Origin: Cellulomonas fimi ATCC 484
GTDB lineage: Bacteria > Actinomycetota > Actinomycetes > Actinomycetales > Cellulomonadaceae
DNA length: 64,000 bases
Reading direction: 5' to 3'
Assembly: GCF_000212695.1 (NCBI RefSeq)
Contig: NC_015514.1
Span: forward strand, 2,790,001-2,854,000
Below are positions 1-64,000 of this stretch, one piece after another. Under the pieces are notes generated by a model, which was not told the origin of the DNA, made no database searches, and saw only the letters and a list, made by a program, of their open reading frames with translations. Positions within the stretch are counted from its first letter, which is position 1, and each line of letters begins with the position of its first letter. The position numbers and the translations under genes are program-made.

Positions 1-1902
1 CGGCTGGCCGGCGGGCCACACCCGCACGAACGTCACCTGCGACGTGCCGACGGCGGTGACGTTGAGCGCGACGGCCTTGGCGTTGTCGGGCACGCCGAAC
101 GAGCCCGTGACGTCGAGGTCCATGCGCGACGCCGGGCCGAGCGAGCCGCCGGTCGTGCGCGTGTCGAGCAGGCGTGCCGGTGTGACCGGGACGAAGCCGA
201 GGTCGCCGACGAGCGGGACGGGCTGCTCGGTGGGCGGGTTCTGGCTCCCGCTGAGCGTGACCGTGCCGCTCCACGGCTTGACCGTGCCGCCCGTGCTCTG
301 CTCGGTGCCGCTCAGGGTGAGGCGGTACGTGCCCGGCCCGACGACTCCGCCGGTCGCGTTCCGGCCGTCCCACGTCGCGATCGGTCCGCCGCTGCTCGAC
401 CCCGCGACGCCCGTGACGCGCCGCACCTCGTACCCGGTGAGCTGGTCGACGACCTGCAGCGTCCACGCGATCGTCGAGTTCACGCCGCCCTGCACGGTCA
501 CCGACGAGCCGATGGTCGCGCTCGTGGTGGACAGCGACGGGTTGACGAACGTCGCGCCGATGATCTGACGGGCCCGGGTGCGCAGCCAGCCGAGCGTCGA
601 GTAGCCGCGCTCGCCCGGGCACGCCGTGTAGGCGACGTCGCGGTGCCCGATGACGACGGGCAGAGCGAGCCACGTCCCCGCCGGGTAGCGGGAGTTCTCG
701 CCGCCGAGGGTCGTGTAGCCGATCGTGCTGGCGGGGTCGCGGTGGTACTGCGACATGCGCCACGCGATGAGCCAGGCGACGCTCTCCTGCTGGTTCGCGC
801 CGGGGGTCACCGAGCTGTAGTCGCCCAGCATGGAGATGCCGAGCGTCGCGGTGTTGAAGCCACCCGCGTGGACACCGATGACCGGCTCCGTCGCCGAGTT
901 GGCGCGGCCCTCGTAGATGTTGCCCCACTTGTCGACGAGGAAGTTGTAGCCGATGTCGCACCAGCCGCGCGCCTGCTGGTGGTACTGCTGGTCGCCGCGG
1001 ATCTGCGCCTTCGCCTCCTCGATCGTCGAGTAGGTGTTGGGGCCCGCCGTGTGGTGCACGACCGTCGCGAGCAGCGTCGAGGCCACGTCGGGCGCGCACA
1101 GCTGCGGTGCCGCACCCCAGCCGGAGCGCCACGTGATGCCGGGAGCCGGCACGAGTGTCGGCGTCACCGCGGTCGCGGTGGCGTCTCCCGTCGTCGTGGC
1201 GCTCGCCGTGCGCTCGACCGACCGGGACGCCTGGTCCTCGCCGCGTGCGTCCTGCGCCTCGTCCGTCGCCGGGTCGCCCACGAGCGCGATGCGGACGTCC
1301 GAGGGCACCTGCGCACCGTCGGCGAACGCGACCTGGACGTCCTGCGCGCCGCCGATCCAGACGGCCTCGGTCCCGGCGCGGACCTCGCGGCCCGCCTCGG
1401 CGGTGCCGGGGTCGGGCGTCACGCCGTCGCTCTCGAGCGGCATCCACGCCGACCAGTCGCCGTCCGTACGGGTGCGGACCTGCACCTCGACGTCCTGCGC
1501 GGCGGCGTCGGCCGGCCACGTGACGCCGAGCGTCTGGTACGGGTCGACCGGGACGGCGTCGCTCTCGACGCGCTCGCCGGCGCCCTGAGCCCCGGCCTCG
1601 ACGACGACCGCCTCGGGCAGCGCGTCCGACAGCTCCGGCTCCGGCACGGCGGTCGCCGCGGCCGGCGTCGTGTCGTCGACGACGACGGGCACCTCGTCGA
1701 CGACGAGGTCCTCCGCGCTCGGGACGGCCTCGCCGGCCACAGGGGCCGCGCCCTGCACCGCGACGGGCGCCGCGGACGTCGGTGGAGCAGCCGTCGCGGG
1801 TGGCGCGAGCCACCCCAGTCCCAGCACCACCGCGACCGTGGTCGCTGCCCCGGCGCGACCGCGCACCGTCGTCGTCGCCCCCGTGCGCCCGCGCACCGTC
1901 AT
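1..1902 (-). CDS. secreted N-acetylmuramoyl-L-alanine amidase (PGRP/amidase_2), 3' end off the window
   Basis: Reads leftwards from an ATG at 1902 preceded by GGGGGAGG; 634 codons lie in the window and the C-terminus is missing. The order is a signal peptide, a long Ala/Val/Asp-rich linker, an Ig-like stretch, then a type-2 amidase/peptidoglycan-recognition domain and a C-terminal module. Zinc-ligand motifs of the amidase fold are visible: VVHHTAGPNTYS in the middle of the protein and HRDVAYTACPG about 130 residues later. After the catalytic domain comes a FlgD-like beta-sandwich and then a VPVTPARLLDTR segment, the LDTR-type module that is repeated in the next gene. Such enzymes cleave the amide bond between muramic acid and the stem peptide outside the cell. 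The family is clear; the exact substrate and the role of the LDTR module (wall or glycan attachment?) are inference. Confidence 0.9.
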   Translation of the reverse strand, partial: MTVRGRTGATTTVRGRAGAATTVAVVLGLGWLAPPATAAPPTSAAPVAVQGAAPVAGEAVPSAEDLVVDEVPVVVDDTTPAAATAVPEPELSDALPEAVVVEAGAQGAGERVESDAVPVDPYQTLGVTWPADAAAQDVEVQVRTRTDGDWSAWMPLESDGVTPDPGTAEAGREVRAGTEAVWIGGAQDVQVAFADGAQVPSDVRIALVGDPATDEAQDARGEDQASRSVERTASATTTGDATATAVTPTLVPAPGITWRSGWGAAPQLCAPDVASTLLATVVHHTAGPNTYSTIEEAKAQIRGDQQYHQQARGWCDIGYNFLVDKWGNIYEGRANSATEPVIGVHAGGFNTATLGISMLGDYSSVTPGANQQESVAWLIAWRMSQYHRDPASTIGYTTLGGENSRYPAGTWLALPVVIGHRDVAYTACPGERGYSTLGWLRTRARQIIGATFVNPSLSTTSATIGSSVTVQGGVNSTIAWTLQVVDQLTGYEVRRVTGVAGSSSGGPIATWDGRNATGGVVGPGTYRLTLSGTEQSTGGTVKPWSGTVTLSGSQNPPTEQPVPLVGDLGFVPVTPARLLDTRTTGGSLGPASRMDLDVTGSFGVPDNAKAVALNVTAVGTSQVTFVRVWPAGQP

Positions 1903-2024
1903 CGTCGGACCTCCCCCGTCGCCACCCGGAAGTGGACCAGCCGGATGGCGGCGGGTCAAGGACCGACACCGAGGTCGTCCGATGTGGGCGTTTCCTCCTG
2001 GCGGGCGCCCCGGGGTGGAGGCCG

Positions 2025-5574
<3,550 letters not shown>

Positions 5575-5667
5575 CCCGCTCGACGCCCGCTCCGACGCCC
5601 GCCGACGCCCCGCGCGACGGCGGGCGTCGCCGCGTCCGAGACGTCCGGGACGTCCGTCCGGACCCGG

Positions 5668-5673
5668 TAGTGT
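5668..5673 (+). promoter_or_regulatory. probable -10 box of the methyltransferase gene
   Basis: TAGTGT matches TANNNT, about 50 bases before the chosen GTG start. Confidence 0.35.
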
Positions 5674-5722
5674 GACGCCCCGCAGGAGCGCGGACGGCGA
5701 TGGCCCGCGCAGGGAACGGACG

Positions 5723-6649
5723 GTGGCAGGCATGGGCGAGGCGACGACGATCGACAACGACGGCGAGCGCATGGTGCCCGAGCTCCACCGCCCCTCGCTG
5801 ATGTACGCGGAGCACGTCACGCGCTACGTGGCGGCCGCCGAGCTGGTGCGCGGCAAGCGGGTCCTCGACATCGCGAGCGGCTCGGGCTACGGCGGGCACC
5901 TCCTCGCCGAGACCGCCGCGTCGGTCGTGGGCGTCGACGTGAGCGCGCAGGCGGTCGCGTACGCGCAGGAGAAGTTCGCGCGCGACAACCTCGAGTTCCG
6001 GCAGGGCGACGCGACCCAGATCCCGTTGGACGACGCGAGCGTGGACGTCGTCACGACCTTCGAGACCATCGAGCACGTCGAGGACTACCGGGCGTTCGTC
6101 GCCGAGATCGACCGTGTGCTGGCCCCGGGCGGCGTCGCGATCATCTCCACGCCGAACGACCTCGAGTTCATCGAGGGCAACCACTACCACCTGCACGAGT
6201 TCGTGTACGACGAGCTGCTGGACCTGGTCAAGGACCGGTTCCCGCACGTGCGTCCCTTCTTCCAGGCGACGTGGAAGGCCGTCGCCGTGGCGGACGAGAA
6301 GGCGCTCGCGTCCGAGGGCCCCGTGGACCTGCAGGTGACGAACCTCGCGCCGCTCGAGCGCGACCAGTACCTGTACTTCTACCTGGTGTGCGGCCGCGAG
6401 GAGGCGGACGCCGACGTGCCGGTGCCGCAGCTGCTCGCGCTGGGCGGGCACTGGTCCGACCGGCAGGTGCAGGAGCAGGACCTGCGCCTCATCGCCACGA
6501 TGGACGCCCTGCACGCCGAGATCGCCGCGCTCGCCGCCGAGCGCGACCGCCTGGCGCAGGACGTGCGCACGATCACGGCGACGAAGTCCTACCGCGTCGC
6601 GCGCGGGGCCTCACGCATCCTCGGCCGCACCCGCCGCCGCCCGTCCTGA
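5723..6649 (+). CDS. class I SAM-dependent methyltransferase with C-terminal coiled coil
   Basis: About 308 residues. The Rossmann methyltransferase core is at residues 40-150: motif I VLDIASGSGYGG, an acidic residue after VVGVD, and post-motifs ETIEHVEDY and LAPGGVAIISTPN. The last 60 residues are a helical, charged stretch (AEIAALAAERDRLAQDV) ending in TATKSYRVARG, a tail common in methyltransferases and glycosyltransferases of surface polysaccharide clusters. I prefer the GTG at 5723, which has AGGGAA 6 bases upstream; the ATG at 5732 is in frame but has no good ribosome site. Between rmlB and a glycosyltransferase/exporter set it probably methylates a sugar or lipid-linked glycan, but the acceptor cannot be read from sequence. 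Confidence 0.8.
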   Translation: MAGMGEATTIDNDGERMVPELHRPSLMYAEHVTRYVAAAELVRGKRVLDIASGSGYGGHLLAETAASVVGVDVSAQAVAYAQEKFARDNLEFRQGDATQIPLDDASVDVVTTFETIEHVEDYRAFVAEIDRVLAPGGVAIISTPNDLEFIEGNHYHLHEFVYDELLDLVKDRFPHVRPFFQATWKAVAVADEKALASEGPVDLQVTNLAPLERDQYLYFYLVCGREEADADVPVPQLLALGGHWSDRQVQEQDLRLIATMDALHAEIAALAAERDRLAQDVRTITATKSYRVARGASRILGRTRRRPS

Positions 6650-6674
6650 CGCGGTTGCCCGTCGGGCGGACGCT

Positions 6675-6707
6675 CGTCCGTCCCGACGGGGGCTGTCGGG
6701 ACGGACG
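6675..6707. terminator. intrinsic hairpin between convergent methyltransferase and glycosyltransferase genes
   Basis: A perfect 13-bp stem (6675-6687 with 6695-6707) closes a 7-base loop between two converging genes. No U-run follows, which is usual in this GC range. It probably works in both directions. Confidence 0.7.
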
Positions 6708-6740
6708 TCGGTCGCGGGGACGCCGCCGTGCGGCGGCGCG

Positions 6741-8126
6741 TCAGCGGGCGGCGCGGCGGCGCTGCAGGCGCGCGACGACCTTGCGGCCGGTGTGCCGCAC
6801 GCCGCCGGAACGCAGGTGCCGCACCGTCGTGCGAGCGGCCAGGCGCACACGCCCGACGAGAGAGGCAGCGGGCTCCGTGCGACCGCCGGGACCGGGGGCC
6901 GCGGCCAGCCGGCCGGCGTCCGGGGCGCGCCGGGCGTCGGCGCAGACCGCCCCGATCGGCTCGAGCACGCGTGACCACCTGAACCGCTCGGCCACCGCGC
7001 GCACGCGCTCGCTCGTGCGTGCCCGCTCGTCGCCGTCGAGCAGGAGCTCGGCGAGCGCGTCGGCGAGCGCGTCGACGTCACGTGCGGGGACGGTCCGCCC
7101 CAGACGCTCGGACTCCACCAGGGGCGCGAACGCGTCGCCGTCGGTGCCGACGACCGGCAGCCCCGCCCACAGGTAGTCGAGCACGCGGGTGCGGAACGAG
7201 AACTCCGTCTCGATCCCCGGCAGGTGGCACGTGACGCCGACGTCGGCGTCGAGCAGGTAGTCCACCCGGCGGTCGTACGGCACCCACTCCTCGTTGAAGA
7301 AGACGTGGGTGCCCAGCAGGCCGAGCTCGCTCGTCAGGGCCCGCAGCTCACGCGCGACACGCATCTCGGGGACGTCGGGGTTGGGGTGCCGCATGCCGAG
7401 GAACAGCAGCCGGACGTTCGGGACGCGCTCGCGCACCCGGTCGACGGCGCGGACCAGGGTCAGCGGATCGAACCAGTTGTACACGCCGCCGCCCCACAGG
7501 AGCACCAGGTCGTCCTCGCCGATGCCCGGGACGACGCCCTTGATCGCGGGGGCGCTGCGCCGGGGCGCCACGTCCGAGATCCCGAACGGCACGAGCCGGA
7601 CCAGCTCGGCGAGCCCCGGGTCGGCGTCGTAGGTCAGGGGGTTGATCCGGCCCGCGGCGGCCAGGTGGCCGATCCACAGGTCGCGCTGCCGCGCCGAGGC
7701 GCACAGGAACACGTCGCCGCGGGAGACCTGCGCGTCGAGCTCGCGCAGCGCGGCAGCCAGCGACGCGTCGCGCGCCGCGAGGTCCTGGTCGCGCTGCACC
7801 TCGAGGCTCTCGATGTGGAACGGGTCGTACAGGTCGACCACGAGGACGACGTCCGCCTCGCGCAGCCACGGGAACGTCGCCGCGACGTACCCCTGCAGGA
7901 TCACGACGTCGGCCCAGTCGACGACCTCGCGGAAGTCGGGGACACCGATCCGCTCGGTGCGGAACCCGTCGCCGGACCGCGTGCACTCCGCGAACGTCAC
8001 GAGGCGCACGTCGTGGTCGGGCGCGAGGTACGAGGAGATCTCCCAGGCCCGGATCGCGGGACCCGCCATCTGCTCGGCCAGGCGGTCGAGCGTGACGACC
8101 GCGACGCGCCGCCTCGTGCCGCTCAC
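6741..8126 (-). CDS. glycosyltransferase, GT-B fold (group 1/GT4-like)
   Basis: 461 residues. The start is a GTG at 8126 that overlaps the TGA of the ATP-binding protein gene (GTGA), with GGAGGT 6 bases upstream inside that gene, so translation is coupled. The C-terminal half has the nucleotide-sugar part of a GT-B enzyme: VLLWGGGVYNWFDP, VRLLFLGMRHPNPD and, near residue 335, EFSFRTRVLDYLWAGLPVV, the usual E-x7-E-like donor region in modified form. The N-terminal half carries the acceptor domain. The last 60 residues are Arg/Ala-rich and possibly membrane-associating. Downstream of Wzm/Wzt it most likely elongates or modifies the exported glycan. Donor and linkage are unknown. Confidence 0.85.
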   Translation of the reverse strand: MSGTRRRVAVVTLDRLAEQMAGPAIRAWEISSYLAPDHDVRLVTFAECTRSGDGFRTERIGVPDFREVVDWADVVILQGYVAATFPWLREADVVLVVDLYDPFHIESLEVQRDQDLAARDASLAAALRELDAQVSRGDVFLCASARQRDLWIGHLAAAGRINPLTYDADPGLAELVRLVPFGISDVAPRRSAPAIKGVVPGIGEDDLVLLWGGGVYNWFDPLTLVRAVDRVRERVPNVRLLFLGMRHPNPDVPEMRVARELRALTSELGLLGTHVFFNEEWVPYDRRVDYLLDADVGVTCHLPGIETEFSFRTRVLDYLWAGLPVVGTDGDAFAPLVESERLGRTVPARDVDALADALAELLLDGDERARTSERVRAVAERFRWSRVLEPIGAVCADARRAPDAGRLAAAPGPGGRTEPAASLVGRVRLAARTTVRHLRSGGVRHTGRKVVARLQRRRAAR

Positions 8127-9334
8127 GACGACACCTCCGGGCCCGTGGTCACGGGCGCGGCCCAGTCGGCGGGGAGCGCCAGGTACCCGCCCGACCAGTG
8201 CCGGGCCCCCGCGTCGACCGTGAAGCGCACCACGTCGCGCACGTGGTCGATCGAGTGGGTCGTCGTCTCGTCCGTGATCGCGGCCGTGACGATGTAGTCG
8301 CCCGGGTGCAGCTGGATCGAGGGCAGCACGCACTCGATGACGTCGTCCCCGTCGAGCGAGGCGACGGGCGCGCCGGCGTCACGCGTGTTCGTCGCCGCGA
8401 GGTAGGTCCCGTCGAGCGCCTCGACGGCGAACCCGACGACGGGCCGCTCGACGCGCGTCGTGGCGGACACGTGCAGGCGCAGCGTCGCGGGCTCCCCCAC
8501 GACCAGGCGGTCGTGCCCGGCGGGCGGCACGACCTCGACGCGCGTGACGCGCGCCTCGCCGCTGCCCGTGTGCACGACGCCGCCGAGGACGGCCCGGCCG
8601 TCGCCGCCGCGCGTCGACTCCTCGTACTTCTCCAGGACGTCCGAGGCCCGGCCGACGGACTGGACGTGCCCGTGCGACAGCCACACCGCCTGGTCGGCCA
8701 TCGCGCGCACCGACGGCAGCGAGTGCGACACGAGGACGACCGTGCGGCCCTCCCGGTTCAGCGACGCGAACTTCTCGGTGCACTTGGCCTGGAACGCCGT
8801 GTCGCCGACCGCGAGGACCTCGTCGACCAGCAGGATCTCCGGCTCGACGTTGATCGCGACGGAGAACCCGAGCCGGACGTACATGCCGGACGAGTAGTTC
8901 TTCACCGGCTGGTCGATGAACTGCTCGACGCCGGAGAAGTCGACGATCTCGTCGAACTTGCGGTCGATGTCCCGGCGCGACATGCCGAGGATCGAGCCGT
9001 TGAGGTAGACGTTGTCCCGGCCGGACAGCTCGGGGTGGAAGCCCGAGCCGACCTCGAGCAGCGCCGCGACCTTGCCGTTCATGGTGATGGTCCCCGCGTC
9101 GGGCACGAGGATCTGCGCCATGCACTTGAGCAGCGTCGACTTGCCGGAGCCGTTGTCCCCGACGAGCGCGAACGTCGACGACTCGGGGATGGCGAAGGAG
9201 ACGTCGTCGAGCGCGAGGAAGTCCTCGTACGTCCCGCGCGAGCGGCGCATGACGGCCGACTTCAGCGTCTGGTTCCGCTCGTGGTAGACGCGGAAGTGCT
9301 TCGAGATGCCCTCGACGGTGATCGCGTCGGTCAT
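8123..9334 (-). CDS. wzt: polysaccharide ABC exporter ATP-binding subunit (Wzt-like) with C-terminal glycan-binding domain
   Basis: 403 residues. The ATPase is at residues 5-245: Walker A GDNGSGKST, signature YSSGMYVRLGFS, Walker B EILLVDEVLAVGD and H-loop VLVSHS. This is the arrangement of the Wzt/TagH branch that exports O-antigen, teichoic acid or similar glycans. Residues about 255-395 form an extra beta-sandwich of the kind that, in Wzt proteins, recognises the capped end of the glycan chain. The ATG at 9334 shares one base with the stop of the permease gene. Works with the permease upstream to flip an undecaprenyl-linked polymer across the membrane. The substrate is inferred from context only. 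Confidence 0.93.
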   Translation of the reverse strand: MTDAITVEGISKHFRVYHERNQTLKSAVMRRSRGTYEDFLALDDVSFAIPESSTFALVGDNGSGKSTLLKCMAQILVPDAGTITMNGKVAALLEVGSGFHPELSGRDNVYLNGSILGMSRRDIDRKFDEIVDFSGVEQFIDQPVKNYSSGMYVRLGFSVAINVEPEILLVDEVLAVGDTAFQAKCTEKFASLNREGRTVVLVSHSLPSVRAMADQAVWLSHGHVQSVGRASDVLEKYEESTRGGDGRAVLGGVVHTGSGEARVTRVEVVPPAGHDRLVVGEPATLRLHVSATTRVERPVVGFAVEALDGTYLAATNTRDAGAPVASLDGDDVIECVLPSIQLHPGDYIVTAAITDETTTHSIDHVRDVVRFTVDAGARHWSGGYLALPADWAAPVTTGPEVSS

Positions 9335-10167
9335 CAGAGCACCTCCGCCAGTCCGCGCTGACGCCGCTGGAACACGAGGCTGCCGACGACGAGCGCGACG
9401 GCGGCCCACACCACGCACTCGACGGCGGTGCCCCACTGCGGGAGCCGGTTGTCGTACAGCAGGTCGCGGAACACCTCGGAGAACCCCTCCATGGGGTTGA
9501 GCTTGTAGACGTCGAGGATGGTCACGTCGCCCACGATCGGCCCGGCGGCCTCGGCCCGGCGCTCGACCTCGGACAGCGGGTACAGGATCGGGGTCAGGTA
9601 GAACCACACCTGGAACAGGATCGTGACGAGGTGCTGCATGTCGCGGAAGTACGCGTTCGCCACCGAGAGCAGCAGCGCGACGCCGAGCGAGAAGGCGAAC
9701 AGGACCGCCATCGCGAGCACCACGAGCGGCAGGAACGGCAGCGGCTGACCGCCGACCAGCAGGATCGCGACGACGAGCACGGCCATCTCGATCGCCCACG
9801 TGTACGACGTGGCCAGCGCGTTCGAGACGACGAGCGTGGAGCGCGGGAAGTACACCTTCTTGATGAGGTTCTCGTTGGCGACGAGCGAGGACATGCCACC
9901 GGTCACGACGCCCGTGAAGAACGTCCACGGCAGCAGTGCGCACATGAGCCAGACCGCGAAGACGTCCACGCCGCTCGGGTCGCCGGGGCCCGGGTCGATC
10001 CGGATGATCACGGAGAAGACCAGCGTGTAGACGAGCATCTGCGCGAGCGGGTTGGCGAGCGACCAGAGCTGTCCCAGGGCGGTCCTCTTGTACTTGCCCT
10101 TGACCTCGCGACGGGTCAGGTTGACGAGGAGCTCGCGCGACGCGCGGACGTCGGCGATGAGACTCAC
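9334..10167 (-). CDS. wzm: polysaccharide ABC exporter permease (Wzm-like, ABC-2 type)
   Basis: 277 residues with about six membrane segments. I start it at the GTG at 10167, which has GGAGGT just upstream and gives SLIADVRASRELLVNLTRR, the typical cytosolic opening of ABC-2 exporters. Motifs seen: KGKYKRTALGQLWSLANPL, LIKKVYFPRSTLV and YFRDMQHLV before LYPLSEV, all typical of Wzm/TagG. It is the first gene of a three-gene overlapping operon (permease, ATPase, glycosyltransferase) and forms the membrane channel of the exporter. Confidence 0.93.
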   Translation of the reverse strand: MSLIADVRASRELLVNLTRREVKGKYKRTALGQLWSLANPLAQMLVYTLVFSVIIRIDPGPGDPSGVDVFAVWLMCALLPWTFFTGVVTGGMSSLVANENLIKKVYFPRSTLVVSNALATSYTWAIEMAVLVVAILLVGGQPLPFLPLVVLAMAVLFAFSLGVALLLSVANAYFRDMQHLVTILFQVWFYLTPILYPLSEVERRAEAAGPIVGDVTILDVYKLNPMEGFSEVFRDLLYDNRLPQWGTAVECVVWAAVALVVGSLVFQRRQRGLAEVL

Positions 10168-10426
10168 GGGACCTCCGGAAGCGGATGGGTGGACGCACGC
10201 CCCGACCCGCCGCGCACGCCGCGGTCGGCGGCGGCCCAGGATAACCCGGGCCGATCGCCCGCCGGTGCGGTCCCGGACGCTGCTCCGTCCGGGCGACCCG
10301 CCCGCGCCGGGCCCGCCGCGTGACCACGCGGCACGACGCGGCACGGGGTGGCCCGGGAGCCGTGATCTGCACGAATCCTCCACGCCACCCCTGCCCGGGC
10401 TCCGCCGCCCCGCGCGGCGGTGCTCC

Positions 10427-10432
10427 TACCAT
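10427..10432 (+). promoter_or_regulatory. -10 box placing transcription start on the GTG of the first LCP gene (leaderless)
   Basis: TACCAT lies exactly 6 bases before the GTG at 10439, so the transcript should begin on the start codon. No Shine-Dalgarno sequence is present, which agrees. The remaining divergent gap to the permease gene (10168-10426) shows no other clear signal. Confidence 0.6.
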
Positions 10433-10438
10433 CGTGGG

Positions 10439-11701
10439 GTGCCGACCCGTCATGCCGCCGTCCCGCGCCCTCGTGCCGCACGGCACTCGCGCCGCGTGCG
10501 CCCGCACCACGCCCTGCGCAACGTCGCGCTCGTGACGACGGCGATCCTCGCCTTCGGCGTGACCGGTGCGGCCGCGACGGTCCAGAAGCTCCAGGGGAAC
10601 ATCGACCGCGTGGACGTCTCCGACCTCGTCGGTGCCGCGCCCAAGCCGAGCGTCACGACGACCCCGGACCCGGACGACCCGAACGCGGGCATGCCCGTCA
10701 ACATCCTCGTGCTCGGCTCGGACCAGCGCGACGGGGTGAACGCCGAGATCGCGGGCGCGGTCGCCGGCATGCGGTCGGACACGGCGATCGTCGTGCACAT
10801 CTCGGCGGACCGGCAGCGGGTCGAGCTCGTCTCGATCCCCCGCGACTCCCTCGTCGACATCCCGTCGTGCCAGATGTCGAACGGCAAGACCTCGCGCGCG
10901 AAGACCGCCATGTTCAACGAGGCGTTCGCGACGGGCTGGGACATGGGCGGGGACATGGCGTCGGCCGCCGCGTGCACCATCCGCACCGTGCAGGAGAACA
11001 CCGGCGTCCCGATCGACCACTTCGTCGTCGTCGACTTCAGCGGGTTCCAGTCGATGATCGACGCGATCGGCGGCGTCCCGATCTGCATCCCGAACGACAT
11101 GAAGGACTCGTACTCCGGCCTCGACCTCAAGGCCGGCAACCAGGTGCTCAACGGCCCGGCGGCTCTCGCGTTCGCCCGCGCCCGGCACGGCAAGGGCGTC
11201 GGCGACGGGTCCGACATCAACCGCATCGGCAACCAGCAGCGTCTGGCCGCCGCGATCGTGCAGACCGTCCTGTCGAAGAACGTCCTCACCGACGTCCCGC
11301 AGCTCGTCGGGTTCCTCAACGCCGCGACCAGCTCGCTGACCACGGACTCCGAGTTCTCGTCGAGTGCGATGGTCGGCCTCGCCTACAACATGCGGTCCAT
11401 CAGCAGTGGCAACATCACCTTCATGACCGTGCCGTGGGCCCCCGCGAAGAGCGACCCCAACCGCGTCGAGTGGACGTCGGCCGCCGCGACCATGTGGGGC
11501 AACATCGCCGCCGACCTGCCCGCGCTCGGCACGCCCGAGGTCCCGGCCACTCCGACGGCGCCGACGACGACCGCACCGACGGCGGGGGCGACCCAGGCAC
11601 CCCCGGTCGCGGAGACGCCCGTGACACCCACGCCCACCGAGACGAAGAAGGCCGGGCGCGAGGCGTTCACCGCGGGCGACACGACCGCGGTGTGCGGATG
11701 A
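10439..11701 (+). CDS. LytR-CpsA-Psr family cell-wall glycopolymer ligase
   Basis: 420 residues. A basic cytosolic tail is followed by one membrane segment (NVALVTTAILAFGVTGAAA) and an extracellular LCP domain at about residues 85-330, with NILVLGSDQRD, RSDTAIVVHISADRQ, SIPRDSLVDIP, GGVPICIP and LAFARARHG. The conserved Arg and Asp residues that bind the polyprenyl pyrophosphate are present. The last 70 residues are Pro/Thr-rich. LCP enzymes transfer undecaprenyl-linked polymers to peptidoglycan or, in mycolata, arabinogalactan. It diverges from the exporter operon and precedes a second LCP gene by 13 bases, so it probably attaches the polymer that Wzm/Wzt exports. Confidence 0.92.
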   Translation: MPTRHAAVPRPRAARHSRRVRPHHALRNVALVTTAILAFGVTGAAATVQKLQGNIDRVDVSDLVGAAPKPSVTTTPDPDDPNAGMPVNILVLGSDQRDGVNAEIAGAVAGMRSDTAIVVHISADRQRVELVSIPRDSLVDIPSCQMSNGKTSRAKTAMFNEAFATGWDMGGDMASAAACTIRTVQENTGVPIDHFVVVDFSGFQSMIDAIGGVPICIPNDMKDSYSGLDLKAGNQVLNGPAALAFARARHGKGVGDGSDINRIGNQQRLAAAIVQTVLSKNVLTDVPQLVGFLNAATSSLTTDSEFSSSAMVGLAYNMRSISSGNITFMTVPWAPAKSDPNRVEWTSAAATMWGNIAADLPALGTPEVPATPTAPTTTAPTAGATQAPPVAETPVTPTPTETKKAGREAFTAGDTTAVCG

Positions 11702-11714
11702 CGGCGGAGGCCCC

Positions 11715-13241
11715 GTGAGCCCCGCGGACCGTCAGCACCGACCGCCGCCGTCGTTCACGCCCGCGGCGCCGGCCCGCCGCCCCTCGGGCACCGGGCCCGC
11801 GATCGTCGTGGGCGAGGACGGCGCGGCCCGGCGACCCGCCGAGCCGGCACCGTCGACGCCCCCGCGCGGGAGCGACGCCGCCCGCCGCGGCGGGGCGCCC
11901 GGCCGGCCCGCGTCGTTCGCGCCGCAGCCCGGCCCCGGTCGGCCCGCGAGCGGGACGCCCGACGTCGTCGTGCCGGGACGTGACCGTGCCTCGCAGCGTC
12001 CCTCCGGCGCCGCTTCCGCGCGCAGCGCGCCGGGCCGCCCGAGCGCCCCGCGGTCGGCCCCGACGCCCGCGTCGCCCGGCGCCCGGTCGGAGCGGCCCGC
12101 GTCGCCCGCCGCCCGGCCCGCGTCGCCCGCCCCCCGCTCCGCGCAGCCCGCGTCCGCGGCCCCGCGGTCGACCCCGCCTCGCGGCACGGGCACGCGCCCG
12201 GCGGCCCGCCCCGGAGCGGGTCCGGCACCGCGTCCCGCGCGCGGCGGCACGACGCCGCCGCCCCGCGACCCGGCCACGGCCGCACCGCGCCCGCGCCGCC
12301 GGCGCCGCATGGTCCTCGGCGCCCTCGCCCTCGTCCTCGTCCTGCTCCTCGCCTGGCCGATCGGGCTCGTCGTATGGGCGAACGGGAAGGTCCAGCACAC
12401 CGCGGCACTGTCCGGGGCACCGGACACCCCGGGGACGACGTACCTGCTGACCGGTTCCGACTCGCGCGCGGACGGCGGGATCGTCGCCGACGGCACCGAG
12501 GGAGCCCGCACCGACACGATCCTCCTGCTGCACGTCCCCGAGCAGGGGCCGACGGCGCTCATCTCGCTGCCCCGAGACACGTACGTCGAGGTGCCCGAGA
12601 ACGGGCCGGCGAAGCTCAACGCCGCGTTCGCCTGGGGTGGCCCACGGCTCCTGGTCCGCACGGTCGAGGGGCTCACCGGGCTCACGGTCGACCACTACGC
12701 CGAGATCGGCATGGCCGGCGTGCAGGACGTCGTCGACGCGGTAGGCGGGGTCAACCTGTGCCACGACGCCGACGTGAACGACCCCGACTCCGGGATGGTC
12801 TGGACGGCGGGGTGCCACGACGTCGACGGCACGCAGGCGCTCGCGTTCGCGCGCATGCGCAAGGCGGACCCCACGGGCGACGTCGGGCGGGCCGAGCGCC
12901 AGCGCCAGGTCGTCGGCGCCGTCATGGGCAAGGTCGACCCGGGCTCGCTCGCGCTGCGGCCGGGCCGTCAGGTCGCGCTCGTCGGCGCGGGCACGGGCGC
13001 CCTCACGATGGACGACGACGCGGACATCCTCACGATGGGGCGGCTCGGGCTCGCGTTCCGCGCGGCCAGCGGCCCCGAGGGCATCACCGGCACGCCGCCC
13101 ATCGCGACCATCGACTACCGGCCGGGCCACAACCTCGGCTCGACCGTGCTGCTGGACCCGGACCAGGCGCCCGCGTTCTGGGTGGCGATCCGGGACGGCA
13201 GCTACCCGCCGGGACCCGTCGGGGGCATGCCGACGTCCTGA
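11715..13241 (+). CDS. second LytR-CpsA-Psr family protein with long Pro/Ala/Arg-rich cytosolic region
   Basis: 508 residues from the GTG at 11715 (GGAGG 4 bases upstream). About 195 residues of Pro/Ala/Ser/Arg-rich, presumably disordered sequence precede one membrane segment (MVLGALALVLVLLLAWPIG) and the LCP domain. In the latter YLLTGSDSR, RTDTILLLHVPEQG, SLPRDTYVEVP, GGVNLCHD and LAFARMRK are all recognisable. It is shorter at the C-terminus than the first LCP protein. The two genes are probably co-transcribed. The low-complexity tail is unusual in length and could be a localisation or phosphorylation platform; no motif proves this. Confidence 0.88.
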   Translation: MSPADRQHRPPPSFTPAAPARRPSGTGPAIVVGEDGAARRPAEPAPSTPPRGSDAARRGGAPGRPASFAPQPGPGRPASGTPDVVVPGRDRASQRPSGAASARSAPGRPSAPRSAPTPASPGARSERPASPAARPASPAPRSAQPASAAPRSTPPRGTGTRPAARPGAGPAPRPARGGTTPPPRDPATAAPRPRRRRRMVLGALALVLVLLLAWPIGLVVWANGKVQHTAALSGAPDTPGTTYLLTGSDSRADGGIVADGTEGARTDTILLLHVPEQGPTALISLPRDTYVEVPENGPAKLNAAFAWGGPRLLVRTVEGLTGLTVDHYAEIGMAGVQDVVDAVGGVNLCHDADVNDPDSGMVWTAGCHDVDGTQALAFARMRKADPTGDVGRAERQRQVVGAVMGKVDPGSLALRPGRQVALVGAGTGALTMDDDADILTMGRLGLAFRAASGPEGITGTPPIATIDYRPGHNLGSTVLLDPDQAPAFWVAIRDGSYPPGPVGGMPTS

Positions 13242-13322
13242 CGGCGCGCCGCGCGTCGACGCACGACGGACGGCGCGCGTGCCGCGGCGACGCGGTGCGG
13301 TGCCCGGCCAGGCGGCGCCCCG

Positions 13323-13859
13323 TCAGGACGTGAAGCCCACCGGCCGTCCGGACGCGCGCTGCCGCAGTCGCTCACCCTTCGCGTCGGCCTGCGCGCGCAG
13401 CCCGACCTGGAACGCCGCCATGGCCTCGCGCAGCCGTGCGGCCTCGGCGTCCACGCCGGACGCGAGGATCCGCACGGCCAGCAGTCCCGCGTTGCGCGCG
13501 CCCCCGACGGACACGGTCGCGACCGGGACGCCGGCGGGCATCTGGACGATGGACAGCAGCGAGTCGAGGCCGTCGAGGTGCCGCAGCGGCACCGGCACGC
13601 CCACGACCGGCAACGTCGTCACCGACGCGAGCATCCCGGGCAGGTGCGCCGCTCCCCCGGCACCCGCGACCACCACGCGCAGCCCACGGCCGGCCGCCGA
13701 GCGGCCGTAGTCGATCATCTTCTCGGGCTGGCGGTGCGCGGAGACGACGTCGACCTCGACGGGCACGTCGAACTCGGCGAGCGCGTCGGCCGCCGCCTCC
13801 ATCACCGGCCAGTCGGAGTCGGATCCCATGACGATCCCGACGAGCGGCTGCGGTGCCAT
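13323..13859 (-). CDS. purE: N5-carboxyaminoimidazole ribonucleotide mutase
   Basis: 178 residues. Catalyses N5-CAIR to CAIR in purine synthesis. Seen: [13 protein letters not shown] near the start, SAHRQPEKM with the active-site histidine, [11 protein letters not shown] and GVPVPL. I chose the ATG at 13859 because AGGAGG sits just upstream. An in-frame ATG at 13910 overlaps the purK stop (ATGA) and would add 17 residues, so the real start needs N-terminal data. It forms the usual purK-purE pair. Confidence 0.95.
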
Positions 13860-13906
13860 CGTTCCTCCTGCGGTGGTGTCGTCGGCGGTCGGCGTCGCCG
13901 TCCCGG

Positions 13907-15073
13907 TCATCGAGCGGGCTGCTCCCCGCGCAGCAGCGCGGCGGCGTCCCGGGCGCGGCGGCGGACGTCCTCGAGGTCCGGGCCGCTGACGTTGACGTGG
14001 CCGAGCTTGCGCCCCGGGCGCACCTGCTTGCCGTACAGGTGCACCTTGGCCGCGGGATCGGCGGCGGTGACCGCAGCGAGGGCGTCGGTCGGGTCCTCCA
14101 GGGTGCTGCCCAGGACGTTCGCCATCACGGTCCACGGCGCGCGCGCGTCCGTCGCGCCGAGCGGGAGGTCGAGCACGGCCCGCAGGTGCTGCTCGAACTG
14201 GCTCGTCACCGCGCCGTCCATCGTCCAGTGCCCGGAGTTGTGGGGCCGCATCGCGAGCTCGTTCACGAGGACGCCGGGGGCCTGGCCGGGCCGCTCCACC
14301 TCGAACATCTCGACCGCGAGCACGCCGACGACGTCGAGGCCCTCGGCGACGCGCACCGCGACGTCCACGGCGAGCGCCTCCGTCCGCGGGTCCAGGCCCG
14401 GGGCGGGCGCGACGACCTCGGCGCACACGCCGTCCTGCTGCAGCGACTCGACCACGGGCCAGGTGCGCACCTCGCCGCCGGGCCGGCGCGCGACCAGGAC
14501 GGCGAGCTCACGCGTGAAGGGCACCTTCTCCTCGACGATCAGCGGGGCACCGGAGCCGGCGGCGGCCGCGGCGAGCCAGTCCGTCACGTCGGCCGCCGAG
14601 CGCACGACACGCACGCCCTTGCCGTCGTACCCGCCGCGGGTCGTCTTGGCGACGGCCTCGCCGCCGACCTGCGCGAGGAAGCGGTCGACGTCGTCGGCCG
14701 ACGCGACCGGGCTCCACCGCGGGCACGGCAGCCCGAGGGCCTCCAGGCGCCGCCGCATCACCGCCTTGTCCTGCGCGTGGACGAGCGCGTGCGCGCCTGG
14801 CCGAACCGGGACGCCGTCGTGGGCGAGGCGCTCGAGCAGGGCGTTCGGGACGTGCTCGTGCTCGAACGTGAGCACTGCGGCGCCGTCCGTCAGCCGCTCG
14901 ATCGCGGCCGCGTCCGACGCGGCGCCGACGGGCGCGTCGACGACGACCTGCGCCGCCGAGGACGTCGGCTCCTCCACCAGGACGCGCAGGCGGACGCCGA
15001 GCGCGGTCGCCGCCGGAGCCATCATCCGCGCGAGCTGACCGCCGCCGACCACCGCCACCACAGGAGCTGCCAC
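13907..15073 (-). CDS. purK: N5-carboxyaminoimidazole ribonucleotide synthase
   Basis: 388 residues, ATP-grasp enzyme that carboxylates AIR with bicarbonate and ATP. Seen: GGGQLARMM at the N-terminus, [12 protein letters not shown] for the ATP-grasp loop, [22 protein letters not shown] and [14 protein letters not shown]. Starts with a GTG at 15073, 8 bases downstream of a TAGGCT box and without Shine-Dalgarno sequence, so it is probably leaderless or nearly so. It is followed by purE and faces the GtrA gene across a 193-bp gap. Confidence 0.96.
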
Positions 15074-15081
15074 GGGTGCCG

Positions 15082-15087
15082 AGCCTA
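15082..15087 (-). promoter_or_regulatory. -10 box of purK-purE, near-leaderless
   Basis: TAGGCT on the minus strand, 8 bases before the purK GTG. I saw no purine riboswitch or PurR-like palindrome in the 193-bp gap. Confidence 0.5.
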
Positions 15088-15233
15088 ATCGAGGACGTGG
15101 GCACGCCCGCGTCGGCGTCCACGCGGCGCCGCCGACGGCGTCGCACCCGCGCCGTCGCCCCGCCCGCGGCGCCGAATCGCTTCACCCCGGCCCTCCGCCA
15201 GGGCTCGCGTTCCCGGTCCCGGACGATGCCCGA

Positions 15234-15239
15234 TATCCT
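15234..15239 (+). promoter_or_regulatory. probable -10 box of the GtrA-family gene
   Basis: TATCCT on the plus strand, 27 bases ahead of the GTG start. The resulting short leader contains the GAGGAGAG ribosome site. Confidence 0.45.
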
Positions 15240-15266
15240 CACGGCAGCCCGAGTCGAGGAGAGCCC

Positions 15267-15770
15267 GTGAGCGCAACCGACGAGCGGCGCGTCGCCGACG
15301 TGCCGCACGCGGGTCCGGACGCCCGTCCGCAGGCCTCTCCCCGACTCGGCGCCCTGTGGGCCCGCGCGGCCGAGATGCTGCGGTTCCTGTCCGTGGGCGG
15401 CGTCGCCTTCGTCGTCGACCTGGGCCTGTTCAACCTGCTGCGGTTCGGCCCCGGCGAGCTGCTCGAGCACAAGCCGCTCACGGCGAAGATCCTGTCCATG
15501 GCGGTGGCCACGCTCGTGTCGTGGCTCGGGAACCGCCACTGGACCTTCGCGGCCCACCGCACCGAGCGGCACGGCCGCGAGCTGCTCGTCTACGGCGCGG
15601 TCAACCTCGTCGGGGCCGCGGTGCCGGTCCTCACGCTGGCCTTCTCCCACTACGTCCTGCAGCAGGACAGCCCGCTCGCGGACAACGTCGCGACCGTCGT
15701 CGGCATCGCCGTCGGCACGGTCCTGCGGTACGTCGGCTACAAGCGCTGGGTGTTCACCGGCCGCTCCTGA
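15267..15770 (+). CDS. GtrA-family membrane protein
   Basis: 167 residues with four membrane helices beginning at about residue 33 (LRFLSVGGVAFVVDLGLFNLL). The conserved WLGNRHWTF loop between helices 2 and 3 and the closing RYVGYKRWVF are typical of GtrA. Members are thought to move or flip undecaprenyl-phosphate-linked sugars for side-chain addition to wall polymers. GTG at 15267 with GAGGAG upstream. Its position beside purK/purE is a widely conserved actinobacterial arrangement, and it fits the surrounding glycan genes. Confidence 0.9.
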   Translation: MSATDERRVADVPHAGPDARPQASPRLGALWARAAEMLRFLSVGGVAFVVDLGLFNLLRFGPGELLEHKPLTAKILSMAVATLVSWLGNRHWTFAAHRTERHGRELLVYGAVNLVGAAVPVLTLAFSHYVLQQDSPLADNVATVVGIAVGTVLRYVGYKRWVFTGRS

Positions 15771-15787
15771 CGGCGCTGCACGCGCCG
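15771..15787. terminator. short hairpin between gtrA-like gene and manA
   Basis: CGGCGC and GCGCCG separated by five bases, starting directly after the GtrA stop codon in a 30-bp convergent gap. Confidence 0.4.
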
Positions 15788-15800
15788 GCCGGCGCCGGGG

Positions 15801-16997
15801 TCAGGGCACGTCCGCCTGGACGAGCACGCCGTCGCCGCGCGCGGTGAGCGCACCGTCGCTCGCGGGTGCGAACGCCGCCTGCCCCCGGGTCAGCAGCAGC
15901 AGCCCGCCGCGCTCGTTGTGCACCTCGACCTCGCCCTCGAGGCACAGCAGCACACGCGGACCGCGCCCCGGCACCCGCGTCACGCCCTCGTCGGTGAGGC
16001 GCGTGACCGACAGCTCGAAGTCGTCGACGGGCGCGTAGAAGATCTCCGTCGAGGTGAAGACGCGCTCGGGGGCGATCCGGATCGGCGGCGCGGCGACCGC
16101 GTCGAGGTTCGCGAGCAGCTCGCACAGGTCGATGTGCTTGGCGGTCAGCCCCGCGCGCAGCACGTTGTCGGAGTTCGCCATGATCTCGACGCCCAGGCCG
16201 TGCAGGTACGCGTGCACGGAGCCGGCCGGCACGAACAGGGCCTCGCCCGGGTGCAGCGTGACGGGGTTGAGCAGGACGGACGTCACCGCGCCCGCGTCGC
16301 CCGGGTAGGCCGCGGCGAGGCGCATGACCGTGCGGTCCGTGCGCGGCGACGGCGACCCGTCGACCAGGCGCTGCGCGCAGGCGTCGGCGAACTTCTGCAC
16401 GTCCGCGTGCCCGGGACGGGTGTCGGGCGCGAGGAGCCACTCGAACGCGGCGTGCACGCCCGCGGAGGTGGGGTCCGCGACCAGCAGCTCGTGCAGCTCG
16501 GCGGCGAGCGGCGCGTCGAGGCCGCGCAGCAGCTCCGCCGCACGGCGCGGCGCCCGGAAGCCGACCATCGCGTCGAACCGCGTGAGCGCGTAGACGAGCT
16601 CGGGCTTGTGGTTGCGGTCGCGGTAGTTGCGGTGCGGCGCGTCCACCGGGATGCCGGCGCGGTCCTCCGCCTCGTAGCCGCGGCGGGCGGCCTCGCGGCT
16701 CGGGTGGACCTGCAGCGACAGCGGCGACTCGGCGGCGATGACCTTGAGCAGGTAGGGCAGCTGCTCGCCGAAGCGGTGCGCCACGTCGTCGCCGAGGGTG
16801 CCCGTCGGGTCGTCCGCGATGAGGGTGTCGAGCGGGGTGGGCTCGTCGTCGCCGTGCACCAGCGCGGGGCTGCTGGGGTGTGCGCCGAACCACGCCTCGG
16901 CGACGGGGCGGCCGTCGGGCACCTCGCACAGCAGGTCCGGGATCGCGGTCGTCGAGCCCCAGGCGTAGTGCTGCCTCGCGGGCGTCATCCGGCGCAC
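15801..16997 (-). CDS. manA: mannose-6-phosphate isomerase, type I
   Basis: 398 residues. Interconverts fructose-6-P and mannose-6-P, supplying GDP-mannose for glycans. Zinc-site motifs of the cupin fold are seen: SLQVHPSREAARRGY near residue 105, NHKPELVYALTRFDAMVGF near residue 140, and PVTLHPGEALFVPAGSVHAY near residue 250, with NSDNVLRAGLTAKH following. I use the GTG at 16997 because GAGGGG lies at correct distance; the ATG 9 bases inside would be too far from it. Placement among polysaccharide genes suggests mannose-containing wall polymers. Confidence 0.95.
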   Translation of the reverse strand: MRRMTPARQHYAWGSTTAIPDLLCEVPDGRPVAEAWFGAHPSSPALVHGDDEPTPLDTLIADDPTGTLGDDVAHRFGEQLPYLLKVIAAESPLSLQVHPSREAARRGYEAEDRAGIPVDAPHRNYRDRNHKPELVYALTRFDAMVGFRAPRRAAELLRGLDAPLAAELHELLVADPTSAGVHAAFEWLLAPDTRPGHADVQKFADACAQRLVDGSPSPRTDRTVMRLAAAYPGDAGAVTSVLLNPVTLHPGEALFVPAGSVHAYLHGLGVEIMANSDNVLRAGLTAKHIDLCELLANLDAVAAPPIRIAPERVFTSTEIFYAPVDDFELSVTRLTDEGVTRVPGRGPRVLLCLEGEVEVHNERGGLLLLTRGQAAFAPASDGALTARGDGVLVQADVP

Positions 16998-17070
16998 GGC
17001 GCCCCTCCCCCTCGGTCGTGGTCGAGCCGACGACCTGCCGACTCGTCCCACGAGGGTACGGGACGAGGCG

Positions 17071-17095
17071 CGACCGATCCGGCACGAATCGGTCG
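17071..17095 (-). terminator. hairpin after the OmpR-type two-component operon
   Basis: Perfect 8-bp stem CGACCGAT/ATCGGTCG with a 9-base loop, downstream of the histidine kinase stop and upstream of manA on the same strand. It separates the two transcription units. Confidence 0.5.
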
Positions 17096-17130
17096 AAACG
17101 GTCAGAATTCGCCCGCTCGGACGTGCGCGG

Positions 17131-18453
17131 TCAGCGGCGGCGCCGGTCCGGGCGCGCCGAGAAGACGGCTCCCAGCGGCAGCACGACGTCGGGCCGCAGC
17201 GACGCGGGGACACCCGAGAGGAACAGCGCGAACACCGCCGGCCGGCGCTGCGCCAGCTCGAGCCGGCCGCCGTCGGCGTTCGCGAGGTCACGGGCGAGCG
17301 CGAGGCCGAGCCCTGTCCCCGCACCGGACGTCACGTTCCGCTCGAAGATGCGCCCGGCGAGCTCGTCGGGCACGCCCGCACCCTCGTCCGCGACCTCGAC
17401 GACGACGGCACCCGACGGGCCGCCCGCACGCGAGCGGACGGTCGTGGTGCCCGCGCCGTGCTTGAGCGAGTTCTCGATGAGCGTCGCGAGCACCTGGGCC
17501 AGCGCCCCCGGCGTGGCCAGCACCTGGGTCTGCGGGTCGACCTCGACACGCAGCCGACGGCCCGCCGCCGCGAACGTCGCGGACCACTCCTCCTCCTGCT
17601 GGTGCACGACGTCCACGAGGCGCACGGCCTCCGTCGTGCCGCCCTGCGCGCGGCGCGAGCTCGCGAGCAGGTCGTCGACGACCCGGACGAGCCGCTCGAC
17701 CTGCTCGAGCGAGATCCGGGCCTCCTCGCGCACCTGGTCGTCGCCCGCCGCGAGCATGATCTCCTCGAGCCGCATGGACAGCGCGGTCAGCGGCGTGCGC
17801 AGCTGGTGGGACGCGTCGGACGCGAACTGCCGCTCGGCCGCGAGCCGCGCCGCCATCCGGTCGGCCGAGCGCGCGAGCTCCGCGGCCACGAGGTCGATCT
17901 CCTCGACGCCGGACGGCTCGAGCCGCGGGCGCACCTGGCCGGACCCCAGCTGCTCGGCCGACGCCGCGAGGTACACCAGCGGCGCGGCGAGCCTGTTGGC
18001 CTGCCAGATGGCCATCGCGATGCCCGCCGCGAACGCGACGACGGCGGCCACCACCACGAGGGCGATCACGCGCACGCTCACCCAGAAGACGTCCCAGAAC
18101 GACACCGTCAGCACGACGACGGCCGTCGACTGCGACGTGGTCGTCAGCGACAGGCTGCGGCCCTCGATCGGCTCGCCCGCCTCGTACACCTGGCCGTCGT
18201 TCGTCCGCACGACGATCTGCGCGGGGATCTCGCCCTCGGCGGTCGCCTGGGGCTCGAGCATCCGGTCGGTGAGCATGACGCCCGTGTCGGCCCGGAAGTC
18301 GACCGCCCGGGCCGTGGCCTGCAGCCGGGTCTCGAGCTGGCGCATCTCGTTCTCGCGCACGAGCTGCGCACCGAGGAACGCCAGGGGGAAGCCCAGGAGG
18401 ACGACCGCGACGGTGACCGCCGCGATCGTCGCCTGCAGGACGCGACGCCGCAC
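17131..18453 (-). CDS. two-component sensor histidine kinase (HAMP, HisKA, HATPase_c)
   Basis: 440 residues. Two membrane helices (residues 10-30 and about 118-145) flank an extracellular sensor of roughly 85 residues, followed by a HAMP-like linker. The H-box FASDASHQLRTPLTALS lies near residue 210; the N-box LIENSLKHG, G1 VADEGAGVPDE and G2 GAGTGLGLALAR follow. Starts with a GTG 3 bases after the response regulator stop, so it is the second gene of an operon. Ligand unknown; the small extracytoplasmic domain and the envelope-gene setting suggest an envelope signal, which is inference. Confidence 0.92.
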   Translation of the reverse strand: MRRRVLQATIAAVTVAVVLLGFPLAFLGAQLVRENEMRQLETRLQATARAVDFRADTGVMLTDRMLEPQATAEGEIPAQIVVRTNDGQVYEAGEPIEGRSLSLTTTSQSTAVVVLTVSFWDVFWVSVRVIALVVVAAVVAFAAGIAMAIWQANRLAAPLVYLAASAEQLGSGQVRPRLEPSGVEEIDLVAAELARSADRMAARLAAERQFASDASHQLRTPLTALSMRLEEIMLAAGDDQVREEARISLEQVERLVRVVDDLLASSRRAQGGTTEAVRLVDVVHQQEEEWSATFAAAGRRLRVEVDPQTQVLATPGALAQVLATLIENSLKHGAGTTTVRSRAGGPSGAVVVEVADEGAGVPDELAGRIFERNVTSGAGTGLGLALARDLANADGGRLELAQRRPAVFALFLSGVPASLRPDVVLPLGAVFSARPDRRRR

Positions 18454-18456
18454 CCG

Positions 18457-19149
18457 TCAGGCCCGCTCGCCGGCGCCCGTCTCGAACCGGAAGCCCATCC
18501 CGCGCACGGTCGTGACGTAGCGGGGCGCACCCGCGTCGTCGCCGAGCTTGCGGCGCAGCCACGACACGTGCATGTCGAGCGTCTTGGTCGACCCCGTCGG
18601 GTCGGAGCCCCACACCTCGCGCATGAGCGTCTCGCGGGCCACGACCGTGCCCGCCGCCGCGACGAGCACGCGCAGCAGGTCGAACTCCTTGGCCGTGAGG
18701 TGCAGCTCGCGGTCGCCCTGGAACGCGCGGTGCGCGGCGACGTCGACGCGCACGTTCTGCGCGTGCAGCTCGTCCTCGTCGCCGGGGTCGCCCACCGTGC
18801 GGCGCAGCAGCGCACGCACCCGCGCGAGCAGCTCGGCGAGGCGGAAGGGCTTGGTCACGTAGTCGTCGGCGCCGGCGTCGAGGCCCACGACGAGGTCCAC
18901 CTCGTCGGCGCGCGCGGTCAGCACGAGGACCGGCGTGGTCAGGCCCTGGTTGCGGATCGCGCGCGCGACGTCCAGGCCGTCCATGTCGGGCAGGCCGAGG
19001 TCGAGCACCACGAGGTCGGCCGTGGACGCTCCGTCGATGGCGCCTTGACCGGTGCCTTGCACGCGCACGTCGTAACCCTCACGCCCGAGCGCCCGGGCCA
19101 AAGGCTCGGCAATGGCGGGATCGTCCTCAGCCAGCAGCACCTGGGTCAT
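18457..19149 (-). CDS. OmpR/PhoB-family response regulator
   Basis: 230 residues. Receiver domain with LLAEDDPAIAEP, phosphoacceptor aspartate in VVLDLGLPDMDG (about residue 50), VLVLTARADEVD and KPF. C-terminal winged-helix domain with LTAKEFDLLRVL and a TKTLDMHVSWLRRKLGDD recognition region. First gene of the operon with its cognate kinase. Its ATG sits 6 bases after a TAGCAT box, so its transcript is predicted to be leaderless. Target genes are unknown. Confidence 0.94.
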   Translation of the reverse strand: MTQVLLAEDDPAIAEPLARALGREGYDVRVQGTGQGAIDGASTADLVVLDLGLPDMDGLDVARAIRNQGLTTPVLVLTARADEVDLVVGLDAGADDYVTKPFRLAELLARVRALLRRTVGDPGDEDELHAQNVRVDVAAHRAFQGDRELHLTAKEFDLLRVLVAAAGTVVARETLMREVWGSDPTGSTKTLDMHVSWLRRKLGDDAGAPRYVTTVRGMGFRFETGAGERA

Positions 19150-19155
19150 TCGCCC

Positions 19156-19161
19156 ATGCTA
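19156..19161 (-). promoter_or_regulatory. -10 box of the OmpR-type operon, leaderless
   Basis: TAGCAT on the minus strand, exactly 6 bases before the ATG at 19149; no Shine-Dalgarno sequence. Confidence 0.6.
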
Positions 19162-19316
19162 GGTCACGGGACGGTGTGGACCGCCAGGGGCACGGCGCAT
19201 GTTCGTGGCCCGGACCTCGCGCGTCGCACCCGGGGCGCACGCGGGTCGGCCCACGGTCGGGCGCCGCGTGCCCGCACGTCCGCCCCCGGGTGCACGACGC
19301 GGGTCCCGCGCGCACC

Positions 19317-19322
19317 TACGCT
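19317..19322 (+). promoter_or_regulatory. -10 box of the NarL-type kinase gene, leaderless
   Basis: TACGCT on the plus strand, exactly 6 bases before the GTG at 19329. It diverges from the OmpR-type promoter across a 179-bp gap. Confidence 0.6.
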
Positions 19323-19328
19323 CGTCGG

Positions 19329-20654
19329 GTGACGTGGTGGGACCGGGTGCTGCGCTGGGAGGACTCCCACCGGTTCACCGTCGACGTGTTCGGGACGGGC
19401 CTGCTGCTGCTCGTCGTGCTCGTCGCGTCGGTCGACGTCGCGGCGTCCACGAGCGGCACCGCGCGCGGGCTCGACACCTTCGTCGTCTCGTTCCTCATGG
19501 TCGCGCCGCTCGCCTGGCGACGCGTGCGCCCCGCCGCGTCGGCGGCGACCATCTACACCGTCGCGCTGCTGCAGATGCTGCTGGTGACGCCGCTCGTGCT
19601 GCCCGCCGACTTCGCGGTCCTCGTCGCGCTGTACTCGGTCACGGTGCACGGGCCCCGGTGGGCGCACCGCGTCGCGATCTGGGGCGCGATCGTCGGCGGC
19701 GTCCTGCTGCCCATGCTCATGGACGACTGGTGGGACCCCGCCGGCGCGGTCGCCATGACCGTGTTCGTGTGGTCCGTCGCGCTGGCCGTCTGGGCGTTCG
19801 GCCTCGCCCGCAGGTCGCGGCGCGAGACGCTCGAGGCGCTCGTCGACCGGGCCGAGCAGCTCGAGCGCGAGCGCGACCAGCAGGCGCAGATCGCGACCGC
19901 CGCGGAGCGCGCCCGCATCGCCCGGGAGATGCACGACATCGTCGCGCACTCGCTCACCGTGATGATCGCCCAGGCCGACGGCGGCCGGTACGCCGCCGAC
20001 GCGGACCCGGCCGCCGCGACCCGGGCGCTCGGCACGATCGCCGAGACCGGCCGCGCCGCGCTCACCGACATGCGCCGCCTGCTCGGCGTGCTGCGCGCCG
20101 GCCCACCCGTGCGGACCGGCGCGGTCCCCGTCGTGACGCCGGCCTCGGCACCCGCCGCCCCGTCCGCCGCCGAGCGCGCCACGACCGAGTTCGCGCCGCA
20201 GCCCGCCGTCGAGGACGTCCCCGGCCTGGTCGACCAGATGCGCGCGAGCGGCCTGCGCGTCTCGCTCGTGCGGATGGGCACGCCGCGGCACCTGCCGCCC
20301 GGCGTCGGCCTCACCGCGTACCGGATCGCGCAGGAGGCGCTCACCAACGTGCTCAAGCACGCCGGGCCCGACCCGCGGGTCACCGTCCTGCTGTCGTGGC
20401 GGCCCGACGACGTGACGCTCGAGATCGCCGACGACGGGCGCGGGGCCGCCGCCGACTCCGACGGGCTCGGTCACGGGCTCCTGGGCATGCGGGAGCGCGC
20501 CGCGATGTTCGGCGGCTCCGTGAGCACCGGCCCCCGCCCCGGCGGCGGCTACCGTGTGCGAGCCGTGCTCCCGACCGGCCCCGCGCACACCGACGGCCGC
20601 GGCGCGGCACAGCCCGGCCGCACCACCCCCACCTCCGGACAGGACGACCGATGA
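19329..20654 (+). CDS. two-component sensor histidine kinase, NarL/DesK type (HisKA_3)
   Basis: 441 residues. About five membrane helices in the first 160 residues without a sizeable external domain, a short coiled coil (ALVDRAEQLERERDQQAQI), then the HisKA_3 dimerisation helix with the phosphorylated histidine in REMHDIVAHSLTVMI, an Ala/Pro-rich insert and an HATPase domain (QEALTNVLKHAG, IADDGRGA, GLLGMRERAAMFGG). The GTG at 19329 follows a TACGCT box by 6 bases. The downstream regulator overlaps by 4 bases. Such pairs next to an ABC exporter often sense membrane-active compounds; here that is inference from context. Confidence 0.92.
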   Translation: MTWWDRVLRWEDSHRFTVDVFGTGLLLLVVLVASVDVAASTSGTARGLDTFVVSFLMVAPLAWRRVRPAASAATIYTVALLQMLLVTPLVLPADFAVLVALYSVTVHGPRWAHRVAIWGAIVGGVLLPMLMDDWWDPAGAVAMTVFVWSVALAVWAFGLARRSRRETLEALVDRAEQLERERDQQAQIATAAERARIAREMHDIVAHSLTVMIAQADGGRYAADADPAAATRALGTIAETGRAALTDMRRLLGVLRAGPPVRTGAVPVVTPASAPAAPSAAERATTEFAPQPAVEDVPGLVDQMRASGLRVSLVRMGTPRHLPPGVGLTAYRIAQEALTNVLKHAGPDPRVTVLLSWRPDDVTLEIADDGRGAAADSDGLGHGLLGMRERAAMFGGSVSTGPRPGGGYRVRAVLPTGPAHTDGRGAAQPGRTTPTSGQDDR

Positions 20655-21364
20655 CCGACACCACCGCGAGCCCCGTGCGGGTCGCCCTCGTCGACGACCA
20701 GCAGCTCGTGCGCGCCGGGTTCCGGATGGTCATCGACTCCCAGCCCGACCTCCAGGTCGTCCTCGAGGCCGGCGACGGCGCCCAGGCCGTGCAGGCGGTC
20801 GCGCGGGCCGCAGGTCAGGTCGACGTGGTCCTCATGGACGTGCGCATGCCCACGATGGACGGCCTGACCGCGACCGCGCACATCACCGCCGCAGGCACCG
20901 ACGCCGCGCCCGCACCGCGGATCATCGTGCTCACGACGTTCGACCTCGACGAGTACGTCCTCGCGGCGATCCGCGCGGGCGCGAGCGGGTTCCTGCTCAA
21001 GGACGCGCCGCCCGAGGAGATGCTCGCCGCGATCCGCACCGTGCACCACGGCGACGCGGTCATCGCGCCGTCCAGCACGCGGCGGCTGCTCGAGCACCTG
21101 ATCACGGCGCTCCCGCCGGACGCCCCGGGGGCCGCTGCCGACCCCGCCCGCCGCGCCGTGGCGGACCTCACCGAGCGCGAGCGCGAGGTGCTCGTCCTCA
21201 TGGCCAAGGGCCGGTCCAACACCGAGATCGGGCAGGACCTGTTCGTCGCCGAGGCCACCGTCAAGACGCACGTCGGCCGGATCCTCGCCAAGCTCGGCGC
21301 CCGCGACCGCGTCCAGGCCGTCGTGACCGCCTACGAGACGGGTCTCGTCCGCCCCGGCGAGTGA
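20651..21364 (+). CDS. NarL/LuxR-family response regulator
   Basis: 237 residues. Receiver domain with VALVDDQQLVRAGF, phosphoacceptor aspartate in VVLMDVRMPTMDG (about residue 59), VLTTFDLDEYV and LKDAPPEEM; LuxR-type helix-turn-helix at the C-terminus with LTEREREVLVLMAKGRSN and VKTHVGRILAKLGARDR. ATG overlaps the kinase stop (ATGA). Likely controls the adjacent ABC exporter, whose promoter begins about 110 bases downstream. Confidence 0.94.
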   Translation: MTDTTASPVRVALVDDQQLVRAGFRMVIDSQPDLQVVLEAGDGAQAVQAVARAAGQVDVVLMDVRMPTMDGLTATAHITAAGTDAAPAPRIIVLTTFDLDEYVLAAIRAGASGFLLKDAPPEEMLAAIRTVHHGDAVIAPSSTRRLLEHLITALPPDAPGAAADPARRAVADLTEREREVLVLMAKGRSNTEIGQDLFVAEATVKTHVGRILAKLGARDRVQAVVTAYETGLVRPGE

Positions 21365-21475
21365 CGCGCGTGCGCCGACGGTCGCACCCGCGGCGCGTGC
21401 GCGTCGGCCCGTGGGCGGACCCCGGAGCCGCCAGGAGCAGACCGCGGCGCGACGCGGGGGGCGCGGCCCGCGACC

Positions 21476-21481
21476 TAGCGT
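21476..21481 (+). promoter_or_regulatory. probable -10 box of the LolD/FtsX-type exporter operon
   Basis: TAGCGT, 57 bases ahead of the GTG start; the leader carries GAGGAG. A NarL-type regulator site could lie just upstream, but I cannot point to a clear inverted repeat. Confidence 0.45.
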
Positions 21482-21538
21482 CGTGGTGTCATCGGGCGCC
21501 GTGAGCCGGCGCCGCACCCGAGCTCGAGGAGCCCACCC

Positions 21539-22354
21539 GTGGACACGACCGTGCACGTCCCGTCCGGACCGACCTCCGGAGCGACCCCGCCGACCGGCTC
21601 GGTGGCGTCCAGCGCCCGCGGCCTGACGAAGGTGTACGGCGAGGGAGCGGCCGCCGTGCGGGCGCTCGACGGCGTCGACGTCGACTTCGCGGCCGGGGCG
21701 TTCACCGCGATCATGGGGCCGTCCGGCTCGGGCAAGTCGACGCTCATGCACCTGCTCGCGGGTCTCGACCTCGCCACGTCCGGCGAGGTCCTGCTCGGCA
21801 CCACCCGCCTGACGACCCTCGACGACGGCGACCTGACGCGCTTGCGCCGCGACCGCGTCGGGTTCGTCTTCCAGTCGTTCAACCTCCTGCCGATGTTCAC
21901 GGCCGAGCAGAACGTGCTGCTGCCGCTGGAGCTCGCGGGCGTCAAGCCCGACCCCGCCTGGTTCGACACGCTCGTCGACACGCTCGGCCTGCGGCAGCGG
22001 CTCACGCACCGGCCGTCGGAGCTCTCCGGCGGCCAGCAGCAGCGCGTCGCGATCGCCCGCGCGCTCATCGCCAAGCCCGACGTCGTCTTCGCCGACGAGC
22101 CGACCGGCAACCTCGACTCGCGCTCCGGCGCGGAGGTGCTCAGCTTCCTGCGCCGCTCGGTCCGTGAGCTCGGGCGCACCGTCATCATGGTCACGCACGA
22201 CCCGACCGCGGCCGCCTACGCCGACCGCGTCGTGCTGCTCGCCGACGGCCGGATCGCGGGCGAGATCCTCGACCCGACGCCGGACGCCGTCCTGGCCGGC
22301 CTCGACGCACTGCGCACCCTGGAGACCACGACCGACACGGCGGTGAGCGCCTGA
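21539..22354 (+). CDS. ABC transporter ATP-binding protein, LolD/MacB-type
   Basis: 271 residues. Walker A MGPSGSGKST at about residues 60-69, Q-loop FVFQSFNLLP, signature LSGGQQQRVAIARAL, Walker B VVFADEPTGNLDS and H-loop VTHD: the classic set for the MacB/LolD/FtsE-like group that partners with FtsX-type permeases. The first 30 residues are a Thr/Pro-rich extension. GTG at 21539 has GAGGAG at good spacing. Energises the permease encoded next, with which it shares one base. Regulation by the upstream NarL-type pair is likely from order and orientation. Confidence 0.93.
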   Translation: MDTTVHVPSGPTSGATPPTGSVASSARGLTKVYGEGAAAVRALDGVDVDFAAGAFTAIMGPSGSGKSTLMHLLAGLDLATSGEVLLGTTRLTTLDDGDLTRLRRDRVGFVFQSFNLLPMFTAEQNVLLPLELAGVKPDPAWFDTLVDTLGLRQRLTHRPSELSGGQQQRVAIARALIAKPDVVFADEPTGNLDSRSGAEVLSFLRRSVRELGRTVIMVTHDPTAAAYADRVVLLADGRIAGEILDPTPDAVLAGLDALRTLETTTDTAVSA

Positions 22355-24867
22355 TGCTGCGCCTCACCCTCGCGCAGATGCGCCGCTCGGTCGGACGGCT
22401 CACCGCCGCGGCCGTCGCGATCGCCATCGGCACCGCGTTCCTCGCCGCGACCCTCGTCGCGGGCAACGTCATGCAGCGCACCGGCTACGACTCCGTCACC
22501 GCGCAGTACGCGAGCGCGGACCTCGTCGTGAAGGAGGCGACCGCGGCCGACGTCGCGACCGTGCGGGACACGCCCGGTGTGACGGCCGCCGACCTGCTGC
22601 TCGTCGGCGGCACCGAGCTCACCAACGGCGGGCGCACCACCTACCAGGCGCTGCTGCCCGTCCCCAGCGACGAGCGCCTCGGCTCGGTCGTCGTGACCGA
22701 GGGACGCCTGCCGTCCTCTAGCGGCGAGATCGCGCTCCCCCAGACCACGGTCGACCGGCTCGAGGCCCGGCTCGGCGACGAGCTCGAGAGCGGCTTCTAC
22801 GTCCAGACCGACGACGACTTCGACCGGCAGGAGGCGCCCGCGACGCTCGTGGGCATCGTCGACGACCCGGCCGGCGCGTGGGCGATGTACGGCGGCGCGG
22901 GTCTCGCCGCACCCGACGACCTCGCCCTGTGGACGGGTGTCGCCGACATGCCCGACTTCACGTCGCCGGTCCTCGTCCTGACCGACGGCACGAGCGCCGC
23001 CCGCGACGCGCTCGTCGAGGCGCTGCCCGGTGCCGAGGTGCTCACCAGGGACGAGGCGGCCAAGGCCTCGATCGAAGAGGTCACCGGCGAGGGCAACGCG
23101 CTGCTCATGGTGGTGCTCGGCTTCGCCGCGATCGCGCTGCTCGTCGCGGCGCTCGTCATCGCGAACACGTTCCAGGTGCTCGTCGCCCAGCGGGCCCGCA
23201 CGCTCGCGCTGCTGCGCTGCGTCGGGGCCGTCAAGGGTCAGCTGCGCGCGTCCGTGCTGACCGAGGCCGCGATCCTCGGGCTGCTGTCGTCCGTCGTCGG
23301 CGTGCTGCTCGGGCTCGGGCTCTCGCAGGCGACGCTCGCGATCCTCGCCCGGGTCGACACGGGTGCGCCGCTGCCCGCGACCGTCGCCGTGACGCTCCCC
23401 GTCGTCCTCGTGCCGCTCGTCGTCGGGACGCTCGTCACGGCGCTCGCCGCGCTCGTGCCGGCGCGCGAGGCGACCCGCGTCTCTCCCGTCGCAGCGCTGA
23501 GGCCCATCGACGCCCCGACCGTCGGGGCCCGCGCCGGGCGCGTGCGGCTCGTCCTGTCGCTCCTGCTCGTCGTCGGCGGCGTCGCCGGGCTGCTCGCCGC
23601 GGTCGCCGGCGCGGTCGTCGGCGGCGGCGACCCCATGCTGCTGCTCGCCCTCGGCGTGCTCGCGGGGGCGGCGTCCTTCGTCGGCGTGCTCGTCGGCGCC
23701 GTGTTCTGGCTGCCGCGCGTCGTGTCGCTCGCGGGCCGCGCGCTCGCCGCGACCGGGTCCAGCGCCCGCCTCGCCGCGGCCAACACGGTCCGCAACCCGC
23801 GCCGCACCGCCGCGACCAGCACCGCCCTGCTCATCGGCGTGACGCTCGTCGCGCTCATGAGCACGGGAGCCGCGAGCGCCCGGATCTCGCTGGCCGCGGA
23901 GCTCGACAACCACTACCCCGTCGACCTCACCGTGAGCAGCCCGTCCGGCACCGAGACGGCGGTCGGCGCGGACAGCATCGCGCAGGTCGAGGCCGTGCCG
24001 GGCGTGGAGCGCGTCGTCGCCGTCCCGTCGGCGCAGGCGACCGTCGCCGGGGAGTGGACCGTGCTGCGGGCGCCCGACCCCGACGACGCGCTCGCGGTCC
24101 TGCGGGACACCGCACCGCTCGACGAGCTCGACGACACGACGGTCATCGCCCCGGAGTACCGCGGCGAGGACCTCGACGGGCAGAGCGTGACCGTCGAGTC
24201 CGAGCCGGCCCGCGGCACGTCCGACGGGGAGGCCGTCGACCTCACGGTCGTGCACACGGCGCTGGCGGGGGTCGACATGCTCGTGACGCCCGGGACGCTC
24301 GAGCGGATCGAGCCCGACGCGGTCGCGTCGACGCTGTGGGTCGCCCTGGAGCCCGGTGCGGACGCCGCCACGACCGCGCTCGCCGTCACCGACGCCGTCT
24401 CGTCCGACGGGCTCGTCGTCGAGAGCGCGGCCGCCGAGCGCCAGCAGTACGAGCGCGTCATCGACGGGCTGCTCGCCGTGGTCGTCGGGCTGCTGGGCGT
24501 CGCGGTGGTGATCGCCCTCGTCGGTGTCGCCAACACGCTGTCGCTGTCGGTGATCGAGCGCCGGCGCGAGTCGGCGACGCTGCGGGCGATCGGCCTGACG
24601 CGACGCCAGCTGCGCTGGATGCTCGCGATCGAGGGCATGCTCATCGCCGGGATCGGCGCCCTGCTCGGGGTGCTGCTCGGGATGCTGTACGGCTGGGCGG
24701 GCGCGGCGATCATCCTCGGCACGACGGGGTCGGTCCACCTCGCCGTCCCGTGGCAGGACCTGGTCGTCGTGCTCGCCGTGGCGCTCGCCGCGGGCCTGCT
24801 CGCCTCCGTCCTGCCCGGCCGCGCCGCCGCACGCACGTCACCGGTGGCGGCGCTCGCCGTGGACTGA
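22354..24867 (+). CDS. FtsX/MacB-like ABC permease, large two-repeat form
   Basis: 837 residues with about ten membrane helices. The N-terminal helix is followed by a large extracytoplasmic domain (residues 40-235), a block of three helices (GFAAIALLVAALVIANTFQVL and following), further central helices, a second external domain (residues 520-700) and a final FtsX block with VVVGLLGVAVVIALVGVAN. This double FtsX layout matches actinobacterial permeases linked to antimicrobial peptide resistance or lipoprotein/lipid export. Begins at an ATG overlapping the ATPase stop by one base. Substrate unknown. Confidence 0.92.
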   Translation: MLRLTLAQMRRSVGRLTAAAVAIAIGTAFLAATLVAGNVMQRTGYDSVTAQYASADLVVKEATAADVATVRDTPGVTAADLLLVGGTELTNGGRTTYQALLPVPSDERLGSVVVTEGRLPSSSGEIALPQTTVDRLEARLGDELESGFYVQTDDDFDRQEAPATLVGIVDDPAGAWAMYGGAGLAAPDDLALWTGVADMPDFTSPVLVLTDGTSAARDALVEALPGAEVLTRDEAAKASIEEVTGEGNALLMVVLGFAAIALLVAALVIANTFQVLVAQRARTLALLRCVGAVKGQLRASVLTEAAILGLLSSVVGVLLGLGLSQATLAILARVDTGAPLPATVAVTLPVVLVPLVVGTLVTALAALVPAREATRVSPVAALRPIDAPTVGARAGRVRLVLSLLLVVGGVAGLLAAVAGAVVGGGDPMLLLALGVLAGAASFVGVLVGAVFWLPRVVSLAGRALAATGSSARLAAANTVRNPRRTAATSTALLIGVTLVALMSTGAASARISLAAELDNHYPVDLTVSSPSGTETAVGADSIAQVEAVPGVERVVAVPSAQATVAGEWTVLRAPDPDDALAVLRDTAPLDELDDTTVIAPEYRGEDLDGQSVTVESEPARGTSDGEAVDLTVVHTALAGVDMLVTPGTLERIEPDAVASTLWVALEPGADAATTALAVTDAVSSDGLVVESAAAERQQYERVIDGLLAVVVGLLGVAVVIALVGVANTLSLSVIERRRESATLRAIGLTRRQLRWMLAIEGMLIAGIGALLGVLLGMLYGWAGAAIILGTTGSVHLAVPWQDLVVVLAVALAAGLLASVLPGRAAARTSPVAALAVD

Positions 24868-24917
24868 CCCGCGGCGGGCCGGTGGCCCCGTCCCTGCACG
24901 AACCGGCCGGTGGGCCT

Positions 24918-24938
24918 GTGGACAGCACTCCTGTCCAC
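24918..24938 (+). terminator. hairpin after the FtsX-type exporter operon
   Basis: Perfect 8-bp stem GTGGACAG/CTGTCCAC with a five-base loop, 50 bases after the permease stop. Confidence 0.5.
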
Positions 24939-24991
24939 GGGTCCGCCGGCCGTCGCGTCCGCCCGGGTGCCCGCAGGGGAGGCTCCTGCGC

Positions 24992-27900
24992 GTGCGACTC
25001 CACGCCCTGCACCCCGACCCGGCCCGCGGACGCGGCCTCGCGACGACGGAGGTCGACGTCGACGCGGGCACGTCGGTGGCCGAGCTGCGCCCGCACCTCG
25101 CCCGGATCACCGGGTACCGAGGATGGTGCAGCGCGCGTGCGCGCCTCGCCGTCGACGACGTCCTGCTCGACGAGTCGCACCCCGCCGGCCAACCCCCTCT
25201 CGTCCCCGGTGCGACCGTACGCGTCGGCCGCGGACCCGAAGCCTGCGACCGTGCGGCCGTGCGCGCGCGTCTCCACGTCGCCGTCGTCGCGGGTCCCGAC
25301 AGCGGCGCCCTCGTCGCCGTGCCCGCGGACGGTGCGGTGGACCTGCGCGACACCGGCGCGCCGGACCCCCTCACCGACGTCTCGGTCGACGCCCTCGCGG
25401 TGCGCGCGCACGGCCGGCGGGTGCAGGTCCGCAGCGCGACACCGGGCGTCGTCGTCCGCCCCGGCCGCCGCGCACACCCGCCGCGGCGTCGACGCCTGCC
25501 GGCCGGGCGCTGGCGACGGTGGCGGCCCGGCAGCGACGTCGTCGTCGGGCGCACCACCCTCGCGCTGCGGGGCACCACGGAGGAGGGCGGGGGTTCGCGG
25601 TCCGGCCGGGGCGCGCCCGGCGTCGAGCACCGTCTCGACGCGACAGCGGTCGCGACCTGGGTCGGGCCGCTCGTCGGCACCGTCGTCCTCGCGGCCGTGG
25701 TCCGCCAGCCGTTGCTGCTGCTCGTCGGCCTCGTGACACCGCTCGCGGCCCTCGCCGTGCGCGTCGCCGCGCGCCGGCGCACCCCTCCCATCAGCGCCCC
25801 CGACGCCGGTCCCCCGGCCACCGAGCGCGTGCGACCCGCGACCGACCCCGCCGACCTGACGGCCGCGACCACGCGGGCCGCGCTCGCCTCCGGCCCCGAG
25901 GTGGCGGGCGGCACCCCGTGGGGTCCCGACGGGTCGCTGGCCGTCGTCGGACCCCGTGCACAGGCGCTCGCCGTGGCCCGCGGGATCCTCCTGACCGAGC
26001 TCGGTTCGCACCTGCGCGGGCGGCTCGCCGTCCGCACCGCGGACCCCGGCGCGTGGGCGTGGTGCGTCGACGTGGCCGAGCCCGCCCCCGACGGTCACGC
26101 CGGAACGACGCGGTGGAGCGAGGACGACGCGCCGCTCGTCGTCGTCGCGGACGACCCGGCAGCGTTGGGCGAGCTCGCACGGCGCCGCCGCGACGGTCCC
26201 GGCCGCGAGCTCGTCCTGCTCGTGCTCACCGACGCGGACGCGGTGCCAGGGTGGTGCCACCACATGCTCGACGTCACCGCCGACGCACCGGTGCTGCGGC
26301 GCGCCGGGCACGACCCCACCCCCGTGCCGCTGCACGCCGTCACCGTGCACCGCTCGCGTCGACAGCTGGAGCGCGCGCACGCCGCCCGCGCGCTCGCCGA
26401 GGGCGGGTCGGGCCCGGGGGCGGCACCGCCCGCGACCGTGCACCTCGGTGACCTTCCCGCGATGCCGGCACCGTCCCCGACGGCACTGCGGCACTCCTGG
26501 TCGCAGCCTCCCCCCGGCCTGTCCGTGGCCCTCGGCCGCGGCCCCGGCGGACCACCCGTGCAGGTCGACCTCGTCGCCGACGGCCCGCACGCACTGGTCG
26601 CCGGGACCACCGGCTCCGGCAAGTCGGAGCTGCTCGCCACGCTCGTGCTCGCGGTCGCCGCCGCCTACCCGCCGGAGCGGCTCGCCGTCCTGCTCGTCGA
26701 CTTCAAGGGCGGCACCGGGCTCGGGCCCGTCGCCGGCCTCCCGCACGTCGTCGACCACGTGACCGACCTCGACGCCGCCCGCACCCGGCGGGTGCTCGTC
26801 GCGCTGCGCGCCGAGACGCGGCGGCGCGAACGGCTCCTCGCCGCGCACGGCGCGACCGACCTCACCGACCTCGACCCGGACGACGACGCGACGCCCCCGC
26901 GGCTCCTCGTCGTCGTCGACGAGCTGCGGGCCCTCGCCGACGACGTCCCCGACGCGGTGCCGACGCTCGCCCGCCTCGCCGCGCAGGGACGCGCCCTCGG
27001 CCTGCACCTCGTGCTCGCGACCCAGCGCCCCGCCGGCGTCGTCTCGGCCGACCTGCGCGCGAACGTGGCGCTGCGGATCGCCCTGCGGGTCACCGACGAG
27101 GCCGACTCGCGCGACGTGCTCGACGTCCCGGACGCGGCCCGCCTGGACCCCGCCACGCCCGGACGTGCCCTCGTGCGGCGCGGGTCGGCAGCGCCGCAGG
27201 TCGTGCAGGTCGCGAGGCCCCTGCCCGGCCGGGGTGCCTCCCCCGTGCGGACCGCCCGTCCCCTTCCCGGCCGGCCCCGCTGGACGCCGGCGCCCCCACC
27301 ACCGGCGTCCGGCCCGCCGGGACCGGGCCCGTGGGTGGACGCCGCCCGGCACGCCGCCGCGGGCCGGACCGTGCGGCCCGTGCCCTGGGTGCCCGCGCTG
27401 CCCGGGGCGGTACGCCCGTGCGACCTCCCCGCCGGGCCGGGTCTCGCCCTCGCACTCGGCGACCTGCCCGACGAGCAACGACGGACCGCCGTGCGCTGGG
27501 AGCCCGAGCACGGCCACCTCCTCGTGCTCGGCGGCCCCGGGTCCGGACGCACCACCGCCCTCACGACGCTCGGCGTCCAGGCACTGGCCGAGGGCACCGA
27601 GGTGCACGCCGTCGGGCTGCCACCGGCAGCCGTCGGACGCCTGCGGGCCGCCGACGCGCACGGCACCCTCGGGACGGTCGCCGACGCGGCCGAGGTTCGC
27701 CGTGTCGCACGCCTGCTGGAGCTCCTCGCCGCCCGCACCGACGGCGCCCGTGCCGTCCTGCTCGTCGACGGCCTGCCTGCGGTGCTCGACGCGCTCGGCG
27801 GGATCGCCCGCGGCGCTGGCGCGGATCGCCTCGTCGCCCTGTGGGGCGGCACCGTCGCCGCACGCGTCGCGGTGGCGGCGAGCGCCGACGCCAGCACGGC

Positions 27901-28801
27901 CTCCCTCCACCACGCGGCCGCCTTCCGAGACCGCCTCGTGCTGCCCGTCGCCGACGCCGCCACCGACGCGCTCGCGGGTGTGCCCGTCGCGCTGGCCGGG
28001 CCGCGGGGACCCGCCGGGCGCGCCGTCGCCCTCCGGGACGGCACCGCCGTCCTGTGCCAGGTCGCGGGACCGCCGGAGCCGTCCGCCCCGCCGGCCAGCG
28101 CAGCACGGGCCGACGTCCTGCGCGTGGAGGCGCTTCCGTCGGTGGTCGACCTCGCCGCCCCTCGCGGCGCGGGCGGCGGGGCGGGCGCACCCAGGGTCCA
28201 GGCGGGAGTGCCGCTCGGCGTCGGCGGCGACGAGGCGCGCGAGGTGGTCGTCGGTCTCGACCGCGGCCTGCTCGTCGCGGGACCGCCGGGGTCCGGGCGG
28301 TCGAACGCGCTCGCGGTGCTCGCGTCCGGGCTGCGGGCGGCGGGGCGCCCGGTGGTGCGGCTGACCGTCGACGGCCTCGCGAGCCTACCGTCGCCACCCG
28401 GTGTGATCGACGTCCCGCCCGAGGCGCTCGCCGGGCTCGACGCGGTCGTCCTCGTCGACGACCTCGACGAGGTGGAGCGCCTGAGCCCGGACGCGTCGGA
28501 CGCCCTGCACGACCTGATCCGCCGCCCGAGCGCCGGCGCATGCGTCGTCGCCGCCACGACGTCCGGTGCCGCCGTCGCGTCGTTCCGCGGACCGCACGTG
28601 GCACTGCTGCGACACCGCCGGTTGCTCGTGCTCGACGTGCACGAGCCCGCGAGCGCCGAGCTCGTCGGCGGGGCTGCGCCCTGGCTCGTCGACGGCACCA
28701 CCCGCCCCACGGGGCGCGGCGTCCTGGTGACGGGGCGGAGCGCCGTCCCCCTGCAGGTCTACCGCCCGGCGGGCGCCTCGTCGGCGGGCGGACGCGTCTG
28801 A
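24992..28801 (+). CDS. FtsK/SpoIIIE (EccC/EssC-like) triple-ATPase protein, orphan type VII secretion component
   Basis: 1269 residues. Residues 1-210 are a beta-rich region suggestive of the N-terminal domains of EssC; two hydrophobic helices lie at about 222-253. Three P-loop modules follow. Module 1 is complete: GTTGSGKSE with Lys544, LLVDFKGGTG, LLVVVDELRALADD and LATQRPAGVV. Module 2 (GGPGSGRTT) and module 3 (GPPGSGRSN) have arginine instead of the Walker A lysine, at residues 853 and 1103. In EccC/EssC proteins module 1 drives secretion and the later modules bind substrate tails, so this is a plausible working design. No WXG100 protein, EccB/D or mycosin gene is nearby. GTG at 24992 has GGGGAGG about 9 bases upstream. 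Fold secure, system membership inferred. Confidence 0.8.
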   Translation: MRLHALHPDPARGRGLATTEVDVDAGTSVAELRPHLARITGYRGWCSARARLAVDDVLLDESHPAGQPPLVPGATVRVGRGPEACDRAAVRARLHVAVVAGPDSGALVAVPADGAVDLRDTGAPDPLTDVSVDALAVRAHGRRVQVRSATPGVVVRPGRRAHPPRRRRLPAGRWRRWRPGSDVVVGRTTLALRGTTEEGGGSRSGRGAPGVEHRLDATAVATWVGPLVGTVVLAAVVRQPLLLLVGLVTPLAALAVRVAARRRTPPISAPDAGPPATERVRPATDPADLTAATTRAALASGPEVAGGTPWGPDGSLAVVGPRAQALAVARGILLTELGSHLRGRLAVRTADPGAWAWCVDVAEPAPDGHAGTTRWSEDDAPLVVVADDPAALGELARRRRDGPGRELVLLVLTDADAVPGWCHHMLDVTADAPVLRRAGHDPTPVPLHAVTVHRSRRQLERAHAARALAEGGSGPGAAPPATVHLGDLPAMPAPSPTALRHSWSQPPPGLSVALGRGPGGPPVQVDLVADGPHALVAGTTGSGKSELLATLVLAVAAAYPPERLAVLLVDFKGGTGLGPVAGLPHVVDHVTDLDAARTRRVLVALRAETRRRERLLAAHGATDLTDLDPDDDATPPRLLVVVDELRALADDVPDAVPTLARLAAQGRALGLHLVLATQRPAGVVSADLRANVALRIALRVTDEADSRDVLDVPDAARLDPATPGRALVRRGSAAPQVVQVARPLPGRGASPVRTARPLPGRPRWTPAPPPPASGPPGPGPWVDAARHAAAGRTVRPVPWVPALPGAVRPCDLPAGPGLALALGDLPDEQRRTAVRWEPEHGHLLVLGGPGSGRTTALTTLGVQALAEGTEVHAVGLPPAAVGRLRAADAHGTLGTVADAAEVRRVARLLELLAARTDGARAVLLVDGLPAVLDALGGIARGAGADRLVALWGGTVAARVAVAASADASTASLHHAAAFRDRLVLPVADAATDALAGVPVALAGPRGPAGRAVALRDGTAVLCQVAGPPEPSAPPASAARADVLRVEALPSVVDLAAPRGAGGGAGAPRVQAGVPLGVGGDEAREVVVGLDRGLLVAGPPGSGRSNALAVLASGLRAAGRPVVRLTVDGLASLPSPPGVIDVPPEALAGLDAVVLVDDLDEVERLSPDASDALHDLIRRPSAGACVVAATTSGAAVASFRGPHVALLRHRRLLVLDVHEPASAELVGGAAPWLVDGTTRPTGRGVLVTGRSAVPLQVYRPAGASSAGGRV

Positions 28802-29169
28802 CTCGTCGCCGCCACGACCTGCGGCAGGAGCAGCAGGACGCCCAGCACGACCGCGACGGCGAGCACCGCGAGCGCCCACGGAGTCATCTCGACCTGGAGC
28901 CATCCCACCGACAGCACCACGAGCAGGACCTGCCACGTCATGACGGGCGAACGCGCCCACCGGCGGCCGTTCCACAACGCCCGTGCGGCCAGCACGAGCA
29001 GCGTCGCGACCCCCGCGCAGAACACCACCAGGAACACCGTCGCCGCAGGGATGACCGTGCGTCCGCGGACCAGGTCGACGAGGAACGCGACGCCCATCGC
29101 CCCCACTACCACGGATTCGAGCAGCGTCAGGACACAGGCGACGACGAGCGGTGCGGGACGAGGGCTCAC
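28759..29169 (-). CDS. small four-helix membrane protein, function unknown
   Basis: 136 residues with four hydrophobic segments (VVACVLTLLESVVVGAMGVA, ATVFLVVFCAGVATLLVLAA, VMTWQVLLVVLSVGW and LAVLAVAVVLGVLLLLP) and a short polar tail. The GTG at 29169 follows a TAGGCT box by 6 bases, which decides the start. The last 43 bases run antisense to the end of the EccC-like gene, so the two converge and overlap. I do not recognise the family. Confidence 0.75.
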   Translation of the reverse strand: MSPRPAPLVVACVLTLLESVVVGAMGVAFLVDLVRGRTVIPAATVFLVVFCAGVATLLVLAARALWNGRRWARSPVMTWQVLLVVLSVGWLQVEMTPWALAVLAVAVVLGVLLLLPQVVAATSQTRPPADEAPAGR

Positions 29170-29175
29170 ACGTTG

Positions 29176-29181
29176 AGCCTA
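29176..29181 (-). promoter_or_regulatory. -10 box of the four-helix membrane protein gene, leaderless
   Basis: TAGGCT on the minus strand, exactly 6 bases before the GTG at 29169. Confidence 0.6.
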
Positions 29182-29303
29182 GGGGCCGCGCACGACGCGC
29201 GACGGGCCCGCGAAGCCGCCCGTGGCGGCCGTCACACACAGCCCTTGACCAGCGGCTGACCTGGACTTTTACCCGCCGGCCGGGCAAGGTGGACCCCGCC
29301 CGG

Positions 29304-29325
29304 CGCACAGGTGTCGCACAGGTGT
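29304..29325. repeat. tandem 11-bp direct repeat in the whiB1 upstream region
   Basis: CGCACAGGTGT occurs twice back to back, about 170 bases before the whiB1 ATG. The whole gap 29182-29494 holds no gene. It includes a possible TTGACC -35 element at 29245 and the weak -10-like TAGATG at 29400, neither convincing. The repeat is a candidate regulator site in the whiB1 promoter region. Confidence 0.5.
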
Positions 29326-29494
29326 GACCAACGCCTCACCCGTTACCCAGTTGAAACGCAGCCGTAACCCCTTGTGCGCCACGGAACGCGATGTGACCCT
29401 AGATGGAGCACGTCCCCCCCACCCCGATCACACCCGGCAGCCGCGCGCCCTCACCCAGGTGCGTCGGGCCGCCGTGTGCCCAAGGAGATCTCTC

Positions 29495-29743
29495 ATGGAT
29501 TGGCGCCACCGCGCAGCGTGTCTCGACGAGGACCCGGAGCTGTTCTTCCCGATCGGCAACACCGGCCCCGCCCTGCTGCAGATCGACGAGGCCAAGGCCG
29601 TGTGCCGTCGGTGCGACGTCGTGGACACCTGCCTCAAGTGGGCGATCGAGACCGGTCAGGACGCCGGTGTCTGGGGCGGCCTCTCCGAGGACGAGCGCCG
29701 CGCTCTCAAGCGCCGCACCGCCCGCCAGCGCCGCGCCGGCTGA
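29495..29743 (+). CDS. whiB1: WhiB1-type iron-sulfur transcription regulator
   Basis: 82 residues. Cysteines at 9, 37, 40 and 46 match the four [4Fe-4S] ligands of M. tuberculosis WhiB1, and the opening MDWRH, the phrase DEDPELFFP, the turn GVWGG and the basic tail RRALKRR are the same or nearly so. In mycobacteria WhiB1 is essential, binds the primary sigma factor region 4 and reacts with nitric oxide; that role is transferred by similarity. ATG at 29495 follows AAGGAG by 7 bases and a long upstream region, so unlike many neighbours this gene has a genuine leader. Monocistronic, with a strong terminator behind it. Confidence 0.95.
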   Translation: MDWRHRAACLDEDPELFFPIGNTGPALLQIDEAKAVCRRCDVVDTCLKWAIETGQDAGVWGGLSEDERRALKRRTARQRRAG

Positions 29744-29816
29744 CACGCACGACGTCGCGTCCCGCCTGACGGCACGTCCCCCCGACGCCGTCCCGGCCTG
29801 ACGCCGCTCGAACGAC

Positions 29817-29853
29817 CTGAGCCCGCCCCACCTCCCCGGTGCGGCGGGCTCAG
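29817..29853 (+). terminator. intrinsic terminator of whiB1
   Basis: Perfect 11-bp stem CTGAGCCCGCC/GGCGGGCTCAG (29817-29827 and 29843-29853), extended inside by CACC/GGTG, about 75 bases after the whiB1 stop. Confidence 0.75.
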
Positions 29854-29913
29854 TCGCGTCCGGGGCCCGACGCCGACTGTGGACGACACCGCCCGCCCGA
29901 TGTCCGTTTCGGG

Positions 29914-29919
29914 TACTTT
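29914..29919 (+). promoter_or_regulatory. -10 box of the DUF6318-like gene, leaderless
   Basis: TACTTT on the plus strand, 7 bases before the ATG at 29927; no ribosome site is present. Confidence 0.5.
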
Positions 29920-29926
29920 TCCGCGC

Positions 29927-30568
29927 ATGCCGACGCGACGCCGAGGGTCCAGCCGCTCACTCTTCGGCGTCGTTGTCGCAGCCGGGCTGCTTGCACCAAG
30001 TGCGTGCACCTCACAACCGGGAGCGTCGCCAGCCTCGCCGTCCGTGAGCGCGAGCCCGACACCAACCGCGAGCGGGACGCCAACGCCCCACCCCGCCCCT
30101 TCGGAACCTGGGGTGATCGCTGCGCTGCCGGACGGCGAGCGGCCCGCGAGGCCTGCCGCGCTCGGCCATGCCGGATCGACCGACGCAGCCGTAGCGGTTC
30201 TCACCTACTGGCTGCAACTGCTCCCGTTCTCGCAGCAAGTGGGCGACACGAGCGAGGCTCGGTCGCTCAGCCACCCGGAGTGCGTGTTCTGCCGCAGCAT
30301 GCTCGACTCGATCGACGACCTCATCGCGCGTGGCGAGCACTCGGTAGGGGGCGGCTACACCATCTCGGACGTCAGCGTGCTCGAGGTCGCGGTCGGCCGC
30401 TGGTACAACGTGTCACTCACCCTCGTCGAGGCGCCCTCGAGCGAACTCGATCAATCAGGCTCGACCATGGCGACGTTTCCGGGGCACACCTACGCCGTCA
30501 CCGCTGTCGCTCTATTCGAGGGCGGCACGTGGACGGTACGAGAGCTCTCGTACGAGACGCTGTCGTGA
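29927..30568 (+). CDS. exported DUF6318-like protein, possible lipoprotein
   Basis: 213 residues. Signal peptide MPTRRRGSSRSLFGVVVAAGLL ends at APSAC, a weak lipobox because proline occupies the -3 position. A Ser/Pro/Thr linker follows (residues 30-55), then a globular domain with an AAVAVLTYWLQLLPFSQQVGD opening, a C-x-x-C-like CVFC and a closing W-T-V-R-E. This resembles DUF6318 proteins that I know only from Cellulomonas-type genomes; the function is undescribed. I use the ATG at 29927 because it fits the TACTTT box; an in-frame GTG at 29879 lacks a signal peptide directly after it. Base composition is less GC-biased at third positions than its neighbours. Confidence 0.75.
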   Translation: MPTRRRGSSRSLFGVVVAAGLLAPSACTSQPGASPASPSVSASPTPTASGTPTPHPAPSEPGVIAALPDGERPARPAALGHAGSTDAAVAVLTYWLQLLPFSQQVGDTSEARSLSHPECVFCRSMLDSIDDLIARGEHSVGGGYTISDVSVLEVAVGRWYNVSLTLVEAPSSELDQSGSTMATFPGHTYAVTAVALFEGGTWTVRELSYETLS

Positions 30569-31479
30569 AGAGGGCCGTGGGTGCAATCTTCCTTGCGGTC
30601 GGCATCCTCGGCACGGCGATCACGCCCGCTGCCGCCGTCCAGATCGACGAACACTCTGCAGGCGACTCGGTCTTCTTGGCAGCTTTCGAGGCGGCACAGG
30701 AGGACCGCCGCTCTCGCACTGTCGATCCCGCTGTTGCGCTGGTGCGGTACACGCGGGCGCCGATGTGCAACGTGGCCACGGGCGGGGGTGCCGAGATGGG
30801 GGACGCGGACGAGCAGTTCGGCGGCGGGGACCGGGACGGTGACGGACTGATCGCCTGCGGTCCGTCGAACACGACCGTGCCTGTCCCCGTGTGTGTCGAC
30901 GGTCCGCCGCTGCTCCCCCTGTGGAGCCAGCGACGCGCTTCGGCAGCCGACCCGTGGCCCGCGACGTGGACGCTCGCGTACGGGTACTCCTGCCCCGAGG
31001 ACGTCGTGCCGCCGATGACCGAGGCGGACTTCCGTCGACTGCCACTGGCGCCACCGGTGCTGCGGCTGCAGCCGGACCGGGGCTGGGTGCTGGTCAACAA
31101 GGAGACGATCGTCATGACCGACGACGCCGAGCAGACGCTGCAGACCACCCTGCTCGGGTACTCGATCGAGGTCGTGGCCTCGCCCTCCTCCTACCGGTAC
31201 GACTTCGGCGACGGGTCGCGCGACCTGGTCACCACCAGCGCAGGGCACCCGTACCCCGACCACGACACCTTCCACCGGTACGAGACCCTCGGGACCGTCG
31301 CCGTGACCCTGACGACCACCTGGACCGGTCGCTACCGGCTCGCCGGGAGCGGCGTCTGGCACGACATCCCGGGTACGGCCGAGACGGCGACCACGAGCGC
31401 GCCGTTCACCGTCGAGGAGCGACGCTCACGGCTGGTCGACGACCTGTGCACCGACATCCCCACGCCCGACGACTGCTGA
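30565..31479 (+). CDS. secreted PKD-domain protein of unknown function
   Basis: 304 residues from a GTG that overlaps the previous stop (GTGA), so the two exported proteins are co-translated. Signal peptide AVGAIFLAVGILGTAITPAAA. Near residues 85-100 a D-R-D-G-D-G loop precedes a cysteine and could bind calcium. The C-terminal third is a PKD-like sandwich (YRYDFGDGSRD, then YPDHDTFHRYETLG), ending in a Cys-containing tail. No enzyme motif. The pair with the DUF6318-like protein may act together at the cell surface; that is inference from coupling only. Confidence 0.75.
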   Translation: MKRAVGAIFLAVGILGTAITPAAAVQIDEHSAGDSVFLAAFEAAQEDRRSRTVDPAVALVRYTRAPMCNVATGGGAEMGDADEQFGGGDRDGDGLIACGPSNTTVPVPVCVDGPPLLPLWSQRRASAADPWPATWTLAYGYSCPEDVVPPMTEADFRRLPLAPPVLRLQPDRGWVLVNKETIVMTDDAEQTLQTTLLGYSIEVVASPSSYRYDFGDGSRDLVTTSAGHPYPDHDTFHRYETLGTVAVTLTTTWTGRYRLAGSGVWHDIPGTAETATTSAPFTVEERRSRLVDDLCTDIPTPDDC

Positions 31480-31523
31480 GCGCGGCGGCACGACCAGGAT
31501 CGGGCGCGGACGCCGCGGGCGGG

Positions 31524-32381
31524 TCAGCGGACGGACGCTCGTTCGCGCTGACGACGACGACGACGGCCCGCGGGCACCTTGAGCGGGTGCTTGCCGAGCC
31601 GGAACATGATCGCCACCTGCACGACGTAGAGCACGACGGCGGCGAGCGCGACGCCGCTCGACCACACGAAGACCGCGCCCACGTCGACGACCCGTCCCGT
31701 GAGCCGCTCGACCGTGGCGGCGGCGTGCTCGACGCGCTCGACGTTCGCACCCACGAGCCACGCAGCGGCCGCAGCGAGGACGCCCACGACGAGCAGCAGG
31801 TTGCGCCGCACGGCGCGGCCCGGTGAGACCCACCGCCACCCGGTGAACTCCGGCTCGGGGGCGGGGTGCTGCGGGCCGTCCCACCAGCGCGTCGCGCCGT
31901 CCGGGGCGGCGTCGGGCTCCGACGGGCGGGCAGCCCGTCGAGGAGGCGAAGCGTCTCGTGCGGGAGCGCCGAACCCGCCGGACGCGAGCAGGGCCGCGGC
32001 CCGGTCGAGCACGTCGGACGCGGCCTGGTTGGCGGGAGTCAGGGCACCGGCGAGGTCGAACGTGAACAGCACCATCGCGTGCCGGTCCGCGTACTCGACC
32101 GCCTCGTCGGAGTACCCCGGGCCGGTGAAGAACCACAGCTCGAGGTCGGTGCGGTCGGCACGGGCGCCGTAGAGACGCTGCAGGTCCGGCCGACCCGCGC
32201 GGCCGCCCCGGAACTTGACCTGGGCCAGTGCACGCGACGCGGTGACGTCGAGGCCACCGTCTGCACCGCGACCGGGGTTGGTGCGGGCGTCGGGGTGCCC
32301 GAGCTGGCGCATGTGGTGCGCCGCCATCTCCTCCGCCTCACGCGGGGTCAGGACATGCCGGCCGGGCACCCACTCGCTCAC
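31524..32381 (-). CDS. membrane-anchored Mrr-like restriction endonuclease domain protein
   Basis: 285 residues. Residues 10-125 form an Mrr_cat-type PD-(D/E)xK nuclease: helix REAEEMAAHHMRQLG, catalytic-site phrase GADGGLDVT with the aspartate, then AQVKFRGG with Q-x-K, and LWFFTGPGYSDEAVEYA. A Pro/Arg linker is followed by two membrane helices (NLLLVVGVLAAAAAWLVGA and VFVWSSGVALAAVVLYVVQVA) and a very basic tail. GTG at 32381 lies 8 bases after TAACCT, with no ribosome site. It diverges from recC. Mrr enzymes cut methylated DNA, but this one has no recognisable modified-base reader, so its target is unknown. The membrane anchor is the odd feature. Confidence 0.8.
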   Translation of the reverse strand: MSEWVPGRHVLTPREAEEMAAHHMRQLGHPDARTNPGRGADGGLDVTASRALAQVKFRGGRAGRPDLQRLYGARADRTDLELWFFTGPGYSDEAVEYADRHAMVLFTFDLAGALTPANQAASDVLDRAAALLASGGFGAPARDASPPRRAARPSEPDAAPDGATRWWDGPQHPAPEPEFTGWRWVSPGRAVRRNLLLVVGVLAAAAAWLVGANVERVEHAAATVERLTGRVVDVGAVFVWSSGVALAAVVLYVVQVAIMFRLGKHPLKVPAGRRRRRQRERASVR

Positions 32382-32389
32382 GTCGCAGG

Positions 32390-32395
32390 AGGTTA
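32390..32395 (-). promoter_or_regulatory. -10 box of the Mrr-like nuclease gene
   Basis: TAACCT on the minus strand, 8 bases before the GTG at 32381. Confidence 0.45.
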
Positions 32396-32527
32396 GCGAA
32401 CGGATCCGACAAGTCCGGCACGCCACGAGGGCGACACCCGCGCCGTGTCGAACCGTCCACAGCCCACGGCGCGCCCCGGCGCTCCCACGGCAAGCGCCGC
32501 TCTGCCGCGACCGTCGGGGCCGGCCGC

Positions 32528-32533
32528 TAGCGT
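32528..32533 (+). promoter_or_regulatory. -10 box of the recCBD operon, probably leaderless
   Basis: TAGCGT on the plus strand, 7 bases before the GTG at 32541. It faces the nuclease promoter across a 159-bp gap. Confidence 0.5.
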
Positions 32534-32540
32534 GACGGCC

Positions 32541-35500
32541 GTGAGGGACACGACCGACGGCACCGACGCGGGGGCGATGCACGTCCACGTCGCGGAGCGG
32601 GCCGACGTCCTCGTGGAGGAGCTGGCACGCGTGCTCGCCGAGGCCCCCGCGGACCCCTTCACCCCCGACGTGGTGCTGGTGCCGACGCGCGGCGTCGAAC
32701 GCTGGGTCGCGCAGCGGCTCTCGCACCGGCTCGGGCAGGCCGGTGGCGGCGACGGCGTCTGTGCGAACGTCCGGTTCTCCTCTCCCGCGCGGGCGGTCGC
32801 CGACGTCCTCGCCGCGGTGGTAGGTGCAGCGCCCGAGGACGACCCGTGGGCGCCGGAACAGCTCGCCTGGCACGTCCTCGGCGTTCTCGACGACCACGCC
32901 GACGACCCGCTCCTGGCGGCGCCCGTGCACCACCTGGGCGCGCGCGACGACGCGATGCGGCAGGGGCGGAGGTTCGGGCTCGCGCAGCATGTCGCGCACC
33001 TGCTCGCCGCGTACGACGTGCAGCGGCCGACGGTCGTGCGCGCGTGGGCCGACGGACGGGACGAGGACGGCGCAGGCGCCCCTCTCCCCGCCGACCTCGC
33101 GTGGCAGGCGCACCTGTGGCGGCTGGTGCGGGCACGGGCGGCCGTACCGTCGCCGGCCCAACGGATCGACGAGGCCGTCGCGATGCTCGCCTCCGCCCCG
33201 GACACGGTCTCGCTCCCCGCCCGGCTCTCGGTCCTGGGCGCGACGCGACTCCCGGACGCGCACGTGCGGGTGCTCGACGCCCTGGCTCGGCACCGCGACG
33301 TCCACCTCTGGCTGCCCCACCCGTCGCTGCGGCTGTGGGAGCGGGTCGGAGCAGCGTCGCCGCCAGCGGGTCGGCGACGTGACCTGCCACCGGTCGCCGA
33401 GCACCCGCTCCTGGCCTCGATGGCGGGCGACGCCGTCGAGCTGCAGATCCGGCTGCGAGCCGTCGACGCGCAGGTCATCCTGCACGCCGCAGCCGATCCG
33501 CCGGCGACGGCTCTCGGCCACCTCCAGCGCCGCCTCCGGGCAGACGCCGCACCGACCGAGGCGGCGGCGCAGCGACCGGTCGTCGACGTGGGCGACCGGT
33601 CCGTGCAGGTGCACGCGTGCCACGGCCGGTCACGGCAGGTCGAGGTGATGCGCGAGGCCGTGCTGGGTCTGCTCGCGGACGACCCGTCGCTCGAGCCGCG
33701 GGACGTGGTCGTGATGTGCCCGGACGTCGAGGCGTTCGCCCCGCTGGTCTCGGCGGCGTTCGGCGCGGGCAGCACCGGTGGGACGCAGTGGGAGCACCCG
33801 GGACGGTCGCTGCGCGTGCGGGTCGCTGACCGGGCGCCGGCGCGCGCCAACCCGCTGCTCGCGTTCATCTCGACGCTCCTGGATCTGGCCGCGTCGCGCG
33901 TGACGGCCTCGGCCGTGGTCGACCTCGCAGGGCTCGCGCCGGTGCGGCACCGGTTCCGCCTCGACGACGCCGACCTCGACCGCATCCGTGCGTGGGCGCT
34001 GGAGTCCGGGGTCCGCTGGGGTGAGGACGTCGCACGACGGGACCGCTTCCGGCTGGGCTCCGTCCCGCAGGGCACGTGGTCCGGGGCGCTGGACCGGTTG
34101 CTGCTGGGCGTCGCCATGGCGGAGGAGGACCAGCGGTACGTCGGCGCCGTGCTGCCGGTCGACGACGTGGGCAGCACCGACGTCGACCTCGTCGGCAGGC
34201 TCGCCGAGCTGCTGGACCGGCTCACCGCCGTCCTGCACGCGCTCGACGGGACCCGTCCGGCGACGGCGTGGCTGGACACCCTGACCGCCGCGCTCGACCT
34301 GCTGACCGATGTCGCGCCGGCCGACCGCTGGCAGCAGGTCGAGGCGCTCCGGGTCCTCGGGGAGGTCCGGACCTCGGCCGCGCAGCACGACAGGGACCTA
34401 CGCCTGCCCGACGTCGTCGCGGTCCTCGAGCCTCACCTGCGCGGCCGGCCTACGCGCGCGGGCTTCCGCACGGGAGCGCTGACCGTGTGCTCGCTCGAGC
34501 CGATGCGTGCGGTGCCGCACCGCGTCGTCGTCCTGCTCGGCCTCGACGACGGCGCCTTCCCGCGTGGTCATGGTCGCGACGGGGACGACCTGCTCGCTCG
34601 GGAGCCGCTCGTCGGCGAACGGGACCGCCGTGCCGAGGACCGACGTCTCTTCCTGGACGCCGTCACGAGCGCCACCGACCACCTGCTGGTGGTGCACTCG
34701 GGCGCCGACGAGCGCACGGGCGCGACGAGGCCGGCCGCGGTGCCGGTCGGCGAGCTGCTCGACGCGCTGGACGACGCGGTCGTCTTTCCCGACGGGCTGC
34801 CGGCGCGTGAGCACGTCGTCGTCCATCACCCGCTGCAGACCGTGGACGAGCGCAACTTCGTCGGCGGCGCGCTCGGCCGGCCGGGGCCGTTCAGCTTCGA
34901 CGCGCTCGACCTCGCCGCCGCACGCGCGGGCCGGGCCGTGCGGGCGGGTCGCCGACCGTTCCTGGTGGAGCCGTTGCCGCCCGTCGAGCCGCTGGACGAC
35001 GTCGGCGACGTCGCCGACGTGCTCACGCACCCGGTCCGCGCGTTCGTCCGACGTCGGCTACGCGCGATGCCCCCCGGGGATGCGCCGCAGCTCGACGACC
35101 GCCTGCCGCTGCAGCTCGACGGGCTCGAGCGGTGGGAGATCGGCGACCGTCTCCTCGACGCGGCCCTGACCGGCGCGGACCTCACGACGGCGGTGGCGGC
35201 CGAGCGGCGCCGCGGCCACGTCCCGCCCGGATCGCTCGGGACGGCGACGCTGGACGACGTCGCCCGGTCGGTGGTGCCCGTGCTCGACGCGGTGCGCACG
35301 CTGCGCGTCCAGCCGGGCCGGACGCTCGACGTCGCGCTGACGCTGCCCGACGGCCGCCCCGTGACGGGAACCGTCGGCCCGTGTCACGGGGACACGCTGG
35401 TGCGCGCGGTGTACTCCCGGCTCGCGGCCAAGCACCGGCTGCGGGCGTGGGTGCTGCTCCTCGCCGCGGCCGTCGCCGAACCGGGCGCGCTCGCCCGTGC

Positions 35501-35948
35501 GGTCACGGTCGGTCGCGGACCGGGCGGTGGCGCGCGGATCGCGGAGCTGCAGGCACCGGCACCCGAGCTCGCTGCGTCGCTACTCGGCCAGCTCGCCGCC
35601 GTCGCGGACCAGGCCCTGTGCGAGCCGCTCCCGCTGCCGCTCGCCGCGAGCTGCGCGTACGGCTCGGCACGGTGGGACGGACAACCGGTGCACGACGCGC
35701 TGGCCGCCGCGCGCAAGGAGCTCGGGACGCTCGACGAGGCGCGCCGCGGCGCCGGCGGGTTCGACGTCGTCGAGCCCTCGCACGCGCTCGTCTGGGGCGA
35801 GGGGTTCTCGCTGGACACGATTGCCGGAACGGCGACCCCGGTCGACCTCGCCCGCTGGCCGGAGGACGTGACGCGCTTCGGTGCCCTGGCCCGCACGGTC
35901 TGGGACGCGCTGCTCGACCACGAGACGGTCGCGATGGTGGTCGCGTGA
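32541..35948 (+). CDS. recC: exodeoxyribonuclease V gamma subunit
   Basis: 1135 residues, normal size. RecC is the Chi-recognising scaffold of RecBCD, built from inactive helicase and nuclease folds. Seen: a typical opening MHVHVAERADVLVEELARVL, VLVPTRGVERWVAQRLS, VQVHACHGRSRQVEVM and RVVVLLGLDDGAFPR. I take the GTG at 32541, which fits the TAGCGT box; the in-frame ATG at 32577 starts exactly where many homologues do and is a real alternative. First gene of recC-recB-recD, each joined by a GTGA overlap. Confidence 0.93.
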   Translation: MRDTTDGTDAGAMHVHVAERADVLVEELARVLAEAPADPFTPDVVLVPTRGVERWVAQRLSHRLGQAGGGDGVCANVRFSSPARAVADVLAAVVGAAPEDDPWAPEQLAWHVLGVLDDHADDPLLAAPVHHLGARDDAMRQGRRFGLAQHVAHLLAAYDVQRPTVVRAWADGRDEDGAGAPLPADLAWQAHLWRLVRARAAVPSPAQRIDEAVAMLASAPDTVSLPARLSVLGATRLPDAHVRVLDALARHRDVHLWLPHPSLRLWERVGAASPPAGRRRDLPPVAEHPLLASMAGDAVELQIRLRAVDAQVILHAAADPPATALGHLQRRLRADAAPTEAAAQRPVVDVGDRSVQVHACHGRSRQVEVMREAVLGLLADDPSLEPRDVVVMCPDVEAFAPLVSAAFGAGSTGGTQWEHPGRSLRVRVADRAPARANPLLAFISTLLDLAASRVTASAVVDLAGLAPVRHRFRLDDADLDRIRAWALESGVRWGEDVARRDRFRLGSVPQGTWSGALDRLLLGVAMAEEDQRYVGAVLPVDDVGSTDVDLVGRLAELLDRLTAVLHALDGTRPATAWLDTLTAALDLLTDVAPADRWQQVEALRVLGEVRTSAAQHDRDLRLPDVVAVLEPHLRGRPTRAGFRTGALTVCSLEPMRAVPHRVVVLLGLDDGAFPRGHGRDGDDLLAREPLVGERDRRAEDRRLFLDAVTSATDHLLVVHSGADERTGATRPAAVPVGELLDALDDAVVFPDGLPAREHVVVHHPLQTVDERNFVGGALGRPGPFSFDALDLAAARAGRAVRAGRRPFLVEPLPPVEPLDDVGDVADVLTHPVRAFVRRRLRAMPPGDAPQLDDRLPLQLDGLERWEIGDRLLDAALTGADLTTAVAAERRRGHVPPGSLGTATLDDVARSVVPVLDAVRTLRVQPGRTLDVALTLPDGRPVTGTVGPCHGDTLVRAVYSRLAAKHRLRAWVLLLAAAVAEPGALARAVTVGRGPGGGARIAELQAPAPELAASLLGQLAAVADQALCEPLPLPLAASCAYGSARWDGQPVHDALAAARKELGTLDEARRGAGGFDVVEPSHALVWGEGFSLDTIAGTATPVDLARWPEDVTRFGALARTVWDALLDHETVAMVVA

Positions 35949-38900
35949 ACACGGCCCCGCCGGGCGCCGTCCCCGTCTTCGACGTGTGCGGTCCCCTCCC
36001 GACGGGCACCGTCGTGCTGGAGGCGAGCGCCGGGACGGGCAAGACCACGACCATCGCGTCGCTGGCGGTCCGGTACGTCGCCGAGGGCGTCGCGACGCTG
36101 CCGGAGCTCATGCTCGTGACGTTCGGCCGCGCCGCGACCGCCGAGCTGCGCGACCGGGTGCGCGCACGGTTCGTCGAGGTCGACCGCGCCCTGCGGGAGG
36201 AGTCGGCGGCGGCGTCGCAGGACGACGTCGTCCGCCACCTGGCCGACGTGTCCCCGGCCGACCTCGCGGTGCGGCGCGCACGGCTCCGGCGAGCGATCGC
36301 CGACTTCGACGCCGCGACGATCACGACGACGCACGGCTTCTGCCAGCAGATGCTCGCCGTTCTCGGCACCGCGGGCGACGTCGACCGCGACGCGACCCTG
36401 ATCCCGGACGTCGCCGACCTGGAGGCGGAGGTCGTCGACGACCTCTACCTGCGCAAGTACGCGACCTCGGACGCCGCGGTGCTCGACGTGGCGACCGCGC
36501 GCACGGTCGCGCGGGCCGCCGTGAGCGACCACGCCGCGACGCTGCGTCCCGACGACGCGGAGCCGGGCACCCCTGCCCAGCACCGGTACGGCCTGGCCCG
36601 GGCCGTCCGGGACGAGCTCGTGCGCCGCAAGCGCGCACGGCGGCTCGTGGACTACGACGACCTGCTCGTCCTGCTGCGCGACGCGCTCGCCCACCCTCGC
36701 ACGGGCGCCGCCGCGGTGGACCGCGTCCGCGGGCGGTACCGCGTCGTGATGGTGGACGAGTTCCAGGACACCGACCCGGTGCAGTGGGACATCCTGCGGC
36801 TCGCCTTCCACGGCAGCCGCACGCTCGTGCTCATCGGCGACCCCAAGCAGGCCATCTACGCGTTCCGCGGCGCCGACGTCGCGACCTACCTGCGGGCCGC
36901 GCGCGAGGGCAGCGCCCAGACGCTCGGACGCAACTGGCGGACGGACGGCCCCGTGATCGACGGACTGACTCCGATCCTCGGCGGGGCGGCGCTCGGAGAC
37001 CCGCGCATCGTCGTGCGGCCCGTGCAGGCGGCCCGGAGCCAACGGAGGCTCGTCGGTGCTCCCCCGGTCGTGCTGCGCCAGGTCGTGCGCGACGCGGTCG
37101 GGCCGACGACCGGGCGCCAGCCGGCGGTGGCCCGTGTCCGGGCGCTCGTCTACCAGGACGTCGCGGCCCAGGTGGTGCGGACCCTCGACGAGACGCAGCT
37201 CGTGGAGGCGCCCGGGACCCTGCGGCCGACCCGGCCGGCGGACGTCGCGGTGCTCGTGCGGACCAACGCCGAAGCGCTGGCCGTGCACGCCGCGCTCGTC
37301 GGCGCCGGTGTGCCCGCCGTGATCTCGGGGCTTGCGAGCGTGTTCGGCTCCCCGGCTGCCCAGGACTGGCTGACGCTGCTGACGGCTCTCGCACGGCTCG
37401 GTGACAGCCGCACCGCGGCGGCCGCCGCGATGACGCCGTTCGTCGGGTGGGACGCGCACCGGCTCGCGCTCGCCTCGGACGACGACCTCGACGCCCTGGC
37501 CGACCAGGTGCGCACGTGGGCGCACGTCCTCGAGGAGCGTGGCGTCGCGGCGCTGCTCGAGTCGACGGCCGCGACCGGTCTGCGCGAGCGTCTGCTGCGC
37601 GCCGCGCACGGTGAGCGGCATCTGACCGACCTCCGGCACGTCGGCGAGTCGCTGCACGCGGCGGCGCTCGACGGGGGGCTGGGGACCGCGGCACTTTCGG
37701 AGTGGCTGCGTGCCCGCATCGAGGAGGCCTCCGGGGACTACGCCGAGGAGCGCAGCCGCCGGCTGGAGACCGACGCGGCGGCGGTCCAGGTCATCACCGT
37801 GCACGCGAGCAAGGGGCTGCAGTTCCCCGTCGTCCTCGTGCCGTTCGCCTGGAACCGCTGGTCGCCGCCCAAGCCGGACGTGCTGCGCTTCCACGAGGAC
37901 GACGAGAGGGTCCTGCACGTGGGAGGGCCCGGGAGCCCGGGCTACGAGGCGGCCCTCGCACGGCACGAGGCCGACGAGGCCGGCGAGGACCTGCGGCTCG
38001 CCTACGTCGCCCTGACCCGCGCACACTCGCACGTCGTCGTGTGGTGGGCGCCGAGTGCGAACTCCTCGACGTCCGCCCTGACCCGGCTGCTTCTGGGCGC
38101 GCGCGACGACGCGGGCACCGCTGCGGCCCGCGTGACTCTCCCGAGCGACGCGCAGGTGCGGGCCCGCCTGGCCGCGCTCGCGCAAGGCTCGAGCGGCACC
38201 CTCGTGCACGAGGTCGTCGACACCGCGCCCGGACCTGTCCGGTGGTCGCCCGCCGAACGGCCCGCTCCCCCGCTCGACGTCGCGGTCCTCGACCGCTCAG
38301 TCGACCTCGTGTGGCGTCGCACCTCCTACTCCGGCCTCACCGCCCACGCCCACGACTCGGGGGTGGGCGACGAGCCCGAGCAGCCCGGGACGCAGGACGA
38401 GCCCGACCACGACGAGCTTCTGCACGCCGGCACGCCGAGGCCACCCGCGGGGACCACGGCCCCGAGCGTGGGCGCGACGACGCCGGCGACCGTCGGGTCG
38501 GCGCCGACGGCAACTCTCCCGGCTCCCCCGACGTCCCCTACCCCCGCGGCGTCCCCGGTAGCCCCCGTATCCCCGGTGTCTCCGGGGTTGTCGGGGTCTT
38601 CGGGGTCGTCGGGGTCTTCGGGGTCTTCGGGGTCTTCGGGGTCTTCGGCGTCCCCCGCGTCCCCGGCGTCGGCGACTTCGCCGACGTCCCCCGCGGCTCC
38701 GGCCGACAAGGAGCACGCGCTGCGGGCCGTCGACTCGCCGATGGCCGATCTGCCGGGCGGCACCGCCTTCGGCACGCTGACGCACGCCGTGCTCGAGCAC
38801 GTCGACACCCGGGCTCCCGACCTCCGCGCGGCACTCGTGGACGCGTGCGCGGCGACCGGCCTCGCGGCTCCCCTCGGGGTGGCGCCGGACGTCCTCGCCG

Positions 38901-39595
38901 ACGCGCTGCTCCCCGCCCTGCGGACCCCGCTCGGGCCTCTCGCGAACGGGCTCGCGCTGGCGGACGTCGCGCCGGCCGACCGGCTCGCCGAGCTGGAGTT
39001 CGAGCTGCCCCTGGCCGGCGGGGACGGCGGCGGGATCGGCGGCGGCGGACGACCACCCGACGGCGCACGTGGCGGGGCGGCGAGCCTGCGCGACGTGGCG
39101 TCGGCGCTGCGACGGCACCTCGCCGCGGACGACCCGTTCGCCGGCTACGCGGACCGGATCGACCGCGACCTGGGGTCGGGCGACCTGCGCGGCTACCTCA
39201 CCGGCAGCATCGACGCGGTGCTGCGCGTGCCCGCTGCGAGCGGTGGGTTCCGGTACCTCGTCGTCGACTACAAGACCAACCGGCTGGCGCCTCACGACGA
39301 GCACCTGACCGCCTGGCACTACCGCCCGGACGCGCTCGTGGACGCCATGGTCGCGTCCCACTACCCGCTGCAGCTCCTGCTCTACTCCGTCGCGCTGCAC
39401 CGGTACCTGCGCTGGCGGCTCCCCGGGTACGCGCCGGAGCAGCACCTGGGCGGCGGGCTGTACCTGTTCGTCCGGGGCATGACCGGACCCGACGCACCGG
39501 TCGTCGGCGCCGAGCCGACCGGCGTCATGGCCTGGCGGCCACCGGCGGCGCTCGTCGTCGCGCTCTCGGACCTGCTGGCGGGAGGTGCCGGGTGA
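35945..39595 (+). CDS. recB: exodeoxyribonuclease V beta subunit (helicase-nuclease)
   Basis: 1216 residues. SF1A helicase: Walker A LEASAGTGKTTT near residue 30, VDEFQDTDPVQWD for motif II, IGDPKQAIYAFRGADV for motif III, VITVHASKGLQFPVV for motif V and RLAYVALTRAHSH for motif VI. The RecB nuclease domain at the C-terminus has VVDYKTNR with Asp1108 and Lys1110 intact and LQLLLYSVALHRYLR. Between the two lies a Pro/Thr/Ser linker of about 100 residues that contains a 9-bp DNA minisatellite coding Ser-Gly-Ser. Drives 3'-to-5' unwinding and degradation in double-strand break repair. GTG overlaps the recC stop. Confidence 0.95.
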   Translation: MNTAPPGAVPVFDVCGPLPTGTVVLEASAGTGKTTTIASLAVRYVAEGVATLPELMLVTFGRAATAELRDRVRARFVEVDRALREESAAASQDDVVRHLADVSPADLAVRRARLRRAIADFDAATITTTHGFCQQMLAVLGTAGDVDRDATLIPDVADLEAEVVDDLYLRKYATSDAAVLDVATARTVARAAVSDHAATLRPDDAEPGTPAQHRYGLARAVRDELVRRKRARRLVDYDDLLVLLRDALAHPRTGAAAVDRVRGRYRVVMVDEFQDTDPVQWDILRLAFHGSRTLVLIGDPKQAIYAFRGADVATYLRAAREGSAQTLGRNWRTDGPVIDGLTPILGGAALGDPRIVVRPVQAARSQRRLVGAPPVVLRQVVRDAVGPTTGRQPAVARVRALVYQDVAAQVVRTLDETQLVEAPGTLRPTRPADVAVLVRTNAEALAVHAALVGAGVPAVISGLASVFGSPAAQDWLTLLTALARLGDSRTAAAAAMTPFVGWDAHRLALASDDDLDALADQVRTWAHVLEERGVAALLESTAATGLRERLLRAAHGERHLTDLRHVGESLHAAALDGGLGTAALSEWLRARIEEASGDYAEERSRRLETDAAAVQVITVHASKGLQFPVVLVPFAWNRWSPPKPDVLRFHEDDERVLHVGGPGSPGYEAALARHEADEAGEDLRLAYVALTRAHSHVVVWWAPSANSSTSALTRLLLGARDDAGTAAARVTLPSDAQVRARLAALAQGSSGTLVHEVVDTAPGPVRWSPAERPAPPLDVAVLDRSVDLVWRRTSYSGLTAHAHDSGVGDEPEQPGTQDEPDHDELLHAGTPRPPAGTTAPSVGATTPATVGSAPTATLPAPPTSPTPAASPVAPVSPVSPGLSGSSGSSGSSGSSGSSGSSASPASPASATSPTSPAAPADKEHALRAVDSPMADLPGGTAFGTLTHAVLEHVDTRAPDLRAALVDACAATGLAAPLGVAPDVLADALLPALRTPLGPLANGLALADVAPADRLAELEFELPLAGGDGGGIGGGGRPPDGARGGAASLRDVASALRRHLAADDPFAGYADRIDRDLGSGDLRGYLTGSIDAVLRVPAASGGFRYLVVDYKTNRLAPHDEHLTAWHYRPDALVDAMVASHYPLQLLLYSVALHRYLRWRLPGYAPEQHLGGGLYLFVRGMTGPDAPVVGAEPTGVMAWRPPAALVVALSDLLAGGAG
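38591..38653 (+). repeat. 9-bp minisatellite inside recB
   Basis: Six consecutive units of TCGGGGTCT/TCGGGGTCG plus a seventh degenerate unit, in frame, coding repeated Ser-Gly-Ser from residue 883 in the helicase-nuclease linker. Because the unit is a multiple of three, slippage would change the linker length without breaking the frame. Confidence 0.85.
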
Positions 39596-41526
39596 CGGTC
39601 GACGCACCTGCCGGGGACGGGCGAGGCACCGATCCCCGCGTGCCGTGGCGTGTCGACGGGCTGCTCGCCCCGTTCGTCCGAGCGGGGGCGCTCGCGTCGG
39701 CGGACGTCCATGTGGCGCGTCGGCTCGGGGCGATCGCGCACGAGACCGACGAGCGGGTGCACCTCGCGGTCGCGCTCGCGGTGGCGGCCGTGCGGGCCGG
39801 GTCGGTCTGCGTCGAGCTCGCCGACGCTCCGGGTGCGGTCGCCGCGCTGCTCGACGGGGCCGATCCCCCGCGTGCCGCCGACCTGCCCTGGCCCGCGCTC
39901 GACGGTCCCGACGGCTGGGTGGCCGCCGTGCGCCGGAGCCCGCTGGTCGGCGACGGGCTCGACGGTGCCGACGACCGGCCGGTCCGGTGGGTGGACGGCC
40001 GCGTCTACCTCGACCGGTACTGGCGCGACGAGCTGTCGGTCCGCCGCGAGGTCGAGGCACGCCTCGCTCGCGGGGCACCGGCCGCACCCGGGGCCGCGGA
40101 CGACCAGGCCGACATCGACGCGGCGGGCGGCGACGGGCCCGTCGACGGCAGCAACTGCAGCGACGGCGCGATCGACGACGTCGCACGCAGGCTGTTCCCC
40201 GCCGCGACCGACGACCGGCAGCGCGAGGCGCTGCGGACGGCGTCGACGTCGTTGCTGACGGTCCTGACGGGCGGCCCCGGCACGGGCAAGACCACGACGG
40301 TCGCGCGGCTCGTCGCCGCGCTGCAGGCGACCGCCGGACCGGGCCTGCGCGTCGCGCTCGCCGCGCCGACCGGAAAGGCCGCCTCCCGGCTCCAGGAGTC
40401 GGTCAACGCCCAGGTCGCGACCCTCGACGAGGATGACCGGGCGCGCGTCGGGACGCTCACGGCGACGACGCTGCACCGGCTGCTGGGGCCACGCCCGGGC
40501 AGCACGACCCGCTTCCGGCACGACCGGGACCGCCGCCTGCCGCACGACGTCGTCGTGGTCGACGAGTCCTCCATGGTGTCGTTGCCGCTCATGGCCCGGC
40601 TGGTGGAGGCGCTCCGGCCGGACGCCCGGCTCGTTCTCGTCGGTGACCCCGACCAGCTCGCCAGCGTCGAGGCGGGTGCCGTGCTGGGCGACCTCGTGGC
40701 GTCCCTGCACGGGCGCGCGGTGGTGCGGCTCACCCAGACCCACCGGTTCGGCGACGACCTTGCCGCACTCGCGGCGGCGGTCCGCGCGGGCGACGCCGAC
40801 GCCACGCTGGCCCTCCTGAGGACGGGCGGTGCGCACGTCCGTCTCACGGCCACGGAGGTCGACGCGCCGGCGCCGGACGACCTGGTCGGCCTGCGCCACG
40901 ACGTCGTCACCGCCGGTCGGGCGCTGGTCGCGGCCGCTCGTGCCGGCGACGCGGCCGCCGCGCTCGCGGCGCTCGGGCAGCACCGGCTGCTGCTCGCCCA
41001 CCGGGAGGGCCCGGCCGGCGTGGCCCGCTGGGCGGCCCAGGCGGAGGCGTGGGTCGAGGCCGCCACGGACGCGCGCGACTCCCGGGAGCCGTGGCCGTTG
41101 GGGCTGCCTCTGCTCGTCACGGAGAACGACCCGTCGAGCGGGTTGTCCAACGGCGACACCGGGGTCGTGGTCCGGGACCTGGTCGGCACCGGGACCCGTG
41201 GGCCGGCGGCGCACGGACCGGCACCGGGCGATGCCGTCGTCGTGGCGTTCGGCGATCCCGATCGTCCGCACCTGGTGCGGCCGCACCGGCTCCCCGCCGT
41301 GCAGCCGGTGCACGCGATGACGGTGCACCGGGGGCAGGGCAGCCAGTTCACGCGCGTGACCGTCCTGCTGCCGCCCGCGACGTCGCCGCTGCTGACCCGC
41401 GAGCTGCTCTACACCGCCGTGACGCGCGCCCGCGAGTCCGTGCACGTGATCGGCTCGCCCGACGCCGTGCGGGCAGCCGTCGAGCGACCCGTCCGACGTG
41501 CGAGCGGCCTACGGCACCCGCTGTGA
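39592..41526 (+). CDS. recD: exodeoxyribonuclease V alpha subunit (5'-3' helicase)
   Basis: 644 residues. SF1B helicase: Walker A TVLTGGPGTGKTTT near residue 225, ALAAPTGKAASRLQE for motif Ia, VVVDESSMVSLPLMARL for motif II, LVGDPDQLASVEAG for motif III, THRFGDDL, and at the end AMTVHRGQGSQF and LLYTAVTRAR for motifs V and VI. An acidic, Gly-rich insertion sits near residues 165-190. GTG overlaps the recB stop; the 3' end converges with and overlaps the acetyltransferase gene by 18 bases. Confidence 0.95.
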   Translation: MTVDAPAGDGRGTDPRVPWRVDGLLAPFVRAGALASADVHVARRLGAIAHETDERVHLAVALAVAAVRAGSVCVELADAPGAVAALLDGADPPRAADLPWPALDGPDGWVAAVRRSPLVGDGLDGADDRPVRWVDGRVYLDRYWRDELSVRREVEARLARGAPAAPGAADDQADIDAAGGDGPVDGSNCSDGAIDDVARRLFPAATDDRQREALRTASTSLLTVLTGGPGTGKTTTVARLVAALQATAGPGLRVALAAPTGKAASRLQESVNAQVATLDEDDRARVGTLTATTLHRLLGPRPGSTTRFRHDRDRRLPHDVVVVDESSMVSLPLMARLVEALRPDARLVLVGDPDQLASVEAGAVLGDLVASLHGRAVVRLTQTHRFGDDLAALAAAVRAGDADATLALLRTGGAHVRLTATEVDAPAPDDLVGLRHDVVTAGRALVAAARAGDAAAALAALGQHRLLLAHREGPAGVARWAAQAEAWVEAATDARDSREPWPLGLPLLVTENDPSSGLSNGDTGVVVRDLVGTGTRGPAAHGPAPGDAVVVAFGDPDRPHLVRPHRLPAVQPVHAMTVHRGQGSQFTRVTVLLPPATSPLLTRELLYTAVTRARESVHVIGSPDAVRAAVERPVRRASGLRHPL

Positions 41527-42006
41527 GGCGACGAGGTCCAGCCGGAAGTAGGCGCTGTGCGGGTCCGGCGCGTAGTCCGCGAACGGGCCGCAGGGCACGA
41601 ACCCCGCGCGCACGTAGAGGCGGCGGGCCGCGGCGAAGTAGTCCTGCGTCCCCGTCTCCAGGTGCAGCGTCCGGTACCCGCGGGAGGCCGACTCGGCGAC
41701 CGCCCGCGCGAGCAGCGTCGCGCCCACGCCGCGCCCCCGGGCCGGGACGGTGGTGCGCATGGACTTGAGCTCGCCGTCGGCCGGGGAGAGCTCCTTCACG
41801 GCGACGCACCCCAGGAGTGCCCCGCGCGCGTCGCGGGCGGTCCAGAACGTCACGGCAGGGTCGGTGAGGGAGGCGGGGTCGAGGGCGTGCACGGACTCGG
41901 GCGGCGACGTCGCGTACATGTCCGCGAGGTGCTCCTCGAGCAGCGCCCGCACGTCCGGGCGCAGCGGGTCGTCGGCGTCGACGACGACGGTCGTGGTGGT
42001 CGGCAC
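41509..42006 (-). CDS. GNAT-family N-acetyltransferase
   Basis: 165 residues. Acetyl-CoA binding motif A is seen as MRTTVPARGRGVGATLLARA, motif B as YFAAARRLYVRAGFV, with VAVKELSPADGELK before it. The pattern ELKSM plus GYRTLHLETG is similar to small GNAT enzymes annotated as PhnO- or YsnE-like. The acceptor is unknown. GTG at 42006 has AGGAGG about 10 bases upstream. Converges with recD. Confidence 0.88.
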   Translation of the reverse strand: MPTTTTVVVDADDPLRPDVRALLEEHLADMYATSPPESVHALDPASLTDPAVTFWTARDARGALLGCVAVKELSPADGELKSMRTTVPARGRGVGATLLARAVAESASRGYRTLHLETGTQDYFAAARRLYVRAGFVPCGPFADYAPDPHSAYFRLDLVASQRVP

Positions 42007-42168
42007 GGCGGCAGCTCCTCCTGGTCGGGTGTCGCACCACCCGCCGGCAGAGCCCGTCGACCCGCATCGGGGTGGCAGGGCGATCCTGGCGCGCCGATGT
42101 GTCGGCGGTGTTGCGCGCGCGGCGCGACGGTGAGCCCCTGACGCGGAGCGCGCGGCCGGCCGGCACGA

Positions 42169-42214
42169 CGACGCCCCGGTCACCGGCTCACGAGGAGCGG
42201 CGACCGGGGCGTCG
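42169..42214 (-). terminator. long hairpin downstream of the TcyP-like symporter
   Basis: Perfect 13-bp stem (42169-42181 with 42202-42214), extended inwards by three more pairs after one mismatch. It lies 212 bases after the symporter stop and 162 bases ahead of the acetyltransferase start, in a 419-bp gap without a gene. Confidence 0.6.
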
Positions 42215-42221
42215 GCGGCAC

Positions 42222-42415
42222 GGTCGACCGGCCGGGCCTTCACCGCACGGGCGGCGAGGGGCGCCGGGGGCGCAGTCGACCGGCCGGGCCCGTCACCGCA
42301 CCGGCGGCGAAGGGCACCGAGGGGCGCGGTCGGCCAGCCGGGCCCGTCACGCCGCGGGCGGCGCGGGGCGTCAGCCGGGCCGGGCACGCCGCGGGCGGCG
42401 CGGGGCGTCGGCCGG
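42222..42415. repeat. imperfect tandem repeats between acetyltransferase and symporter genes
   Basis: Three to four degenerate copies of a unit of about 53 bases built on GACCGGCCGGGCCCGTCACCGC followed by GGCGGCGAGGGGCGC. They begin near 42222, 42275 and 42330, with a shorter copy near 42370. No reading frame runs through convincingly. It may be a transcription-ending or chromosome-packing element. Confidence 0.55.
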
Positions 42416-42425
42416 CAGACGCGCG

Positions 42426-43874
42426 TCAGGCCGTGCGGACCGGCTCCCGCTGTGCGGGCACGTCCCGCGACACCGCGTCCTGCTCGGCCCCGACGGCGGT
42501 CGTGTCGTCGGCCGCGGGCTCGTCGTCGGTGAACAGGTTCTCGGCGGACGCCGAGGCGTACCGGTCGAGGTCGAGGATGCCCTCGCGCTTGGCGACGACG
42601 GTCGGCACGAGCGCCTGGCCGGCGACGTTCACCGCGGTGCGGCCCATGTCGAGGATCGGGTCGATCGCGAGGAGCAGCCCGACGCCGGCGAGCGGCAGCC
42701 CGAGCGTCGACAGCGTGAGGGTCAGCATGACGACGGCACCGGTGAGGCCCGCGGTCGCGGCGGACCCGACGACGGACACGAACGCGATGAGCAGGTAGTC
42801 GGTGACGGACAGGTCGACGCCGAACAGCTGGGCGACGAAGATCGCGGAGATCGCCGGGTAGATCGAGGCGCAGCCGTCCATCTTGGTGGTCGCGGCGAGC
42901 GGCACGGCGAACGACGCGTACGAGCGCGGCACCCCGAGGTTCCGCTCGACGACCCGCTCGGTCACGGGCAGGGTGCCGACGGACGAGCGGGACACGAACG
43001 CGAGCTGGATCGCGGGCCAGGCGCCGCGGAAGAAGCTCGCGACCCCGAGGCCGTTGGTGCGCAGCACGATCGGGTAGACGACGAGCAGCACGACGGCCAG
43101 GCCGGTGTAGATCGCGACCGCGTACGTGCCGAGCGGAGCGAGCAGGTCCCAGCCGTAGGTCGCGACGGCCTTGCCGATGAGGCCGAGGGTGCCGAGCGGC
43201 GCGAGCCGGATGATCCACCACAGGACCTTCTGGACGACGGCGAGCGCGGACCGGTTGAAGGCGAGGAAGGGCTCGGCGGCTTTGCCGGTGCGCAGCGCGG
43301 CGATGCCGATGACGAGCGCGACGACGACGATCTGCAGGACGTTGAAGGAGATCGAGGTGGTCGCGGTGAACGAGCCGTCGTCGCCGGGCGTGACCTGCGT
43401 GCCGGCACCGAGGCCCAGCACGTTGCCGGGGATCAGACCGTTGAGGAAGTCGAGCCAGGAGCCGGTGGAGCTCGGCTCGCTGCCCCCCGCGGGGTCGAGC
43501 GTGGAGCGCGACCCCGGCTGGAAGACGAGGCCCAGGCCGATGCCGACGGCGACGGAGATCGCGGCGGTGATCGCGAACCACAGGAGCGTCTGGCCGGCGA
43601 GGCGTGCGGCGTTGGTGACCTGCCGCAGGTTCGCGATGGAGGTGACGATCGCGAGGAACACGAGCGGCGGGACGATTGCCTTGAGCAGGGTGACGAACGA
43701 CGAGCCGATGGTGTCGAGCGTGGTGGTCAGCCAGTTCGGGGTGCCGTCGGCGGTGGGGCCCATCTGGAGGGCGACCCAGCCGAGGAGCACGCCGAGGGCG
43801 AGCCCCAGCAGGACCTGGACGGTGAACGAGGGGAAGCGCAGCCGGCGCTTCGGCTGCACGGCGGTGTCGGGCAC
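42426..43874 (-). CDS. dicarboxylate/amino acid:cation symporter, TcyP-like (probable cystine uptake)
   Basis: 482 residues, DAACS family with eight membrane helices and two re-entrant loops. The substrate-loop phrases AFVSRSSVGTLPV, KMDGCASIYPAI and DPILDMGRTAVNVAG look closer to the Bacillus cystine transporter TcyP (as I recall it: TSRSSAG, NGCAGIYPA) than to GltP, which has serine-rich SSSAATLP and NMDG. I use the GTG at 43874 with AAAGG 8 bases upstream; an in-frame GTG at 43907 has no ribosome site. A cysteine-type leader peptide gene lies 148 bases upstream on the same strand, which supports sulfur-amino-acid control. Family certain, cystine substrate inferred. Confidence 0.85.
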   Translation of the reverse strand: MPDTAVQPKRRLRFPSFTVQVLLGLALGVLLGWVALQMGPTADGTPNWLTTTLDTIGSSFVTLLKAIVPPLVFLAIVTSIANLRQVTNAARLAGQTLLWFAITAAISVAVGIGLGLVFQPGSRSTLDPAGGSEPSSTGSWLDFLNGLIPGNVLGLGAGTQVTPGDDGSFTATTSISFNVLQIVVVALVIGIAALRTGKAAEPFLAFNRSALAVVQKVLWWIIRLAPLGTLGLIGKAVATYGWDLLAPLGTYAVAIYTGLAVVLLVVYPIVLRTNGLGVASFFRGAWPAIQLAFVSRSSVGTLPVTERVVERNLGVPRSYASFAVPLAATTKMDGCASIYPAISAIFVAQLFGVDLSVTDYLLIAFVSVVGSAATAGLTGAVVMLTLTLSTLGLPLAGVGLLLAIDPILDMGRTAVNVAGQALVPTVVAKREGILDLDRYASASAENLFTDDEPAADDTTAVGAEQDAVSRDVPAQREPVRTA

Positions 43875-44021
43875 GACGAGGCCTTTCGGAGGCGTGCGCA
43901 GGGGCACGTCACGACGAGGTCGGAGGGCGTCGGAACGACGCGGGTGCCGGCCGGGACGGCGCGGACGGGTGCGGGCGGCGCGGGACCGACCGGGTGCGGG
44001 GGCGGGCGTCGAGCCCGCGGG

Positions 44022-44105
44022 TCAGCGACCGGACGGGAGCCGACAGAGCGCGCTGGAGACCCGGTGCAGGTCGACGGCGCGGCGCTCGGTCAGGCACGTG
44101 CTCAC
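44022..44105 (-). CDS. short leader peptide of the cysteine-linked actinobacterial type, upstream of the symporter
   Basis: 27 codons from a GTG at 44105; an in-frame ATG at 44153 would give 43. The translation contains LTERRAVDLHRVSSALCR. This fits the R-R-x-V-D-L-x-R-x-x-S-A-x-C-R pattern of peptides that annotators call putative leader peptide upstream of sulfur metabolism genes in Actinobacteria. It ends 148 bases ahead of the symporter on the same strand, and the spacer is rich in inverted GC blocks that could form alternative hairpins. A weak GGGAG lies 9 bases before the GTG. The rest of the 471-bp gap (43875-44345) holds no other gene that I can support. Confidence 0.65.
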   Translation of the reverse strand: MSTCLTERRAVDLHRVSSALCRLPSGR

Positions 44106-44263
44106 AGGTGCGGGCTCCCGGGTCTCGGTGCGGCGGCCGTGGTCGGCGGCCATGGGTCGTAACGATGCGACCCGGGCGATTCTTCCGGCCGGGGCCCGGA
44201 TCCGCACGATGAGTCGGACGTCACAGGCAAGCGCATCCCACCCGGAGCACGTCGGCTCTCCCG

Positions 44264-44291
44264 CGTCGCCGCCTCCGGCACGGCGGCGACG
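44264..44291 (-). terminator. hairpin after the second GNAT gene
   Basis: Perfect 10-bp stem CGTCGCCGCC/GGCGGCGACG with an eight-base loop, 55 bases past the acetyltransferase stop and upstream of the leader peptide. Confidence 0.6.
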
Positions 44292-44345
44292 AGGAGGACG
44301 AGCGGGTGGACCGCGTCGTGCCCGGTCGCCCGGCCGCCCGGTCGG

Positions 44346-44942
44346 TCAGAGGTCGAGGCGGACCACCGCCCGGCGACCGGACCGGCGCACCTCGCGCATC
44401 CCCGCGGCCACGAACATGGCGACGGTCCCGGGATGCAGCTCGACCGGCAGCGCGGCGGTCGTCGTCATCGGGTACGCCTCGACGGCCCGCGCCCCCGCAC
44501 GCCGGGCGACGTCGACCGCGGCCGCGGCGAGGGCCGTCGCCACGCCCTCGCGCCCGTACCCGGCCCGCGTGACGAAGCACGTCACCGCCCACACGCCGGG
44601 ATCCTGGCGGTCCTCGTCGCGCCCCTCCCACGGCACGCGGGTACGCAGCAGCAGCCGGTCGTGGTCCCGTCGGGGCGCGACGGCGCACCAGCCGACGGGG
44701 TCGTCGTGCAGGTACCCGACGAGGCCGACGGCCGTGGCCGGCCCGCTGACGTCCGCGACCTGCGCGCGCAGCCGCGCCTCGAGCGCCTCGGCGCCGACCC
44801 CGGCCCACGTCTCCCGCGGTGCCATCCGGTACCGCTGGCACCAGCACCGCGCACCGTCGGCGCGCGACGCCAGCACGGTGCGCACGTCCTCCCAGCGGTC
44901 GGCGTCGGCCACGGCGACGCGCCACCCCACGGGTCCGGTCAT
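44346..44942 (-). CDS. GNAT-family N-acetyltransferase with Cys/Trp-rich N-terminus
   Basis: 198 residues. The N-terminal half has DGARCWCQRYRM, a Cys-Trp-Cys-Gln motif common in a subgroup of uncharacterised GNAT proteins. The acetyl-CoA loop is CFVTRAGYGREGVATALAAAA and the closing strand carries GARAVEAYPM. ATG at 44942 lies 7 bases after a TAGGGT box without ribosome site, so leaderless. Substrate unknown. Confidence 0.85.
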   Translation of the reverse strand: MTGPVGWRVAVADADRWEDVRTVLASRADGARCWCQRYRMAPRETWAGVGAEALEARLRAQVADVSGPATAVGLVGYLHDDPVGWCAVAPRRDHDRLLLRTRVPWEGRDEDRQDPGVWAVTCFVTRAGYGREGVATALAAAAVDVARRAGARAVEAYPMTTTAALPVELHPGTVAMFVAAGMREVRRSGRRAVVRLDL

Positions 44943-44949
44943 GCGCGGG

Positions 44950-44955
44950 ACCCTA
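44950..44955 (-). promoter_or_regulatory. -10 box of the second GNAT gene, leaderless
   Basis: TAGGGT on the minus strand, 7 bases before the ATG at 44942. Confidence 0.5.
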
Positions 44956-45043
44956 GCGGCACGGTCCGACAGGCCGGCCGCTGCCTCGCGCACCGTCGCG
45001 GGTCCGGCGCGCCGACCGAGCACCGCCCGCGGACGGCCCCGGG

Positions 45044-46300
45044 TCAGAGCCAGGGCGCGCAGGCCCCCGCACCGGCGAGCGCGAGGCCCGTGAGGTCGCC
45101 CGCCTGGAGCTCGGTGACGCCCGGGTCGGAGCGCGGCGCCATGAGCTGCGTCGGGTCGTCGACGTGCGCGAGCCCGACGACGTGCGCGAGCTCGTGCACG
45201 ACCACCGAGCGGGCGATCGCGGTGCCGTCGGGGGTCGCGAGGATCTCGGTGATCCCGGCCGCGTCGAGCGAGACCGACCCCGACACCGTGACGCGCGGGT
45301 GGTCGCCGACGACGGTCGTCACGGGCCCGCCGACGCCCGCGACCGAGCCCGCGAGCCGCGGGTCCTCGGTCTCGTCGGACCAGGTGACGAGCACCGGCGC
45401 CCAGCGCTCGCCGTACCGGTCGGGCTGGTAGGCGCTGCGGTCGTCCGACGGGCCCTCGTCGGTCTCGCCGTCGTCGACGAACACCAGGCCGGTCGCGGCG
45501 GACAGCCGCTGGACCGCCTCGTCGACGAGCGCCGCACCGCCCGCCGGGGCGCCGTCGGGACGCACGACGTAGTGGACGGGTCGGCACGGGTCGAACGAGA
45601 CGGGCGCCGTCCCCCCGGGCTGCGTCTGGAGGAACGCGTGCGCACGGCTGACCTCGCGCAGCGGCGGCACGGGCGCGAGGCGTTCGGCGGCGAGATCGAC
45701 ACCGGCGGGCGGCAGCGCGTCCCCGTGCACCCCGAGCGTCACGGCACCGTCGCGCACCTCGAGACGTGCGCTCGTGACCCGACCCACGAGGTCCCGGGTC
45801 TCGTCGAGCGAGTGCGGGCCGAACGTCGCGACCAGCGCGGCGAGCACGGTCACGACGACGAGCCGCGTCAACCAGGGCCGGCGTCGCGGCGGCCACGCCG
45901 TCGGACGTCCGGGCGACCGGGACGCGCGCACGGCCCGGCCGGGGCTGCGCGTGGCCCGGGTGCGGTCCACCCACGCGTCGCTCAGCAGCGCGTTCGCGTC
46001 GTCCTCGGGGGGTCCTGACGCGCGCACCGCCGCCGCGGTCGCCGGGAGGTCGACCGCCGGGCGCCCGGCCGCGTGACCGTCGACGCCAGGGCGCGGGGCG
46101 GCCGGGTCGTCGACCACCGGCACCTCGCGGTGGGCCGGTCCGGCCGCGAGGTGGTCGGCGGTCGCGTCGCCGGCGGCGCCGTCGCTCGGCACCTCGTGCC
46201 GGCGCCGGTGCTCGTCCACGACCCACTGCGGCGTGCGGCCGGTCGGTGACGTCGGCAGGGTCGCGGGTCGCCCGGGCGTCACCGGCTCGTCTGGAGTCAC
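45044..46300 (-). CDS. membrane-anchored matrixin-like zinc metalloprotease
   Basis: 418 residues from a GTG at 46300; this start is uncertain because no ribosome site or clear -10 box precedes it. Residues 1-125 are Pro/Asp/Ala-rich and probably cytosolic, followed by one membrane segment (LTRLVVVTVLAALVATFG) and an extracellular part. The zinc site is VVHELAHVVGLAHVDDPTQLM near residue 385, a full H-E-x-x-H-x-x-G-x-x-H metzincin motif with a methionine following. The domain before it carries FDPCRPVHYVV and VQRLSAATGLVFVDDG, usual in bacterial matrixin-like proteins. Likely cleaves wall or secreted proteins outside the membrane; no target can be named. Confidence 0.8.
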   Translation of the reverse strand: MTPDEPVTPGRPATLPTSPTGRTPQWVVDEHRRRHEVPSDGAAGDATADHLAAGPAHREVPVVDDPAAPRPGVDGHAAGRPAVDLPATAAAVRASGPPEDDANALLSDAWVDRTRATRSPGRAVRASRSPGRPTAWPPRRRPWLTRLVVVTVLAALVATFGPHSLDETRDLVGRVTSARLEVRDGAVTLGVHGDALPPAGVDLAAERLAPVPPLREVSRAHAFLQTQPGGTAPVSFDPCRPVHYVVRPDGAPAGGAALVDEAVQRLSAATGLVFVDDGETDEGPSDDRSAYQPDRYGERWAPVLVTWSDETEDPRLAGSVAGVGGPVTTVVGDHPRVTVSGSVSLDAAGITEILATPDGTAIARSVVVHELAHVVGLAHVDDPTQLMAPRSDPGVTELQAGDLTGLALAGAGACAPWL

Positions 46301-46447
46301 GTCCGAGGGATCGGCAGGCGGGGCCTGCGTCTGAGGCGCCGCGCGACCGGATCCGCGTCGTCCACCCCGACGAGTTCCGGCGCGTGCGGGAGTCTGTGGT
46401 GGTGAGCGGGCGTCGTCGTCCGCGACCGCCGACCCGAGGAGCACGCC

Positions 46448-47326
46448 ATGACCACCACCACGGAGACCCGCACCCTCGACGTCCCCGGTGCGACGCTCGC
46501 CTACGACGTGCACGGCCCCCTGCCGACCGCGGACGGCCGGCCGCCGGTGCTCGTCGTGGGTCAGCCCATGGAGGGCCCGTACTTCCACAAGCTCGCGTCG
46601 CTGCTGACCGGTCGCACCGCCGTCACGTACGACCCCCGCGGGCTCGGGCGCAGCACGCGGCACGACGGCGGGACGACGAACGACCCCGTCGTGCAGGCGG
46701 AGGACCTGCACGCGCTCGTCGGGGCGCTCGGCGCGGGGCCCGTCGACCTGTTCGGCTCGAGCGGCGGCGCGATCACGGGTCTCGCGCTCGTCACCGCGCA
46801 CCCCGAGGACGTCCGCACGCTCGTCGCGCACGAGCCGCCGCTGCTCACGGTCCTGCCCGACGCCGAGGCGGCCGCCGCCGCGGGTCGCCGCGTCGACGAG
46901 GCGTACCAGCGGCACGGCTGGGGCACGGGCATGGCGACGTTCATCGCCCTCGCGTCGTGGAAGGGCGAGATCACGGACGACGTCGTCCGCGAGCCCGTCG
47001 ACCCGGCGCAGTTCGGCTTCCCCAGCGACGACGACGGCCGCCGCGACGACGCGCTCCTGTCCGGCGTGTCCGCACCCGTCACGGCGTACCGCCCGGACGT
47101 CGACGCCCTCGCGGCCGCACCGACGCGGATCGTGCTGGCCGTCGGGGAGGAGAGCCGCGACCTGCTGACCTGGCGCGCGCCCGAGGCGCTCGCGGCACGG
47201 CTCGGCCTCGAGCTCACCGTGTTCCCCGGCGACCACGGCGGCTTCCTGGACCCGGCGAACGGGTACGGCGGCGTACCGGAGGCGTTCGCGGCGCGTCTGC
47301 TGGAGGTGCTCGCCGACGGCGCATGA
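46448..47326 (+). CDS. alpha/beta hydrolase
   Basis: 292 residues. Nucleophile elbow LFGSSGGAITG near residue 105 with serine in place, the oxyanion region PVLVVGQPMEGP, and a C-terminal histidine in FPGDHGGFLDP. TYDPRGLGRST is the usual strand 4 signature of the esterase/epoxide hydrolase type. ATG at 46448 has GAGGAG 7 bases upstream. Diverges from the protease. Single gene; substrate unknown. Confidence 0.9.
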   Translation: MTTTTETRTLDVPGATLAYDVHGPLPTADGRPPVLVVGQPMEGPYFHKLASLLTGRTAVTYDPRGLGRSTRHDGGTTNDPVVQAEDLHALVGALGAGPVDLFGSSGGAITGLALVTAHPEDVRTLVAHEPPLLTVLPDAEAAAAAGRRVDEAYQRHGWGTGMATFIALASWKGEITDDVVREPVDPAQFGFPSDDDGRRDDALLSGVSAPVTAYRPDVDALAAAPTRIVLAVGEESRDLLTWRAPEALAARLGLELTVFPGDHGGFLDPANGYGGVPEAFAARLLEVLADGA

Positions 47327-47387
47327 CGTCGCGTCCCGCGCGCTGGTCGGGCGTGCCGGGGGCGGGTCGACGCGGGACGATGCCCAC

Positions 47388-48242
47388 GTGAGCGACGACG
47401 CCCCGCCCCCGGCCCCGACCGCCGGACAGGACCCCGTGGCCCGGGACACCTACCGTCACCTGCGACTGATCCTCGTCGCGCTGCCGACGTTGCTGCTCGT
47501 CGGGACGCTGCTGATCTTCGTCGTGACGGGACGGTTCGAGACGTCACTCAGCGCGTACTACCTCGGCCCGATCCGCGACACGTTCGTCGGCGCGATGATC
47601 GGGATCGCGGTCTGCCTCGTCGCGTACCGCGGCGACCCGCCGATCGAGGACTTCGCGCTCAACCTCGCGGGCTTCTACGCGGTGTTCGTGGCGCTCGTGC
47701 CCACCGGCCTCGCGGAGTCGCTCGACGGCATGGGGCCCGCGCAGCGTGCCGAGACCGTCGACGCGCTGCGCGTGACCGTGATCGGCGCGCTCCTGGTGAC
47801 CGCGGCCTTCCTGCTCGCGGACTGGCGCACGCGTCAGCTGTCCCCCCAGACGCTCATGGCGACGCCCAAGCGCCGGCTCGCGTTCCTCGCCCTGGGCGCG
47901 CTGTGGGTCGCGTTCGTCCTGCTCGTGTTCTACCGGCTCGTCGAGGGCGACGCGTTCGGCGGCGTGCACCTGAGCGCCGCGTACCTGCTGGTGGTGAGCC
48001 TGGCGCTGGCGGTCGCGAGCCACGGGTGGCCGGTCGACGGCCAGCCGACGGCGTTCCGCGCGACGTACCGGGTGCTCGCGATCCTCATGCTGCTCGGCGG
48101 GGTGCTGCTCGTGGTGCTGCGCGCGGCGGGCTGGCGCTACACCACGCTGTTCGTCGAGTGGTACGAGATCGCGCTGTTCCTCGTCTTCTGGGTGCTGGAG
48201 ACCCGCCGGACGTGGAACGTGCCGCGCCCGGCGCCGCGCTGA
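47388..48242 (+). CDS. eight-helix membrane protein of unknown function
   Basis: 284 residues with about eight hydrophobic segments: the first at LRLILVALPTLLLVGTLLIF, the last at YEIALFLVFWVLE. Polar landmarks are SAYYLGPIRDTFVGAM between helices 1 and 2 and VEWYEIALFL near the end; these resemble uncharacterised actinobacterial membrane proteins, but I cannot name a family. GTG at 47388 has no ribosome site; GACGAT lies 6 bases before it, one mismatch from TANNNT. Ends 20 bases before the convergent gltD. Confidence 0.75.
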   Translation: MSDDAPPPAPTAGQDPVARDTYRHLRLILVALPTLLLVGTLLIFVVTGRFETSLSAYYLGPIRDTFVGAMIGIAVCLVAYRGDPPIEDFALNLAGFYAVFVALVPTGLAESLDGMGPAQRAETVDALRVTVIGALLVTAAFLLADWRTRQLSPQTLMATPKRRLAFLALGALWVAFVLLVFYRLVEGDAFGGVHLSAAYLLVVSLALAVASHGWPVDGQPTAFRATYRVLAILMLLGGVLLVVLRAAGWRYTTLFVEWYEIALFLVFWVLETRRTWNVPRPAPR

Positions 48243-48262
48243 GCGTCCGGTCCGTCACACGG

Positions 48263-49735
48263 TCAGGCGCGCATCGCCACCGTGCTCGCGCGGATGGGGG
48301 CCGGGAGCTCCGACCGGCCCGTCAGGTGGTGGTCGACGGCAGCCGCCGCCGCACGTCCCTCGGCGATCGCCCACACGACGAGCGACTGACCACGCCCGCA
48401 GTCGCCCGCGACGAACACGCCCGGCGTCGCGGTGGAGAAGTCGTCGGCCCGCTCGAACGCGCCGCGCGCGTCCGTCGTCAGGCCCAGCTGCTCGGCCAGC
48501 CCGCCGCGCTCCGGCCCGACGAACCCGAGCGCCAGGACGACGAGCTGTGCCGGGAGCACCCGCTCCGTGCCAGCGACGGGCTCGAACCGTCCGTCGACAC
48601 GCTCCACGTCGACGACGTGCAGACCGCTGACCCGGCCGTCGTCGTCGCCGTCGAGACGCAGCGAGCTCACCGCGAAGACCCGCTCTCCGCCCTCCTCGTG
48701 CGACGTCGAGACGCGGAACACCGTCGGGTACGTCGGCCAGGGCTGCTCCGCCGGACGGGCGTGCGGCGGCTCCGCGAGGATCTCGAGCTGCGTGATCGAG
48801 CGCGCGCCCTGGCGGACCGCCGTGCCGACGCAGTCCGCGCCGGTGTCGCCTCCGCCGATGACGACGACGTCGAGCCCCGTCGCGACCTCCGCGTCGGTCA
48901 GGGGCGCCCCGGTCGCCGCGTGGTTCGCCGGGACCAGGTACTCCATCGCCGGGAGCACTCCGCGCAGCTCACGGCCCGGGATCGGCAGGTCGCGCGGGAC
49001 GGTCGAGCCCGTGGTCACGACGACCGCGTCGAACCGGCGCCGCAGGTCGTCGCCCGTGACGTCGCGCCCGACCTCGACGCCGCAGCGGAACTGCGTCCCC
49101 TCGGCCCGCATGACGTCGAGACGACGCTCCATGACCGACGCCGGGAGCTTGTACTCGGGGATGCCGAACCGCAGCAGGCCGCCCGGGGCGTCCGCCCGTT
49201 CGAACACCGTGACGCTGTGCCCCGCCCGCGTGAGCTGCTGCGCCGCCGCGAGGCCCGCAGGCCCCGACCCGACGACCGCGACCGTGCACTCCGTCATCCG
49301 GTGCACCTGCTCGGGGTGGACCAGGCCGCGGTCGAACGCCTCCTCCGTGATCGACAGCTCGACGTTGCGGATCGTCACGGGCGGCTCGTTGATGCCGAGC
49401 ACGCACGCCGCCTCGCACGGCGCGGGGCACAGGCGGCCCGTGATCTCGGGGAAGTTGTTCGTCAGGTGCAGCCGGTCGCTCGCGTCCTGCCACTGGCCGC
49501 GCCACGTGAGGTCGTTCCACTCGGGCATGAGGTTGCCCAGCGGGCACGCGTGGTGGCAGAACGGCACGCCGCAGTCCATGCAGCGTCCCGCCTGCCGGTG
49601 CAGCGTCTCGAGGTAGGCCGCGTCGCCGCGCGGGTGCGCGTGGACCTCGTCCCAGTCGAGGATCCGCACCGCGACCGGGCGGTCCGCGGGCAGCTCGCGC
49701 TCGCGCGTCTTGAGGAAGCCACGGGGGTCGGCCAT
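48263..49735 (-). CDS. gltD: glutamate synthase small subunit (NADPH-dependent oxidoreductase)
   Basis: 490 residues. Supplies electrons from NADPH to the GltB subunit for glutamate synthesis. The N-terminal iron-sulfur domain has CMDCGVPFCHHACPLGN and CPAPCEAAC; the FAD site is VVGSGPAGLAAAQQL near residue 145; the NADPH site is VVIGGGDTGADCVGTA near residue 290; ATPGVFVAGDCGRGQSLVVWAI closes the protein. ATG at 49735 is 6 bases after a TACCGT box, leaderless. No gltB is beside it: the neighbours are a membrane protein and a mycothiol-type enzyme. So either gltB lies elsewhere or this is a related stand-alone oxidoreductase of the same family. Confidence 0.92.
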   Translation of the reverse strand: MADPRGFLKTRERELPADRPVAVRILDWDEVHAHPRGDAAYLETLHRQAGRCMDCGVPFCHHACPLGNLMPEWNDLTWRGQWQDASDRLHLTNNFPEITGRLCPAPCEAACVLGINEPPVTIRNVELSITEEAFDRGLVHPEQVHRMTECTVAVVGSGPAGLAAAQQLTRAGHSVTVFERADAPGGLLRFGIPEYKLPASVMERRLDVMRAEGTQFRCGVEVGRDVTGDDLRRRFDAVVVTTGSTVPRDLPIPGRELRGVLPAMEYLVPANHAATGAPLTDAEVATGLDVVVIGGGDTGADCVGTAVRQGARSITQLEILAEPPHARPAEQPWPTYPTVFRVSTSHEEGGERVFAVSSLRLDGDDDGRVSGLHVVDVERVDGRFEPVAGTERVLPAQLVVLALGFVGPERGGLAEQLGLTTDARGAFERADDFSTATPGVFVAGDCGRGQSLVVWAIAEGRAAAAAVDHHLTGRSELPAPIRASTVAMRA

Positions 49736-49741
49736 GGCGGG

Positions 49742-49747
49742 ACGGTA
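49742..49747 (-). promoter_or_regulatory. -10 box of gltD, leaderless
   Basis: TACCGT on the minus strand, exactly 6 bases before the gltD ATG, giving gltD its own promoter. Confidence 0.6.
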
Positions 49748-49820
49748 GCCGCGGCCCGCCCCGCGCAGCGGCGCCGAAGGTCCTAGGCACGCCCGGCACG
49801 CCCGCCGACACGCGGGTGGG

Positions 49821-49838
49821 GCCCGGACCACGCCGGGC
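49821..49838 (-). terminator. hairpin after the DinB-fold enzyme gene
   Basis: GCCCGG/CCGGGC with a six-base loop, flanked by further GC pairs, 30 bases past the stop at 49868. Confidence 0.4.
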
Positions 49839-49867
49839 GCCGTCTCACGGAGCGGTCGTTCCGGCCC

Positions 49868-50482
49868 TCAGAGCACGCTGAAGCCGTGCGGCAGCGCCGT
49901 CCGACCGGTCGCCGCGCGCAGCAGCGTGCCCACGTGCCCGTCGGCGACCGCGAGGTCCGCGAGCACCGACACCGCCTCGGCCGCGCCGAGCGCCGGAGGC
50001 TCGGCGTCCTCCCCGAGGGCCGCCGCCAGGTCGAGCGTGTGCACGACGAGCTCGAACGTCCGGGTCGGCAGGTAGTCGCGCAGCCGCATCCCGCCCGCGA
50101 CCGTCGTCAGCAGCTCGTCGCCGGTGCGCGAGGCGAGCGACGGCGGCACGCGGTCGACGATCTCCGCGACCGCCGCCGCGGGGTCGTCGCCCAGCGCCGC
50201 GCCGGCCGCGCGCCCCCGCTCGGCGACGTCCGGCCCCGCCGCGATCGCGCGCGTCGCGCGGTAGTAGTCGGTCGCCGTCGGCACCTCCACGTCCAGCGCC
50301 GGCTGCTCGAGGTACGCCTCGACGGTCAGCAGCGCCCGGCTGGTGTGCCCGACGAGCGCACGCACGTCCCACTCGCCGAGCCCCGGTGCGTCCCACCTGT
50401 CCCCGACCTGCGTCGCGGTCGCAGCGAACCAGCCCGCCGCCTCGGCGAACGCGAACCGCGCCCCTGCCCAGTCCCGCTCCAT
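49868..50482 (-). CDS. DinB-fold, mycothiol-dependent maleylpyruvate isomerase-like protein
   Basis: 204 residues. The helical-bundle N-terminal domain of this family is seen with the first metal-ligand phrase LGEWDVRALVGHTSRAL near residue 45 and a second histidine in TFELVVHTLDLAAALG near residue 145. Members often use mycothiol and are annotated as TIGR03083-type enzymes; the reaction is rarely known. ATG at 50482 is 6 bases after a TAGAGT box, leaderless. Confidence 0.8.
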   Translation of the reverse strand: MERDWAGARFAFAEAAGWFAATATQVGDRWDAPGLGEWDVRALVGHTSRALLTVEAYLEQPALDVEVPTATDYYRATRAIAAGPDVAERGRAAGAALGDDPAAAVAEIVDRVPPSLASRTGDELLTTVAGGMRLRDYLPTRTFELVVHTLDLAAALGEDAEPPALGAAEAVSVLADLAVADGHVGTLLRAATGRTALPHGFSVL

Positions 50483-50488
50483 GCGGCG

Positions 50489-50494
50489 ACTCTA
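50489..50494 (-). promoter_or_regulatory. -10 box of the DinB-fold enzyme gene, leaderless
   Basis: TAGAGT on the minus strand, exactly 6 bases before the ATG at 50482. Confidence 0.6.
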
Positions 50495-50532
50495 GGACCG
50501 GGCGGCGCGCTCTTCGCGTCGAGCGGGGCCGG

Positions 50533-51861
50533 TCAGCGTCGGCCGTGCATCGCGTCCAGGACGACGTCGAACACGTCGGTGTTGCGCTGCGAGCGGGCCA
50601 GGCGCTCGGCGCCGGGGCCCTCGGCAGTCAGCGGCGTCGCGGCGCCCGTGTGGCCGCTCGTCGTCCAGTCGATCGTGAACTGCAGGTCGCTCCCGGCGAC
50701 CGGGAACGGTCCGTCCTCGAGGCTCTGCAGCACGCCCGGGTCGGTGCTCGCGGGATCGCCGCTCTCGTCCTCGGGGTCGACGTTCTCGACGGCCAGGCCG
50801 CCCGTCTCGTGGTCGCCGACGACGACGACGAGCGTGTTGCGGTGGCGCTGAGCGAAGTCACGGACCACCGCGACGGTCTCGTCGAGCGCCTGCCCCGCCG
50901 CGAGCGTGAGGGCGCCGTTGTTGGCGTGCGCCATCTCGTCGACGCCCTCCTCCTCGACGAGCAGGAAGAACCCGTGGCGGTCCTGCGACAGGACGTCGAG
51001 CGCCTTCGCCGTCATGGTGGCGAGCGGCACGACGGGCGCGTACTCGTCGCCCTGGCCCTCGGGTGCCTGCTCGAACATCTCCTCGTTGGCGAACAGCCCG
51101 AGCAGACGGTCGGCATCGGCGGCCTCGAGCTCCGCCGCGGTGCTCACGTAGGTGTAGCCGACCTCCTGCGCACGCTCGACGAGGTTGCCGATGGTGCTGC
51201 GGCTCACCTCGGGCCGCGGGTCGGCCGGGTCGTCGGGGTAGGCGCCCTCGTCTCCCGTCGGGTACCACCAGTCCTCGCCGCCACCGAGGATGACGTCCGG
51301 CCGGGACACCTCGACGAGCTGGCGGGCGATCTCCGTCTGGGTGCCGCGGTCGGGCACGTGCGCGCCGAACGCGGCCGGGGTCGCGTCGGTGACCTGGGCG
51401 GTCGTGACGAGCCCGGTCGCCTTGCGCAGCGCCTTCGCGTGCTCGAGGAGCGTACGGACGGGGTTGCCGTCGACGTCGACGGCCACCGCCCCGTTGTAGG
51501 TGCGCACCCCCGTCGCGAACGCGGTCGCGGCCGCTGCCGAGTCGGTCACGGCGTCGTCCGGGTCCGCGGAGTCGGTGGCGGTCCAGCCGGCGTAGCGGAG
51601 CTGGTCCATCGCCAGGAGGCCGTCCTTGCCGACGGTGGAGAGGCGGATCGCGTCACGGGCGGCGATGCTCAGGCCGTCGCCGACGACGAGGACGACGTTC
51701 TTGGCGGTGCCCGACGGGCCGCGCCCACCGCCCCCGCGCTGCACGTCGTCCTGCCCGGTCGCGAGGCCGCCCGGCGCGACCCCTCCCGCCGCGAGGCCGG
51801 CCGCCAGCAAGGCAGCCCCTCCGGTCGCTACCCATCCCCGTCGTGCGCCGAACCCGCTCAT
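50533..51861 (-). CDS. secreted alkaline phosphatase
   Basis: 442 residues from the ATG at 51861 (GGGGGCAG upstream). Signal sequence with paired arginines (GFGARRGWVATGGAALLAAG), possibly a Tat substrate. PhoA-family active-site phrases: VLVVGDGLS, VTDSAAAATAF with the catalytic serine, DEMAHANN, VVGDHETGG and SGHTG. Hydrolyses phosphomonoesters outside the cell, normally under phosphate limitation. I see no clear Pho box in the divergent gap upstream. Followed by the DinB-fold enzyme gene 50 bases on, which has its own promoter. Confidence 0.92.
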   Translation of the reverse strand: MSGFGARRGWVATGGAALLAAGLAAGGVAPGGLATGQDDVQRGGGGRGPSGTAKNVVLVVGDGLSIAARDAIRLSTVGKDGLLAMDQLRYAGWTATDSADPDDAVTDSAAAATAFATGVRTYNGAVAVDVDGNPVRTLLEHAKALRKATGLVTTAQVTDATPAAFGAHVPDRGTQTEIARQLVEVSRPDVILGGGEDWWYPTGDEGAYPDDPADPRPEVSRSTIGNLVERAQEVGYTYVSTAAELEAADADRLLGLFANEEMFEQAPEGQGDEYAPVVPLATMTAKALDVLSQDRHGFFLLVEEEGVDEMAHANNGALTLAAGQALDETVAVVRDFAQRHRNTLVVVVGDHETGGLAVENVDPEDESGDPASTDPGVLQSLEDGPFPVAGSDLQFTIDWTTSGHTGAATPLTAEGPGAERLARSQRNTDVFDVVLDAMHGRR

Positions 51862-51940
51862 GGTGCTGCCCCCGTCGAACGTCGTCGTCCTGCCGGCAGG
51901 CCGGGGCACCGTCCTGGCCCCGACCGACCCATGCTGGCCC

Positions 51941-51976
51941 TGACCGTCCTGTCGCGCATCCGCGACAGGACGGTCA
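51941..51976. terminator. perfect 16-bp hairpin in the gap between divergent genes
   Basis: 51941-51956 pairs without a mismatch with 51961-51976 around a four-base loop. It lies 80 bases upstream of the alkaline phosphatase start and far upstream of prpD. Neither named gene would end here, so it must terminate something between them on the minus strand or serve as a regulatory structure in the phosphatase leader. Confidence 0.6.
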
Positions 51977-52141
51977 GTCCGGCGTCACCCGTGCGAGCAG
52001 GTCGCGCGCCTCCGCCGGGCGCGGCACCCCCACGGCGCGCACCGAACCGCGCCAGCCCGTTCGCCCGTCATCGCCCAGGCGAGGCGGTGGCGAACACGCG
52101 CGGGTGGGCACGGCGCGCAGTCCAGGTCGGCCGTCGGACAC
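51974..52141 (-). CDS. candidate small protein ending in a terminator hairpin
   Basis: 55 codons from a GTG at 52141; the TGA at 51974-51976 is the outer edge of the perfect hairpin. TGTCGT lies exactly 6 bases before the GTG, one mismatch from TANNNT, so leaderless expression is possible. The C-terminal half (GSVRAVGVPRPAEARDLLAR) has strong third-position G/C as in real genes; the N-terminal half is less biased. No family recognised. It would explain a terminator between divergent genes. Speculative. Confidence 0.35.
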   Translation of the reverse strand: MSDGRPGLRAVPTRACSPPPRLGDDGRTGWRGSVRAVGVPRPAEARDLLARVTPD

Positions 52142-52218
52142 GGGGGTACGACACGGTGCGGGTCACCCGGTCGACGCACCGGCACGCGCGGAGGCGGGCC
52201 ACGCCGGGCGGTGACGGC

Positions 52219-52224
52219 TAGCCT
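52219..52224 (+). promoter_or_regulatory. -10 box of the prpDBC operon
   Basis: TAGCCT on the plus strand. It predicts a start at about 52231 and a leader of roughly 74 bases to the prpD ATG; a GTG lies exactly at the predicted transcript start. The rest of the 443-bp divergent gap (51862-52304) holds the hairpin and the candidate small ORF. Confidence 0.5.
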
Positions 52225-52304
52225 CGGCTCGTGGCAGGCGCACCGGCGCGCCGGCCAGCACCGTCGACCTGCGGGTCGGCGCGTCCGACGAGGGACGGAG
52301 ACGC

Positions 52305-53837
52305 ATGCCCCGCACGCACCACCTGCGCGTCCACCCGAGCGCCGACCGGCTGCCGCGCGGCGAGCAGCTCGCGTGGGCGATCGCCGAGGTCGCGGCCGAC
52401 CCGGTCGCGGTGCCCGACGAGGTCGTCGAGATGGTGGTGAACCGTGTCATCGACAACGCCGCCGTCACCGCGGCGTCGCTCACGAGGCCGCCCGTCGTCG
52501 CCGCCCGCGCGCAGGCCGTCGCGCACCCGCACCCGTCGTCGTCGGAGCGCCACGGCGCCACCGTGTCCGGGCTCGCGCCGGACCGGCGCGTGTCCCCGGA
52601 GTGGGCCGCGTGGGCGAACGGCGTCGCGGTGCGGGAGCTCGACTTCCACGACACGTTCCTCGCCGCCGACTACTCCCACCCCGGCGACAACATCCCGCCG
52701 CTCGTCGCCGTCGCCCAGCACACCGGCCGCACCGGTGCGGACCTCGTCCGCGCGATCGCCACCGGCTACGAGATCCAGGTGGACCTCGTGCGGGCCGTCA
52801 GCCTGCACGCGCACAAGATCGACCACGTCGCGCACCTCGGCCCGTCCGTCGCGGCCGGGCTCGGCACGCTGCTCGACCTGCCGCCCGAGGTGACGTTCCA
52901 GGCCGTCGGGCAGGCGCTGCACACCACGACCGCGACGCGGCAGTCGCGCAAGGGCGAGATCTCGTCGTGGAAGGCCTACGCGCCCGCCTTCGCGGGCAAG
53001 GTCGCGATCGAGGCGGTGGACCGGGCGATGCGTGGCGAAGGTGCGCCGAGCCCGATCTACGAGGGCGAGGACGGCGTCGTCGCGTGGATGCTCGACGGGC
53101 CGTCGGCGTCCTACGACGTGCCCCTGCCCGCACCGGGCGAGCCCAAGACGGCGATCCTCGACACCTACACCAAGGAACACTCCGCGGAGTACCAGTCGCA
53201 GGCGCTCATCGACCTCGCGCGCCGACTGCACCGTGAGCGTCCGGACCTCACCGACCCGGACCGGGTCGCGTCGGTCGTGATCCACACCTCGCACCACACC
53301 CACTACGTCATCGGGTCGGGTGCGCAGGACCCGCAGAAGTACGACCCGGCCGCGTCGCGCGAGACGCTCGACCACTCGATCCCGTACATCTTCACGGTCG
53401 CGCTGCAGGACGGGACGTGGCACCACGTCGACTCCTACGCCCCGCAGCGCGCCGCCCGGCCGGACACCGTCGCCCTGTGGCAGAAGGTCACCACGACCGA
53501 GGACCCGGCCTGGACCGCGCGCTACCACTCGAGCGACCCCGCCGAGAAGGCGTTCGGCGGGCGCGTCGAGATCACGACGACCGGTGGCGAGGTCGTCGTC
53601 GCCGAGATCGCCGTCGCCGACGCGCACCCGCTCGGTGCCCGCCCGTTCACGCGCCCCGACTACGTCGCCAAGCTCCGCACGCTCGCCGCGGGCGTGCTCG
53701 ACGACACCGAGGTCGAGCGGTTCCTCGACGTCGCGCAGCGGCTGCCGTCGCTGCGGGCGGACGAGCTCGACGGGCTCACCCTCGTCGCACCTCCGGCTCT
53801 CCTCGACGCCGTCCCCGCCCCGGAAGGACTCTTCTGA
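52305..53837 (+). CDS. prpD: 2-methylcitrate dehydratase (MmgE/PrpD family)
   Basis: 510 residues. Dehydrates 2-methylcitrate to 2-methyl-cis-aconitate in propionyl-CoA breakdown. Seen: [72 protein letters not shown] and [19 protein letters not shown], all hallmarks of PrpD. ATG at 52305 with GGAG 4 bases upstream. First gene of prpD-prpB-prpC; the prpB start overlaps its stop by one base. No PrpR regulator gene is adjacent. Confidence 0.95.
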
Positions 53838-54730
53838 TGCTGTACGCGACGCCGACGCCCGCCGAGAAGCGGGTCGCGCTCCGGGAGGCCCTCGCGTCGG
53901 GGCGGCTGCTGCGGATGCCCGGCGCGTTCAACCCCCTGTCGGCGCGGCTCATCGAGCGCAAGGGCTTCGACGGCGTCTACGTGTCCGGTGCGGTGCTGTC
54001 GGCCGAGCTCGGGCTGCCGGACATCGGCCTGACGACGGCGACCGAGGTCACCACGCGCGCCGGGCAGGTCGCCCGCATGACCGGGCTGCCGTCGCTCGTC
54101 GACGCCGACACCGGGTTCGGCGAGCCCATGAACGTCGCGCGCACCGTGCAGGGCCTCGAGGACGCGGGCCTCGCGGGCTGCCACATCGAGGACCAGGTCA
54201 ACCCCAAGCGGTGCGGGCACCTCGACGGCAAGGACGTCGTCGACGACGAGACCGCGCTACGGCGCATCCGTGCCGCCGTCGACGGGCGCCGCGACCCGCA
54301 CTTCCTGCTCGTCGCCCGCACCGACGCGCGCGCCGTCATGGGGCTCGACGCAGCGATCGACCGCGCGCGTTCGCTCGTCGACGCGGGGGCCGACGCGGTG
54401 TTCCCCGAGGCGCTCACCGGCCCGGAGGAGTTCGCGGCGTTCCGCGCCGCGCTCGACGTGCCGCTGCTCGCCAACATGACCGAGTTCGGCAAGGGCCGGC
54501 TGCTCACCGTGCAGGAGCTCACCGACCTCGGCATGAACATCGTCATCTACCCGGTCACGCTGCTGCGCCTCGCGATGGGCGCCGCCGACGCCGGGCTCGA
54601 CGAGATCCTGCGCACCGGGACGCAGGAGGGCGTCGTCGACCGCATGCAGACGCGCGCGGAGCTGTACGACCTGCTCGACTACGCGTCCTACAACCAGTTC
54701 GACGAGGACGTGTTCACCTTCCGGCTGTGA
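53837..54730 (+). CDS. prpB: methylisocitrate lyase
   Basis: 297 residues. Splits 2-methylisocitrate into pyruvate and succinate. ICL/PEPM superfamily: VSGAVLSAELGLPDIGL, LVDADTGFGEP with metal-binding aspartates, the catalytic QVNPKRCGHLDGK loop, ARTDARAVMGLDAAI and ANMTEFGKGRLLTVQEL. The KRCGH form is typical of methylisocitrate rather than long isocitrate lyases. Shares one base with prpD. Confidence 0.96.
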   Translation: MLYATPTPAEKRVALREALASGRLLRMPGAFNPLSARLIERKGFDGVYVSGAVLSAELGLPDIGLTTATEVTTRAGQVARMTGLPSLVDADTGFGEPMNVARTVQGLEDAGLAGCHIEDQVNPKRCGHLDGKDVVDDETALRRIRAAVDGRRDPHFLLVARTDARAVMGLDAAIDRARSLVDAGADAVFPEALTGPEEFAAFRAALDVPLLANMTEFGKGRLLTVQELTDLGMNIVIYPVTLLRLAMGAADAGLDEILRTGTQEGVVDRMQTRAELYDLLDYASYNQFDEDVFTFRL

Positions 54731-54777
54731 CGCCTCACGAGGGCGTCTGTGCATCCGTCAACGGCGATGGAGGTTCG

Positions 54778-55893
54778 ATGACCGAGATCCACAAGGGGCT
54801 CGCAGGCGTGGTCGTGGACACGACCGCGATCTCGTCGGTGGACCCCGAGAGCAACTCGCTGCTCTACCGCGGCTACCCCGCGGACCAGCTCGCGGAACGC
54901 TGCGTGTTCGAGGAGGTCGCGTACCTCCTGTGGCACGGCGAGCTGCCCACGCCGGACGAGCTCGCCGCCTTCCAGGGCCGCGGCCGGTCGCAGCGCGCGT
55001 TGCCCGGCGCGGTCATCGACGCCGTGCTCGCGCTGCCGACGACGTGCCACCCGATGGACGTCGTGCGCACCGCCGTGAGCATCATCGGCGCGCACGACCC
55101 GTCCGCGCAGGACCCGTCGCCCGAGGCGAACCTCGCCAAGTCCGTCCGGCTGCTCGCGCAGATCCCCGCCGTCGTCGCCGTCGACCAGCGCAGGCGCCGC
55201 GGCCTGGACCCGATCGAGCCGCGCGACGACCTCAAGTTCGCCGACAACCTCTTCTGGATGACGTTCGGCGAGGTGCCCGACCCCGTCGTCCTGCGGGCGT
55301 TCGAGGTGTCGCTCGTTCTGTACGCGGAGCACTCCTTCAACGCGTCGACGTTCACCGCGCGCGTCATCGCCTCGACCCTGTCGGACCTGCACTCGGCCGT
55401 GACCGGCGCCGTCGGCGCGCTCAAGGGCCCGCTGCACGGCGGTGCCAACGAGGCGGTCATGGCGACGTTCGCGCAGATCGGGACCGCCGACCGGGCCGCC
55501 GCGTGGCTCGACGCCGAGATCGCCGCGAAGCGCAAGGTCATGGGGTTCGGGCACCGCGTCTACAAGCACGGCGACTCCCGCGTGCCGACCATGCGCCGCT
55601 GGCTCGGCACGCTCGTCGAGCACTACGACCGGCCGGACCTGCTCGACCTGTACCTCGCGCTCGAGGACGCGATGGCAGCGCGCACCGGCATCCTGCCCAA
55701 CCTCGACTACCCCACCGGTCCCGCCTACCACCTCATGGGCTTCGACACCCCGACGTTCACGCCCCTGTTCGCCGCGAGCCGCGTCGTCGGGTGGACCGCG
55801 CACGTCATGGAGCAGCTCGCGTCCAACTCGCTCATCCGACCCCTGAGCCTGTACGACGGCCCGCCCCGCCGCGAGGTCCCGGCGCGGCCGTGA
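54778..55893 (+). CDS. prpC: 2-methylcitrate synthase
   Basis: 371 residues. Condenses propionyl-CoA with oxaloacetate. Citrate synthase fold: KGLAGVVVDTTAIS, LLYRGYPADQLAE, the histidine in GALKGPLHGGANEAV, and the signature MGFGHRVYKHGDSRVP. Shorter than true citrate synthases and lacking their N-terminal part, as usual for PrpC. ATG at 54778 with GGAGG 5 bases upstream, 47 bases after prpB. Promiscuous citrate synthase activity is possible. Confidence 0.94.
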   Translation: MTEIHKGLAGVVVDTTAISSVDPESNSLLYRGYPADQLAERCVFEEVAYLLWHGELPTPDELAAFQGRGRSQRALPGAVIDAVLALPTTCHPMDVVRTAVSIIGAHDPSAQDPSPEANLAKSVRLLAQIPAVVAVDQRRRRGLDPIEPRDDLKFADNLFWMTFGEVPDPVVLRAFEVSLVLYAEHSFNASTFTARVIASTLSDLHSAVTGAVGALKGPLHGGANEAVMATFAQIGTADRAAAWLDAEIAAKRKVMGFGHRVYKHGDSRVPTMRRWLGTLVEHYDRPDLLDLYLALEDAMAARTGILPNLDYPTGPAYHLMGFDTPTFTPLFAASRVVGWTAHVMEQLASNSLIRPLSLYDGPPRREVPARP

Positions 55894-55911
55894 CCTCGGG
55901 CTTCGGAGCGT

Positions 55912-55929
55912 GCGGACTCGGGGGTCCGC
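55912..55929 (+). terminator. hairpin after the prp operon
   Basis: GCGGAC/GTCCGC with a six-base loop, 18 bases after the prpC stop. Confidence 0.45.
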
Positions 55930-55977
55930 CGGTCCGGAGGCTGTGGATGAACTGCACGGGCGTCGGCGTGCCCTCAC

Positions 55978-55983
55978 TACCTT
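55978..55983 (+). promoter_or_regulatory. probable -10 box of the membrane/lipobox fusion gene
   Basis: TACCTT on the plus strand, 27 bases before the ATG at 56011. The leader contains GAAGGGGGCC as ribosome site. Confidence 0.45.
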
Positions 55984-56010
55984 CGGCGGCGACCAGTCGA
56001 AGGGGGCCTC

Positions 56011-57681
56011 ATGCGCCGCGTCATCGCCGTGCTCTGCATCGTCGTCGGAGCCGTACCACTCCTGCTCGGGACCGCAGCCGCCGTGCTCGTCGGGCCGGAC
56101 GACCGCGTCGACCTGCGCGAGCGTGCCGCGCCCGCCGGCGTGCAGGCTGTGGTCGTCCCGCACGACCTCGTGCCGCTCACCGGGGTGACGCTGCACGTCG
56201 AGGCGCGCGCCGAGAGCGGGGACGTCCTGGTCGGGTCGGCGCACCCCGTCGACGTCGCGTCGTACACCGGGGTGGCGCGCCGTCTCGTGGTCAAGCGCGT
56301 CGGCGCGGACGGACGGCCCGTCGGTGACGTCCGCGGAGCGCCGGACGCGGCGCCGCTCGACGTGGCGGCCGCGACGTTCTGGACGGCCGAGGACCGCGGC
56401 GCAGGGACTCGCTCGATCGACGTCCCGCTCACCGACGAGCCGGTCGCGGTCGTCGTCGCCACCGCCGTCCCGGCCGCTCCGATCCGGTTCGGCGTGGGTC
56501 TGGAGATCAACTCGGCGTTCACGGTCGCCGCGGCCTGCGCCGTCGGTGGTGGGCTGCTCGTCGGCACCGGCCTGGTCCTGCTGCTGCGGGGCGGGGCGGG
56601 ACGTCCGCGCACGACGTCCACCGACGCGCACGAGCGGGTGCCGGCGACCACACCGGAGGACGTCGAGCGTGCTGCTCAGCGCGTCGAGCCGGGCGTCCGC
56701 CGGCGCCTCGTCGCCGTCGGCGCTGCGGTAGCGGGTGCCACGGCCCTCGCGGGCTGCTCGCCCGTCCCCGGACTCGCCGATCGCGCCGCGCGCCCCGAAC
56801 GCCCCGCGCTCACCGCCGCCGAGCAGAGCGAGCCCGAGCCAACCCCGCACCCGTACCAGGTGGCCTCGCAGGCGGCAGCCGCCGGCGACCCGTCCGCCTG
56901 GGCGCAGGTCACCGGCGGGCCGGAGCTGGAGATCAGGGAGCTCAGCACGCGCATCGAGCTCGCCCGCGCCGCGACGGACGGTACGCCCGTCGACGGGTCG
57001 ACGTACGAGCTGGTGACGCTCGAGGAGATCGATCCGAGCTTCACGTCCTACCCGCTCTACCGCGTCCTGCTCGCCCAAGCCGCGGGCGACGAGACCGCGC
57101 CGCCGTTCGTGCGCCTGCTCGAGCGACGCGACGTCCTCGACGCGTGGCACGTTCGTGCGGAGGCGTCGGTTCCCGCGGGCACCACCCTGCGCGCCGCCGA
57201 CGGTCCGATCTCGCACGCCCCGACGGAGGACGACCTCGCACGTGCTGCCGGGGCCCTCGACGCGGTCGAGCACTACCTGGCGACGGGCGACGGCACGGGC
57301 GTCGTCGCGATGGGTGACCTCGCCGAGGTGCGGCACGACCTGCTGCCCGTGGACGAGCTCGGCGCCGTCGTGCAGTCGCTCACGGTGCAGGCCTGGGGCG
57401 ACCAGGAGGACCCGTTCGGGCGTGGTGGTGCGTCGCGGGCCTTCGGCGTCGCCGACGGGACGCTCACGGTCCTCGCGCTCGACGTGAGCGCCACGCTCTC
57501 CTCGACGTCCGCGGACGAGCCGCTGCGCTTCACCGACCCGGTCGTGGCCGAGCTCGTCGGGCAGCCCGGCTGGCGGACGTCTCTCCGGACCGAGTCGGTC
57601 GTCGTGGTCGCCGCGGTCGTCTCGCACTCGGGCGACGTGACGGTGCTGGGCGCCGACGCAGCGCCCGTGCACCGGCCGTGA
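56011..57681 (+). CDS. membrane protein fused to a lipoprotein-like domain, function unknown
   Basis: 556 residues in one uninterrupted frame. Residues 1-200 begin with a membrane helix (VIAVLCIVVGAVPLLLGTAAA), carry an external beta-rich domain, and end with a second helix (ACAVGGGLLVGTGLVLLLR). A charged linker then runs into RRRLVAVGAAVAGATALAGC, which looks like a complete lipoprotein signal with Cys249, followed by a Ser/Pro/Glu linker and a domain of about 300 residues. That last domain resembles DUF-type secreted actinobacterial proteins that I cannot name. No start codon fits just before the internal signal, so it seems to be a true fusion, perhaps of two formerly separate exported proteins. 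Confidence 0.75.
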   Translation: MRRVIAVLCIVVGAVPLLLGTAAAVLVGPDDRVDLRERAAPAGVQAVVVPHDLVPLTGVTLHVEARAESGDVLVGSAHPVDVASYTGVARRLVVKRVGADGRPVGDVRGAPDAAPLDVAAATFWTAEDRGAGTRSIDVPLTDEPVAVVVATAVPAAPIRFGVGLEINSAFTVAAACAVGGGLLVGTGLVLLLRGGAGRPRTTSTDAHERVPATTPEDVERAAQRVEPGVRRRLVAVGAAVAGATALAGCSPVPGLADRAARPERPALTAAEQSEPEPTPHPYQVASQAAAAGDPSAWAQVTGGPELEIRELSTRIELARAATDGTPVDGSTYELVTLEEIDPSFTSYPLYRVLLAQAAGDETAPPFVRLLERRDVLDAWHVRAEASVPAGTTLRAADGPISHAPTEDDLARAAGALDAVEHYLATGDGTGVVAMGDLAEVRHDLLPVDELGAVVQSLTVQAWGDQEDPFGRGGASRAFGVADGTLTVLALDVSATLSSTSADEPLRFTDPVVAELVGQPGWRTSLRTESVVVVAAVVSHSGDVTVLGADAAPVHRP

Positions 57682-57727
57682 CGGTGTGCACCGCCCGTGT
57701 CGTCCCCTGCACGAGGCCGCCGGCTCG

Positions 57728-57880
57728 TCAGCTCGAGGGGCCGGCGGCCGGCGCCTCCGGGTCCTCCTCCGGCTCGAACGTCGTCGGCTCGCCCGCGCCC
57801 AGTCCGACGCCTCCGCCCTGCGCGAGCTCCTCGGCCTCGTCGTCCCGTCCGCCGGTGCCCTGCTCGTCGGTCGTGCTCAT
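57728..57880 (-). CDS. small acidic disordered protein
   Basis: 50 residues from the ATG at 57880 with GGGGAGC about 5 bases upstream. It is Glu/Asp/Gly/Pro-rich (STTDEQGTGGRDDEAEEL at the N-terminus, EPEEDPEAPAAGPSS at the end) and has no cysteine or hydrophobic segment. Third-position GC bias and the good ribosome site make it credible. Function unknown; converges with the fusion gene. Confidence 0.6.
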   Translation of the reverse strand: MSTTDEQGTGGRDDEAEELAQGGGVGLGAGEPTTFEPEEDPEAPAAGPSS

Positions 57881-58007
57881 GGTCGCTCCCCGGTCCCGGG
57901 TCGTCACGCGCCGCTCCCCCACGCGTCCTCCCGACGGTAGTCCGCGACCCGCCGGGCGCCACCGGACCGGGCCGTACCGGCGGGACGCGCGGTTCGGTGC
58001 CGGGCGA

Positions 58008-58051
58008 GGGCGCGTGCCGACGGGGGCGCGTGCCGGGCGGGGCGCGTGCCG
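58008..58051. repeat. three 16-bp tandem repeats after the leucine-degradation operon
   Basis: GGGCGCGTGCCG recurs at 58008, 58024 and 58040, an exact 16-bp period, immediately after the citE-like stop. A degenerate copy may precede them near 57992. It has no coding function that I can see. Confidence 0.7.
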
Positions 58052-58057
58052 GGGCGC

Positions 58058-58867
58058 TCAGCGCGTCGCGCGCCGCAGGACGTCGGCGGCCTGCCGCAGG
58101 ACGGGACCGTCGACCATGCGCCCCTCGAACCGGAAGACGCCACGCTCCCGCTCCGCCTGCGCCAGCAGGGCCTGGGCCCACGCGACCTGGCCGTCCGTGG
58201 GCCGGTAGGCGGCACGCACGACGTCGACCTGGCCCGGGTGGATGCACGCGGTCGCCACGCAGCCGACCGCAGCGGCGTCGGCGGCCTCCGCGCTCAGGCC
58301 GGCGTGGTCCTCGATGTCCATGTGGACCGCGTCGACCACGGCCTTCCCGTGCGCTCCGGCGGCGACGAGGACGACCGAGCGCGCGTGCCGGGCGACATCC
58401 CGGTAGGTGCCGTCGGGGTGGCGGCTCGACGTGCCGCCGAGCGATGCGACGAGGTCGTCGGCGCCCCACAGGAGCGCCACGACGGACGTCTCGGCGGCGA
58501 TCTCGGCGGCGTGCAGCACGCCCGCGGCCGTCTCGACGAGGGCCACGACGTCGTACCCGTCGAGCGCCCGCACGTCGGCGGCGGACGCCGTCTTCGCGAG
58601 CATGAGCGTGCGGAACGGCGACGAGGCGAGCGCGCGCAGGTCCTTGTCGAGGTCGGGTGTGCCGGCCGGGTTCACGCGCACCACGGTGCGCGCCGGGTCG
58701 AGGTCGGCGGCGACGACGGCGTCGCGTGCGGCGGGCTTGGCCTCGGGCCGGACCGCGTCCTCCAGGTCGAGGACCACCCCGTCGGCGACGGCGGCGGCCT
58801 TGGCGTAGCGGTCGGGCCGGTCCGCGGGGCAGAACAGCAGCGCCGGGCCGAGCGTGAACGCGGTCAC
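58058..58867 (-). CDS. CitE-like CoA-ester lyase (HpcH/HpaI family)
   Basis: 269 residues. TIM-barrel lyase with VVLDLEDAVRPEAK, VRVNPAGTPDLDKD, ALVETAAGV carrying the metal-binding glutamate, and LLWGADDLVASLGG carrying the metal-binding aspartate. Last gene of the five-gene operon, GTGA overlap with the MaoC gene. Its M. tuberculosis counterpart by position is Rv2498c, reported to act on (R)-HMG-CoA and citramalyl-CoA-type substrates in leucine and itaconate breakdown; that role is transferred by order, not proven here. Confidence 0.88.
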   Translation of the reverse strand: MTAFTLGPALLFCPADRPDRYAKAAAVADGVVLDLEDAVRPEAKPAARDAVVAADLDPARTVVRVNPAGTPDLDKDLRALASSPFRTLMLAKTASAADVRALDGYDVVALVETAAGVLHAAEIAAETSVVALLWGADDLVASLGGTSSRHPDGTYRDVARHARSVVLVAAGAHGKAVVDAVHMDIEDHAGLSAEAADAAAVGCVATACIHPGQVDVVRAAYRPTDGQVAWAQALLAQAERERGVFRFEGRMVDGPVLRQAADVLRRATR

Positions 58868-59340
58868 GGCGCGGCGTCCCGGCACCAGAACAAGACCGAG
58901 CGGGTCGCCTCGGCGACGACGACGCCGTCCTGGTTGCGCCCGGTGTGCGCGAGCGTCACGACTCCCTGTCCGGGCCGCGAGGTCGACAGCCGTCTGTCCG
59001 TCACGACCGTCTCGGCGTAGAGGGTGTCGCCGTGGAACAGCGGGTGCGGGAAGCGGACGTCGGTCAGGCCGAGGTTGGCGACGATGGTGCCCTGCGTGAG
59101 CTGCGCGACGGACGAGCCCACGAGCACGGCCAGCGTCATCATCGAGTTCACCAGCCGCGCGCCGAACGGCTGGGTCGCGGACCAGGCGGCGTCGAGGTGC
59201 AGCGCCTGCGGGTTCATCGTCAGGGTGCTGAACAGCACGTTGTCGGCCTCGGTGAGCGTGCGACCCGGGCGGTGGAGGTAGCGCACGCCGACCCCGAGCT
59301 CCTCGTAGTAGAGCCCGCGCTGCACGACCTCGTCCGTCAT
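58864..59340 (-). CDS. MaoC-family hydratase (hot-dog fold)
   Basis: 158 residues. YYEELGVGVRYLHRPGRTLTEAD and TMNPQALHLDAAW carry the N-P-x3-H-x-D pattern of MaoC/R-hydratases, and FPHPLFHGDTLYAETVV is the usual central strand. ATGA overlap with the acyl-CoA dehydrogenase gene. By position it matches Rv2499c and probably hydrates the unsaturated CoA ester made by the carboxylase before the CitE-like lyase cleaves it. Confidence 0.88.
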   Translation of the reverse strand: MTDEVVQRGLYYEELGVGVRYLHRPGRTLTEADNVLFSTLTMNPQALHLDAAWSATQPFGARLVNSMMTLAVLVGSSVAQLTQGTIVANLGLTDVRFPHPLFHGDTLYAETVVTDRRLSTSRPGQGVVTLAHTGRNQDGVVVAEATRSVLFWCRDAAP

Positions 59341-60512
59341 CGAGGCGCCCCCGAGAACCCGAGCTCGCGTGCGATGACCATGAGCTGCACCTCCGTCGTG
59401 CCCTCGCCGATCTCGAGGATCTTCGAGTCGCGGTAGTGCCGTGCGACGGCGTTCTCGTTGAGCACGCCGTACCCGCCGAAGATCTGGGTCGCGTCGCGCG
59501 CGTTGTCCATCGCCGCCTCGCTGCCGAGCAGCTTCGCGAGGCTGGCCTCGAGCTTGAACGGCTGCCCGGCGACGAGCCGCCGTGCCGCGTCCTGCCACGC
59601 GAGGCGGGCGGCGTGCACGCGCGACTCCATGCGCGCGATCTTGAACGCGATGTGCTGGTTCTCGCCGATGGGGTGCCCGAAGACGTTGCGGCTGCGGGCG
59701 TACCGCATGGCCTCCTCGAGGCAGCCCTGCGCGGCACCGGTGCACAGCGCGGCGATGGCGACCCGGCCCTCGTCGAGCGCCTGGATGAACTGCGCGAACC
59801 CGCGTCCGCGCGTGCCGAGCAGGTTCGCCTCGGGCACGCGCAGGTCCTCGAAGCGCAGCGGGTGCGTGTCGGACGTGTGCCAGCCGACCTTGTCGTAGGC
59901 CGGCAGGACGGTGAGCCCCGGGGTGCCGGCGGGGACGAGGATCGCGGTGAGCTCCTTCGTCCTCGTGCCGTCGTCGCGCACGCGCTCGCCCGTCACGGCG
60001 GTGATCGTCAGCAGGCGCGTGATCCGGGTGCCGGAGTTGGTGATGAACTGCTTGGAGCCGTCGATCACCCACTCGCCGTCCTCGAGCCGTGCCGTGGTGC
60101 GCGTGCCGCCCGCGTCGGACCCGGCGTCCGCCTCGGTCAGCCCGAAGGCCGCGAGCCCACGTCCCGACGCGAGCAGCGGCAGCCACTCCTCCTTCTGCGC
60201 GTCGGTGCCGTGCCGGAACACGGGCATGGCCCCGAGACCGACGCCGGCCTCGAGCGTGACGCCGATGGACTGGTCGACGCGGCCGAGCTCCTCGACGGCC
60301 AGGCACAGGTCGAACATGTCGCGGTCCTGCCCGCCGTACTCGCGCGGGAAGGGCAGGCCGAACAGCCCCATCTCCCCCATCTGCGCGAGGATCTCGTACG
60401 GCAGCTCGCGCTTCGTGTCGTACTCGTAGGCGGCGGGCGCGACGACGTGGTCGGCGAAGTCCCGCACCTCGTCGCGGAGCTTGCGCTGCTCGGGCGTCAG
60501 GTCGTGGCTCAT
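59337..60512 (-). CDS. acyl-CoA dehydrogenase, probably isovaleryl-CoA or related branched acyl-CoA
   Basis: 391 residues, full length. FAD-binding phrases GLTEADAGSDAGG and WVIDGSKQFITNS, the IARMESRVHAARL helix, and the C-terminal ILEIGEGTTEVQLMVIAREL with the usual catalytic-position glutamate. Oxidises an acyl-CoA and passes electrons to ETF. ATGA overlap with the carboxylase alpha gene and coupled to MaoC behind it. Position equals M. tuberculosis fadE19; the leucine-derived substrate is inferred from the operon. Confidence 0.92.
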   Translation of the reverse strand: MSHDLTPEQRKLRDEVRDFADHVVAPAAYEYDTKRELPYEILAQMGEMGLFGLPFPREYGGQDRDMFDLCLAVEELGRVDQSIGVTLEAGVGLGAMPVFRHGTDAQKEEWLPLLASGRGLAAFGLTEADAGSDAGGTRTTARLEDGEWVIDGSKQFITNSGTRITRLLTITAVTGERVRDDGTRTKELTAILVPAGTPGLTVLPAYDKVGWHTSDTHPLRFEDLRVPEANLLGTRGRGFAQFIQALDEGRVAIAALCTGAAQGCLEEAMRYARSRNVFGHPIGENQHIAFKIARMESRVHAARLAWQDAARRLVAGQPFKLEASLAKLLGSEAAMDNARDATQIFGGYGVLNENAVARHYRDSKILEIGEGTTEVQLMVIARELGFSGAPR

Positions 60513-62671
60513 TCCGGGGTCCCTTCGTGGGGGTGCGGGGTGATGGTGGCGACCACGTGGTCGAGCGACACCCGGTCGGCCGGTCGGACCGTGAGGGTGA
60601 CGACGCCGTCACGAGGGGCGGCGAGGCGGTGCTCCATCTTCATCGCCTCGATCGTGAGCAGCGGCTGGCCGGCGACGACGTGGTCGCCGGTCGCGGCGTC
60701 GACGGCGACGACGACGCCGGGCATGGGGGCGCGAACCTCGGGGGCCGCCGGACTGCCGGGACCGCCGGGGCTGCCGGTCGCGCCGGACCGGCGGACGGCG
60801 AGGCGCGCGGCGTGGTGCTCGGCGAGCCCGTGGACGCGCAGGTCGTGCGTCGTCCCGTCGACGGCGACCCACGTGACGCCCCCGTCGACGGCGATCCGCA
60901 CAGGCCGCGTCACGCCGTCGAGGTCGAGCAGCCCGCTGTCCACCCCGCCGCGCACGAGCCGCGCGAGGAGCCCGGCCCCGTCCCCCAGCACGACCACGTG
61001 CCCCGCCCCGCTCCTGCCCCCCACTCCGCCGTCGAGATCGACACCTTCCCCCGAGACCGCGACATGCATGTGGCGGTCTCGGGGGAATGTCGCTGTCTCG
61101 GCGGGGGTGAGGCGGACCTCGACCTCCCGGTCGTCCGCGGTCACCCAGCGGCGGACGGGAGTGCCGCCCGCGAGGCGCCAGCCGTCGGCTCTCCACGCGG
61201 TGGCGGTCGCGGTCGCCTGCCGCCACAGGACGGCGGCGACGCAGGCAGCGTCCGGCACGGGCACCGGGCCCGGGGCTGCGGCGTCGATGCGGGCGAGGAG
61301 GCCCGTGTCGAGGTGGCCGGCGCGCACGTCGGGGCCGGCGAGGAGGTGACGCAGGAAGCCGACGTTGGTGCGGACCCCGAGGACCGTCGTGCGGGCCAGG
61401 GCGGCGTCCAGCCGCCGCAACGCCTCGGGGCGGTCGGCCCCCCACGCGACGACCTTCGCGAGCATCGGGTCGTACGTCGTGCCGACGACCAGCCCGGGCT
61501 GCAGCGCGCTGTCGACGCGCACGCCCTCGCCGGTCGGCTCGTCGAGCACCAGGATCCTCCCGGTGGTGGGCAGGAAGTCGCGCGACGGGTCCTCCGCGTA
61601 CACGCGCGCCTCGACGGCGTGCCCGGTGAGCCGCACGTCGTCCTGCGCGAACCCGAGCGGCTCCCCCGCGGCGACGCGCAGCTGCCACTCGACCAGGTCC
61701 AGGCCGGTGACGAGCTCGGTCACGGGGTGCTCGACCTGCAGCCGCGTGTTCATCTCCATGAAGAAGAACTCCGTGGGTGCCTCGTCGGACACGAGGAACT
61801 CCACGGTCCCGGCGCCGACGTAGTCGACGCTGCGCGCGACGTCGCACGCCGCCGCGCCGATCCGGGCGCGTGTCGCGGCGTCGAGCCGCGGCGACGGCGC
61901 CTCCTCGACAACCTTCTGGTGCCGCCGCTGCAGCGAGCACTCGCGCTCGCCGAGGTGCACGACGCCGCCGTGGGCGTCGGCGAGCAGCTGGACCTCGATG
62001 TGCCGGGGCGCGCGCACGTACCGCTCGAGCAGCAGGGTGTCGTCGCCGAACGCGGCCCGCGCGACCCGCCGCGACGCGGCCAGCGCGTCGTCCAGCGCCC
62101 CCGGCTCCGCGACGACGGTCATCCCCTTGCCGCCGCCACCCGCGGACGGCTTGACCAGCAGCGGGTACCCGACGCGTGCGGCGACGACGGCCGGGTCCTC
62201 GTCGTCCGTGAGCGGTGCGCCGGGGATCACCGGCACGCCCGCCGCGCTGACGTGGTCCTTGGCGCGGATCTTGTCGCCCATGACGTCGAGCGCCCGCACG
62301 CCCGGGCCGACGAACACGATCCCGGCGTCGGCGCACGCGCGCGCCAGGTCGGGGTTCTCCGAGAGGAACCCGTACCCCGGGTGCACCGCGTCGGCGCCCG
62401 TCGCGACCGCGACCCGGACGACCGCGTCGACGTCGAGGTAGCTGAGCCGCGGCTCGGCAGGCCCGAGCCGCACCGCGAGGTCCGCGAGCGCGACATGCCG
62501 CGCGTCGCGGTCGGCGTCGCTCCAGACGCCCACGGACCGGATGCCGAGCCGGCGCAAGGTCGCCATGACCCGGCACGCGATCTCCCCGCGGTTGGCGACG
62601 AGCACGGTCGCGAACGGCCGGGCGAAGGCCGCGCGGGTCGCGGCGGTGGCTGTCGTGGTCATCGCCGTCAC
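60509..62671 (-). CDS. accA1: biotin-dependent acyl-CoA carboxylase alpha subunit (methylcrotonyl-CoA carboxylase type)
   Basis: 720 residues. Biotin carboxylase: [47 protein letters not shown] and [16 protein letters not shown] linker follows, then biotin carboxyl carrier sequence EAMKMEH with Lys678 as biotin site. The linker at residues 524-547 is coded by a large palindromic element and has codon use unlike the rest of the gene. The GTG at 62671 overlaps the beta-subunit stop (GTGA); an ATG nine bases inside is possible. Together with the beta gene it carboxylates an acyl-CoA, most likely 3-methylcrotonyl-CoA. Confidence 0.94.
61033..61100. repeat. 68-bp palindromic element inserted in frame in the carboxylase alpha gene
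   Basis: Core 61046-61087: 15-bp arms match perfectly (61046-61060 with 61073-61087) around a self-complementary ACATGCATGT, with a single G/G mismatch on each side. Outer arms CGACA/TGTCG and CGAGA/TCTCG extend it to 61033-61100. It codes about 23 residues including [13 protein letters not shown] without a stop, and uses ACA, CGA, CAT and GGT codons that the rest of the gene avoids. Confidence 0.85.
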
Positions 62672-64000
62672 ATCCGGAACAGGCCGAGGTGCGGCTCGGC
62701 GAGCGGGACGCGCGCGCACACGTCGAGGGCCATGCCGAGGACGCGGCGGGTGTCGGCCGGGTCGATGATCCCGTCGTCCCACAGCCGCGCGGTCGACCAG
62801 TACGGGCTGCCCTGGGTCTCGTACTGCTCGCGCAGGGCGGCGCGGAACGCCTCCTCGTCGTCGGTGTCCCAGGTCTCGCCGCGCGCCTCGAGCTGCTCCC
62901 GCCGGACGGTGGCCAGCACGGACGACGCCTGCGCCCCGCCCATGACGGAGATGCGCGCGCCCGGCCACATCCACAGGAACCGCGGCGAGTAGGCCCGCCC
63001 GCACATGGAGTAGTTCCCGGCGCCGAACGAGCCGCCGATGACGACCGTGAGCTTCGGGACGCGGGTGGTCGCGACGGCGGTCACCATCTTGGCGCCGTGC
63101 TTCGCGATGCCGCCGGCCTCGTAGGCGCGCCCGACCATGAAGCCGGAGATGTTCTGCAGGAACACGAGCGGCACGCCGCGCTGGTCGCAGAGCTCGACGA
63201 AGTGCGCGCCCTTGAGCGCGGACTCGGAGAACAGCACGCCGTTGTTCGCGACGATCCCGACGGGGTGGCCGTGCAGGCGCGCGAACCCGGTGACGAGCGT
63301 GGTGCCGTACTCGCGCTTGAACTCGTGCAGCTCGCTGCCGTCGACGAGCCGGGCGACGACCTCGTGCACGTCGTAGGGCGTCTGCAGGTCGGGCGGGACG
63401 ACGCCGTAGAGCCCGTCCTCGTCGAGCGCGGGCGGCCGGCTCTCGACCACGTCCCACGCCGGAGGGCCGGGCGCGGGCAGCGTGGCGACGACGTCGCGGA
63501 CGATCGCGAGGGCGTGCGCGTCGTCGTCGGCGAGGTGGTCGGTGACGCCGGACGTGCGCGCGTGCAGCTCGCCGCCGCCGAGCTCCTCGGCGGTCACGAC
63601 CTCCCCGGTCGCGGCCTTCACCAGCGGCGGGCCGCCGAGGAAGATCGTGCCCTGGTCCCGCACGATGACGGTCTCGTCGGACATCGCCGGCACGTAGGCG
63701 CCGCCTGCGGTGCACGAGCCCATGACGCACGCGACCTGCGGGATCCCCTCGGCGGACATGCGGGCCTGGTGGAAGAAGATCCGGCCGAAGTGGTCGCGGT
63801 CCGGGAACACCTCGTCCTGCATCGGCAGGAACGCGCCGCCGGAGTCGACGAGGTAGACGCACGGCAGCCGGTTCTCGCGGGCGATCTCCTGCGCCCGCAG
63901 GTGCTTCTTGACGGTGAGCGGGTAGTAGGTGCCGCCCTTCACGGTCGCGTCGTTGGCGACGACCATGACGTGCCGCCCGGCGACGAGCCCGATGCCCGCG
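62668..64000 (-). CDS. accD1: acyl-CoA carboxylase beta subunit (methylcrotonyl-CoA carboxylase type), 5' end off the window
   Basis: 444 codons of the C-terminal part lie in the window; the frame stays open to the right edge. The phrases [57 protein letters not shown] and [19 protein letters not shown] are those of methylcrotonyl-CoA carboxylase beta rather than propionyl-CoA carboxylase. The [20 protein letters not shown] and [16 protein letters not shown] phrases hold the second oxyanion hole. First visible gene of the operon; stop overlaps the alpha start. Confidence 0.95.

Follow-up and report, generated by a model that had tools for sequence, protein, structure and literature searches.

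A conserved leader peptide with a fixed TGT codon ahead of a TcyP-like symporter in Cellulomonas fimi, and its predicted role in cysteine-responsive cyst(e)ine import

A short open reading frame (ORF) of Cellulomonas fimi ATCC 484 lies just upstream of a symporter gene whose family carries the source name 'dicarboxylate/amino acid:cation symporter', and the question raised by this locus is whether the two together form a cyst(e)ine importer under the control of a cysteine-responsive leader peptide. This reading had been proposed in an earlier note on the same DNA, and we followed it up in the window, i.e. the whole stretch of 64,000 nucleotides that was analysed (G+C content 75%), in the host genome, and in related genomes. 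The results suggest that a cysteine-responsive leader peptide ahead of a cyst(e)ine importer is probably the right description of the locus. The overall reading of the earlier note, a cysteine-responsive cystine importer with a leader, is a supported prediction, through which a generic symporter family gains a specific and testable role, namely cyst(e)ine import under cysteine control.

The leader peptide and its family

The 27-codon ORF claimed in the earlier note is present on the minus strand at 44105..44022, while its distance from the symporter, given there as 148 bases, comes to 147 nt when the symporter start is placed at GTG 43874 (the mechanical ORF list has GTG 43907). A Shine-Dalgarno-like GAAAGG lies seven nucleotides upstream of GTG 43874, which is the most likely symporter start. 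The features of this part of the locus are as follows.

44105..44022, minus strand: leader peptide ORF MSTCLTERRAVDLHRVSSALCRLPSGR*, GTG start, 27 codons plus TGA
44115..44119, minus strand: Shine-Dalgarno-like GGGAG of the leader, from the sequence
44043..44045, minus strand: predicted regulatory Cys codon TGT (codon 21), nine codons past Asp12, where TGT is position-specific in leaders
43882..43887, minus strand: Shine-Dalgarno-like GAAAGG of the symporter, an identical or related AAGG-type site being present in most of 27 copies
42426..43874, minus strand: TcyP-like SDF-family symporter (PF00375, 330.5 bits; signatures; tree), with a probable start at GTG 43874

Residues 5-22 of the leader are LTERRAVDLHRVSSALCR, and the peptide has one Cys at codon 21 and another at codon 4. 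At window positions 44094-44096 (minus strand) there is a Cys where 71 of 128 symporter-linked leaders carry Trp (STCLTERR versus STWNLTERR), and it looks as if TGGAAC had turned into TGC. The symporter unit is flanked on the same strand by genes for GNAT acetyltransferases (PF00583), at window positions 44346-44942 and 41509-42144 (both minus strand).

The leader scored 30.0 bits against the NCBIfam model NF042934 ('putative leader peptide', cis_reg_atten; curated cut-off 27), which bears out the assignment of the earlier note to the putative leader peptides of sulfur operons, and 33.4 bits against NF042933 (Ms5788A), below the cut-off of 45 for that model. When the host genome (4.27 Mb, a single contig) was searched with NF042934, six matches were obtained at E<=10 (150 of 184 first-look candidates were scored), and the only one found above the cut-off was the same leader, with 28.2 bits, adjoining the symporter gene, which is the only PF00375 match found in that genome. 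Matches to NF042934 at E<=1e-4 were found in 125 of 196 sampled genomes of the class (122 above the cut-off).

From the top-scoring NF042934 matches listed, we chose 107 leaders, none of which has the symporter in its locus, and the best-scoring downstream ORF was taken as the downstream gene of each. The Pfam families of these 107 ORFs (25 of 29 families listed) included rhodanese (43), sulfite/nitrite reductase (14), PALP and cysteine dioxygenase (10 each), luciferase-like monooxygenase and PAPS reductase (5 each), SBP family 5 (four), pyruvate:ferredoxin oxidoreductase (3), and sulfatase (2), along with several families of binding proteins and others seen once, TauD and APS kinase among them; ROK (two) and UvrD helicase (one) are not sulfur enzymes, and the remaining ORFs have no listed family, some of them possibly being wrong frames. 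Leaders of the NF042934 family thus mainly precede sulfur genes. The leader studied here is on the same strand as the symporter, just upstream of it and conserved with it, and the symporter is presumably a sulfur gene as well.

Conservation of the leader with the symporter

The search profile was built from 96 different leaders, none of them from symporter loci, to avoid circularity, and was used to scan 600 nt upstream of 133 orthologous symporters, which came from 80 named genomes and from the 53 class genomes, among 196, with an ortholog at E<=1e-60. A same-strand leader match at E<0.1 was found in 90 of the 133 upstream regions (44 of 80 in the named genomes and 46 of 53 in the class genomes) in comparison to 0 of 133 on the opposite strand. 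The named and class sets overlap slightly, the 133 rows representing 130 different upstream regions, and 87 of the 90 leader-bearing regions differ in their letters. The comparison of orthologs that the earlier note had proposed as a check, with a non-conserved short ORF as the refuting outcome, has therefore found the ORF conserved. Among further orthologs fetched for the G102 family, the leader was present in 16 of 36 at E<0.1 and in 19 at E<0.5. In the host genus, it lies before 17 of 20 other symporter orthologs, the remaining three being without it. Among 27 leader copies (that of the window, 24 of its genus, and two of neighbouring genera), changes fell mostly on third codon positions, the mean minor-allele fraction being 0.031, 0.058, and 0.142 for codon positions 1, 2, and 3, respectively. 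We conclude that a known leader family has here a new member, which is well conserved and associated with a TcyP-like importer.

In the profile scan of upstream regions, no leader was found at 16 alphaproteobacterial orthologs, at four Arthrobacter loci and one Glutamicibacter locus, or at five Corynebacterium-type loci (L295-L299). Since the symporter is present without the leader in three genus copies and in all 16 alphaproteobacteria, the transporter works without it. Upstream of two of six loci (L295 and L296, both Corynebacterium-type and leaderless) the sequence TAGAC-N6-GTCTA was seen, which we take to be the McbR operator, so that sulfur control may have been kept there by other means. 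Within the host genus, 40 genomes were searched at E<=1e-100, with the symporter found in 21 and sulfite reductase in 29; of the 11 in which sir had no match, 7 encode the symporter.

A fixed TGT codon

Cys codons were counted by their offset from the Asp of VDL, with HMM matches of E>0.5 left out. The codon at offset 9 was TGT in 124 of 128 symporter-linked leaders and in 106 of 106 leaders of other genes, i.e. the 107 described above minus one that deviates from the motif pattern. There are 109 different nucleotide cores among the 128 leaders and 92 among the 106, and TGT was found in 105 of the 109. Within the symporter genes of all fetched loci, with leader or not, the Cys codons were 197 TGC and 18 TGT. 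In the leaders of other genes, Cys codons ahead of offset 9 were 50 TGC to 3 TGT at offset 2 and 37 to 9 at offset 7, and those at offsets 10 and 11 combined were about even (15 TGC, 15 TGT), while offset 2 of the symporter leaders had 26 TGC and 11 TGT. T-ending codons were not preferred nearby in the symporter leaders, as shown by Ser at offset 6 (AGC 89, AGT 12) and by the Asp itself (GAC 103, GAT 25). Because the leader profile scores protein only, the codon choice was not selected by the search. The four leaders that deviate at offset 9 still carry the peptide core, and three of them have a stop codon at exactly the same place (TGA in L035 and L039 from Blastococcus, TAG in L077 from Kineococcus), the fourth having Trp (TGG in L045 from Geodermatophilus). 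Poly-Cys leaders of the form LTKRRAVDLCRVAG(C)n in class genomes, which we take to be the mycobacterial ones, have TGT at the same position.

Another Cys-rich leader, MIAWSSSRCRCSCAVADLRMCCCCPRTD*, for which NCBIfam gave no match, precedes the sir-cysH-cysD cluster in locus L264 (G000:C1:2343500-2349500), where about 105 nt separate it from the sulfite reductase gene at 1776. Of the 29 genus genomes with sir, the host included, 26 have a Cys-rich ORF on the same strand whose end lies 101-128 nt ahead of sir; it is missing in three divergent copies, and comparable opposite-strand ORFs were found in 0 of 29. These sir leaders are without VDLxR, and in all 26 the final Cys codon is TGT, albeit in close relatives whose surrounding bases are conserved.

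We read the fixed TGT as the probable result of a decoding constraint on a single site, whose distance is kept constant by the peptide. This codon rule is what is new here, and the rule and the SigR-type promoter described below are the surprises of the analysis; no earlier statement of the rule was found in the literature listings and excerpts searched, and it may be in print. The rule names the exact predicted ribosome pause codon in a widespread leader family, so that a mechanism that was unclear can be addressed by changing one codon synonymously. A frameshift at CUC UGU C was also considered and dropped, as the codon preceding UGU varies.

The same conservation may be viewed differently if the leader is a TnaC-like nascent-peptide arrest element which senses free cysteine or another small molecule, UGU marking the site of arrest and not acting as the sensor. 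Such an element would account for the strong conservation of R(-4), V/I(-1), D0, L1, R3, and S(6) at a fixed distance from codon 9, which exceeds what codon counting needs, and for the stop codon exactly at position 9 in three of the four exceptions; a purely peptide-based sensor, however, leaves the fixed wobble base of one Cys codon unexplained, and the sir leaders keep TGT in all 26 copies without VDLxR, close relatives though they are. We consider an arrest element of this kind unlikely, and decoding of UGU remains the preferred reading.

The substrate of the symporter

The earlier note had based the cystine assignment in part on TcyP-like substrate loops. By overall similarity TcyP is not singled out, because against E. 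coli TcyP, GltP, DctA, and SstT the symporter scored 145, 171, 146, and 63 bits, with identities of 31, 31, 27, and 25%, respectively, so that GltP outscores TcyP at equal identity. The symporter is closest to Cellulomonas proteins, and the nearest NCBIfam models are DctA and GltP, with all scores far under their cut-offs. In the loops themselves, a one-residue insertion in TM7, GC(A/S)xxYPA, is common to the symporter and TcyP and absent in GltP, DctA, SstT, and 14 of 14 paralogs, its value as a TcyP mark being judged from E. coli TcyP alone, and DMGRT in TM8 is common to TcyP and 14 of the 16 clade members shown. The (S/T)RSS of HP1 is found in the symporter and TcyP, but is weak evidence because it also occurs in SstT and in one of the 14 paralogs (L312). 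In the tree, one branch with a support of 100/100 united the 16 members sampled, which range from Cellulomonas to Corynebacterium and Agrobacterium, and TcyP fell outside it, joining SstT on long branches which the program flagged as unsafe. A position of the symporter inside the clade of E. coli TcyP was thus unsupported by the tree, in which it falls in a clade of its own. The substrate site is TcyP-like in part, above all in the TM7 insertion.

Orthologs of three Corynebacterium species (C. suranareeae, C. pacaense, and C. aquilae) share 59-61% identity with the symporter and have the TM7 and TM8 features. C. glutamicum by name was absent among the best 120 matches listed in either search with a Corynebacterium query, and the orthology of NCgl2463 is therefore deduced through C. 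suranareeae P0243 (59%). NCgl2463 and cg2810 are taken here to be one gene. In an excerpt of one paper NCgl2463 is described as an importer of L-cystine or L-cysteine (PMC10821248), and in an excerpt of another, on sulfur regulons, cg2810 is a target of McbR/CysR with a proposed cyst(e)ine role (PMC2580772).

A sulfur-regulated leader might also precede a symporter that serves mainly glutamate, aspartate, or dicarboxylates (or methionine or another sulfur compound), which appears improbable to us. Overall similarity, which is highest with GltP and with PDB aspartate transporters, points in that direction, as do the Asp, Arg, Thr, and Asn kept in TM8, which we take to be the GltPh substrate ligands. 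The TM7 insertion and the TM8 DMGRT shared with TcyP argue against it, the insertion being absent in all the other transporters and paralogs compared, and so do the Corynebacterium members that have both features and the description of the C. glutamicum gene cited above. Cyst(e)ine thus remains the more probable substrate.

Spacer, folding, and termination

The stretch between the leader and the symporter is as follows.

43875..44021, minus strand: C-rich spacer of 147 nt, with 77 C and 42 G, in which no intrinsic terminator was found

No intrinsic terminator or sigma-70 promoter was found in 43800-44360 (0 terminator-like sites), and Rfam gave no match in the window at gathering scores. The mutually exclusive hairpins for which the earlier note had suggested folding the spacer did not emerge, as no structure was common to six groups of relatives (the group labels being partly our own). 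The RNAalifold consensus folds of these groups, compared with column shuffles, gave z values of -4.39 (Cellulomonas), -2.97, +1.10 (Nocardioides), -1.57, -1.86, and -2.22, so that five of six groups fold better than the shuffles, but the predicted pairs differ from group to group and the low values may be inflated because column shuffling mixes the conserved ORF with the variable spacer. For the transcript of the window itself, nothing unusual in folding was seen (z -0.62). The stretch from the leader to the symporter start had a mean z of -1.47 versus shuffles, with 53% of 127 loci below -1.5, and a hairpin directly after the leader stop was not favoured (mean z -0.43, 127 loci).

These values bear on whether TGT and the conserved nucleotides are explained by an RNA structure instead of decoding, e.g. 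by pairing between GAY of the Asp codon and GUY at the Cys codon. GAY-GUY pairing is possible in most copies, and the five groups and the leader-to-start stretch lean toward structure, whereas the differing pairs, Nocardioides, the window transcript, and the variable bases around TGT do not fit it; moreover, the sir leaders keep TGT though only 1 of the 26 has GAY at the corresponding position, and this pairing was dropped as the cause of TGT. A structural role in place of decoding is thus quite improbable in our view. That the leader is a chance ORF in a GC-rich region with many spurious short ORFs is already refuted by its same-strand conservation (90 versus 0 of 133), in addition to the family match, its uniqueness in the genome, and the codon-position bias, and has a negligible probability.

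The spacers of the leader loci have more C than G in 127 of 127 cases (mean skew 0.29), in comparison to a skew of 0.155 for the first 150 nt of the coding region, and to means of 0.10 for 57 loci and 0.136 for 29 GC-rich ones without a detected leader. A C-rich spacer would suit Rho-type control, but this is suggestive only because coding starts and leaderless loci also lean toward C. For mycobacterial cys leaders, Rho is weakly suggested in an excerpt from Seliverstov and colleagues (PMC1262725), and in an excerpt of a later publication the mycobacterial case is presented as one of translation attenuation (PMC13236596).

A predicted SigR-type promoter

The candidate promoter of the unit was identified by a pattern search of the genome.

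44161..44186, minus strand: predicted SigR/SigH-type promoter GGAAG-N18-GTT (G000:C1:2834161-2834186:-)

The match ends 56 nt upstream of the leader, and GGGAG precedes the leader GTG. Its fifth base is G, and not T as in the consensus of SigR and SigH, which excerpts of two papers give as GGAAT-N18/19-GTT (PMC2375139, PMC10012870); the excerpt of the latter also gives GGAAGA-N17-GTT for the rshA promoter of C. glutamicum and states that sigma-H accepts GGAAN. The host genome has 45 matches to GGAAK-N18/19-GTT in comparison to 10 for the reversed control pattern. It also encodes an RsrA-type anti-sigma factor (TIGR03988, 83.1 bits versus a cut-off of 62.5), and the sigma ORF adjoining rsrA matches TIGR02947 SigH_actino (365.8 versus 251.55 bits) and is preceded by GGAAT-N18-GTT.

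The scan for GGAA-N18-20-GTT covered the 200 nt preceding the leader, or those preceding the gene at loci without a detected leader. The pattern occurs in 53 of the 133 ortholog upstream regions (49 different promoters), while 2.24 were expected from dinucleotide shuffles and 1 was found on the opposite strand. The leader is also present at 46 of the 53 loci. Five Cellulomonas-type loci (L014, L019, L349, L351, and L352) are leaderless and yet have a GGAA-N-GTT promoter 42-91 nt before the aligned symporter start; the promoter letters of L351 are identical to those of L014, and those of L352 to those of L019, these leaderless sets overlapping. The pattern was missing in Nocardiopsis, in Blastococcus, and in all but one of the copies of group g26 (Streptomyces-like, our label), and a GGAA-type promoter was present at only 3 of 30 other sulfur leaders, so that the promoter is a feature of some lineages and not of the leader family. 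The predicted promoter would link cystine import to thiol stress.

Proposed mechanism

Cysteine-responsive control, as we picture it, would begin with the SigR-type promoter giving a transcript whose probable start is some 50 nt upstream of the leader. Translation of the leader would follow, with RRAVDLHR in the exit tunnel as codon 21 (UGU) enters the A site. With scarce Cys-tRNA the ribosome would pause at this codon and the symporter would be expressed, while with ample cysteine it would proceed to the leader stop codon and symporter expression would fall. The pause may act at the level of transcription, e.g. if the halted ribosome shields a Rho-binding stretch of the spacer, which is C-rich, or it may affect how the symporter is translated. 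We put forward only tentatively, as possible rather than probable, a wider proposal in which all actinobacterial leaders of this family would work as a single arrest machine, where RRxVDLxRxxS would place the ribosome and the single codon nine after the Asp would decide, this having to be UGU, which is read slowly, or a stop codon in a few lineages; at the present locus, the disulfide-stress promoter of the SigR type would be added, so that cystine import would need both thiol stress and cysteine shortage.

Comparison with known systems

With the NF042934 family the leader shares the motif LTxRRxVDLxRxxSxxC, the form of a same-strand upstream short ORF, and a score above the cut-off; it differs in having a symporter downstream, while the other leaders examined mostly precede sulfur enzymes and, in some cases, transporter binding proteins. 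The mycobacterial poly-cysteine leaders Ms5788A and Ms4527A are reportedly the subject of Canestrari et al. 2020. Leaders of the LTKRRAVDLCRVAG(C)n form, which we take to be these, have the same core and TGT at the same position, but a run of Cys where the present leader has one Cys in the terminal block, and they are leaderless, whereas a leadered transcript with a Shine-Dalgarno sequence is predicted here. In the attenuator uORFC-8-2 of Rhodobacterales cysS, according to an excerpt of PMC8632094, the Cys codons of the uORF are likewise expected to stall ribosomes at low Cys-tRNA, but UGC dominates and an intrinsic terminator follows, in contrast to the fixed UGU, with no terminator found, in the present case.

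For cg2810/NCgl2463 of C. glutamicum, the likeness lies in the sulfur regulon and in the orthologs of three other Corynebacterium species with the TM7 and TM8 features, and the difference in regulation by McbR and CysR, as given in the excerpt of PMC2580772, with the leader not found at L295-L299. E. coli TcyP (YdjN), a cystine/sulfocysteine symporter, differs from the symporter by an identity of 31%, by GQNG where the symporter has KMDG, and by its place outside the symporter's clade in the tree, and is similar to it in SRSS of HP1, in the inserted residue of GC(A/S)xxYPA in TM7, and in DMGRTA of TM8.
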